A DNA stretch of 64,000 bases from Henricia sp. BOLD:AAB3569 (taxonomy: Eukaryota; Echinodermata; Asteroidea; Spinulosida; Echinasteridae), in contig JBBELK010000674.1 of assembly GCA_037783545.1 (NCBI GenBank), positions 248,001 through 312,000 on the forward strand, written 5' to 3'. A program made the translations under genes and the position numbers. Below the pieces are notes generated by a model. It saw only the letters and a program-made list of their open reading frames with translations, was not told the origin of the DNA and ran no database searches. Below are positions 1 through 64,000 of the stretch, in pieces (the first letter of the stretch is position 1; each line of letters opens with the position of its first letter).

Positions 1-963
1 AACACTGCCGTTTGCAGTTTGTTTCTTTCTCGTTCATGTGATGATGTCCATGATCGTTGATCAGTCAATGTCAGCACTGACCAATATCATATTTTTGTCC
101 TACCTCGCTCAATGTTTGTACTACTATTGGGTACTGTTTTTTTCACCATGCATATGCTCTACCAGCTGAGCTATAAGGCACAGTTGGTATACTCCCTTGT
201 GTTTTCCCTATAGACCTATTCTTGCCCCAAGACTACTCTAGTCGATATTGGTTTGTGAACGCGTACGTTGGCCATTCCCAGTAGTGCGCCCTCTTGCAGC
301 ACTAACGGACCAGTCTTTGCTCACTAGAGTATAAGCAACTCTTCTATTAGTGCCCCTGTCTAACGCGGCAAGTGGCCAGGGCACCAGGATTTCTGTGTGT
401 ACAATCCTATGGCAGTTGAACCTGGATAATCTGGCCACATACAGTAAATTGCCTCAATGAATCAACCTAGCTACTGTGGAACATTTTAGGAGGAGCTTTA
501 AAGTGTTATTAACAAACGTCAACTTTTTAATGAAGAACTATTTCATACACTTCACTTTCAGCTATTTTTCAACAATACACATGCACTGTGGTATGTTTTA
601 GGATGTTTGTATATGATTGTTTTCTCCGATTTCATTTGCGGTTATTTCATTTCTGTGGTGATTAGGCACTACACCAAATATTGCATTCTTTGTACGTTAG
701 TTTTATTTATTTTTATTACTAAAGCCACAGTTCGTTAATTGCAGTTACCCAAAATTTTATTTTAGGAGTTGACAAGAAAAACCTGACTTAAAGTGTTAAT
801 AGCAGTTTTGTTTTGCCCCCCCCCCTCCCCCTAAATTTAAGTTTCCCCCTCTTGCCCACCCCCCAGATTAACAGGTCTGGTGCCGCCGCTGGTAGAGGGG
901 TTCTCTTCCAATCTCTTCATCGTCTTCTATTCACAAGTTTCTTCGGGATTACAAGCTACACTG
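1..963. other. Non-coding stretch, no gene seen
   Basis: No credible reading frame. The stretch is AT-rich, with a C-rich run near 816-870. Its last bases (about 957-963) look like the start of the repeat that resumes after the solo LTR. Confidence 0.5.
143..180 (-). other. tRNA-like A-box fragment (possible SINE head)
   Basis: Read on the minus strand, the bases match the 5' half of a tRNA, including TAGCTCAGCTGGTAGAGC, the classic D-arm and RNA polymerase III A box. No matching B box (GGTTCGANNCC) follows at the right distance. It is therefore not a functional tRNA and is better read as the relic of a tRNA-derived SINE or tRNA pseudogene. Confidence 0.4.
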
Positions 964-2483
964 TGTGACGCCACACCCTTTTGGGGGTGCGGTCGTCGGA
1001 CGGCACGACCGGAACGTCCCTGAGCGGTAGAGACGCGTCCGTTGGGATGGAAATATACCGTCCCAGTATTGGTTGCAGTATTTGGGGTAATTAACTGAAC
1101 AGTATATGAGTAATGGATGCGATGAAGTAACGTAATAAACGCCTTGAGCGAAGACTAGTATGATTTATGTGATTTGCTAATGACTTCACTTTGCCCTTAG
1201 GTCTTGATAGAGGGCGTCCTTAATTAGCTTAATTAGCGGTGACGATTCTTTATTAGTTAACACACAGGGGCTCAGACTCAGGTCAATAGGGGCGCTCTGC
1301 AGACAGAACACATGCATAGACCAACCGGACTAGAGGCTTAGTTTGAATACCGCACACACACTTAGAGCAGTGTGCCAAACTAGCGTATTACGGGAGCCAG
1401 TGCCTTTAAGCTCTGGGATATTACGTCACCCGTCCACGCCTTGCAACCGACAATGCATAGGCACGGGTAGCGTTCCCAGGCTCCTCTAGTGTTCCTGGAT
1501 ACGAAACACTATACCACACGTAGGCTTCAGCCGTACTATTACGTCCTGGCTATCTGATGCACGGGTGTTATCCTTACCAGCAATCAGGAGTACAGCCCAA
1601 CTATAGCGTTGTCCAGTCCTTTAAAGGGCCTGTGACATCCTAAACAACTTTGTGCCTAAGCTTTGCTTCATAATGACGGATTACTTGTTCAGCAAGACAT
1701 ACTATTGTTCGTTTGGATGTAAAATCAATAAAAGGTGGCATTTTTCAACTTTGAAGATTTCATTGCAATAAATCACAGACAGAGGGCGCTGTTTTGAGTG
1801 CATCACATAAGGAAGACATAAGGGAAAAGTTAAGAAAAAACATAAGACTTCAAGTTGGACTTGTGGCAAATTGCTGCAGTTTCTACCCCCAGTTTTGTCA
1901 TGGCTTACAGCAGGCAACATGTAAAACAAACTCAAACAGCCATGGATTACAAAAGTTTCAAGAAAATTGAGAAAAAAGTGGAATCTTTTGTGCACAGATC
2001 AATGTGATTTTCCTGTGTTTGCCTCTTGTGACGTCGTGACCTTGGTCATGAATATGCATTTTGCATTAGCATAAAAACTAAAAACCTTTGTTTTAACCCC
2101 CAAAGCAAGCTCCAAATAGGATTTTTATGACTTTAACTGAGTAAGGTGGTTTTAAGGCATAGATTTCATTGATAAAAATCCTAAATAAGGGGCCCTTTAA
2201 GCAGTTGTGGGCTCGACGCTGCACAGCATCGAACTAAGCCACGCTCTCTCTGTACGCGACTTATATAGATGCCTTGCGGACACCGTAGAACACACACAAA
2301 ATACCCCGCACGTCAGTCACATACACAGTGACCGTCACGGACCAATCAGCGCGCACCGGGGAGGTGCTTCACGGCTGCTGTATTGGAACTACATGGTGTG
2401 TGTGAACTGTGCCGTGTGCACAATCTGTGTGCGCTCCCTTTTTAGGCGGCCCGCAGCAATCCATATACCCCTGCCGCGTTACA
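964..2483 (-). mobile_element. Solo LTR of a Gypsy-type element, interrupted by a MITE
   Basis: Reverse complement of the same LTR family seen at 50086-51065. Read on the minus strand it begins TGTAACGCG and ends GGCGTCACA, so it has the TG...CA termini of LTRs. No internal retroelement sequence follows at either side, so it is a solo LTR left by recombination. ACTG lies directly at both outer ends (960-963 and 2484-2487), consistent with a 4-bp target duplication. The copy is split by the TTAA element at 1625-2196. Confidence 0.75.
1625..2196. mobile_element. TTAA MITE, family T1 copy 1
   Basis: A 572-bp insertion in the solo LTR, flanked on both sides by TTAA (1621-1624 and 2197-2200). Its short terminal inverted repeats start AGGGCC. 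A second copy in the opposite orientation lies at 30861-31421. Comparison with the uninterrupted LTR at 50086-51065 shows it is an insertion. TTAA targets are used by piggyBac and Kolobok transposases; the TTAAAGG start resembles Kolobok-linked T2 MITEs of Xenopus as I recall them. The open frames inside are not coding. Confidence 0.75.
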
Positions 2484-2487
2484 ACTG

Positions 2488-3599
2488 TTAAAAAAATCTC
2501 TGTTCATTTACAGTACATTCATATGTCAATTGGCATTACATAGCGTACTGTTTTTAAACAGTACATTCTACTTTTTTGTTTTATCTGTTTGCATACAGTA
2601 GACTCTACTGTTATTTGGAATTGTAAATTCACAGAAGATTCTTCTGTTTTTCAACAGACGACTAAGTGTTCGTTTTGTGCATGGTTTTGTTCTTTAACAA
2701 AGCCTTCTGTACAGAAACAATTCTATGTAACTGAACGAAGCAGTCCAGGTTATTGACGACTGTTTCTTGTTGACCTTTACAGTTCACTTTTTGTGTTGTA
2801 GAGTAGATGCACCACACTTCATGTAAAATAAGTCGGCATGTTTCTCTCAATTTCCTAGTTTTTATTTGCATGCCGGGGTGCAGTGGAGTTTCAACAGGGT
2901 GTACAATTTACCAAAAATGTAACCCGACTCGCTGAAATACAGGAATATGATAAATTCAAGGGGAATTTCCGCCTGAGTCTACTGTATTCCCGTACTTTGA
3001 GGCAGGTTACATGCTCCCGTGTATCTCCACTGCAGGCAGTATTGCACGGCAAATTAAACGCAAATAAAAACCAAAAAATGTACGAAAATACCGACTTGCC
3101 TTTCACGACATGTAGAGCAGCTACTTCTCGTTCAAGTCGGCACTATAAACTGAACAGTCTCCAGTATATATTTCGACATAACGCCCGCCAAAATCTGTTA
3201 TTTCATATACGAACGGCACAACTACAAAAAGCGCACTGCGCAGTTTGAATTTACTGCAGTGATTTCCCAGCATGCAACGTACTGGTACTCGCTATCAACG
3301 CCGCGTAATTTCTGCCGCATACTAGGGAACATCGATGGGATAACAGAAGGTCCTCTGTTACTAAACAGTAACATGGCTGTATTTTAACAGATGAAGATTA
3401 CAAGTTTCTTGTTCCTGAACAAACCTGTAATTTAACGGCAAACTGTCTGTAATCATACAGAACAATATGTTTAAAATGTACACAGACGGAAGAACGTTTG
3501 TGCAATAACAACAAATTCCAAAAACAGTAAAAGTTACTGTTCGATTTTGACTTTTTCAACAGAAAAACACCTGTGACTCAACACAATTTTTTACAGTGT
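2488..3599. repeat. Repeat with CACTGT(T)AAAAA ends, interrupted by the solo LTR
   Basis: The sequence after the solo LTR starts CTGTTAAAAAAATC and the stretch ends ...TTTTTTACAGTGT, giving inverted ends of the form ACACTGT-A-rich. The missing first bases (CACTG) sit at 959-963 on the other side of the LTR, so the LTR seems to have landed in the first bases of this element. Open frames of 71-121 codons here match nothing I recognise. Confidence 0.4.
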
Positions 3600-4181
3600 A
3601 CAGCTGCTGTGCCTTGGGCACTTTTTAGGATTTTTTATTTTTTTAATGCCAAACGAATTAATACTATAAATAGCGCCCAGCTTCTGCTTCGGGTTGCTTC
3701 TACCCACTGCATGTCCTCCGTTATTTTGGCCTCCTACACTCAGAGTGCAACCTTCGCTTTGGGATGTCCTGATCATCATCGCCCGCATTACCAGCTCCAC
3801 TTGAAAAGAGTGGGGACGGAGGGGCAGTCGGCCATCATTTTTGTTTTTGGAATCGAAGGGCACAAGCGGGGTCCCTCCTGATGCCGCCAAAAGACATGCC
3901 GCCAGAAGACATCCCGCTGTATCTCGCACGATGTTTGTAAACCCTTCGATCCTGGCTGCTTTATCAAAAGGCCCATCTACATCTACACAAGCCAACGTTA
4001 TTTTTTTAGTCGGACAACAAGGACCAACATTGGAACTCGTTGGGCGTTGCATGGTTGCTCTATACGCTCGTCCAAACATGATCCAAAAATGGCTCGACTA
4101 CCGTTACCTGCTGCCTTCACACGTGACAGGGGTATCACTCTGCTGTTGGGTCCGTTGGCAAACTTCAACGAAGTTGGGAGA
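3600..4181. other. Unassigned stretch with antiparallel open frames
   Basis: Holds a 162-codon frame on the minus strand (3591-4079) overlapping a 120-codon frame on the plus strand (3841-4203). Neither shows a family motif I know, and the frames shadow each other. I see no splice or domain support for a gene. Confidence 0.3.
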
Positions 4182-4423
4182 TATATGGGTCTGTCCACAG
4201 TAATGGGGTACATTTCTGTAACATTCAAGATCTTAGGTCCGTGTTCACTTCAAATGTCTTAATTTTATCTTTAAATTATCAAGCTAAACTGAGGAAATAA
4301 CTTTTTCACCAAGGAGTAAGAAAAATAGTCCTACAACATACATTTCTGAAAACCCCGTGCACAAATTTTCCTATTACGCGTGTAACAAAGATGGAAAAAA
4401 ATGTCACAAAATGGTCTGTCCAC

Positions 4424-4780
4424 ACTGTAAAAATTAAGTAGTCATTTTGCACCAAACATTAGTCAAATTAGAAATAAAAATTAGTCTTTGAACACGTGAC
4501 TAATTTTGCAATCTAAAAGACTAACTGGACATTTTTTGACTAACCAATTTCAGGAAAATACTAATCTCAGTTTATGCAAAGACTAATGCAGATTTGTGTA
4601 GGACTAATTTTTTTGAAAGACTAATTAGATCACATCCAAATTACTAATCATGTTAGTCACCCGAGTTCCGGAAGACGAATTAAATTCCAAATGACTAATT
4701 GTATGACTAATTAATTCGTGAAATACTAATTCCTTACAAAATTAGTCAGGCTTTGGAAGATTCCAAGGTTTGACGTCCCT
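4424..4780 (+). repeat. Left-arm GACTAAT subrepeat block
   Basis: Starts CACTGTAAAAATTAAGTAGTCA and then shows many loosely spaced GACTAAT or ATTAGTC words, about every 25-35 bases. The mirror block at 14935-15235 ends with the complement of the same start. It may be a separate inverted-end element embedded in the larger palindrome. Confidence 0.55.
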
Positions 4781-5128
4781 CCCTTTGAACACTTACGTTA
4801 AATATGTCTTTCTTGAAGAAAATGAGCACGGCTCCATTGTCAGCTCGAAACTGTTTTTGTTGTATTTCAAGCCAAGAACACAATACAAATATTTGCCCTT
4901 TGTGCAGCTGCTTTAGGCTGTTTGTGCAGTATACGTGTTACTTATGTTGAGGTAGTTAGTTCGATTAGTAGAACAGCTGAGTGGCGTGATATTCTTTTTG
5001 GCGCTGAAAAACGTAACAGCGTACATATTACACGTATGTCGTACGTGTACGTATATACACAGTACACACAGCGTTCAGCAGCGACAGATGCAGCCACGGC
5101 GACAGATCAGACTCAAAAGAGGTAGTAG
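4781..5128. other. Left-arm spacer with no match in the right arm
   Basis: This stretch and 14248-14934 occupy the same place in the two arms but do not match each other on inspection. No gene seen. Confidence 0.35.
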
Positions 5129-5218
5129 TCCGGGAGCCCAGCAGGATTTCATCATAATTTTGAGTGCAAAAGGTTTGAAGTGTGGGATTGGTAGAAGTAG
5201 CTGGGACATCTCCCAAAC
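5129..5218 (+). repeat. First part of the ~141-bp tandem array
   Basis: Contains ATCATAATTTTGAGTGCAAA at 5151. The equivalent word in the next unit lies at 9134, which is 141 bases away once the inserted transposon at 5219-9060 is removed. The whole segment matches the complement of 14159-14247. Confidence 0.6.
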
Positions 5219-5677
5219 GCATTACGAATTTCTCCCATTTAAACGAATCCGAGTTAGAGCTTTCTAACTCGGAAAGAGCGCATCGCATTCAAAAGTGACA
5301 GCTGTCCCCAGCGGACATAATTGTAATAGCCCCTTGTGGGTCACAGCCAAGGTAGTATAATAGCCTATTGACCTCTATAAGTGTACAGTGTGCCACCTGG
5401 GTAATGGAATTGACTGGTTTTTTCATCCACTGATGGTAGTTACATGTGGTTGCTGCAATAACCACCAGCTTCATGCGTAGGAATATGAAAATAAAAAAAC
5501 ATGGACATTAAGTCATTATCACTAAGTTAAATTTAATAATCTATGTGTTAATTTTGTTGGGTCCAAACAACTCGGTCCTGTCTCAGAGTTTGGGTGGAAT
5601 TTTTATCACTTAGGCCTATATGTAGCAGGAAAAGCACAAAAGTGTGAAGTACATGTACGTTGCTTGAAATGGTTTAA

Positions 5678-5989
5678 GGACTGATTTACAGAGTACACAG
5701 GGAGTCACTCGTGCCATTCATACCTGTTAAACATAATGTATTTAACACAATGTATGGTTTGACCAGGGTAGTAGAAAAGTTGTTGAACCTTGAACTCCAA
5801 AAAAAAAAATTGTCCGAAGGACACAAGGCACAACAACTAAAACAAAGCACACCTTCAATGAAGCAACTTATCGACAATTTAGTTTCAAATATCAATAAAA
5901 TGAGTATCCGACAAGGCAATTTTCAAATTAATTTTAATAAAAGCGGAAAACAAGAACCCATCAGTCTTAGCAAATATCATGCATTATGA
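5678..5989 (+). pseudogene. Unrecognised reading frame inside the nested transposon
   Basis: Open frame of about 100 codons with a lysine- and glutamine-rich middle (around an A10 run) and an asparagine-rich end. It has no ATG at the upstream end and could be an exon, since a TTTACAG acceptor-like site precedes it at 5685-5691. I do not recognise the product. Its position inside a transposon with inverted ends suggests a decayed element-encoded protein, but no catalytic residues can be named. Confidence 0.25.
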
Positions 5990-6560
5990 TTAGTCCTGTT
6001 CCACTTGGGAGAAATACAATTTTCCCATGTTATGAAAATGTTGTCCCCAACAAATTGGAACAGCATTTATGTAATGTATGACATTTTAAAGACAGATCCA
6101 GAACCACAATTGTTACCAGTAAAACTTCAAGGCTCTGACGTTCCGTACTTTCTTGTATTTTTCACAGATTAAACGTCTCTCAATCCAAGAGTTGTTGTCT
6201 GTCCTCTTCCCAATTTATTTGAATACAGAATATTATATATGGGGGGTACAGTACGAAAACAACCTTTTATAGCTCCATGCTTTAAATAAGAAACATGCAG
6301 AGTGTTTCTATCAATTGCTCTGTAAGCGTATACCTGGAAAAATATTACCCCGTACAGAACCAGATATTTCATGGACCACGCAGATTTTCCCATGTACGTT
6401 TTCAAACTGAGCGGGTGGAGAGCGCACCTCAACTATATGAGTCGCCATTATTTTCAACACACGACTATAGACATGGTGGCAAAACAAAGACCGACCCATT
6501 ACTCTAGCTCTCTCTATTATCAACCATGTACATGTATAGAAAATTATCATATCAAATCAT

Positions 6561-6932
6561 GTGTTCATCAGAAAGAACAGTTGGAGAAACGATCGAAGCA
6601 TATGGCGTGTACATGTTAAGAAACATGTCGCTGCTAGCTTGCTTGATACAAGCGGTATTTCGGGGTTATATTACTCCGTCGAAAGTTGTTCGGAACAAAA
6701 TATAATCCATCTCTACGTACAAAGAGTGGACAAGGTTGAGGTTGTTGACGAAATCCATTCAATATTACACCCATCAAAAGCAGAGTATCCATCAAATAAA
6801 GGGCTCTTTGCAGGTGTCACATTTGTCCCTAAACAGGCTGGGAATAAATGGACTCATGAGACACTTCAGCAAAAACTAGTTTCTCTTCGTGGCAAAGTAA
6901 GCAATGCCCTACCAGGCAACACTACATTGTAA
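6561..6932 (+). pseudogene. Unrecognised 123-codon frame inside the nested transposon
   Basis: The longest plus-strand frame of the nested element. The middle has a run of acidic and hydrophobic residues (VEVVDEIHSILHP), then KQAGNKWTHETLQQKL. A second open stretch in a shifted frame follows at about 6994-7144 and ends LIKLLRKN-stop, and another overlaps upstream (6580-6705). Together they look like one protein broken by frameshifts. Family unknown; a transposase is the natural guess from context only. Confidence 0.3.
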
Positions 6933-7144
6933 GTGACGGTCAACAAAAATTTACCATATCCCTGTCAATGAGCAAGCAATAATCAATTCCAAGAAAATTC
7001 AAGATATTGCAAGAGAGGCCATACAACGGAGATATCCGGTTGTAGAATACAAATTCATCTTCGACAGTATTAAAAGCAACACCCACATTTGCAAAGACAA
7101 TTACATGCCGGACCTAATCAAACTACTCAGGAAAAATTAATTAG

Positions 7145-9000
7145 CAACCAACATTTCATGACAAACATTTTTGTAAGAAAATCCGAATGATAAGCCTCAT
7201 TAAAAAAACAAAAGAAAGATACATGCATCATGTAAATCAAAACAGTCTGCTAACAATCTCAATGTTGAAAAAAATATTTTGTTTTATTTTACGCAAACTT
7301 AAAAAGAAAGCATCATTTAAGTACTCACAAGCTAGGTTCTTTCCCTGAACAAGCAAAGTTATTTGGCCGGCTGCAAAAAGTATTCAGGGCTGTCTAATGT
7401 TGAAAAACACAAATATGGAAATGTGGAAAGCGAAAACAGGCCAAGCATCGAACAGAAAAAGCAAAATGCTATTTAACGTGGATGATTTAATTTAAAATTC
7501 GGAACAACGAATACATTCAGTGTAATTAACATTTGAAATTATGGACGATATACAGCTGCACATGGTTTGTACAAGTTTGCACATGCAGACTTGAATTGTT
7601 TCAAATGAAAATACAAGATTTATTTGTGAATATTCTTTGAGAATTTGTTCTGATAAAAACACAAGACTCGGTGATTTATATTTGCTTCGGCTTGAAAGTT
7701 TTTTGTATCAATTTTCTTATGTATGGCCTACTTTATTTCAGAGTACATGTACATGTATCTTCACTACATGTATTATATTAACGTTTCATTTTACCAGAGA
7801 ATCTGGTGATTGTCATATTTTGTCATTTCCACTTCATTGCCCATTTTATGTGCATACGTTTTGAGGTTCTCCATGTTTTGGGCTGCTTTATTTTCCCTAT
7901 TTTTGTAGGTTTTGTTTTTAGAACTCCATTAGGCCTACTGTTAATAAACCTGTGTTAGTGTTTGCTTTTATTGGTTAACTTATTTGAGTGCAAATGCACT
8001 TAACACGTGAAGCTACCAAATTTAAACCTTCATCAGTGACCCAGGTCCCTGTTTTAAATACCTAAGTTGTTACGTTTTGTGAAATTTTTTGATTGATGAA
8101 ATTGCCTCACAGCACTTCAAACTTGACATTTTGCCAAAGAAAAACCTGAAATGCGGTTGTACATGTGTTAGCAAAACTGCTACATATGTGCTTGCATAAT
8201 TAAATATGCCGCATCTTTGCTATGACAGGGTTGTTGAGACCTTAGGACACAATTTACACATTGGCAAGTGAACACGTACCCCTCCCCCTTCCCCTCCCCC
8301 TACAAACACCTTGAATAAAATGGATCATTGAAGATTGTAAAAATGGGGACAACAAATACAAAAATTTTGAAAGGAAATGGGGGCATTAGTACATGTACCC
8401 CTTAAGACTTACTTGATGTCGCAAATTTTCAAGAATTAATTACTTAATTTTTGTTGTTTCAGCTCCTTGAGAACCCTGCACGATGGATATGTGCGCTTTT
8501 AAAATCTCATTATTATTATTGATTATTATCTCCACACACAAACAATTAAGTGGGGTGGTGGACTTCCTTCGCCATTCCCTTTGGAAACAACAAATACAAA
8601 TTAATATTCATTTCATTGTGTTGAAAAACAATCTGAGGTTTAAACTTTCTCAGCATTTGGGTGTGCATAATATGAATCTAGATTCAGTACTACATGTACA
8701 ATGGAGCGAACCCTGCATCAAATAACTACTTGTACGAACAATTGTGTATGAGATAGCCTACATGTACAATGTGGGCCACTTATTATAATTTTCCCCCAAG
8801 TTTGTGTGGAAATTCTCAGAGGAGTGCTAATGGATTGAACTTAGTTGACCCAGGGTCAGAGCACCATCAGTTGGGAATTCCCCTGGACCACATGTTGGTG
8901 ACGTTTGTAGACTGTTAGCATATCACAATTGGCATGTTTTAGGAGGGGTTGAGTGATTCGACTAATACTTATCCCCAGAGGAGACACGTTCCCATTAATC
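7145..9000. other. Non-coding part of the nested transposon
   Basis: AT-rich, with only short open frames (63-80 codons) that match nothing I recognise. C-rich tracts lie around 8280-8300. Confidence 0.35.
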
Positions 9001-9060
9001 TTCTCTCCGAAAAGGATGTGGGATTTTTAGAGAATTTTAAATGGGAGAAATTCGTAATGC

Positions 9061-9700
9061 GGGCTTTCTTAAGTGTCCCGGGTGGTGCGTTGGGAGGGGG
9101 CAGCCCCCTAAAGTCACCCAAAAATTCGGTTTCATCATAATTGAGAGTGCAAACCCAATTTTAGCACGGATCGTAAGGCCAACCTACACTGATTGAGAAT
9201 TCGTTACTTAAGAAAGATAGATTTGGTGCGTTAACCACTTAAGAAAGCGGTTAATTAGCGCTAATTAGACGTTTAATCATAATTATGAGTGCAAAGACAA
9301 AACGTATGTCTATGTGCACCCTACACACGGCTGAACACAAAAATGCCACTTAAGAAAATTTCTGGTGGTGCGAACCCTACTTAAGAAAGGGTCAAAGGTT
9401 AATTAGGTCAAAGGTCACCAATATTCAAAATACGAAGAGCAAGTTTCTGGCGTGTTTGGATTGAAAGTTTATGACAAATCAATCACTGATTAACCATTTA
9501 AGAACAAGATATGTGGTGCTAAGTCTAATTAAGAAGGCCTTCAATTAGCACTAATTACACCTTTAATCATAATTACGAGTGCATCAATAAAACAAGTGCC
9601 AATGTGTTCCTATAACCATACAAAAGCAAAATCACCCGCTTAAGAAAATGTTCGGTGGTGCGAACCCTGCTTAAGAACGTCTGGAAATCCTAAAGCTCAG
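9061..9700 (+). repeat. ~141-bp tandem array, continued
   Basis: The word GGTGCG (or GGTGCT) recurs at 9084, 9225, 9367, 9515 and 9657, spacings of 141, 142, 148 and 142 bases. ATCATAATT...GAGTGCA recurs at 9134, 9276 and 9566, and CTTAAGAAA occurs in most units. The array matches the complement of about 13530-14158 in the right arm. Confidence 0.7.
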
Positions 9701-10369
9701 GGTCACGTGTAACAGTAAGCCCCGCCCCCTGCGTCTTCCCATTCCCGCCCTGCGCACTGCATCCCGGGTGCCCTGCACTGCCGACCCCCACCTCCCGGAC
9801 CGCATGACCCAGGCGCCATGGCCCCCGGTTCCCTCTCCCGGTCCTGATGCCCACACCAATCGCCCCACCCCCTTCTCCCCCAGCCGGTCATGATACCTGC
9901 AAGTTGCGGATATGTGCTGTTGTCAAACACGATTGCGCTCCCTCCCCCTTTCCCGCTGAGCTACATCAGACCGATCACCCAACCCGACGATCTGGGCTTG
10001 TCAGGAGTTGAAGTTCCACTTTCATGAAAATCCACAGCATTATCACGTGTATTAAGTGCGTAGGGATAACTTATTTAGCCAATTTATTAGTATCAATTAG
10101 AGTAATGCCCACAAGTTCAACACTTGATTCACAAACAAGCTAATGAACAGAATTCCACAAATTAAGAAGAAATATTCCCAGTGGCGGATCCAGCCTCATT
10201 AAAATACAGGAATACGATGGATTTCAGGGGGTTATTTCCGTCCGTTTTGTGTTTAGGAACTATCGGTAATAATAGCCACCTTTGGTAATGGAGTGCGATT
10301 TTTTATGTTTGTGTTGATTTTGGTTAACCTATCCGGACCGGAACCAAGTCAGACCACATACTGCGAGCT

Positions 10370-10838
10370 TCCAGCCTAGCCCTCCGACGACTCCAGATCT
10401 CTAGCACCCGGTCACACCGAGCTGCTCTAATAAAAAGAGATGCGGTCCTCCCCAAGGACTCTTCCAGGATCCAAGCCCTCACCAAGTCATATAGTAACCA
10501 CGCCTAGGACCACCCGCCGGCCGTAAACAGATCAGGAAATTCCACAAAATCACTCATACCCGCGCGCCCTCCGCCTTGAGCCGGACAATAGGACTGATCT
10601 ATATCCTAACGTCCGTACAATACCAAGCCCTTTAGGTCCCAGCCAGCCTTGATTAGCCAAACCGTGGTCAACCTCAGCCTGCAGCGACCGCTCTCACGCA
10701 CAGAAACCAAAGTTCTGTCCCTCGGCATGAACTTTGCCATCCCGCTTAAGACAATCCTGGTCGAGGACATAATTCAGTCAACAGAACTGGCCTTACAACA
10801 CTTCAGCAAGACGACTGTATATAGATGATGATGATAAT
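10370..10838 (+). pseudogene. Penelope-like element fragment in left inner arm
   Basis: Translation near 10650-10800 gives TVVNLSLQRPLSRTETKVL, then SLGMNFAIP and VEDIIQSTELAL. This pattern (VNLS...L...LSLGLNFA...P...I..VE) is the conserved block upstream of the reverse transcriptase in Penelope-like elements as I know it. Stops interrupt the upstream part, so it is dead. The same block lies in the opposite orientation at 12169-12700. Confidence 0.55.
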
Positions 10839-10859
10839 GGCATCTTATATAGACTAAGA

Positions 10860-11200
10860 TTACTGCCATCTTGTCCACCCCCACCTAGTATACCACTCTC
10901 TCTGGAAGGACCCCACACCAGCCACAGAACGCAATATGTCCAGGCAATTGCTGACTCTCCACCAGCCATGAAAAGATGGCAGTAATCGTAGTCTGCTTTG
11001 TCCATGTCTACGGGAAGGATGGGTATATATGGATCGGTCTTGGCGTAGGGCTTGGAGTGCTGACAGTTCTTGCATTGAGTAGTTAGGTCTGGTTTGCTTG
11101 GCTTGCTTGAGTACTTGGTTAATTTGGAGTCGGACATAATGTGTAAAGCGCCATGAGTATCTTGCAGGATAGATATGTGCGCTATATGTTGTTGTTGTTG
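10860..11200 (-). mobile_element. Retroposon 3' tail with (ACA)n end
   Basis: On the minus strand it carries an ACAACAACAACA tract followed by TATATAGCGCACATATCTATCC and GGCGCTTTACAC. A very similar AGCGCACATATCTACCC block ends the SINE at 23880-24190. Trinucleotide tails of this sort mark LINE or SINE 3' ends. The 146- and 192-codon frames over it are chance frames. Confidence 0.4.
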
Positions 11201-11232
11201 TCCGTCCTTCGAAATCGAAGATGACCATGGCA

Positions 11233-11457
11233 TCAGTTGGATGGTGAGCTGTTGCGATGAGTCCGGAGATGGCTGGTGAGGCGAATCCGGGCAAGGAAAC
11301 CTCTCCCACAGGTGGGGCAGAAGTGGGTAGGCGCTGTGCTTTTGGAGCCGGTGACTCTGGCTTTGCGCATCTGGCGTTTCTGCTCGGCATGCTGGGAACG
11401 GCGCTCCTCCGCTCTCTGGGCTCCTGTTGTGATAGCACTGCGCAGCCCCGTCCTCAT
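11233..11457 (-). pseudogene. C-terminal zinc-finger piece of a non-LTR retrotransposon ORF
   Basis: The 74-codon frame ends with FCPTCGRGFLARIRLTSHL then RTH, a C2H2 zinc finger (C-x2-C...H-x3-H) of the kind found at the extreme C-terminus of many invertebrate LINE polyproteins. No reverse transcriptase is legible upstream (higher coordinates), so this is a 5'-truncated fragment. A host zinc-finger gene is unlikely because a retroposon-type tail follows immediately. Confidence 0.5.
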
Positions 11458-12168
11458 ACTATGAAGGCGAGCAGAGCGATCCTAAAGAGTGCTGCTCGGT
11501 CACACAGAAGGCTGCCGGACTCCACTGCTGCCTCGGTCCAGTGAAGAACGACCACATGTCCTGAGCCGCCTGTGTGCAGGTTCGCGACTACAGCTCCCAG
11601 TGTATCCACACCTACTGCTTCGCCGTTTCCCCATCGCCACAGGATCTGAAGATTGACTGATGGTGATGTCAAGACATGCGCGTGACTTGGATTAAAGTGA
11701 GGGAGACTTGCGCTGCATCGGCCTCACTCTCTCGTCCTGATACGCCGGGTCCAGTGGCAAGACAAAGTCGAGACGGCTGGGGGCGGACCGGGATGCAGGA
11801 GTTGCCGGAAGGTGACAAGTATGCCATACAACCGCCTTGGGGGCTCCACTTCCGATTTGCTGTCGGGGTTTACTCCCTTAGCCAATGACTTTCCCAAGAC
11901 ATCCACAAGGCAGTGGAGCTATTTGACCCATAGCTGGGGCGGTGGTTGACATGGTACCAGGACGTATCCACACGTCGGTGGGCCTGCACACCATGTCTCT
12001 GGGGCCCACTGCTGCTCCGAGATCCCCTACAGATTCAGCCTGAGGCCGCAAGGTCCCCAGTTACCGTGTGTTGCCACGAGGAGGCACTGCAGGAGTCTTG
12101 GTGGTGGAGAGGCTATGTACTGGCAGGGGAGACTTACACGCTCGGCTCCCTGCACTAGACACTTCACA

Positions 12169-12700
12169 TCACCCTGTGGCAAGGCCACTAACACATAATA
12201 TGCCATTATCATCATCATCTACGGTCGTCTTGCTGAGGTGTTCTGTTGACTGAATGATGTCCTCGACCGGGATGGCAAAGTTCATGCCGAGGGACAGAAC
12301 TTTGGTTTCTGTGCGTGAGAGCGGTAGCTGCAGGCTGAGGTTGACCACGGTTTGGCTAATCAAGGCTGGCTGGGACCTGAAGGGCTTGGTATTGTACGGA
12401 CGTTAGGATATAGATCAGTTCTATTGTCCGGCTTAGGGCGGACTCGGGCGCGTGGGTACGAGTCATTTTGTGAAATGTCCTAATCTGTTTATACGGCCGG
12501 CGGTTGGTCCAAGGCGTGGTTACTAAATGACTTGGTGAGGGCTTGGATCCTGGAAAAGTGGCGGATAGTGTCAGAAGCATGGGCTATCTCTCTCTTTGTT
12601 TTTTAGGGCAGCTCGGTGTGACCGGGTGCTAGAGATCTGGAGTCGTCGGAGGGTTAGGCTGGAAGCTCGCAGTATGTGGTCTGACTTGTGGTTCCGGTCC
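12169..12700 (-). pseudogene. Penelope-like element fragment in right inner arm
   Basis: Mirror copy of 10370-10838. A 64-codon frame (12169-12363) begins MISQTVVNLSLQLPLSRTE and runs to VLSLGMNFAIPVEDIIQSTE. It has lost a few codons relative to the left copy (PLKTIL is absent). No reverse transcriptase or GIY-YIG endonuclease domain is present. Confidence 0.55.
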
Positions 12701-14247
12701 GGATAGGTTAACCAAAATCAACACAAACATAAACATTCGCACTCCATTACCAAAGGTGGCTAATATTACCGATCTTTAACCAGTTCCTAAACACAAAACG
12801 GACGGAAATAACCCCCTGAAATCCATCGTATTCCTGTATTTTAATGAGGCTAGATCCGTCACTGGGAATAATTCTTCCTAATTTGTGAAATTTGGTTCAT
12901 TAGCTTGTTTGTGAATCAAGTGTTGAACTTGTTGGCGCGCATTACTATAATTGATACCAATAAATTGGCTAAATAAGTTGTCTTACGCACTTGATACACG
13001 TGATAATGCTGTTCTTAGGTTACAAATTATTTATCAGCAAATCGAAAACAGTTAGTGGCGCGTAGGCTGGTTTGGTCGGGGTGGGGGGATTTTCATGAAA
13101 GCGGAACTCCTGACAAGCCCACTCAGATCGTCGGGGTTGGGTGATCGGTCTGATGTAGCTCAGCGGGGAAGGGGGGGTGCGGGGCGCATGGTGCCCTCCT
13201 TGTATACATCGTAACCACCTCGACATTATTCTTCAATTTGGCATATGTATTAGGCAATCGTGTTTGACAACAGCACATATCCGTAACTTGCAGGTATCAT
13301 GACCGGCTGGGGGAGGGGTTGGGGAGGGGGGGGGGGGGGGGGGGGGATTGGTGTGGGGATCAGGACCGGGAGAGGGAACCGGGGACCATGGCGCCTGGGT
13401 CATGCGGTCCAGGAGGTGGGGGTCGGCAGTGCAGGGCGCCCGGGATGCAGTGCGCCTGGGTGCAGGGCGGGAATAGGAAGACGCAGGGGGCGGGGCTTAC
13501 TGTTACACGTGACCCTGACCTTCAGGATTTCCAGGCGTTCTTAAGCAGGGTTCGCACCACCAAACATTTTCTTAAGCGGGTGATTTTGCTTTTGTATGGT
13601 TATAGGAACACATTGGCACTTGTTTTATTGATGCACTCGTAATTATGATTAAAGGTGCAATTAGTGCTAATTGAAGGCCTTCTTAATTAGACTTAGCACC
13701 ACATATCTTGTTCTTAAATGGTTAATCAGTGATTGATTTGTCATAAACTTTTAATCAAAACACGCTAGAAACTTGCTCTTCGTATTTTGAATATTGGTGA
13801 CCTTTGACCTAATTAACCTTTGACCCTTTCTTAAGTAGGGTTCGCACCACCATAACTTTTCTTAAGTGGCATTTTTGTGTTCAGCCGTGTGTAGGGTGCA
13901 CATAGACATACGTTTTGTCTTTGCACTCAGAATTATGATTAAACGTCTAATTAGCGCTAATTAACCGCTTTCTTAAGTGGCTAACGCACCAAATCTATCT
14001 TTCTTAAGTAACGAATTCTCAATCAGTGTAGGTTGGCCTGACGATCCGTGCTAAAATTGGGTTTGCACTCTCAATTATGATGAAACCGAATTTTTGGGTG
14101 ACTTTAGGGGGCTGCCCCCTCCCAACGCACCACCCGGGACACTTAAGAAAGCCCGTTTGGGAGATGTCCCAGCTACTTCTACCAATCCCACACTTCAAAC
14201 CTTTTGCACTCAAAATTATGATGAAATCCTGCTGGGCTCCCGGACTA
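12199..14247. repeat. Right inner arm of the giant inverted repeat
   Basis: Complement of 9061-10838 plus 5129-5218, contiguous here because the nested transposon is absent. It includes a 21-base G run at 13326-13346, where the left arm has only short C runs around 9868-9885. The frames of 81-108 codons here are not coding. Confidence 0.7.
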
Positions 14248-14934
14248 TAGGGATTTCGTCCATAATTACCCGATTTATGTCTTTCAATCTCCGTAACTTT
14301 ATGGCGTGGACTGTACTGAGAACTATAAGTCAGCGGCAACGTACGGATAATTTAGCAAACTGCAGGATTGTGCATGAATCCCGCGAGTCCAAATCGTGTA
14401 GGGCTAGGCTATGTGCATAACATAGGCCTAGGCCTACGTGTAGGCTACGTTTGTACCGTGTACTGTGACTACAACTTGCATACAATTACAAACGTACGTA
14501 CGTGGAGTGAAAATGTCTGTCTGCAGTACATGTGTTTTACATGTATGTTGACAAACAAAGCGATCATGTTTAGTATCGTATGACGAATGTACGTTCTACA
14601 TTGCAAAAGGTTTCTTCATACGTCGATTAACATGTAACTCGAACGTTGAATGGAATTTGCCTCACAAAATGGCTGTTACTCGTGTTAATATTTTTTCACA
14701 ATTTGTTTCAAAAAAATTATTAGGCCTATTATGCGTGTACGTACGTACGTATACTCGTTACAGTGCTTTGCTCTATTGTTCTCAGTACATGTACATAAAT
14801 TACAATCCACGCTATTAAAGTTACGTTGAAAGAGGTAAATCGGGCGAAAGCCCTACCTTACGAGTCTGATCTGTCGTCATTCGGTGGAATACGCTGCTTA
14901 TCGCTGGGTGTATTCCTAGCAGGAAAAATGAGGT
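14248..14934. other. Right-arm spacer without match
   Basis: Not recognisably the complement of 4781-5128. Contains GTACGTACGTACGTA runs around 14740 and no credible gene. Confidence 0.35.
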
Positions 14935-15446
14935 CAAAATGTCAGACTAATTTAGGGTACAAATACTAATTAAAAGACGAATTATTTTTCGGAATTGACT
15001 AATTAAATTTGTTGAATGACTAATTATTTTTTTTGGAAGACTAATTAAATTTGGTAAATGACTAATCACCCGAAGAATTAGGCAAATTAGACCATTTTTA
15101 AAGACTAATTATTATTAGTCATTGCACACATGTAATGACTAACCTTTCGACTGGGTGACTAAATAAAGATTAGTCAAATTATACCATGAAATGACTAATT
15201 TATTTTCGTAAATTGACTACTTAATTTTTACAGTGCACGTTACCTACGTAATAGGAAAATTTGTACACAAGCTTTTCAAAAATGTATGTTGTGGCAGAAT
15301 TTTTTACCTTTTTGGGCAAAAGTTATCTCCTGAGAACAAAACAAGGACATTTTATTTCTTTAATTCTGAGATAAACTAAAGACATCTGAAAGGAATTATT
15401 GACTTACTTTTCAAATGTACCCCATTACTGTGGACAGACCCATATA
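14935..15446 (-). repeat. Right outer arm with GACTAAT subrepeats
   Basis: Complement of 4182-4780. The subrepeat block ends TTAATTTTTACAGTG at 15235 and the flanking 210 bases also match the left side, ending CTGTGGACAGACCCATATA. Confidence 0.65.
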
Positions 15447-15709
15447 GACGCTTTGGACCGGCAGCCAGAACCGCGGGCAGGTTTTCATTATTTCATATTA
15501 ATTCAGAATTTATTGCCATTTGTTCACATAAAAATGAACAGAGGAATTTTCCTTGCAGCAGTTTACACAAAAATACCACCAATACAATCACCACCAATAC
15601 AGTCACAATACAACAAATCAACAATACATGTAATCAATAATGATACAAATAAATAAATTTCAGTTGCAGGCAACGAATCCTAAAATTGCCGACCTTGGCA
15701 ATAAAACAT

Positions 15710-16495
15710 TTACATGTACATGTAGTTGCATATACAATTACAGCCTTGATAAGACTCTAACCGCTTGCGGGTAAAAATTATTGGTAAAACGAGTTGCTTT
15801 TGTTTTATGAGCGCAATAGCGACGACCTGACGGGAGCAATGTAAAAAGATCATTGGCTGATGTGTGGAATCTTGTGCAATGAGCTTGGGGCGTCGAAGCA
15901 AGCACTTCTCATGCACGCTCTCAAGTGAAGGCAAATCTGCATTTATAATTCTAGATGCAGTTCTGACCACACGATTTAGTCTGGCTTTATCCTTTGCAGA
16001 GGCACTGCCAAACCATATACAGTGATAGAAAATCACTGCTCTATATGAATTCACCATAGTCTGCTTACTCACACCAAACGCTTTAAGACGTCTCACAAAA
16101 TAGAGTTGGGCTTTCTTTATAATACAATTCTTATTCTCTGCCCATTTCAGATCGTGAGAGATAACAGTGCCTAAAAATTTAAATTGTTCAACATAATCAA
16201 CAGCTTGATTGTTGATCACAAGCTGCATGGGACAAAGGGAACTTTTTTTTCTTCTGAAGTCCACCACCATTTCCTTAGTTTTATCAACATTAAGGTCTAG
16301 ATTATTTTCCTCACACCACTTCTCCAGTTTGCTAACTTGGTCACGGTACTGTGTTTCATCATAATTTGTGATCAATCCCATAACTGGTGTATCGTCGGCA
16401 AACTTAATAACCTTAACGCTGTCGTAACTATTTGTGCAGTCGTGCGTGAATAATGAATACGAGGCTGGAGAAATGACAACCATGAGGTGTACCAA
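15710..16495 (-). pseudogene. Rex1-like reverse transcriptase, C-terminal half
   Basis: Open frame of 261 codons. About residues 30-36 hold the polymerase catalytic motif as FADDTPV (usual F/YADDT). Then come EKWCEENNLDLNVDKTKEM, VDFRRKK and FKFLGTVIS, the thumb and connection motifs of this family. The upstream fingers motifs are in other frames (16428-16670 includes a degraded GTPHGC..SSLVF in place of G.PQGC.LSP.LF). The protein cannot be made whole and the gene is dead. Confidence 0.7.
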
Positions 16496-17256
16496 TAGAC
16501 AATGAGATGGAGGCAGAGATACGACTACCGATCCTCACCATCTGAGGGCGGTCTAACAAAAAGTCAAAACCTACCGACAGATAGGTTCTGGGAAGCCAAT
16601 TTTCAACAATTTGTAAAACAGCCTGGCCTAGTTGGAACAATAGTGTTAAACGCAGAGCTATAATCAACAAAAATAATTCTGATTATGTATGCGGTTTAAG
16701 ATGCTGTAACGCATGGAAAACACCAAGAGATACAGCATCTTCAACAGAACGTTTCTCCCGGTAGGCAAATTGATACACATCAAATGACTTCATCACAACA
16801 CTTGTCAGGGCGATTGGTCTGCAGTCATTTAAACATGATACTTTCGCTTTCTTTGGTACTGGTATAATGGTAGATTTTTAAAAACATGTTGGTACCTTGC
16901 ACTGAACAAGAGATACATGTATATTTAAAATATCTGCAAAAAACACTGGCAAGTTGGTCGGCACACAGTTTCAACAGAAAGGGGAAAATACCATCCGGTC
17001 CAGCAGCCTTCTGACTATTTAAATGCTTAAAAACAGACCTGACATCAAAATCGTGAATTTAGAATGGTCCACAATTGTTATAAAATGTCACTTCAGAAGG
17101 CACAGTGCCATTTTTCCTGTCAAACTGGGCAAATAAATCATTTAAAGTATCTGGCAAAGTGGCATCATCAGAATCTGCCGTCCTGGGACGCAGCTTGAAA
17201 TCCGTCATACGCTGTAAACCCTGTCATACAACTCTACGGTTATTGGTATAGAGATG

Positions 17257-17493
17257 TCATCCTCCAATCGCTGTCATCCTCCAATAGTTTGCTCTGGCTT
17301 CCTTAATCGATTTCCGCAGGTCATACCGTCCCCGGTCACCACTGTGAAAGGCATCCTGTTTTTCATGTAACGTTTGTTGTGTGTCAGCGTTAAACCGTTC
17401 CTTCATGGTTAAACCTGCAGGGCTTATTATTGCCATAACTTTTAACAGACTTCTTGGGAATACACGTTTCCTCACAAAAGGCAATATAATCAC
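17257..17493 (-). pseudogene. Rex1-like linker segment
   Basis: Frame includes LHEKQDAFHSGDRGRYDLRKSI then KEARANYWR, typical of the segment between endonuclease and reverse transcriptase in Rex1-like ORFs (..KK.AF.SGDR.....RELR..IREAK..YR). It is in a different frame from its neighbours. Confidence 0.55.
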
Positions 17494-17771
17494 ATACGGT
17501 CACATACGGTCTGTGTATCCATGAATATTCGTCGATGCATCTTTAAACACGCCCCACTCTGTACAGTCCTATAAGCAGGAACAAGGTAGACCATTGAATG
17601 GTCAGACAACCCAAAGGGCAGCACGATGAATGGATCGATAGGTACCTTTAATTTTCAAATAGCAGTGATCCAAGGTCTTATTGCCTATTGTGCAGCATAT
17701 GTGATTTTGGGAGTTCTTTACATAAGTTGGCTTTATTAAAATCGCCTGCCACAATCATCAAACAATCAGAA

Positions 17772-18243
17772 TTATGAGCATTTTCTGTCCGAGTAACAAT
17801 GTTTGCTATAGTTGAACCAAGACACTGTTACAGTTAGCTTGTGGTGGTATATCTCCAGATCAGCAGAACAGGATCGAGACAGCACCTTGACATCGGTAGA
17901 CCCCTGATTATTGACGAGAAAGCGGCACATCCCCCTCCCTAGATTTAACAGTTTCCTCAAGAGACCGGTCACCTCTGTAGATGATAAAACCCGGGGGTGC
18001 CACAGGGCTGTCGAGCACTTAATAGTCCAACCATGTTTCGGTGAAGCAAAATGGAGAACAGTCTCTGTAATCCCTCTTAGTTTGAACATTGCACAACAGG
18101 GCAGGCAATGGTGGACGTAGACCTCGCCGATGCAACCTAACAGGAGCGCCACCACGTTTACCTCGTGAATCGAACCTGCCCTTTGTGAGGGGTCTCGAGA
18201 CGTCTAATAGAATGTATCCGGCCCCACAGAACAGACGTCGCAA
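17772..18243 (-). pseudogene. Rex1-like endonuclease N-terminus
   Basis: Frames at 18019-18243 and 17772-18155 together carry GKRGGAPVRLHRRGLRPPLP and RDYRDCSPFCFTETWL (the E of the apurinic endonuclease motif FTETWL), then CRFLVNNQGSTDVKVLSRSC. Two frames are needed, so at least one frameshift is present. Confidence 0.6.
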
Positions 18244-18250
18244 TCACGCC

Positions 18251-18648
18251 TTTATTTACTTTCTCTTCTCAACCGCATGATACCCAGCACGATAGGAATG
18301 CGACAAAGGGACTCCCCTAACGGCCCTATACCTCAACACACTATTCTATTCCCTTTTGTTAACGCACCAACTCCTCTAAAATCTGAAAGGAATTACTTTG
18401 ACATTCCTTGGTTGTTTGAGACACAATGGGGGAACAATGGAGGGGCGTGGTATATCTTCTGCCACATATCGTGATGCATACAGGATGTGACTGCCAAAAA
18501 TACGAAGAGGACTTTCAGCCGAATTTGTTTTTACCGTCCATCCACTTTACACAAGAAAATAATGCCTGCTGGATTTTAAAGGTTTTCTGATATTGTTGCA
18601 TGTAGCGGAAATTTCTGCAGACTTTGTAGCAACACTCTTCTTTGTTAT
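18251..18648. other. Short unassigned gap
   Basis: No gene or known repeat seen between the LINE and the split-repeat element. Confidence 0.4.
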
Positions 18649-18953
18649 CAAATTTTATCACTCAATGATAAAATTATTTATAAACAGGAAGGGAGGTGTG
18701 TTTTGTTCACACAGGATATTGATATTTGGTCTTGCTTACTGGCAATTTGACTGTATTTCCAATGGCTGTTTAGGTTTTGGGTGGTTTTAGCTTGTGTGTG
18801 TGACTGTAACAGGAGTACCTAGCCTACTCTGGCCTAGGCCAATGAGAGCTAGGTTACATTCACAGTGTGTAGGATTTAGGCGGAAAGCTATAGCCATGTG
18901 GTCACTTTTGTCTCAGCCTTAAACTGCACAACATCTAATAATGAAAAGCTACA
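18649..18953 (+). repeat. Repeat A1
   Basis: Starts CAAATTTTATCACTCAATGA and ends AATGAAAAGCTACA. Nearly identical to A2 at 20695-21018, which has a 17-base and a 2-base insertion. Confidence 0.75.
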
Positions 18954-19232
18954 GTGCAGAGATAAACCACTTGTTGACAGTGGCTTTCTCACCTCACACT
19001 CAAAGGTCATATGCTTTTGGTTGGAATGCAATTTTAAGGTTCAGGCACGGTGAACAAATGTTCTGCACTGCTCAAAAAAGCATTGGCCTTTTCTGGACTG
19101 GAAGGTTCACATTACCGTGCCCATTCATTTCGTATTGGGGCAGCAACCACAGCCCATGAATTAGGGGTCCCACCAACGGACATGTTTACCTATATTCGTC
19201 CAACCCCGGTTGTGCACATGCCGGGGATTTAA
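18941..19232 (+). pseudogene. Tyrosine recombinase remnant
   Basis: Two frames give the start of the core-binding domain (LLTVAFSPHTQRSYAFGWN) and the end of the catalytic domain (GSHYRAHSFRIGAATTAH, then TYIRP). HSFR is the H-x-x-R box and the Y of YIRP fits the nucleophile of tyrosine recombinases. The middle of the enzyme, with the first catalytic arginine, is deleted, and a frameshift joins the parts. Not functional. Confidence 0.65.
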
Positions 19233-19284
19233 TCGGCTAGTGTTTTTCATCTGAAGCAGATATGCACGTCTGCTTCATTTTAAA

Positions 19285-19854
19285 TTGATCATCCATGTTC
19301 TTACAGGCCCTGTTTGGATCATTGGTGATTCACTTATCCACTGGGCAGTAGGACCCCTGGACCCCAACTTTCCAGTGTTGTGGCAGGGCAGGAGTGGAGC
19401 TGGTCTGCCCGATTTACCCGACCTACTGCAGACAATTCAAGGCCCTCCCCCTTCCATAATCATTGTCCACTTAGGCACAAATGATCTTGGGAAAGTTGAC
19501 TTTTTCTCCATACGGCAACGGGTGGTTGTTTGTATGCACTCATGTAAAAATAAATTCCCCAATGCAACTCTACTGTGGTCCGACATACTGCAACGAGCAT
19601 TTTATTTTGGGGCAAATCCTCAAGAAAGGATGGAAAAGCAAAGACGAGCTGTAAACAGGTCGGCCAGGTCTCGGTGTGGCAGAATTGGCGCCACTAGTGT
19701 TAGGCATGAGCAGTTCACTTGGACGGATTTCAGTTTGTTTAGACGTGATGGGGTTCAGTCCTTTCACCCACAGAAAATTCCATTCTTAGGGAAAACTTTC
19801 TCACAGCCATCAGACACTTGTATTAGTCATGGGGCTAGTATCGTCGGATTTTAG
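19285..19854 (+). pseudogene. SGNH-hydrolase-like protein of the element
   Basis: Open frame of 189 codons directly after the recombinase. Residues about 10-16 read WIIGDSL (block I, Gly-Asp-Ser nucleophile). Residues about 60-70 read IVHLGTNDLG (block III, Gly-x-Asn-Asp). RRDGVQSFHP near residue 155 stands where the catalytic Asp-x-x-His block is expected, and looks damaged. SGNH proteins are esterases or lipases. An SGNH frame next to a recombinase is, as I recall, common in Ngaro-type elements. It has no obvious ATG of its own and may have been the tail of a longer polyprotein. Confidence 0.6.
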
Positions 19855-19888
19855 TGCTGGGTCTTATTTGGGCCACGCATTGCGTGTA

Positions 19889-20694
19889 TGGCATTTTTGA
19901 GGCGGAATAAGCCAGCACAGTGTCTGTGGCTGAACTTTACTATTCTCACTTTCACATTTTAAGTTAACACTTTTAGACAATGCACCTTTTGTATATTAAT
20001 GTAGTTTAATCTAAATACGGAGTAATTTTTTCCCAGTGTTACAAGTATCAACTTTTCCCCTGAGTCAGTGCAACAGGGGAGGAGGACCGTTCTTTCTTTC
20101 TGTATGTGCAAACGTTGGAAAAGAACGGGGTCTGAAATACATGTATTCGAACAAAAGTTTGATAAAAGTTTGATTCACAAATATATTGTACAATTTGTAT
20201 GATATGGCATTTTTCTTCGCTAAAGTTGGAATCATTCAAGAAATGATTGGCCTGATTGTGTGTGGAATTGAGATGAGTGTGTTTTCTGGTTTATGCGTTT
20301 TGGAGCTGCCCCTTGCATCAAGCTGTGGTGCTCTGAGTTATTGGTGCTCAGAGCTTGTGGTGCTTTTGGGCTTTTGGTGCCCATACCATGCAAGGGGCCT
20401 TGCTAAAATTGGTACAAATGGATGGTGATACACGGCCCCTTGCATCAAGCTGTGGTGCTCTGAGTTATTGGTGCTCAGAGCTTGTGGTGCTTTTGGGCTT
20501 TTGGTGCCCATACCATGCAAGGGGCCTTGCTAAAATTGGTACAAATATGGATGGTGATACACGATTGTTTTGTCCCATAACCCCCTTTAACAAAAGGGGT
20601 AGGGAATGAAGTGCTTTAAATAAACTTTTTGGCTGAGGCGTGTAGTCACAACAAAAAGCTGGCTGTGTTTGTTTTATTCCTTGTCTGCTTATAA
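19889..20694 (+). repeat. Repeat B1 with internal 127-bp duplication
   Basis: Runs from TGGCATTTTTGAGGCGG to TTGTCTGCTTATAA. Units at 20309-20435 and 20436-20562 are a tandem pair that B2 has only once. Each unit contains the inverted pair CCCCTTGCAT...ATGCAAGGGG. Confidence 0.75.
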
Positions 20695-21018
20695 CAAATT
20701 TTATCACTCAATGATAAAATTATTTATAAACAGGAAGGGAGGTGTGTTTTGTTCACACAGGATATTGATATTTGGTCTTGCTTACTGGCAATTTGACTGT
20801 ACAAGTATGTTGTGTAAATTTCCAATGGCTGTTTAGGTTTTGGGTGGTTTTAGCTTGTGTGTGTGACTGTAACAGGAGTACCTAGCCTACTCTGGCCTAG
20901 GCCAATGAGAGCTAGGTTACATTCACAGTGTGTAGGATTTAGGCGGAAAGCTATATAGCCATGTGGTCACTTTTGTCTCAGCCTTAAACTGCACAACATC
21001 TAATAATGAAAAGCTACA
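20695..21018 (+). repeat. Repeat A2
   Basis: Copy of A1, directly following B1 with no gap. Confidence 0.75.
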
Positions 21019-21082
21019 TTCAGAATTAATTTTTTCCCGCCACCACCCCTACTCCCACCAATTTCCAAATATTCAACTTTTG

Positions 21083-21761
21083 TGGCATTTTTGAGGCGGA
21101 ATAAGCCAGCACAGTGTCTGTGGCTGAACTTTACTATTCTCACTTTCACATTTTAAGTTAACACTTTTAGACAATGCACCTTTTGTATATTAATGTAGTT
21201 TAATCTAAATACGGAGTAATTTTTTCCCAGTGTAACAAGTATCAACTTTTCCCCTGAGTCAGTGCAACAGGGGAGGAGGACCGTTCTTTCTTTCTGTATG
21301 TGCAAACGTTGGAAAAGAACGGGGTCTGAAATACATGTATTCGAACAAAAGTTTGATAAAAGTTTGATTCACAAATATATTGTACAATTTGTATGATATG
21401 GCATTTTTCTTCGCTAAAGTTGGAATCATTCAAGAAATGATTGGCCTGATTGTGTGTGGAATTGAGATGAGTGTGTTTTCTGGTTTATGCGTTTTGGAGC
21501 TGCCCCTTGCATCAAGCTGTGGTGCTCTGAGTTATTGGTGCTCAGAGCTTGTGGTGCTTTTGGGCTTTTGGTGCCCATACCATGCAAGGGGCCTTGCTAA
21601 AATTGGTACAAATATGGATGGTGATACACGATTGTTTTGTCCCATAACCCCCTTTAACAAAAGGGGTAGGGAATGAAGTGCTTTAAATAAACTTTTTGGC
21701 TGAGGCGTGTAGTCACAACAAAAAGCTGGCTGTGTTTGTTTTATTCCTTGTCTGCTTATAA
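21083..21761 (+). repeat. Repeat B2
   Basis: Copy of B1 without the extra 127-bp unit. The last shared base is 21761, taken as the element's right end. Confidence 0.75.
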
Positions 21762-22558
21762 GTTTGTAATATCGTTTCGCAGCAGAGGCATTATGTTTTC
21801 AAATAATTATGATACTGTAATACGCTCGCATATAAACCTACTTTATCTTTTATTTCAGTACTAGGTATAGTATACAATAATACTTCAGTTTCATACAATA
21901 TTATTATGACAGTCAATAATAACAGGCAGTGAGTATGACTTTTGTATAATGCATATGAATACATGCTTAATACAATACTGAGCGGGCTAGAATAATGTTA
22001 TAATTATTTATTGCAAATTAATAGTACACAAGGTATGCATTCGGGTATCCATAGATTAACTGCTAACATGTTCTTAAAATTAATAAGCTTCTTAATATAA
22101 AGTTTGTGGGATAATCCCTAGTAATTCGCTGTAATAAAGTATTTCGCCAAATCGACCCCCGAACTTGAAAGAAGGTGACTAGTCGAATAAAATATATGGG
22201 CCTATGTTGCCAGGTCGACCCATTTTACAAAATTATCTTGGTGACATAAATTATCTTGTCAAATCAATTTACCAGTTTTTTAAAAAGTTGGCAAACAATT
22301 TTATTTTGATATAAGTCACCTTACCAATAACTTTTATATAATGCAGTATCTAAATAATTAAATATGGTGGCAATCACAAAGCGCCATGTATAGTAGAAGC
22401 TCATTTATAAAACAACACAGAAGCAGGAATTGGAATAAGTATGAACATAATTTTCTTTAAAATGTTGTTAATTTTATGGCATCTTCGGCAACTAAGGCCC
22501 TTTATGCCATCAGTTATATTTTTTATCAACTTGAGATGACAAAGGAGTTGCAGTTTTC
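21762..22558. other. AT-rich non-coding stretch
   Basis: No frame, repeat or RNA gene recognised. Confidence 0.4.
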
Positions 22559-22559
22559 C

Positions 22560-22735
22560 CGGGCAGTTTTAGAAGTGGGAGGATAATCCCCAAAAAAATC
22601 CCCCGGGGAAAACCCACGCGGTCAGGACTGCAAACCCAATCCACAGACACGCCCCGGATTCAAACACTGGACGCCAGAGGTGAAAGTCGAGGAAAAAACA
22701 ACTACGCCAACCCGACCGTCCCCTCACTAAAGGCC
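22560..22735 (-). mobile_element. tRNA-derived SINE
   Basis: On the minus strand: GGTTGGCGTAGTTG (A-box-like), CCTCGACTTTCACCTCTGGC, then GTGTTTGAATCCGGG (degenerate B box), then CTGACCGCGTGGGTTTTCC. This order is the familiar head of a SINE group widespread in marine invertebrates. It is decayed and short. Confidence 0.55.
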
Positions 22736-23879
22736 CTGTAGATGATCTGTTTTTGATCGATTCTGCGAATAAAACCATTATAAATCAAAAGAAAGACATC
22801 AACAAACTCATCAGAAGAAATTTCATCTTTGTCAAATGTACCACGTTTAAAAAAACCATGAAAGTCCATATGCGTTTTTCTGGTCTTGGCGGGGTGTTTC
22901 AAATATTCGTTTTCAGTTGATCGGGTACTATGTGGCTTGCGTCATGCACTCTGTGGCGCACATCATATACTGCGTATGCGCGCGATCCATAAAAATGCAT
23001 TGCGTTGGAACACGCACACGCAGTACACAGTGCCCATTCAATTTGGACTGCGTAGATGCGAACCAAAAATAAGTAAATCGTTTGCAAACGATCTAAATAA
23101 TTTCATCTTTACGGATTATTTTCTGGTAAAATTATATCATTTTGAGCGGAAACCTTTCATTGGGTAGTTGCTATTAATTCAATCTTTACTTTCAGAACTT
23201 TTCCCCTGTAAACTCGTCGATTACTTTTTGGGGTCATTGCAAATGATACACTGGGCCTTTAATGTAGCATGCAAAATCCCATGATATACCACGCACACCG
23301 GCAGTGCGTCGCGCGCGCCACGAGGGAACGACGCACAGTACGTTAGCTGTGCAAAGAAATTGCGGTAGCGAAATTGTCGGCGCCATTATTTGTAAAACCG
23401 TTAAAAATCAGAAAAGAAATCGTTTACTCAAGTTTCACGACCCAGAAGGGGCCTCATAAACCCGAGCGGAAATTCAGAAAGAAAAGAACAAAAGTTGGTC
23501 AAATAATTGAGGTGCAAACTTCGAGGCCAGGAGTACTGGCGAGAAATGCATAACCCTCGAACCTATAAGTCCTTGGGTAAACAACTCTCTCTTTTAGGCA
23601 GCACACGCTTATAATGCTCGCCGCTGGGCCAGCCTTTTTTATGGCAAAATCTCTGCATTTGTAAGGTTGCATGACTTGGCAAACAATAATTTGGTTGCTG
23701 AACAATGCAAAGTACGACCATATACTTGGTGTTGTAGGTTTTTGTTATTTGCCAAACGGAGGTATTCATGCAGGTCAACACATAGGCCTATGCTGCAAAT
23801 GTCAATATGCTACAAGGACAAACAGGCATACTAGTATGAAAATGTGTAACAATGCAGTGAAAATGTAATTGGCCGATAA
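22736..23879. other. Non-coding stretch
   Basis: No gene seen. CG-rich patches at about 22970-23000 and 23285-23335 stand out from the AT-rich surroundings but show no other signal. Confidence 0.4.
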
Positions 23880-24190
23880 TGGTAGATTCTTGTTTAGCGC
23901 ACATATCTACCCTTCATCGAGGGTAATCATGGCGCTGTTGCCATTATTACCGCTGCCATCAGGAAATCACCAGAACCATTCATTTCGCTAAGTTTAACTG
24001 TGGCTGTCTGGCCAAGGCGCGCATTTATATTGTAGCGTTCCGCCCCCTAACAGCTCCCCAAATATCGCTTGGGTTGACAAGGCAATTGAGATAAAGTGTC
24101 TTGCTCACGGACACAAACACGTTGGCACAAGTGGGGCTCGAACCCATAACCCATCGATCACGAGCACGGCTGTATATCCACTAGACTACA
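23880..24190 (-). mobile_element. tRNA-derived SINE with shared 3' tail
   Basis: On the minus strand the head reads GTAGTCTAGTGGATATACAG (A box) and GGGTTATGGGTTCGAGCCCC (B box), so it is tRNA-derived. GTGTCCGTGAGCAAGACACTT follows, a block also found at 55920-56100. The tail reads AGCGCCATGATTACCC...AGATATGTGCGCT and matches the tail at 10860-11200. Confidence 0.65.
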
Positions 24191-24535
24191 TGTGTCTGTG
24201 CATTTGTCGACAGTTTTGCTCCTTGGCGTTACATTTTCACTACATGTACCTGTAATCATTAAAATATAAATGTGGGCTGATTTCGCCTTCAGGATCTCAC
24301 CAGGGACCATATTTTCAACTTTAATAAGGTTAGGGGCCCATCCATTTTTGTTTAAAGGCCCGTTATATAATTTGCAGATGAAACGTTTTTTACGAATTTC
24401 AGGAACTACAGTTACAACATAACTAAAGAATAATGTTGATAAACTGCCTTGTAGAAATTTCAGCCACATCTATAGATGCAATAATACTTCTGATTAGAAA
24501 ACCAATCCATGTATTACGAAGGACCATTAGGCTAG
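24191..24535. other. Unassigned short stretch
   Basis: A 103-codon minus-strand frame (24158-24469) overlaps the SINE and shows no motif. TTAAAGGCCCG at 24349 looks like a lone TTAA-repeat end without a partner. Confidence 0.3.
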
Positions 24536-25145
24536 CGCCGAATTAAGTAATCCATAATATTACGAATTAGTAATCATAATATTACGAAATACTTAATTCG
24601 CGTAAACGAATTAAATTCTACTAATTCGTAAACTACTAATTCGTATTTACGAATTAATAAACCGTAATACTTAATCTGTACGAAATACTTAAAGGCACAG
24701 GCTCGTCATCGCGCGCGTGAGGCCAAATTCGTGCCACGAATTACCCAGCTCCATGCCTTTGCTATGGAGCTGCGTATTTCGTGGCACGAATTTGGCCTTA
24801 CGCGCGCACTGACGAGCCTCTGCCTTTAATTACGGATTACTAATTCGTAATTACGAATTACTTATTTCGTAATTACGAATTACTTATTTCGTAATTACGA
24901 ATTACTTATTTCGTAATTACGAATTACTTATTTTGTAATTACGAATTACTTATTTCGTAATTACGAATTACTTATTTCGTAATTACGAATTACTTATTTC
25001 GTAATTACGAATTACTAATTTCGTAAATACGAATTACTTATTTCGTAATTACGAATTACTTTTTTCGTAATTACGAATTACATATTTCGTAATTACGAAT
25101 TACTTATTTCGTAATTACGGATTAATTCTTAATTACGAATTATTA
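24536..25145. repeat. 22-bp palindrome-rich satellite array
   Basis: The unit CGTAATTACGAATTACTTATTT repeats about 12 times between 24846 and 25120, with more degenerate units from 24536 to 24690. Each unit contains the near-palindrome GTAATTACGAATTAC. A 133-bp TTAA hairpin MITE sits inside the array. Confidence 0.8.
24693..24825. mobile_element. TTAA hairpin MITE, family T2 copy 1
   Basis: A 133-bp near-perfect palindrome starting AGGCACAGGCTCGTCA, with TTAA at 24689-24692 and 24826-24829. Identical in length and structure to 48853-48985. Confidence 0.75.
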
Positions 25146-26021
25146 ACTTGCAGTGGTGCTAATGATCCTTCTTAGTCATGGTTTTTGTGTTATGGTAAAA
25201 CAAAAATCGTTTGCAAACGATTACAAGAAAACACATAGCATTGCAGTTGGCAGTTTCTCCCAGAAAGGTATCATTATTTTTACACGGGGAAAATTATGTG
25301 GTATTTGTTACCATATTGCTATATCAACACTTTTAGTCGGGTTTTTCTTGTCATCTCTAGTCGTAGAAAAATAAATGTTTAAAAAAGGTCACTGCAAATG
25401 ATGTAATTGGCTCTGAGCGCGAGCATATTGATATCTACTGGTCACAAATAGGCGTCACCAAGCAATACAGCGCCGATGCATTCAAAAATGCGGTTTGTAG
25501 TGAATCGGAACCAACAGCCTTGAACTTTCGACGATTAAAATATGGAATCCCGGAAGTGAACTGATTATAATCTCTTTATAATTAAAAAATTGAAAATTAG
25601 TAAGTTTGAAAGGACTATATAATTATAATTTGCCGGCAGCCATCGTAGCCCGAGGCCTTATGCATCTGGCGCGAGTGTTAGGCATCTGTTTCCATTTTCG
25701 CGCAATTTTAATAAGAACAACCTGCCAAACAGTGTCTATTAATATATATTATGTTTTCTCGGTAATTTCAGACGAGCGTGAGCTACATTTATGGCCTAAT
25801 GTACTACTCATCGCGCCCAAAAGCCGCGAATTGAATTTACAGAACTTTTGTGGATTTGTTTGAACTTTGTTTTAACGCTAACCTCTCACGAATAAACATT
25901 AATACTCATAATTTAGTAATATACTGACCGTTTTAAGAGTAATAAATTACATGCCCTTAGTGGCAAAAATGACACGGTGTCAAGATTTTAAAATTATTTC
26001 GCACTTTCCTACTACGGCTTG
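25146..26021. other. Non-coding stretch
   Basis: Short frames of 73 and 85 codons without motifs. No RNA gene seen. Confidence 0.35.
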
Positions 26022-26169
26022 TAGAGCTTCTGCACCGGCGGCCATGCATGACAGGGGGCAGGTTTTCTTATTTAAATGATGTAACAATAGAACCGCAAAG
26101 CGCCTACTCATGCATGACACACGGTGACAATGTGACTGCCCCTGTCATGGCCGCCGTGCAAAGGCTCTA
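26022..26169. mobile_element. TA-flanked MITE, family M copy 1
   Basis: Ends are inverted repeats of about 30 bases (TAGAGCTTCTGCACCGGCGG...; ...CCGCCGTGCAAAGGCTCTA). A second copy is at 47589-47703. Both copies have TA at each border, which would fit a Tc1/mariner-type target, but this is inference. Confidence 0.55.
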
Positions 26170-26774
26170 TTACACAACCGTGATTTACTTAAAATCCCCC
26201 ACAATGAAAACATTTCAAGCTTTAACAAGAAAACGATTTATATTTTTTTCTGCGATGAAAAAAGCAAATCACACTATGTTTCAAAAATCTTTATATTTGG
26301 GTTTTATAATTATGACTACCTGTTTTCCAGGAACGAATTTGTCAAGCGATACAATACTGTGTGCTTGGACCATGTGGTGGGAAGCTATCACCGCAGAATG
26401 TTTTCATGCACCGTTGTGAAGACAGTATGTATTTGGTGTCATCCATGAACAATATCGTCAGCGGCAGTCAGTTATAGTTGAGGCGATCTTTGTTCGAAGT
26501 TTCCACATACAGATTTTCTCGTCAAGCAATAACGCTGCCACATTATTCCGATGACTCTTGTGCGCGCGGATGACGACTATGAAGGCATTCGGAAGCCAGT
26601 TGGGTAAGTTTCGGAGGTTTTCGTTCCGATTGGAAACAAATCGTTTAGCTTTTCTTGTTTTGTGCGGCCGTGACGTTGGAAGGAAGTAAACTGTGTGGAC
26701 ACACTTCGAATTTTCGGCCAACGCTTGAATCTCTATATATATGGGTTCGAAACCCTGCACAATTCGTCCAGGCA
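26170..26774. other. 3' flank of NRARP
   Basis: Likely holds the NRARP 3' UTR on the minus strand. No AATAAA-type signal was found close behind the stop codon. The minus-strand frame at 26458-26778 is probably chance. A GTGGGAAG word at 26377 resembles a CSL site. Confidence 0.35.
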
Positions 26775-27110
26775 TCACCGCTTACGACTGGTCCCACACC
26801 GTTTTCGAATCAGGTACAGAACGATATCGTCATGTCCCCCGTAGGCTGCTATATGCAGGGCGTTCCAACCGTCTCGATTTGCAAGACGAACGTCCGCTCC
26901 GAACTGCACCAACAGTTTAACAAGCTCCAAGTTGCCCACCAGGACACTCTGGTGGAGCGGCGTCTGGCCCTCTCCGTCAAAGACATTCACGTTGACCGTG
27001 CCTGCTATGATATTGCCGTTGAGTAGGCGGGTCAGCTCCTTCGGGTCTCCTCTGCGCACGGCCTCATGAAAACTGCTTTGCTGATTGGCGCGGACAGTGG
27101 TAGATGACAT
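26775..27110 (-). CDS. NRARP: Notch-regulated ankyrin repeat-containing protein (NRARP)
   Basis: Single-exon gene of 111 codons, close to the 114 of human NRARP. Family role: a small ankyrin protein that binds the Notch intracellular domain-CSL complex in the nucleus, promotes loss of the Notch fragment, and so damps signalling; it is itself a Notch target. Residues about 12-22 (SSFHEAVRRGD) match the vertebrate N-terminal block. Two ankyrin repeats follow, with GQTPLHQSV (about 48-56), NLELVKLLVQFGADVRLANR and DGWNALHIAAYGGH (about 79-92), then DIVLYLIRKR. The tail CGTSRKR is basic. An upstream in-frame ATG at 27146 would add 12 residues; the inner ATG is preferred because its N-terminus aligns better with vertebrate NRARP. 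No breaks or missing motifs. Confidence 0.9.
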   Translation of the reverse strand: MSSTTVRANQQSSFHEAVRRGDPKELTRLLNGNIIAGTVNVNVFDGEGQTPLHQSVLVGNLELVKLLVQFGADVRLANRDGWNALHIAAYGGHDDIVLYLIRKRCGTSRKR

Positions 27111-28430
27111 GTTACATCCACGAACAGCGAGTATATACACTTTCAAATCCCGGCCAGAGATACCTATATTAGATTGTTGTTAATGCAAATTACAGAACCA
27201 ATACGTGTCTTCTTCTCCCTGCTGTGTTTATGTCGTGCTCCTTCCAGTGTGATTTCATTCCACGACTGATGCCGATTATAGATTAGACGATTTGATTTGA
27301 TTAACACTTAACGACACAGTCAACTCGACTCCGCGGCTTCATTAAAACTAACACAGTGTTCTTTATTGACGTGCCGCACTTTTTTTCCAGCAATGGGACA
27401 TAAGGCATCTAACATTTGGCCAGATCATACTTACTGTACCTCTCACACATGCGGCCATCAAAAGAATAATATTGGACCCCTGGTGAATAAAGGTCGGCGA
27501 TATTTCCATGATAAAGGGAGGGGAGGGGAGGTCTGCAGTGTGTAGCACGCTACTGATCAAGTGTGCAAATGTATGCTGGGACCACGGTTCCGCATCACCT
27601 TCGTGCACACGTGCAATGCATGCTGTCAGTGCGTTTGGTGTTATTCGCACGTACCCGCCACCGGAACCCGCTGCTATCCCCACTGTTGTGTGCAACACAC
27701 CGACCCATGTTTGAGGCTTATTGCCACCTTTTCAAAAGATCGTGGGAAAAACCAGAATCAGTGTTTACCAAAAGGTCTCCCTTTAGAAAAATTTTCAGTG
27801 ATTTTGCCCACGGAAGGATTAAGTTTGTAATAATAGGAACAATAGACACACACGGCAGCCACGGAACAGAAACCGGTCACAAGTTTGTTTTCATTGGTGA
27901 AATGGCAAACAATGACGCCGTCCGATAAAGTGGATGTACTAATCTTGTCATTGAAGTCCTTCGCAAATAAAAAAAGTCATAACAAATCAGTGACATTAGA
28001 TTTACAAACGTCAGACTTGTACATAAAGCCTCATGAATGTCGTGAAGCACTTGGGATACCCAAGAAGGCAGTCGACTCGAGCAAAGTCCATTTGGCTGTA
28101 AAATAGTCCCGACAGCCTAGAAGAAAATAAAAGTAAACACAAAACAAAACAAAACAAAAACAACAAAAATAATAACAAACAGGGAAACAAAATTTTAACA
28201 TTTTGTTCTGTATTGTCTCTCATTTGGGCACAACTATGTCAGAGGGGGACCTCATCCGATGTGTCCCAATTCTTTGAACTTTCAAGAAGTTTAGAGGCCA
28301 TTTGCCGGTGAAACTTTTTCACGAAGTCCTGGAACAACGAGTCAATGGCATGCATTCCATACAATAGGAATGATGGTAAATACATGTGTAGCTGGCAAAA
28401 AGTTCACTCACACCCATGCACTCATCTCTT
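27111..28430. other. NRARP upstream region
   Basis: No exon recognised. A TATATA word lies at 27132-27137, very close to the start codon, and may or may not act as a TATA box. Frames of 89-121 codons at 27363-28106 on both strands shadow each other and carry no family motif. Confidence 0.4.
27741..27749 (-). promoter_or_regulatory. Candidate CSL/Su(H) binding site upstream of NRARP
   Basis: CGTGGGAAA matches the CSL consensus YGTGRGAAM in full. It lies about 630 bases upstream of the NRARP start codon. Vertebrate NRARP is directly Notch-activated, so a site here fits. A single 9-mer can occur by chance and no paired site was found nearby. The motif is written on the plus strand; NRARP is on the minus strand. 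Confidence 0.45.
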
Positions 28431-29790
28431 CTGCCAGTTGTCCGGCGTAAAGGTCACACTGCTACCAAACGGCGATTTTGGGTCAGAATATGGCCTGGTA
28501 TAGTGTTATATCCCTGCAGCCTTAGATCCGCATCAATGCAATCCAACCATCCGCGGCGCAGTCTTCCTCGGGGGTGCTTCCACCCAGGAGCAGGGGGTCA
28601 ATCAGGAATAGCCTTGCTGGTGTATGTTGGAGACAACCGTTGGAACTGTCCGAACCATCTAAGCCGACGCTGTCTGGCAAGGCGCGAGACAGCTTCCAGT
28701 GCGTGTCCGGATCCGAACAAAGTCTTACCATCTGGAATTATCGAGTCTCCTCGGTACATTCATGTCAAAGACATCCAGACGTTTTTTGTGGTCATATTGA
28801 GAGGCCAGGTATATACATAGCTACGTATAAAGGAGGACAGAGACGACTATTTATACATCATAATTTTAGTTCTCCTGGAGAAACTCCGCATCTCTCATAG
28901 CGTGTCCGACAACTTATTCATGGCTCCAGCATGTGGAGATATCGGCATCCATGAGTCGTTGGCCGAGATGATTGACCCGATATATTTGAAGGATGCCACA
29001 AACTCAACCAGATAACCGAGGATATTAAGAGGGTCGGGAACAGCATTGGAGAGTGACACACATGATCGACCTTGGTCTTGGGCTAGCTAATATCAATACT
29101 TGTTTCTGAATCCAGTATTTCCAGCATTTTTGTGAGATCCTGCCCTGTGGGCGCGACGGGCGCGACGAATGCTATGTCATCGCCATGGTTGAAATCAGTA
29201 AGAGCCTATGCAGTCACCCAGCGAAGGTTGCAGCCCCTTGTGGAGAGGCGTCGCATCAGGTGGTCTATGACACAGGCACAGAGCTCGGGGACAATAATAA
29301 TAATAATAATAATGAATATTTGTAATGCGCCGGTATCCATCAAAAAGATGCTCAATGGCACAGCCCCGGGGGACTCCTGAGGTGAGAGGGGAGCTGTCTG
29401 ACTCTTCTTACCCTATCCGAAAACAGCTTTCGCTCTCCGAGTATAAGCAGCCTGTTGACCTTGGGTGGGACACCTGAGGCATTCAGTAGTAGCCAGAGAG
29501 ACTCCCGGCTCACGTCAAAGGCTGCCTATCTACAAATGCGATGTATATTTTACCGTTTGTCTAAACCCCCCATCATATTTGTTAATAACTTATCGGAGGC
29601 AGAAAAGCTGGTCGACTTTGATCGATCAGGCATGAAGCCTGCTTGTTCCCGGCGTCTTTGGGACCTCACTGCTGCGATGAAGCGTAGCAGGAGGATATTA
29701 TAGCAAATTAAGAGCTTCCCTGGGACAGAAAGTAGGATAATGCCAAGATAAGTAGGTTACGCTTCCAAAAGGGCAGCTTTATAATTTCTT
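28430..29790 (-). mobile_element. Non-LTR retrotransposon, RT and C-terminal region (dead)
   Basis: On the minus strand the translation passes through EQAGF.P.RS-type sequence near 29620, FDVSRESLWLLLNASGVP near 29500 (usual AFDS..R.SLW..L...G.P), DIAFVAP near 29170 (catalytic ADDIALLAP-like, damaged), and PKTKVDHVC near 29060. Then come LRWFGQFQRL and PPAPGWKHPRGRLRRGWLD near 28580-28700, the C-terminal block of this LINE class. Stops and frameshifts occur throughout. A GATTATTATT-type tract at 29290-29312 with adjacent sequence was inserted inside the RT. Clade not certain. Confidence 0.6.
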
Positions 29791-30856
29791 GTCTCCAGGC
29801 GTCAGGAATCTGCTCCTTCATTCATTATACACAGTGGATGATCAGCTCAGCTGGAGCCCACCCATAACGCCGGTCTTGTGCATCGCAAAGATCACCAGGG
29901 ATCGTGGAGGCGCAACGTCGCAGTGCCGCAACGAATTGAGAACATTTGCGTGTATCTTTTGTGTCTTCGTTTTAATTCCTTTTTGTTCTTTGCGATAATT
30001 TATTGGGCTTCGTACTGCGTCGTTAATAATTGCCGCTTATTCCGTTGTGGTTCCGTATTCATTTTTGCAGGACACCCGAGGAAGACGACGGGGAGAGGGT
30101 TGACGCGAGAGACGAAGATGTTGCTCGACGGAAAGTTGGGCCAAGACCGACGACGAGCAGCGAAAGCGCGCGAGCCGCTTAAGCGTAAGCAGTAACGGCG
30201 TGCTTACTGTAGCAGACGATAAGCGCTATTTCATAGTCGCGGCGTAGTAAAGCACGTGAGCGCTTGAAAACGGCTATTGTTGCGTCACTGTCTTAAGCAA
30301 AGTTTGGCTTTGCAGTTAAAGCATGTTTTCAGTTGCTTACCGTTAACGATACCTATGAAATAGCAGATGCTCGGTTAACAGAAAATCGGCCGTTAAGCAG
30401 CGCTATTGGCGCTGGGGATGCTCGCCCATCAGGGGCCAATTTAATAGAGCTGCTTAAGCATGAAAAATTTCTTAAGCATGAAAAACGTTGCTTGATAAAA
30501 TTAGGTTACCAGCAAACATTTCATGAGATTGTCATGGTAATGAAACAGTCCTCTCAACACTGGTCACACACTACTTCTATCACATGAAGATATCACTGGT
30601 AAAATTCCTTACTAGGCATTTGTTTTTTTGTGCTTGAGCAAATATTTGTGCTTAAACACCTCTATGAAATCGGCCCCTTGTCTGGGGAATCACGGTGAGA
30701 GCTCATCGCTGATAGGTTGAACGTCATTACCCATTCGTAAGCCGTCGTTGATAGTACGTGCACTGCTAATGGTCATACGTTAAATCAGCATGCTGCTTCT
30801 TCTTCTTCTTTCGTATGATCCCCTAAAGGGATCTGGTTGCTGAATGATTTTCCGAC
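29791..30856. other. Unassigned stretch
   Basis: A 105-codon plus-strand frame (29878-30195) ends in a basic stretch (GLTRETKMLLDGKLGQDRRR), preceded by TTTTTGCAG at 30063-30071 that could be a splice acceptor. I find no family for it. The words TATTTCATAG (30218) and CTATGAAATCGG (30661) suggest a small repeat with inverted ends. Confidence 0.3.
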
Positions 30857-30860
30857 TTAA

Positions 30861-31421
30861 AGGGCCCTGAAATGGTGTTTTTATCAATGAAATCTGTGCT
30901 ATGAAACTAGTCCATTAATTTACAATCATAAAAACCCTACTTGGAAGTTGTTTGGGGGGTTAAAATCAAGGTGCATAAAATTAAATATGCATGAGCAAAG
31001 TGGTGATGTCACATTAGGAAAACACAGGAATATCTCATTCAACTGTGCACAAAAGTTTCCACAATTTTTTTCCAACTTGCTGAAACATTTGCAACCCATG
31101 ACGGCTTAGGTTTGTTTTACATGTTGCCTGTTGCAAACCATGAAAAAACTAAAAACTGCAGCATTTTTCCTCAATTCCAGTTTGAAGTCTTATGTTTTTT
31201 CTTTGCTTTTCTGCTGTGTGTTCCTAAAGTGACATGCACCAAACAGCGCCCTCTTTCTGTGAGTTTATATGAAGAAATTTTCCATTTTAATTTTCCAAGT
31301 TGAAAAATGCCATTTTATTAATGGGGCATCAAAATGAACAGTAGTATTGTCTTTCTACACAAGTAATCCTTCATATGCAGCAACAACTCTGCATAAAGTT
31401 ATTGAGCATTTCAGAGGCCGT
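30861..31421. mobile_element. TTAA MITE, family T1 copy 2
   Basis: 561 bases, flanked by TTAA at 30857-30860 and 31422-31425. The ends read AGGGCCCTGAAATG and CATTTCAGAGGCCGT. Internal sequence matches the complement of 1625-2196. The 63-codon frame inside is not a gene. Confidence 0.8.
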
Positions 31422-31425
31422 TTAA

Positions 31426-32139
31426 GTCGTTGCCCTGTAGCTGTAGCTACCTAGGAGGTTATTCAGCTCAGCAACGAAGTGCGAGAGAACAGGAAGACAT
31501 TCTCAGTTTTCGAGGTGGAAACCCCACACACCAACGTGTGGGGGAAACCCACGGAATCAAGCAGAAACTGGGATCCACATACTGACAGCATGCTGCCATA
31601 GCAACAGAACGCGCCGTTGGTAGTAGTCGGGTGCCAAAAGATCGTGCGATATGACGCGGCACGGCGCTATACTAGTATACAATACAGACCCCGTCCGTGT
31701 TTCAAATGCTATGCGGTAACTGTTGTGATTGAATTTGACCGAGATTGGGAGGGAAGTCTTCGTGTTTGACGAGGGACAACGTCATAAAGAAGTGCCAGCT
31801 ACTAAATATAAATATGTAATGTAAATGTACGTGGGCGAAGAAGGTACGTGTCATGTTTCTTGTAAAGATTCTTTGGGGTGTGTTATGTACTGATTTGTGT
31901 GCAGCCTTCCGAGCTTTACCCGCGGTGCTTATGGTAATGAGCCAAAAGCTTCGCATGGGTACGGGTCCCGCACCGAAATTAGGTGCGGGCCTCAGCCAAT
32001 CAGCGATGGGCTCTCACCGTGATTCCTCAGACCTCATTAATTTGTTCGAGCATCCACAGCAGGTCGTTCACTCGTACCCACGGCCCTTACAGGGCGCTGG
32101 GACGGGCTGATGTCAGCGTCTTGTACGGTGGTAAAATAC
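31426..32139. other. Unassigned stretch before the LINE
   Basis: No recognised gene. The part from about 31980 may be the 5' end of the LINE that follows. Confidence 0.3.
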
Positions 32140-33771
32140 CCCTATTGTCAACGAAAGGTTTTAAAGTAGCTCACCTTAACATCCACAGTTTAGTGAGTAA
32201 AATAGATGAATTCAGACTTTTATTGAGTCAAAAACCATTTCACGTATTTTGTTTGAACGAAACTTTATGTGATGCAACAGTCACTGATAATGAGTTATCT
32301 ATCAATGGATATCTAGAAATGACAGAACGAGACGTGGTGGGGATGCATAGCTATTTACATCTCCAATAATTTCAGTTCCAGTAGACGGGGAGATCTATAT
32401 CTAGCGAAATTGAAAATATTTGGGTGGAAATTTGTTTCAATAAAAGATCTCCCATTCTAATAGGAGCCATTTATCGACCACCCAACTCTAATAATCTGAT
32501 TTTTTAGCACTTGAACACTAGTCTCGCAGCAGCCTGTAACGGTAACAATAAGGTTATTTTACTTGGCGATTTTTCATTGTAACTTCGATAATGCTGTTTC
32601 AAATTGTAATACAGATAACCTGAAGTTTTACACTGAAATGTACGGCCTTACACATATTATTAAAAGCCCTACTAGAGTTACTAATCACTCTAGTAGTCTC
32701 ATTGACTTGACCTTCGTTAGCAATCCTGAAGCGTTTTCTGACAATACGTAAGTATTTTGTACCAGTATTAGCGATCACTTTTTGACGTACATGTATATGC
32801 AACTAGAAGCTACAGTCGCAAAATAGGTAGTCGTAGAGGTCATAAGTACATTGAATTTAGACCATTTAACAAGCTAAATGAACAGGATTTTATTAACTTT
32901 TTTAATGATTCTGCCTTGGAATATAATTGATGAAGTAAGTGATGTAAATTTGGCTTAGCAAACATGGACATCTATGTTCATGGACGCTGTAAATATACAT
33001 ATTCCATTGTGCAAGAAGAGAATCAGGCAAAATGCATGTCCTTGGATCACACGAGATATTGTATTACTGATTAAGGAACGTGACAGGACTCACAAAGCAG
33101 CGGTAAAAAACAATTGCCCTGAGTTGTGGAATCATTATAAATATATGCGCAATAAGGTCACGCACAGGCCTACAATGCAAAAACAGAAGTCAAATTATTA
33201 TACGCGATAATGGTAATAATAGTCAGAAAATGTGGAAATGTATGAAAGAGGTTATTGGAAAAGACGAACGTATACTACCCAGCCAACGTCCATTACAGTA
33301 AATGGCTCACCTTGCACATATACGCTTCTCAAATCGCCAATACATTCAACGAATATTTTATTACTTGTGCCCAAAAAGTTACTGAAACGATACCAACTGC
33401 AACTAACACTGATTGTTCCACAAATGATGCTGCCTCTGATGGGTTGGTTTTCAATTTAACGCCGGTAGCATCATAATTTGTTGAGAAAATGATAAAGAAT
33501 ATGGACGTTGGCAAGTCTACTGGCGATTTTCAGATAAGTTGTCGTATTTAAAAAATTGCATTGCCTGCCATCCTTCCTTTATAAACTAAAATTATTAACT
33601 TATCATTAATAAGTGGTTGTGTTCCCGATATATTAAAGAGGGCTAAAGTAACGCCTTTGTTTAAATCTGGAGAAAAGTCTGATATTGCAAATTATCGCCC
33701 AATTTCTGTTTTGTCGGTTTTTAGTAAAATATTACAAAGAGCAGTAGACGAACAACTGTATAAATGTATTA

Positions 33772-34332
33772 ATGACAGTGGGCTATATGCATCCCAACCA
33801 ATCTGGTTTTCGTCCACAACACTCCACTACAACCACACTTGCAAAGTTAGAAAATCAGTGGAGCATAAATGTTGATCGCAATGAATTAAATGGTGTGGCA
33901 TTCATCGACCTCCGTAAAGCGTTCGATACAGTAAACCACAATATTTTTCTTACTAAATTAAAGTCTCTTGGATCTTCTGAAAGTACACTTAATTGGTTCA
34001 CTAGTTACTTGTCTAGGCGGACACAAAGAGTTTGTAGAAATAACGAATTTTCTGACTCACTTGTTCTTGTTAATGGAATGCCTGCAGGGTTCGATTTTGG
34101 GCCCTCTCTTGTTTTCTGTGTGGCATTCATCGACCTCCGTAAAGCGTTCGATACAGTAAACCACAATATTCTTCTTACTAAATTAAAGTCTCTTGGATCT
34201 TCTGAAAGTACACTTAATTGGTTCACTAGTTACTTGTCTAGGCGGACACAAAGAGTTTGTTTTAATAACGAATTTTCTGACTCACTCGTTATTGTTAATA
34301 GAATGCCACAGGGTTCGATTTTGAAACTTTGA
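33772..34332 (+). pseudogene. LINE reverse transcriptase with in-frame duplication
   Basis: The 186-codon frame contains FIDLRKAFDTVNHNI (RT motif A with catalytic aspartate) twice, at 33898 and 34123. The whole 225-bp unit, up to RRTQRVC and EFSDSL, is repeated in frame. The motif G-PQGSILGPLLF is damaged after both units (MPAGFDFGPSLVF, MPQGSILKL). The YADD motif is missing. Confidence 0.7.
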
Positions 34333-34672
34333 AGGGCAAGTCATTCAAAACCTTTGCAAAATATCCGGAATTGAAAAAAAAATTGCACTACCCCATATAC
34401 CATCCTCAAGGCAATGGACAAACCGAGCGTTTTAACCACACTTTGCTAAAAATGTTTGGAACGCTTGACACCAACCAAAAAACGAACTGGAAACAGTATG
34501 TAGGATCGATAGCTCATGCTTACAATGCAACCTGTCATGATACAACAGGGTATCCACCGTTCATATTGATGTTTGGTCGTCACCCCAACCTTCCGATATA
34601 TCTTATGTTTGGAATGCCAGTGCTGATGACGCACCTCCTGACTATGATGATTAATATGTTCAGGGCTTGAAC
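34323..34672 (+). pseudogene. Displaced Gypsy integrase fragment
   Basis: The frame reads YHPQGNGQTERFNHTLLKMF, the third catalytic block (with its glutamate) of a Gypsy integrase, and continues to GYPPFILMFGRHPNLP. It is the complement of about 36170-36515 in the Gypsy element next door. Here the Gln codon CAA is kept where the other copy has a stop (TAA). Confidence 0.7.
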
Positions 34673-34979
34673 ATATAATAGCGTCAGTGACCGAAGTTGG
34701 CATTGTGTTAACATTCACAGAAAACAAGAGAGGGCCCAAAATCAAACCAGTTAATGGAAAAACAAGTGAAGAGGTTGAAAGGAAATTGCCTTTTGCACTT
34801 CAAGAACTAATAAGTAACTGGTTGAATGAACACCGTCTAGTGTTGAATTACGAGAAAACGAACGTAATGATTATCATGGGATCCAGGCATAAGTTGAACA
34901 GTGTCCCGCAAATCGAGGTCGAAGTAAACGGTCGTACTTAAACGTGTCAATAAAATTAAATGTCTTGGAGTAGTTCCCA

Positions 34980-35110
34980 ATTTTGCCTGTACTGTATACT
35001 CACTCACTATTTTGTCAACATGATCAGTCCACTTTAGTTGTTGATCAAGAACTAAAGATGACTGTTCATGTTGACAAAATAGTGAGCGAGTACAGTACAG
35101 GCAAAATTTG
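34980..35110. repeat. Inverted repeat hairpin within LINE sequence
   Basis: Arms at about 34982-35035 and 35058-35110 are complementary with few mismatches. The minus strand of the left arm and the plus strand of the right arm both translate to LVxDQxLKxTxHVDKIVSEY, a C-terminal LINE RT segment, so this is an inverted micro-duplication. Confidence 0.65.
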
Positions 35111-35350
35111 GGGTGGGGGTGGGGAGGATACATCAAAATATTTGCAATACAAAAATATATTCGTCTTGAAAAATTCCTCAAAGTTTTAATGCAATATACA
35201 TACACTTATTATAGTGACTAATTCAATAAATAGTTCAACTATTCATGCAATTGTTATTAATATAAACGAGACTACTCTACATGTACTTATGTAAGACTAC
35301 TACCAAACTACAAAATTAATACACAGATTACAAGTAGGTTATAGCATAAA
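35111..35350. other. 3' side of Gypsy element, possible LTR remnant
   Basis: AT-rich sequence after the last Gypsy stop codon. I could not define an LTR edge. Confidence 0.25.
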
Positions 35351-35360
35351 GAATGTAATA

Positions 35361-35612
35361 TCAATTAGACAACAATACACTTAAGGCTGCCCTTATCCGA
35401 TTTTCTTGCATTTCTGAACTTTTCCACTTTGCAAACAGGGCTTTGGCTCTCTCTACATTGTCCCTGTATGTTGACCTACCACTAACATAGTGCTCCTTTG
35501 TTTGGCCTAAAAAGTCATAAGTGAGTCGGTCAACCGGTTTTTGTATTCGTTTAGGTCGAGAAACTAAAGGCAGAGGAGTGGAAACAGAAGATACAGATTG
35601 TGAATTTTCCAA
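35361..35612 (-). pseudogene. Gypsy 2 C-terminal tail
   Basis: Frame with RPKRIQKPVDRLTYDFLGQT, the RP.R..KP..RL.Y sequence often found at the very end of Gypsy pol polyproteins. Ends in a stop at 35361. Confidence 0.55.
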
Positions 35613-35627
35613 TAAGTTAGGAGACTC

Positions 35628-36925
35628 TCAATGGGATCCACTGATAAACCTGATGGAGACTGGTGGGGTTCCAGGTTCTGCAGAGCGAGTATGGAAAGGC
35701 ACAGGGACAGATTCGGCGTTTGACGGAGAATATGACCGACTTTCTGGTGGAGAATATTCTGGTTCTATCTGAACCGGAAGGAAGATAATTTCCCCATCAT
35801 CGGCCACGTCATCACTTGAAGTGTAAACTTCTGTCTTCTCCTGATCGTGAATTTCCGTCTGCTTATCTTTCTCTTTATCTACCTCGATTTCGGCCTTTGT
35901 AGACACCGGTTTTTCGCTGTCTTCCATCGGTAGAAACATACACGGAGTGAGCAGGTTTCGATTGAGAGTCCTTTCTTTGCCTGTTGAGGTACATCTAACC
36001 ACGTAAACTGGACGATTTTCCAGTTTCGAAGCGATGACATAGGGGATTTCTTCCCATATCTGCCAACTTCTGGGTCCCTTTGATATGCTTGTTCTGTACA
36101 AGGACGCGATCGCCTGGTTGTAGGGGTGTGCGTCTTGTACGAGGAGATCATACGCTGTTTCAAGCCCTGAACATAATCATCATAGTCAGGAGGTGCGTCA
36201 TCAGCACTGGCAATTCCAAACATAAGATATATCGGAATTAAGGTTGGGGTGACGACCAAACATCAATAGGAACGGTGGATACCCTGTTGTATCATGACAG
36301 GTTGCATTGTAAGCATGAGCTATCGATCCTACATACTGTTTCCAGTTCTTTTTTGGTTGGTGTCAAGCGTTCCAAACATTTTTAGCAAAGTGTGGTTAAA
36401 ACGCTCGGTTTGTCCATTGCCTTAAGGATGGTATGGGGTAGTGCCATTTTTTTCAATTCCGGATATTTTGCAAAGGTTTTGAATGACTTGCCCTTCAAAG
36501 TTTCGGCCTTGGTCAGCGTGTATTCGCGCTTGAAATCAATAGTGTTGGATAAAATTCTCCCACAACACTTTTGCTACTGTTTCAGCCATCTGGTCTACAG
36601 TTGGAAAAGCCTGTGCGTATTTTGTAAAGTGGTCGGTGATTACCAAGATGTTTTCATGGCCGCCTTTACTGCGTTCGAGCTTCAGGTAATCAATGCACAA
36701 GAGCTCTAGCGGTTCACTGGTAGTGATAGAGACTGATAAAAATCTGACCTTAGATTTATAGGTTTTACGGAGACAACATCGTTTGCATCGAAGGCAGTGG
36801 TCCCTGACGTCTCGACTCATTCCTGGCCAAAAGAACATTTGTAGAGTTCTGTCGAAGCCGAGGTGCCCGACATCATCATAAAAACCAGTCATAGCCGTCT
36901 CTCTGTAGCATTCCGGAAGGACCAA
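35628..36925 (-). pseudogene. Gypsy 2 integrase
   Basis: 36536-36925 has VGHLGFDRTLQMF...FWPGM and CLRCKRC (zinc-binding H-H-C-C) and LLCIDYL (first catalytic aspartate). 36170-36515 has the third block, broken by a stop. 35879-36259 and 35628-36101 carry the C-terminal part with SWQIWEEIPYVIASKLENRP (GPY/F-like) and an acidic tail. Several frames are needed. Confidence 0.7.
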
Positions 36926-37204
36926 CTGATGTAAAATACTCCCCTATGCTGTTTTCCTAGCGCGATATAGAACGTCGTCCTTCAGCTTCAACTTATCATA
37001 TTCTCTGACTGTAGGGTATAGAATCAGGGTGTTCTTTTCGCTATTTAGAATCTGGTCTTTGACCTTTTTCAAGAAGACAGATTACTTTGGAGATTTTAGG
37101 ATCGTCCCGTTGAGAAAGTGCCAGTTGTTGCCGTGAAAGCCCAGGCAGCTCATTCTCACTGGTCTGGATCTTAACTGCCGGGGAGAGCTTTGCATGTTGA
37201 CCAG

Positions 37205-37648
37205 TTATTGTCTGACAATGGACAACAGATGACGGGCCTCTATATTGGGAATTGAAGAAAGAGGATGCCCCCCACAGATAGCCTGAACCACATCACACGG
37301 AACAGTCACAGTTTCTCGTTGGAAGTTAGATGTAGAGGCCGGCAACTCGGTTTGTGGTTTTCTGGAGAGAACATCTAGTTCGTCTTTCCTGGCTTGTACT
37401 TGACGGTAAATTGAAACTGTGAAAGAGCAGCGACCTAACATTGGCCAGTAGCGTCAAGTAGCGTCAAGCTTCCCTGTAGTTGTAACATAAAGGAGAGGAT
37501 TGCTATCCGCCCATACAGTGAATTTGCTGCCCAGCAGGTAATCTCGAAACTTATCAGTTATTGCCCACTTTAACGCGAGAAAACGCAAGCTTGTAGGTGG
37601 GTAGCGGGCTTCATCTGGAGTAAAACCTCTGCTGGCGCGCGTAGGCAA
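37205..37648 (-). pseudogene. Gypsy 2 RNase H remnant
   Basis: Frames 37454-37648 (PTSLRFLALKWAITDKFRDY; TVWADSNPLLYVTT) and 37205-37441 (DELDVLSRKPQ) correspond to the end of the RNase H domain and the ADALSR-type block. A frameshift lies between them. Confidence 0.65.
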
Positions 37649-37684
37649 CTACTCTCTCCCGGGCCTTACCATCTTGTATCTGGC

Positions 37685-38281
37685 TTAGAACGGCGCCAAG
37701 GCCAGTACCACACGCATCAGTTTGAAGAATAAAAGGCTGAGTGTAGTCGGCAAACGCAAGTATTTAGATCTTTCAAGACTTCGAAGGACTTCTGGCATTC
37801 GTCTCTCCATTCGTCTGCCCTTCTTCCTTCGCCGTGGATCTCCTGCTGTAAGTTTGTAGAGTGGTGACACGATTTTAGAGTAGCCCTTGATGTATCGTGT
37901 ATAATATCCCGTGAAGCCCAGGAACCGAAGTAACTCCTTGCGGTTGCAAGGTGTCTCCCAGTTCCTAACTTGCGAGATGTTGGCAGGGTCCGTCGCAATT
38001 CCTGCTGCAGATACTATGTGGCCAAGGTACGTCACTTCTTTTCGAAGGAGGTGGCACTTAGGAGGCTTCAACTTTAAGCCGTGTTGTTGCAAGCAGGCAA
38101 ACATCTTCTCAAGTCGTAGTAAATCCCCATCAAAGGTCGAAGAGAAGACGATGATGTCATCAAGGTATAATAGGACAGTGGAATAATTCTGGTCTTCTAA
38201 ACAAGTTTGCATTAACCACTGGAACGTCGCCGGTGCATTTTGAAGACCGAATGGCATCTGGTTGCACTCGTACAGCCCCAT
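37685..38281 (-). pseudogene. Gypsy 2 reverse transcriptase core
   Basis: 198 codons with MPFGLQNAPATFQWLMQ (motif B), TVLLYLDDIIVFS (motif C, catalytic YLDD intact), LKLKPPKCHLL and VTYLGHIVS, then LLRFLGFTGYYTRYIKGYS. It ends in scrambled frame near the RNase H start. Confidence 0.8.
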
Positions 38282-38388
38282 TGGAGTGGTAAATGCTGTT
38301 TTTGGCTTGTCTTGCTCTTCTACTTCGACTTGCCAGTACCCTGAAGTGAGATCCAGCGTTGTAAAGAATGTTGCCTTGCCCAGAGCGT

Positions 38389-38913
38389 CTAAAGCCTCTT
38401 TGATTCGAGGTAGGGGATACGCATCTCGAATGGTTCTATTGTTAAGTTGGCGATAGTCGATGCAGCATCATAAAGATCCATCATTTTTTGTACCACAACC
38501 ATGGGTGAGGCGTATGGACTACAGCTGCGGCGAATGACTTGTGCTTCTTCCATCTTCTCAAGTTGAACTTGTTGATTCGTTGGTTGATTATCGGTGGGCG
38601 TCTGTTTAGGGACTACTTCCAGTTTTTGTTGCCGCGGTTGAGGCAATGCTTGTTTCTTTGGCTGCGTCTGCATGTACTGCGGTTGTGACTGGGCAGTGGA
38701 TTGTACAGATTGGGATTTGGAGGCAACTTTCGGTGGTAACAGAGTTGCAGCCCGTTGTTCTCGCTCTATCTGTCGGAGTTCAATCTGTAGCTTCCTGAAT
38801 GACATAGGTCTCATAGGGGCAAGACGATTAGTTATCCTTTCGTCTCCAACTCCACGCATGAATTGCTGTGTAAGCATGCGATTACGATTGGACGGGGGAA
38901 GTCGGCTGCTCAT
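38389..38913 (-). pseudogene. Gypsy 2 gag end fused to reverse transcriptase start
   Basis: 174 codons. The first 80 are a gag-type region with many Gln (QQFMRGVGDERITNRL; SQPQYMQTQPKKQALPQPRQ). Then, without a protease, LEKMEEAQVIRRSCSPYASP and MVVVQK appear, the N-terminal finger of Gypsy RT. The usual KKDGS...CVDYR block is garbled. The missing protease points to an internal deletion. Confidence 0.65.
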
Positions 38914-38921
38914 ACGTTCTT

Positions 38922-39627
38922 CTACTGTCCGTATAATGTAGCTTCAAGCTCTACCGCGTATATACTGAGTGGTTCGTTCGTCAATCTCAATCGCTCATAT
39001 AATATGGCCAAGGGGTCACCAACCACGGACGTATTTCCAAACTGTGCTTTGAGTTCAGCAAAGGCATGATGCGGTGTCTGCTCCTCTGGAGGTAGATTTA
39101 GAACTAGCTTTCTGGCTGTGCCCCCAATATTTCTAACAATTGTGGCAAACTGCATTTCTGGTGGTATGGACGTGTTATCAATGAGGTACTTAACGTCTCT
39201 CACCCAGTCTTCGATGCAGAGGCTTGAACTTTCACGACCAGTGTAAATAGGGACACTCTTAACTTGATGGGATGGCAACAATTGGTAATGATCTGAAGGA
39301 GACTGTTACCAGGGATTAGAGGTGTGTAGCCTTGGAATGTTGGTGTTGGATGATGGAGGCCTCTGGTTCCAATGGGCCGGCCTGCGTTAACACGCCCACT
39401 TCCAACATAGCTAGGCTGTGGTTGCGCTGATGGACGGCGACAACTCTCTGAGATTCGTCGTTCTGTATATCATTAAGTTCGGCCATGAGCTGCTCAGCAA
39501 CTGGCGTGGGCGGCCCTTCCCTGAACATGTCAATGGAAGCAGCAGGTTGTACGCTGTCTACCGAATAGCGAATACTTGAAGGGGGAGAATACATTGTGTC
39601 TTCTGCAGACTGTCTCCTTGCAGCCAT
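38922..39627 (-). pseudogene. Gypsy 2 gag
   Basis: Two frames: MAARRQSAEDTMYSPPSSIR (from 39627) and a downstream frame (39281-38922) with YTGRESSSLCIEDWVRDVKY, FATIVRNIGGTARKLVLNLP and AFAELKAQFGNTS, a retrotransposon gag capsid pattern. A frameshift joins them. No CCHC knuckle is seen. Confidence 0.65.
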
Positions 39628-39650
39628 TTTGCTATAGAAAACCTGACTAA

Positions 39651-39972
39651 ATGAACAATGCAAACAACGCAATATACACCAGGAAAAAGTAGAGAGAGGC
39701 GTCAATGCAAACAATTAACCGGTACACATAAAAATGTGATTAATGAATTATGCACAAATCAGAAATGAAATAATATTCGAACACACAAAATAAATCAACA
39801 GTCAATTATTTAAAAAAGAAAAAAGAAAAAAGAATTGAAGTTATTACTATACTGAGTCCAATGCGTTGTGGCTTGACGTCTTGATTACAATTGTTCGTTG
39901 TCCACAATGATATCGACATGTTCAGTCCACAAACTGCAAAGTAACAGCAACACCCACGCGCAAAACACGGTA
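39651..39972. other. 5' side of Gypsy 2, no LTR recognised
   Basis: AT-rich sequence with an A-rich tract at about 39810-39835. It may hide a degraded LTR. Confidence 0.25.
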
Positions 39973-40528
39973 GAAAAGTCACATGGTCTTGCGAGTTAGT
40001 TTTGTGTCCAGCCGCATGAATGTTTGTTACTGCAGAACTGCACCAAATTCAACTCTGATTTCCCCCCAATATATATAAGTGATTGACAAAAAAGAGACTA
40101 TTTATACAGGTATGAAACAAAGTTAAACATAAGTATGAAAATTCGAACATAATTGTTTGTTTCGAGAGTCCAAGGAACGGGGAGCGAGCGCGTGCTACGG
40201 CAGGCTACCGTGGAGTGTAGGATATTTGCCCCGCGCAGCACGGCAAATAGCCTGAGTGCACACACACACGGTACGGATGTGTTGCTCCGGGCTGTCCAGT
40301 GAAAATGAGAAGAGCAAATCGTTTGTGACAAAGTCGTGAGGCTCGCGCGTAGTTGCAACGGCTGGTAAAGCGTATAACCCGTCTTTTGACCGTTTTTGTT
40401 AATTTTGCACTTCTTTAGTAAATTACGGGATATTTTTAAGATATTTTTTTTCACAACGACCATCAAAAATTGTATTGTCAATGCTGCTACATCACTAAAT
40501 CATGTAAACAGTAGGCCGGTGTGTACCT
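39973..40528. mobile_element. TTAA non-autonomous element, family T5 copy 1 (left-truncated)
   Basis: Matches 46273-46912. The right end reads GCCGGTGTGTACCT followed by TTAA (40529-40532). The left part, present in the other copy, is missing. The 127-codon minus-strand frame is a repeat frame, not a gene. Confidence 0.7.
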
Positions 40529-41696
40529 TTAAGCAATTTTTTTGGCTGAACAGCTTTATGAAATTGGCCCAGGGCGCGGACGCTGACCCACGACGAGGCC
40601 ACGCGACTCCACTGCATGCACGGCGTGTCTCACTGTAGCATGTTGCTAGGCAATTTCTAAACGGGCGGAGATTGCTGGATCAGTCTATAGGGCTTGGGAA
40701 TGTGATGTCATGCAACGTCACAATACAGTGGTTTCCGCCATGTTTGTTGCCAGTAACATGCGCGAGTACGTTCAGATATAAGCAATGGGAGCTGCGTATC
40801 ACTGTTAAACTGTTAAACTGTAGTGCAAAGACCCACACCAGCTTGACGAAGGCCTAGTAGGCAACAAAATTAGTCCACCCTCGTAAGTTGAGCACTAGTT
40901 TTATTTTTTTGCACTTTGCACTACAGTTTAACGATACGTTCAGCTTGTTTTGTTCCCACGCGTGCAGGATGCATGCGCCGCGCCGCGACATGTCGAATTC
41001 AACTACTAGGTCGTTGTTTGCGTGACGAGGCTGCACGCCAGTTCGCATAGCAACCACTCACTACCTTGAAGTATGGCGGCCGAGAATGACGTCAATAATG
41101 GTGTCGTGACGTCGATTCCGAAGCCCTATCTATAGGCCGTAATCCTGAACGCGTGAGGGCGCTGTCAAGTGAACCGCGCCCATTGCGCGTTGTGTTCGAA
41201 CACAAATAGACTGGTTCCCGCTCCACATATTCCACATACAACGACTGAATATGAGGACCGGCTACTGTCGTGTTTAAAATAGCACTTTAAGCATTACGTC
41301 ATGCATTTATTTTTAGAAGCACATAACCGTTAATTTTCAAAGCGCGCTGCGCGCTATATGGCATGAGTGTACAACAATTTGAAAGGGGTTATTCCATATT
41401 TGACCAATACAAATTTAATATATTAACCTTAAACTATTAAATATGCCCATTTTAATATACATGTAGGCTAGCATCAAAAAGAAAATTCAAACCTTGTCTG
41501 CATCACCCAGTGAGCTCCATATTGTACATTAGTTTTAATCTGTTGCAATCCCGTAACTACAGCCACTGGGTATAGTTTTGAATCCGTGGCATCATCACCA
41601 TATTACACACACGCGCAGCGCAGCACCCGTACACGTACGTACGTGCACGCGACGTCAATTCAAATTCTCTAAACAATGACGAAGTGTACCCGACGA
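40529..41696. other. Non-coding stretch with a MITE candidate
   Basis: No host exon recognised. See the candidate element at 40691-41128. A hairpin formed by AAACTGTAGTGCAAAG (40812) and its complement (40913) also lies here. Confidence 0.35.
40691..41128. mobile_element. MITE candidate with TCTATAG flanks
   Basis: TCTATAG occurs at both borders (40684-40690 and 41129-41135). The ends are partly inverted (GGCTTGGGAATGTGATGTCA versus complement GGGCTTCGGAATCGACGTCA). The flank contains the palindrome CTATAG, so the true target size is uncertain. Only one copy seen. Confidence 0.35.
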
Positions 41697-41700
41697 TTAA

Positions 41701-42522
41701 AGGAACACGTTACCTTCAGATTTCACGAAATCTCACGTTTGAGGGTGTTCCTTATACTTATTAAGAGTTGTTCTTGCAATAAAACACATTTAATGTGTTA
41801 TAATTAGTGAATGGTAATTTAAAAAAACAAACACTGACCTCTGACCCCCACTACATGTCCCGCGAAATGTATACGTATTTCAAGCCGTCAATACGATCGT
41901 CCGGGTAGTGGGCAAAATGCAGCGACGAACAGGAGTTAGGCTGGCGCCGTAGCCAGTGGGCAGGTAAACCTATCAGATGAACGCAAGGTACCATACCATT
42001 CTCCGCCTCCCGAGACATGTGTTAAATGTAAACACTTAGACACACACACACCGACTGGCTGTCAAAAATGGATCGTCGAGAGAAACAGCAGACGCGTCAA
42101 AAAAGAAAAAAACGAAAACCTCGCCATTCAGGGTAAGAATATTGTCATGGGACAAACCGATAGAAAGGACTTGGATGATTTATACCCAATGGTTATTGTA
42201 GACACGAATAAAAAAAACTGATGATAATACGAAATTTTTTAATGAAATAATTGTTCAGAAGTATTTCAACAGCTGCGACTGGAAATAAGACTAATATAAT
42301 TTCTCCGCCATTTATGGGAGTCAAGATTTTGACTCCCATAAATGGCGGATCGAGCGTGCTGCTTCGAGAAATTACGCAAAATTGAAGCATTTCTAAGGCA
42401 CGTTTGTGTGGATCATTATATTCTACTTTTTAAACATCTTTCAGATCGTGCTCATTATACTTCAAATGCTTGTAATAGCCCAAAAACGCCCAATAAAGCG
42501 CAACCCGAAGGCAACGTTTCCT
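41701..42522. mobile_element. TTAA non-autonomous element, family T3
   Basis: 822 bases between TTAA at 41697-41700 and 42523-42526. The ends read AGGAACACGTTACC and GGCAACGTTTCCT. Centre-right holds a near-perfect palindrome at 42304-42349 (CCATTTATGGGAGTCAA then its complement). I recall very similar repeats from echinoderm genomes. Confidence 0.7.
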
Positions 42523-42637
42523 TTAACGGTAACGTCCAGACGACTGGACGTGCATTCGGGTAACTTCGGGAACCTTCGGAAAAAGGAGGAATTCCTCCTG
42601 TTTCAAAATGGCAAAATTGGCGGCTGCCGGACCTTAA

Positions 42638-43373
42638 AGGGGCTATGTCACGGTTTGCGCATGCGCCAAATTCTTTCATATTTTGACATACGTGCGGGCT
42701 CAGATGAATGTAGTGCAATTTCGTTACACAACGCCATTGGTGCGTGTGCTATAGTTGTGTACATCGTGTACTTAGCACGTGCCGCATGGGCAGTGTGTTC
42801 GTTCATGAGTGTTTACAATACGCATAATTCAGCTACATTGTGCATCGTGTGCGCGCTCTTGTTCGATTTGGCATCGCGCGCGCGCGATTGTGCGATCAAT
42901 GTTTGGAAAAACAAAATCGTTCAGCGGTGGCGGCCACTGTGTCTTTCCAAGGACAGAAGGTATGCTGTAAAATTGCTCTCAGGACCAAATAATCATGTCA
43001 GTTTTGATGGAAAACAAGGTTAAATAAATTGCTGTATCCAACTATGTCATTCATATCATTCGATGCCGTTTCTGTCATGTGTTGTCGAGTTTTTTGATGG
43101 GATGAAAAACCTCTCTTTTTAACGACGGCCGCACACACGGTGATGTTGATGTTTGGCGGCTTAAAAATACGGGAAACAGTGCGATTCCAAGTAAAACGTA
43201 ATGCATCAGGACATCCTGGACGTCGACAAGTACACCACTGCCAAAATTACTTAAGAATTATAAGGGATGGCAAAGATTGAATAGGATATGCGAAACCTGG
43301 CGACAAAACTTGAAAAAGTTAGCCACACTTTTTCAAGTTTTGCTGCGCATGCGCAAACCGTGACATAGCCCCT
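42638..43373. mobile_element. TTAA non-autonomous element, family T4
   Basis: TTAA at 42634-42637 and 43374-43377 encloses long inverted ends (AGGGGCTATGTCACGGTTTG and beyond, about 29 bases, matching the complement near 43345-43373). A 205-codon plus-strand frame (42406-43023) runs across its edge and is therefore chance. Confidence 0.75.
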
Positions 43374-43377
43374 TTAA

Positions 43378-43754
43378 ATTCAGTCTAGTCAAAGAATTTT
43401 TGGTCCGGGTACCAGACTAGAACACAAAACGCGCTAGGCGCGCACGCCTTCCAGACGTCTATTTTGAATGGAAATTCGGGCCTGCGCGCCACGGGCCTGC
43501 GCGCTTCGCGTACGTACGTACGCGACTTTCCCCCACGTACGTACGTATGCACGCACCCCCACTTTTCTACTGTCGTCTATGGACATTTTCTGATTTCCCC
43601 CCAAATTACCTTGTTCGAGCGCCCTCCCGCGTTCGGGAATACGGTCTATTGAGGGCGCAACCTAATATCCGGTCCGCCATTATCATGTTAATGTTTCGTT
43701 GGATCGCATGATTCGTTGCAAACACAGGCAGATCACAGGCTACAGCCTACAGGT
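43378..43754 (+). promoter_or_regulatory. PHYHD1 5' flank and probable promoter
   Basis: Directly upstream of the PHYHD1 start codon. CpG-richer than its surroundings (runs of CGCGC and CGTACG at 43435-43520), with no TATA box at a convincing distance. CCGCCATTATC (43673) resembles a YY1-like initiator word. Promoter role is inferred from position. Confidence 0.35.
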
Positions 43755-61602
<17,848 letters not shown>

Positions 61603-61642
61603 TAAAATACAGGAATCAGTGTTGTGGTCGAGTCACCAATAT

Positions 61643-61716
61643 CGAGTCATTAGCCTCGAGTCCGAGTCTCGAGTCATTAGCCTCGAGTCCGAGTCACTAT
61701 CCTTGAGTCCGAGTCC
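61643..61716 (+). repeat. 27-bp minisatellite
   Basis: CGAGTCATTAGCCTCGAGTC plus CGAGTCT repeats about 2.7 times. Lies just after exon 5. Confidence 0.6.
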
Positions 61717-62134
61717 TGGTCACTTGTTCGCAAAAATAATGAAACTACATCTGCTGTAGACTGCTGAAGTGAATACGTCATCCCTTTGTTCGTTGCCTAT
61801 AGGCAATGGCTCTACACCGTAAATAACTGAACCGTGTCCCTGCACTTTTACAATGGTGTTTTATCTGGCAGCTACATGTAGCCATGATGTTTGGAGCCAG
61901 TTACCATGATAACATACGTCACACTTCGGCACTCCATAGTTTCGATCACACAATATGTGAAACGATGACAGGCTTATTGCTCTCCTTGCTGGCCTGGTGG
62001 GGCAGTGTACATATTTACGTGTCGTACTGTGTGTTTCTGCCAAGAATCGCGTATTAGGCGTGCGAATATATCTCTGTTCTGTTTTATTTAAATATGTGAC
62101 TCGTCCACCATCTTAGAGTCCGACTGATCATCAT
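61717..62134. other. PHYHD1 intron 5, start
   Basis: Non-coding. No HxD-bearing exon found. Confidence 0.4.
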
Positions 62135-62295
62135 TGTAAGATATTGAGTGGGTTTTGACGCATATAATCGGAACGATCTCACCTGGTTTATTCAGCCATG
62201 TAAAGAGAAAGAGCTGCATGTACATTAACAACCAGTTTACTGTAACTGCAAGCTGCAAGTAGTATGTGCATTGAGGGTACTATGCATATCTTACA
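62135..62295 (-). mobile_element. 3' LTR of Gypsy 3
   Basis: On the minus strand it starts TGTAAGATATGCATAGTACC and ends CAATATCTTACA, a TG...CA element with short inverted ends (TGTAAGATAT/ATATCTTACA). A GGCTGAATAAACC polyadenylation-like word lies at about 62186-62198. Confidence 0.7.
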
Positions 62296-62307
62296 TCTCC
62301 TCCCCAC
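62296..62307 (-). other. Polypurine tract of Gypsy 3
   Basis: GTGGGGAGGAGA on the minus strand, directly before the LTR; the plus-strand primer of LTR elements. Gypsy 1 has the like sequence GGGGGAGGAGA. Confidence 0.65.
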
Positions 62308-62615
62308 TAAAATGCTGTAATAAAAAGAAAGGTCTGGTTTTAAAGAATTCAATAAACGGCACAATTCTATTAGAATCCAAGTTTGTTTGAGGAAAAGTCT
62401 TTAAGCATGCATAGTCCAATATGAGTCGAGTTATTTGTCAATTGAACATTTATATCAAACGATTGTTTTGTTATTCGGGTTGCAAATTTGATCGTTCTAT
62501 TTTCTTTTTAAGACTAACTTAACTATAACAAGGACTATATCTTTGTTAAACAAGGTGTTAAACAAGGTGGCTACCCAAGCCAATGGGACCTGTAAGCATG
62601 AACATAAGTATGGAT

Positions 62616-62828
62616 CTAGAGTTCTAGTCTGTCAGGTGGTTTGCGTTTCCTCTGGGGGTAACGACGTTCAGTGTCAGGTGGTTTGACGTCTGGTTCTGGA
62701 ACAATAAGTGGCTGATCTGCATGTGGTTGGGCTGCAGGTACGGTCTTGTCCGATGAAGAGGGTGATGAAGAATTTGGTGCTATCTGGTTACTGGTGTCTG
62801 AGACAAGGTAGGGTTCCGGATCGATCAA
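62616..62828 (-). pseudogene. Gypsy 3 polyprotein tail
   Basis: 70 codons, Ser/Pro-rich, ending DTERRYPQRKRKPPDRLEL-stop, the RYP.R.R..P.RL sequence that closes many Mag-type pol proteins. Overlaps the stop of the frame before it by four bases. Confidence 0.7.
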
Positions 62829-63220
62829 CGTCTCATCTCTGGTTGTTGGTCCATGGTGTAGGGTTTTCCGGTATCGGCATCAAGTAGCTGGTCAATGTGT
62901 CTTCGCCAGATGGAGTCTGGACCAATGCGGACTTCATATGACAGGGGCCCAGTCTGTGTATGGATTATCCCTGGAATCCATTTCTGGCGGTCACGATAGT
63001 TGCGCACAAGCACCTTTTGACCGATGTGCAGGTGCCGGGTAGTTTTCGCAGATTTGTAGTTGATTGTCTGCTGAATCTGCTTATGGGAGACACGTTGACG
63101 AATGTCTGGTTTGATGATGTCCAGTCTGGATCGCAGGTTTCGCCCCATGAGTAGGAATGCTGGAGAACGGCCAGTGGTAGCGTGAGGTGCATTGCGATAT
63201 ATGCAAGAAGAAAGCAGCAC
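62825..63220 (-). pseudogene. Gypsy 3 integrase C-terminus
   Basis: 131 codons with YRNAPHATTGRSPAFLLMGR, LHIGQKVLVRNYRDRQKWIP (GPY/F-like module) and LSYEVRIGPDSIWRRHIDQL. Follows the main frame after one frameshift. Confidence 0.75.
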
Positions 63221-63996
63221 AGCTTCTGCAGTATGGATCCTCTCTCCCCCTCCATGGATTTCAGTCCATTTTTGAAGGTCTGGACAAAATGCTCCACTAG
63301 GCCATTTGTCGAAGGGTGGTAAGGAGCTGAGGTCACGTGTTTCACTCTGTTGCGTTTCAAGAAACTCTCAAATTCCTCAGACTTGAACTGGGGCCCATTG
63401 TCGCTGACAAGTTGTTCAGGGACACCATGCTGTGCGAAGATGCCCCTAAGGATGTCGATGGTCTGACTGGATGTTGCCGTAGAAGTTGGTATAACTTCCG
63501 GCCACTTGGAGTAAGCATTGATGGCTACCAGGAACATGTGCCCCAAAAATGGGTCTGCATAGTCAATATGTATCCTTTGCCATGGTTTTGCAGGCCATTC
63601 CCATGTGTGTAGTGGAGCTAGAGCAGGATTTCTCTGGGTCTTGTGGCAACCAGGACATTCTTTGGCGAGTTGCTCAATGTCATGGTCAATTGCTGGCCAC
63701 CAAACAAATCCTCGGGAAAGTGATTTCATTTTAACCACACCAAGATGGCCTTCGTGTAGCTCCTTTAGGACTTTTTCGCGGAACTTTTCAGGAACTATTA
63801 CGCGAAGTCCCCACATCAAGCAACCATCCTGTGCTGTGATTTCATTTCGGCAGTTATAGTATACTGCCAGGTCTGGATCAGTGTTTGAGCTCCATCCTTT
63901 CATGGTGTGTTCATACACTCTGCTGAGGGTCTTATCTCTGGCAGTTACATTCCGAACATCACTGCTGGAAACTGGCAATGTATCCAGCTGAGACAC
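62965..63996 (-). pseudogene. Gypsy 3 integrase
   Basis: 343 codons. ELHEGHLGVVKMKSLSRGFV...CPGCHKTQ is the zinc-binding H-H-C-C domain (about residues 90-135). The catalytic triad is complete: WQRIHIDYADPF (Asp), EQLVSDNGPQFKSEEF (Asp) and YHPSTNGLVEHFVQTFK (Glu), about residues 160-260. From about residue 270 the frame drifts from the family (LLAYIAMHLTLP); the expected sequence continues in the frame at 62825-63220, so one frameshift lies near 63215. Confidence 0.8.
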
Positions 63997-64000
63997 CTGA

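Follow-up and report, generated by a model that had tools for sequence, protein, structure and literature searches.

A decayed Ngaro-type retrotransposon with split direct repeats in Henricia sp., and its relatives in the same assembly

Repeat structure of the element

The window analysed here is a stretch of 64,000 nucleotides from Henricia sp. BOLD:AAB3569 (contig JBBELK010000674.1, positions 248,001 to 312,000). At positions 18649-21761 it contains near-identical direct repeats in the order A1-internal-B1-A2-B2. The A1 repeat (18649-18953, + strand) forms the 5' end of the element and is followed by an internal part of 935 bp (18954-19888), B1 (19889-20694, +), A2 (20695-21035, +), a spacer of 47 bp (21036-21082, +), and B2 (21083-21761, +), which forms the 3' end and finishes in TTATAA. 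The edges are exact to the base: A begins at C18649 and at C20695, B finishes at 20694 and at 21761, and B1 directly adjoins A2. The target trinucleotide TAT lies immediately 5' of A1 (18646-18648, +), and the right flank carries no TAN-anchored duplication.

An earlier note on this DNA had described the order and near identity of the repeats, and the alignments agreed with it. A1 and A2 had no substitution in 305 aligned bases and were separated by three gaps: 17 bp are gone inside A1, A2 has 2 additional bp, and A1 stops 17 nt short of the end of A. As A is about 338-341 bp long (B is about 677 bp), 17 of the 64 bp first placed between A2 and B2 belong to A, leaving the 47-bp spacer, which was also seen in other copies with A2-B2. 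B1 and B2 had one substitution in 679 bases. A chance origin of the repeats was ruled out by identical direct-repeat runs of 112-300 bases and by the recurrence of the same order at other loci.

B1 has one additional 127-bp unit and thus contains two tandem copies of a hairpin-rich unit of 127-129 bp (20308-20434 and 20435-20563, +). The two units are a 2-bp indel apart and only the second matches B2; thus, the tandem may be chimeric, with units from two B versions, and not a result of simple slippage. The B unit scores well in folding (z -2.5 and -2.6 for the + strand, -3.9 for the - strand). At the start of A is an inverted repeat of 10 bp with a 5-nt loop (18651-18675, +), which is present at the start of A2 too; its folding energy was unexceptional (z -0.87), and it is a possible candidate for a recombinase binding site. 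The search of 18600-21800 for known RNA families listed five matches, all far under the gathering scores.

Coding remnants and surroundings

The 935 bp of the internal part hold remnants of a recombinase and of an SGNH hydrolase, as the earlier note had proposed. The N-terminal (core-binding) remnant of the tyrosine recombinase (YR; 18954-19064, +) adjoins A1 through a deletion of about 3 kb, which starts close to the end of A1 and stops where YR begins, took gag, reverse transcriptase (RT), and RNase H, and has the microhomology ACA at its joint. The C-terminal catalytic remnant (19065-19232, +) follows a deletion of 613 bp (joint 19064/19065) and contains a private in-frame deletion of 33 nt (joint 19183/19184). 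The two YR pieces sit in different frames; they were recognised when aligned with L009, the full-length relative described below, and on their own gave no relevant Pfam match. As the window copy has lost gag, RT, and RNase H and its YR is broken, it is a non-autonomous derivative. The deletion joints carry 1-3 bp of microhomology. Splicing was rejected as the origin of the two large deletions, as the joints, compared by eye with L009, show no GT-AG boundaries.

The remnant of the SGNH/GDSL hydrolase ORF (19285-19854, +) has a C-terminal frame disturbed in comparison with L009, and its match to Lipase_GDSL_2 (PF13472) had an E-value of 1.4e-5, under the curated cut-off. With this ORF as the query, no relatives were found among viral contigs.

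A retroelement remnant (RVT_1, E 2e-8) lies at 15710-16495 (-), and a tandem array of a 22-bp AT-rich palindromic unit lies at 24819-25000, where the searched stretch ended, so that the array may continue. The ankyrin-repeat-like ORF at 26778-27179 (-) presumably resembles the animal Notch-regulated NRARP, pointing to an animal host. Further likely retroelement remnants, with reading frames that by eye resemble RT or integrase, are at 33-40 kb, 51-55 kb, 56-58 kb, and 62-64 kb.

Relatives in the host assembly

We searched the host assembly (740.7 Mb, 2104 contigs) with the element and obtained at least 81 matches (40 scored of 361 candidates). Pattern searches that allowed up to three mismatches found 59 B ends and 32 A starts. 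The earlier note had predicted that a full-length relative would have gag, RT, and RNase H between A1 and the recombinase, and L009 (C329, 6610 bp), which shares its A1 start and B2 end with the window copy, is a relative of this kind; both L009 and L010 (C451, 6633 bp) are arranged as A1-interior-B1-A2-spacer-B2. In L009, the sole relative of which the genes were examined, the stretch after A1 holds, ahead of B1, a gag-like ORF of 433 amino acids, RT (RVT_1, PF00078, E 2.6e-14), a weak match to RNase H (RVT_3, E 0.004, below the cut-off), and YR (Phage_integrase, PF00589, E 5.4e-8), followed by the SGNH ORF (PF13472, E 1.7e-9). The 433-amino-acid ORF had no Pfam match and contains a CCCH-like cluster. 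With respect to the methyltransferase domain of DIRS type, no methyltransferase family was included in the general Pfam matches of the ORF pieces of L009.

Twenty loci were fetched: the 3' side carries B1-A2 in eight of them, and the other 12 have one B only (these 12 include two loci that were each fetched twice). L015, L016, and the copies on C898/C1007 have A1 and a single B and lack A2-B2. Such copies could stem from recombination of B1 with B2 or from transcripts that stop at B1. L043 is a solo A-spacer-B copy of 1064 bp with a 47-bp spacer. A copy of 64 bp (L060, positions 101-164; G000:C514) consists of 48 nt of the A start and 16 nt of the B end with nothing between them, and has no TAN-anchored duplication. 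Many copies have an intact B end and no 5' part; as the B-end loci were chosen by the B-end pattern, they cannot reveal 3'-truncated copies. Among the A-start loci, L059, L063, and L068 stop within A, and on C6, C298, and C1051 there are diverged matches to the B-end pattern downstream of the A start.

These copies bear on the assignment of the element. Split repeats in the arrangement A1-ORFs-B1-A2-B2 were found in the window, L009, and L010; the order of gag-like ORF, RT/RNase H, and YR was found in L009; and an SGNH ORF follows YR in both L009 and the window. We regard the window element as almost certainly a member of the Ngaro group, which supports what the earlier note had concluded from the terminal structure. 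The note had named simple long terminal repeats (LTRs) or a tandem dimer as the patterns that would speak against it; the A/B split recurred in other copies, though single-B and solo A-spacer-B copies exist.

The solo A-spacer-B copy (L043) and the single-B copies with A-internal-B (L015 and L016) show that such units can stand alone, and the window structure might then be read as a tandem dimer that unequal recombination made from the independent units A-935-B and A-47-B. However, the order A1-internal-B1-A2-47 bp-B2 with the same spacer occurs at the independent sites L009 and L010, and B1-A2 junctions occur in eight of the 20 fetched loci, which makes a dimer very improbable. The retention of YR and SGNH without RT in the window copy would also suit the remnant of an LTR retrotransposon or a Crypton-like DNA element with direct repeats. 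This reading is excluded by the full-length relative, in which RT lies upstream of YR; in addition, the repeats are split and not simple LTRs, and copies with both ends show no TAN-anchored target duplication. We give it practically no credence.

Repeat identity and decay of the window copy

Within single copies, no difference between B1 and B2 was seen in the 677-679 bases of L009 to L012, nor between A1 and A2 of L009, L010, and the window. When copies are compared with each other, their B repeats are up to about 30 differences per 1000 bases apart (the partial B1 of L021 and L034 excluded), and some pairs of copies, such as L010 and L015, have identical B. In older copies B1 and B2 have drifted apart (7/627 in L013, 6/678 in L022, and 3/95 in L034). 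Identity within copies as opposed to difference between copies fits a process that would make the repeats alike at each round.

The interior of the window copy has decayed further than its repeats. Across 824 nt, eight substitutions and an insertion of 2 nt are private to it, and the paired repeats have one difference in 984 bases. If all eight substitutions postdated the insertion at one even rate, 19.1 differences would be expected in the repeats (Poisson P of one or fewer, 1e-7). The number of private interior changes was zero in L011, L014, and L015, one to three in L009, L010, L012, L016, and L023-L025, seven in L020, 13 in L026, 14 in L019, and 27 in L028, where rows of one locus (e.g., L017/L018) mask each other. 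A high count is thus not unique to the window copy, as four other copies have 7-27.

We searched the assembly for the deletion joints with up to three mismatches. The joint of the 613-bp YR deletion was found at two places, the window and L012 on C62, which have different right flanks. The joint between A1 and YR was found at one place, the window itself, and the 33-nt deletion was absent in the other 16 rows aligned there (including two pairs, each of one locus). As the interior decay greatly exceeds the divergence of the repeats and the YR deletion is common to an unrelated site, the insertion of an already decayed copy is favoured. We consider it likely that the window copy was inserted after its YR had been broken, and it was probably mobilised in trans by the enzymes of complete relatives.

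The earlier note had suggested recent movement as a non-autonomous element. The shared YR deletion and the excess of interior decay support such movement indirectly and make it likely. Several dispersed copies of the reduced structure were not found in the assembly; the 935-bp form is single-copy, so that this exact form may never have moved, and part of the deletion may postdate the insertion. Possibly, a full-length Ngaro element was inserted here, lost its interior in place without ever moving as a non-autonomous element, and had its repeats kept alike by gene conversion. The single occurrence of the A1|YR joint, the absence of the 33-nt deletion from the other 16 aligned rows, and the 1-3 bp of microhomology at the joints, which fits end-joining repair, are in keeping with loss in place. 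However, the YR deletion is common to the unrelated site on C62, the decay of the interior exceeds the divergence of the repeats, and conversion must have spared three unshared indels; loss in place is therefore unlikely. Incomplete gene conversion between A1 and A2 and between B1 and B2 is nevertheless the main alternative to the insertion of a decayed copy, and conversion could imitate youth; the unshared indels of 17 bp, 2 bp, and 127 bp argue that any such conversion was incomplete.

The A2 and B2 of the window copy are nearest to those of L021, which does not have the 613-bp YR deletion and has another one, but its YR deletion is common to L012. The copy is thus a mosaic to which no simple pedigree applies, and a likely origin of the mosaic is template switching between transcripts.

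Both flanks were searched in the assembly, and an empty allele of the insertion site was not found. The right flank gave only the match to itself, as did the 168 bp that adjoin the element on the left, save for one weak match of 78%. Further to the left, 18280-18480 is a high-copy repeat, found in at least 39 other places with 83-85% identity (40 scored of 2014 candidates).

We think it very probable, for the reading as a whole, that the window element is a decayed copy of an SGNH-bearing Ngaro-type tyrosine-recombinase retrotransposon, without gag, RT, RNase H, and most of YR, that was mobilised in trans. The copy has retained the parts that should act in cis, namely the A1 start, the B1-A2 junction, and the B2 end. 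The enzymes would have been provided by complete relatives. During reverse transcription, the internal B1-A2 copy would serve as the template for joining the ends, which would make A1 equal to A2 and B1 equal to B2 at each round. A putative circle with the junction TTATAA|CAAATTT would then be integrated by YR at a host TAN without target duplication.

Integration sites

Among 19 non-redundant left flanks of A starts, 16 have TA at -3/-2 (binomial p 6.9e-17), and 10 have TAA. The B end reads TTATAA in the listed loci, most of which had been detected through matches that end at this point; in L080 and L081 it is TTATGA. In the eight copies with both ends, TAN-anchored duplications of 4 nt or more were absent. 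L015 and L016, in which both ends are present, have unanchored matches of 3 and 2 nt.

In the model for DIRS1-like elements, as given in the available passages of the source, a 3-bp circular junction recombines with an identical trinucleotide of the target, and no duplication is formed (PMC3266345). The copies with both ends fit this model, in which the left TAN would come from the target and the right TAA from the element. In the available passages, the way in which Ngaro and DIRS elements integrate is a model based on sequence. The present assembly holds complete, single-B, solo, and truncated copies side by side, which makes this model testable: the points are the joint regeneration of the repeats, the TAN target, the lack of duplication in complete copies, and another signature in some truncated ones. 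The window copy, which seems to have moved after losing its recombinase, bears on whether Ngaro/DIRS enzymes work in trans.

Duplications in 5'-truncated copies

The 5'-truncated copies gave an unexpected result. In five of 37 rows (L020, L029, L032, L050, and L052), the left flank contains, immediately after a TAN, a duplicate of 5-8 bp of the right flank, where 0.22 duplications of this kind of at least 5 nt were expected (permutation p 2e-5); the TAN anchor and the length cut were picked after the flanks had been seen, and all p-values of this test are thus exploratory and post hoc. The 37 rows represent 36 loci, as L080 and L081 have identical flanks (their B match stops 2 nt early). The remaining 32 rows had no TAN-anchored duplication of 5 nt or more, and the rows added later (L076, L077, L079, L080, and L081) had none of 4 nt or more.

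For duplications of 4 bases in 32 loci, TA as the anchor gave six hits, compared with three in total for the other 15 dinucleotides. Unanchored 4-mers were not enriched (11/32 compared with 8.9 expected, p 0.25), unanchored 5-mers were mildly enriched (7/32 compared with 2.5, p 0.0085), and the mean unanchored length gave p 0.008, with three of 33 at 8 nt or more. The duplication abuts the element exactly in L020 only. In L032 and L050 it overlaps the aligned element by 2 nt; L029 and L052 have 10 and 3 unexplained nt, respectively, between the duplication and the element.

The following were left out of the test: L009, L010, L015, L016, and L043, which have both ends; L013 and L026, in which the 3' end is missing or outside the stretch; L017/L018, in which A1 was found later; L023, L037, and L039, which duplicate tested loci; L034, L042, and L051, in which the 5' end is outside the stretch; L048 and L057, with an unclear boundary; and L058, L078, and L082, which gave no usable alignment.

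These duplications may point to a second way in which incomplete cDNA is inserted. We tentatively put forward, with more doubt than confidence, a model of two routes, in which complete cDNA would be inserted by recombination at TAN without duplication, and 5'-truncated cDNA would be inserted by its B end at TAN, with its broken 5' end joined 5-8 bp downstream, so that those bases are duplicated. If true, one-ended cleavage by the recombinase or target-primed synthesis would be involved, and the length of the duplication would measure the spacing between the two cuts of the enzyme. No description of such duplications was found in the titles and abstract openings of the Ngaro papers that the searches listed; parts of PMC4157794, PMC3212892, and PMC2632668 were also drawn on. 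The element itself is ordinary in kind, as Ngaro elements are known, and the duplications are the part worth following.

Comparison with known systems

The available part of one source describes the Ngaro-like element DIRS-53_XT of Xenopus tropicalis, with A1 at the 5' end and B1-A2-B2 at the 3' end, a gag-like ORF, RT/RNase H, YR, and then an SGNH hydrolase ORF (PMC9210276). L009 has this arrangement. In DIRS-53_XT, however, A is 236 bp and B is 152 bp according to the same part (PMC9210276), whereas they are about 338 and 677 bp here, and the window copy differs from it by the loss of gag, RT, and RNase H and by its broken YR.

The Ngaro elements of Cafeteria burkhardae, in the portions of the paper at hand, share with ours the order A1-[ORFs]-B1A2B2, isolated AB repeats, and copies without the 5' part (ORF1), and no TAN-anchored duplications were found described in these portions (PMC8547959). 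The host is different, and neither "hydrolase" nor "lipase" occurs in the main text of that paper (PMC8547959).

With respect to DIRS1-like integration, the 3-bp junction without duplication, as presented in the excerpts of the source, matches TAN|CAAATT and TTATAA| of the present element (PMC3266345). DIRS1 differs in that it has inverted repeats (PMC3266345), and some of the 5'-truncated copies described here carry duplications.

Finally, SIRE is a non-autonomous relative of VIPER in Trypanosoma cruzi, and its short form corresponds to A2, about 30 bp, and B2, according to the sections of the source that were available (PMC6681497). The solo A-47 bp-B copy L043 is similar to this short form; in contrast, A1, B1, and coding remnants are still present in the window copy.
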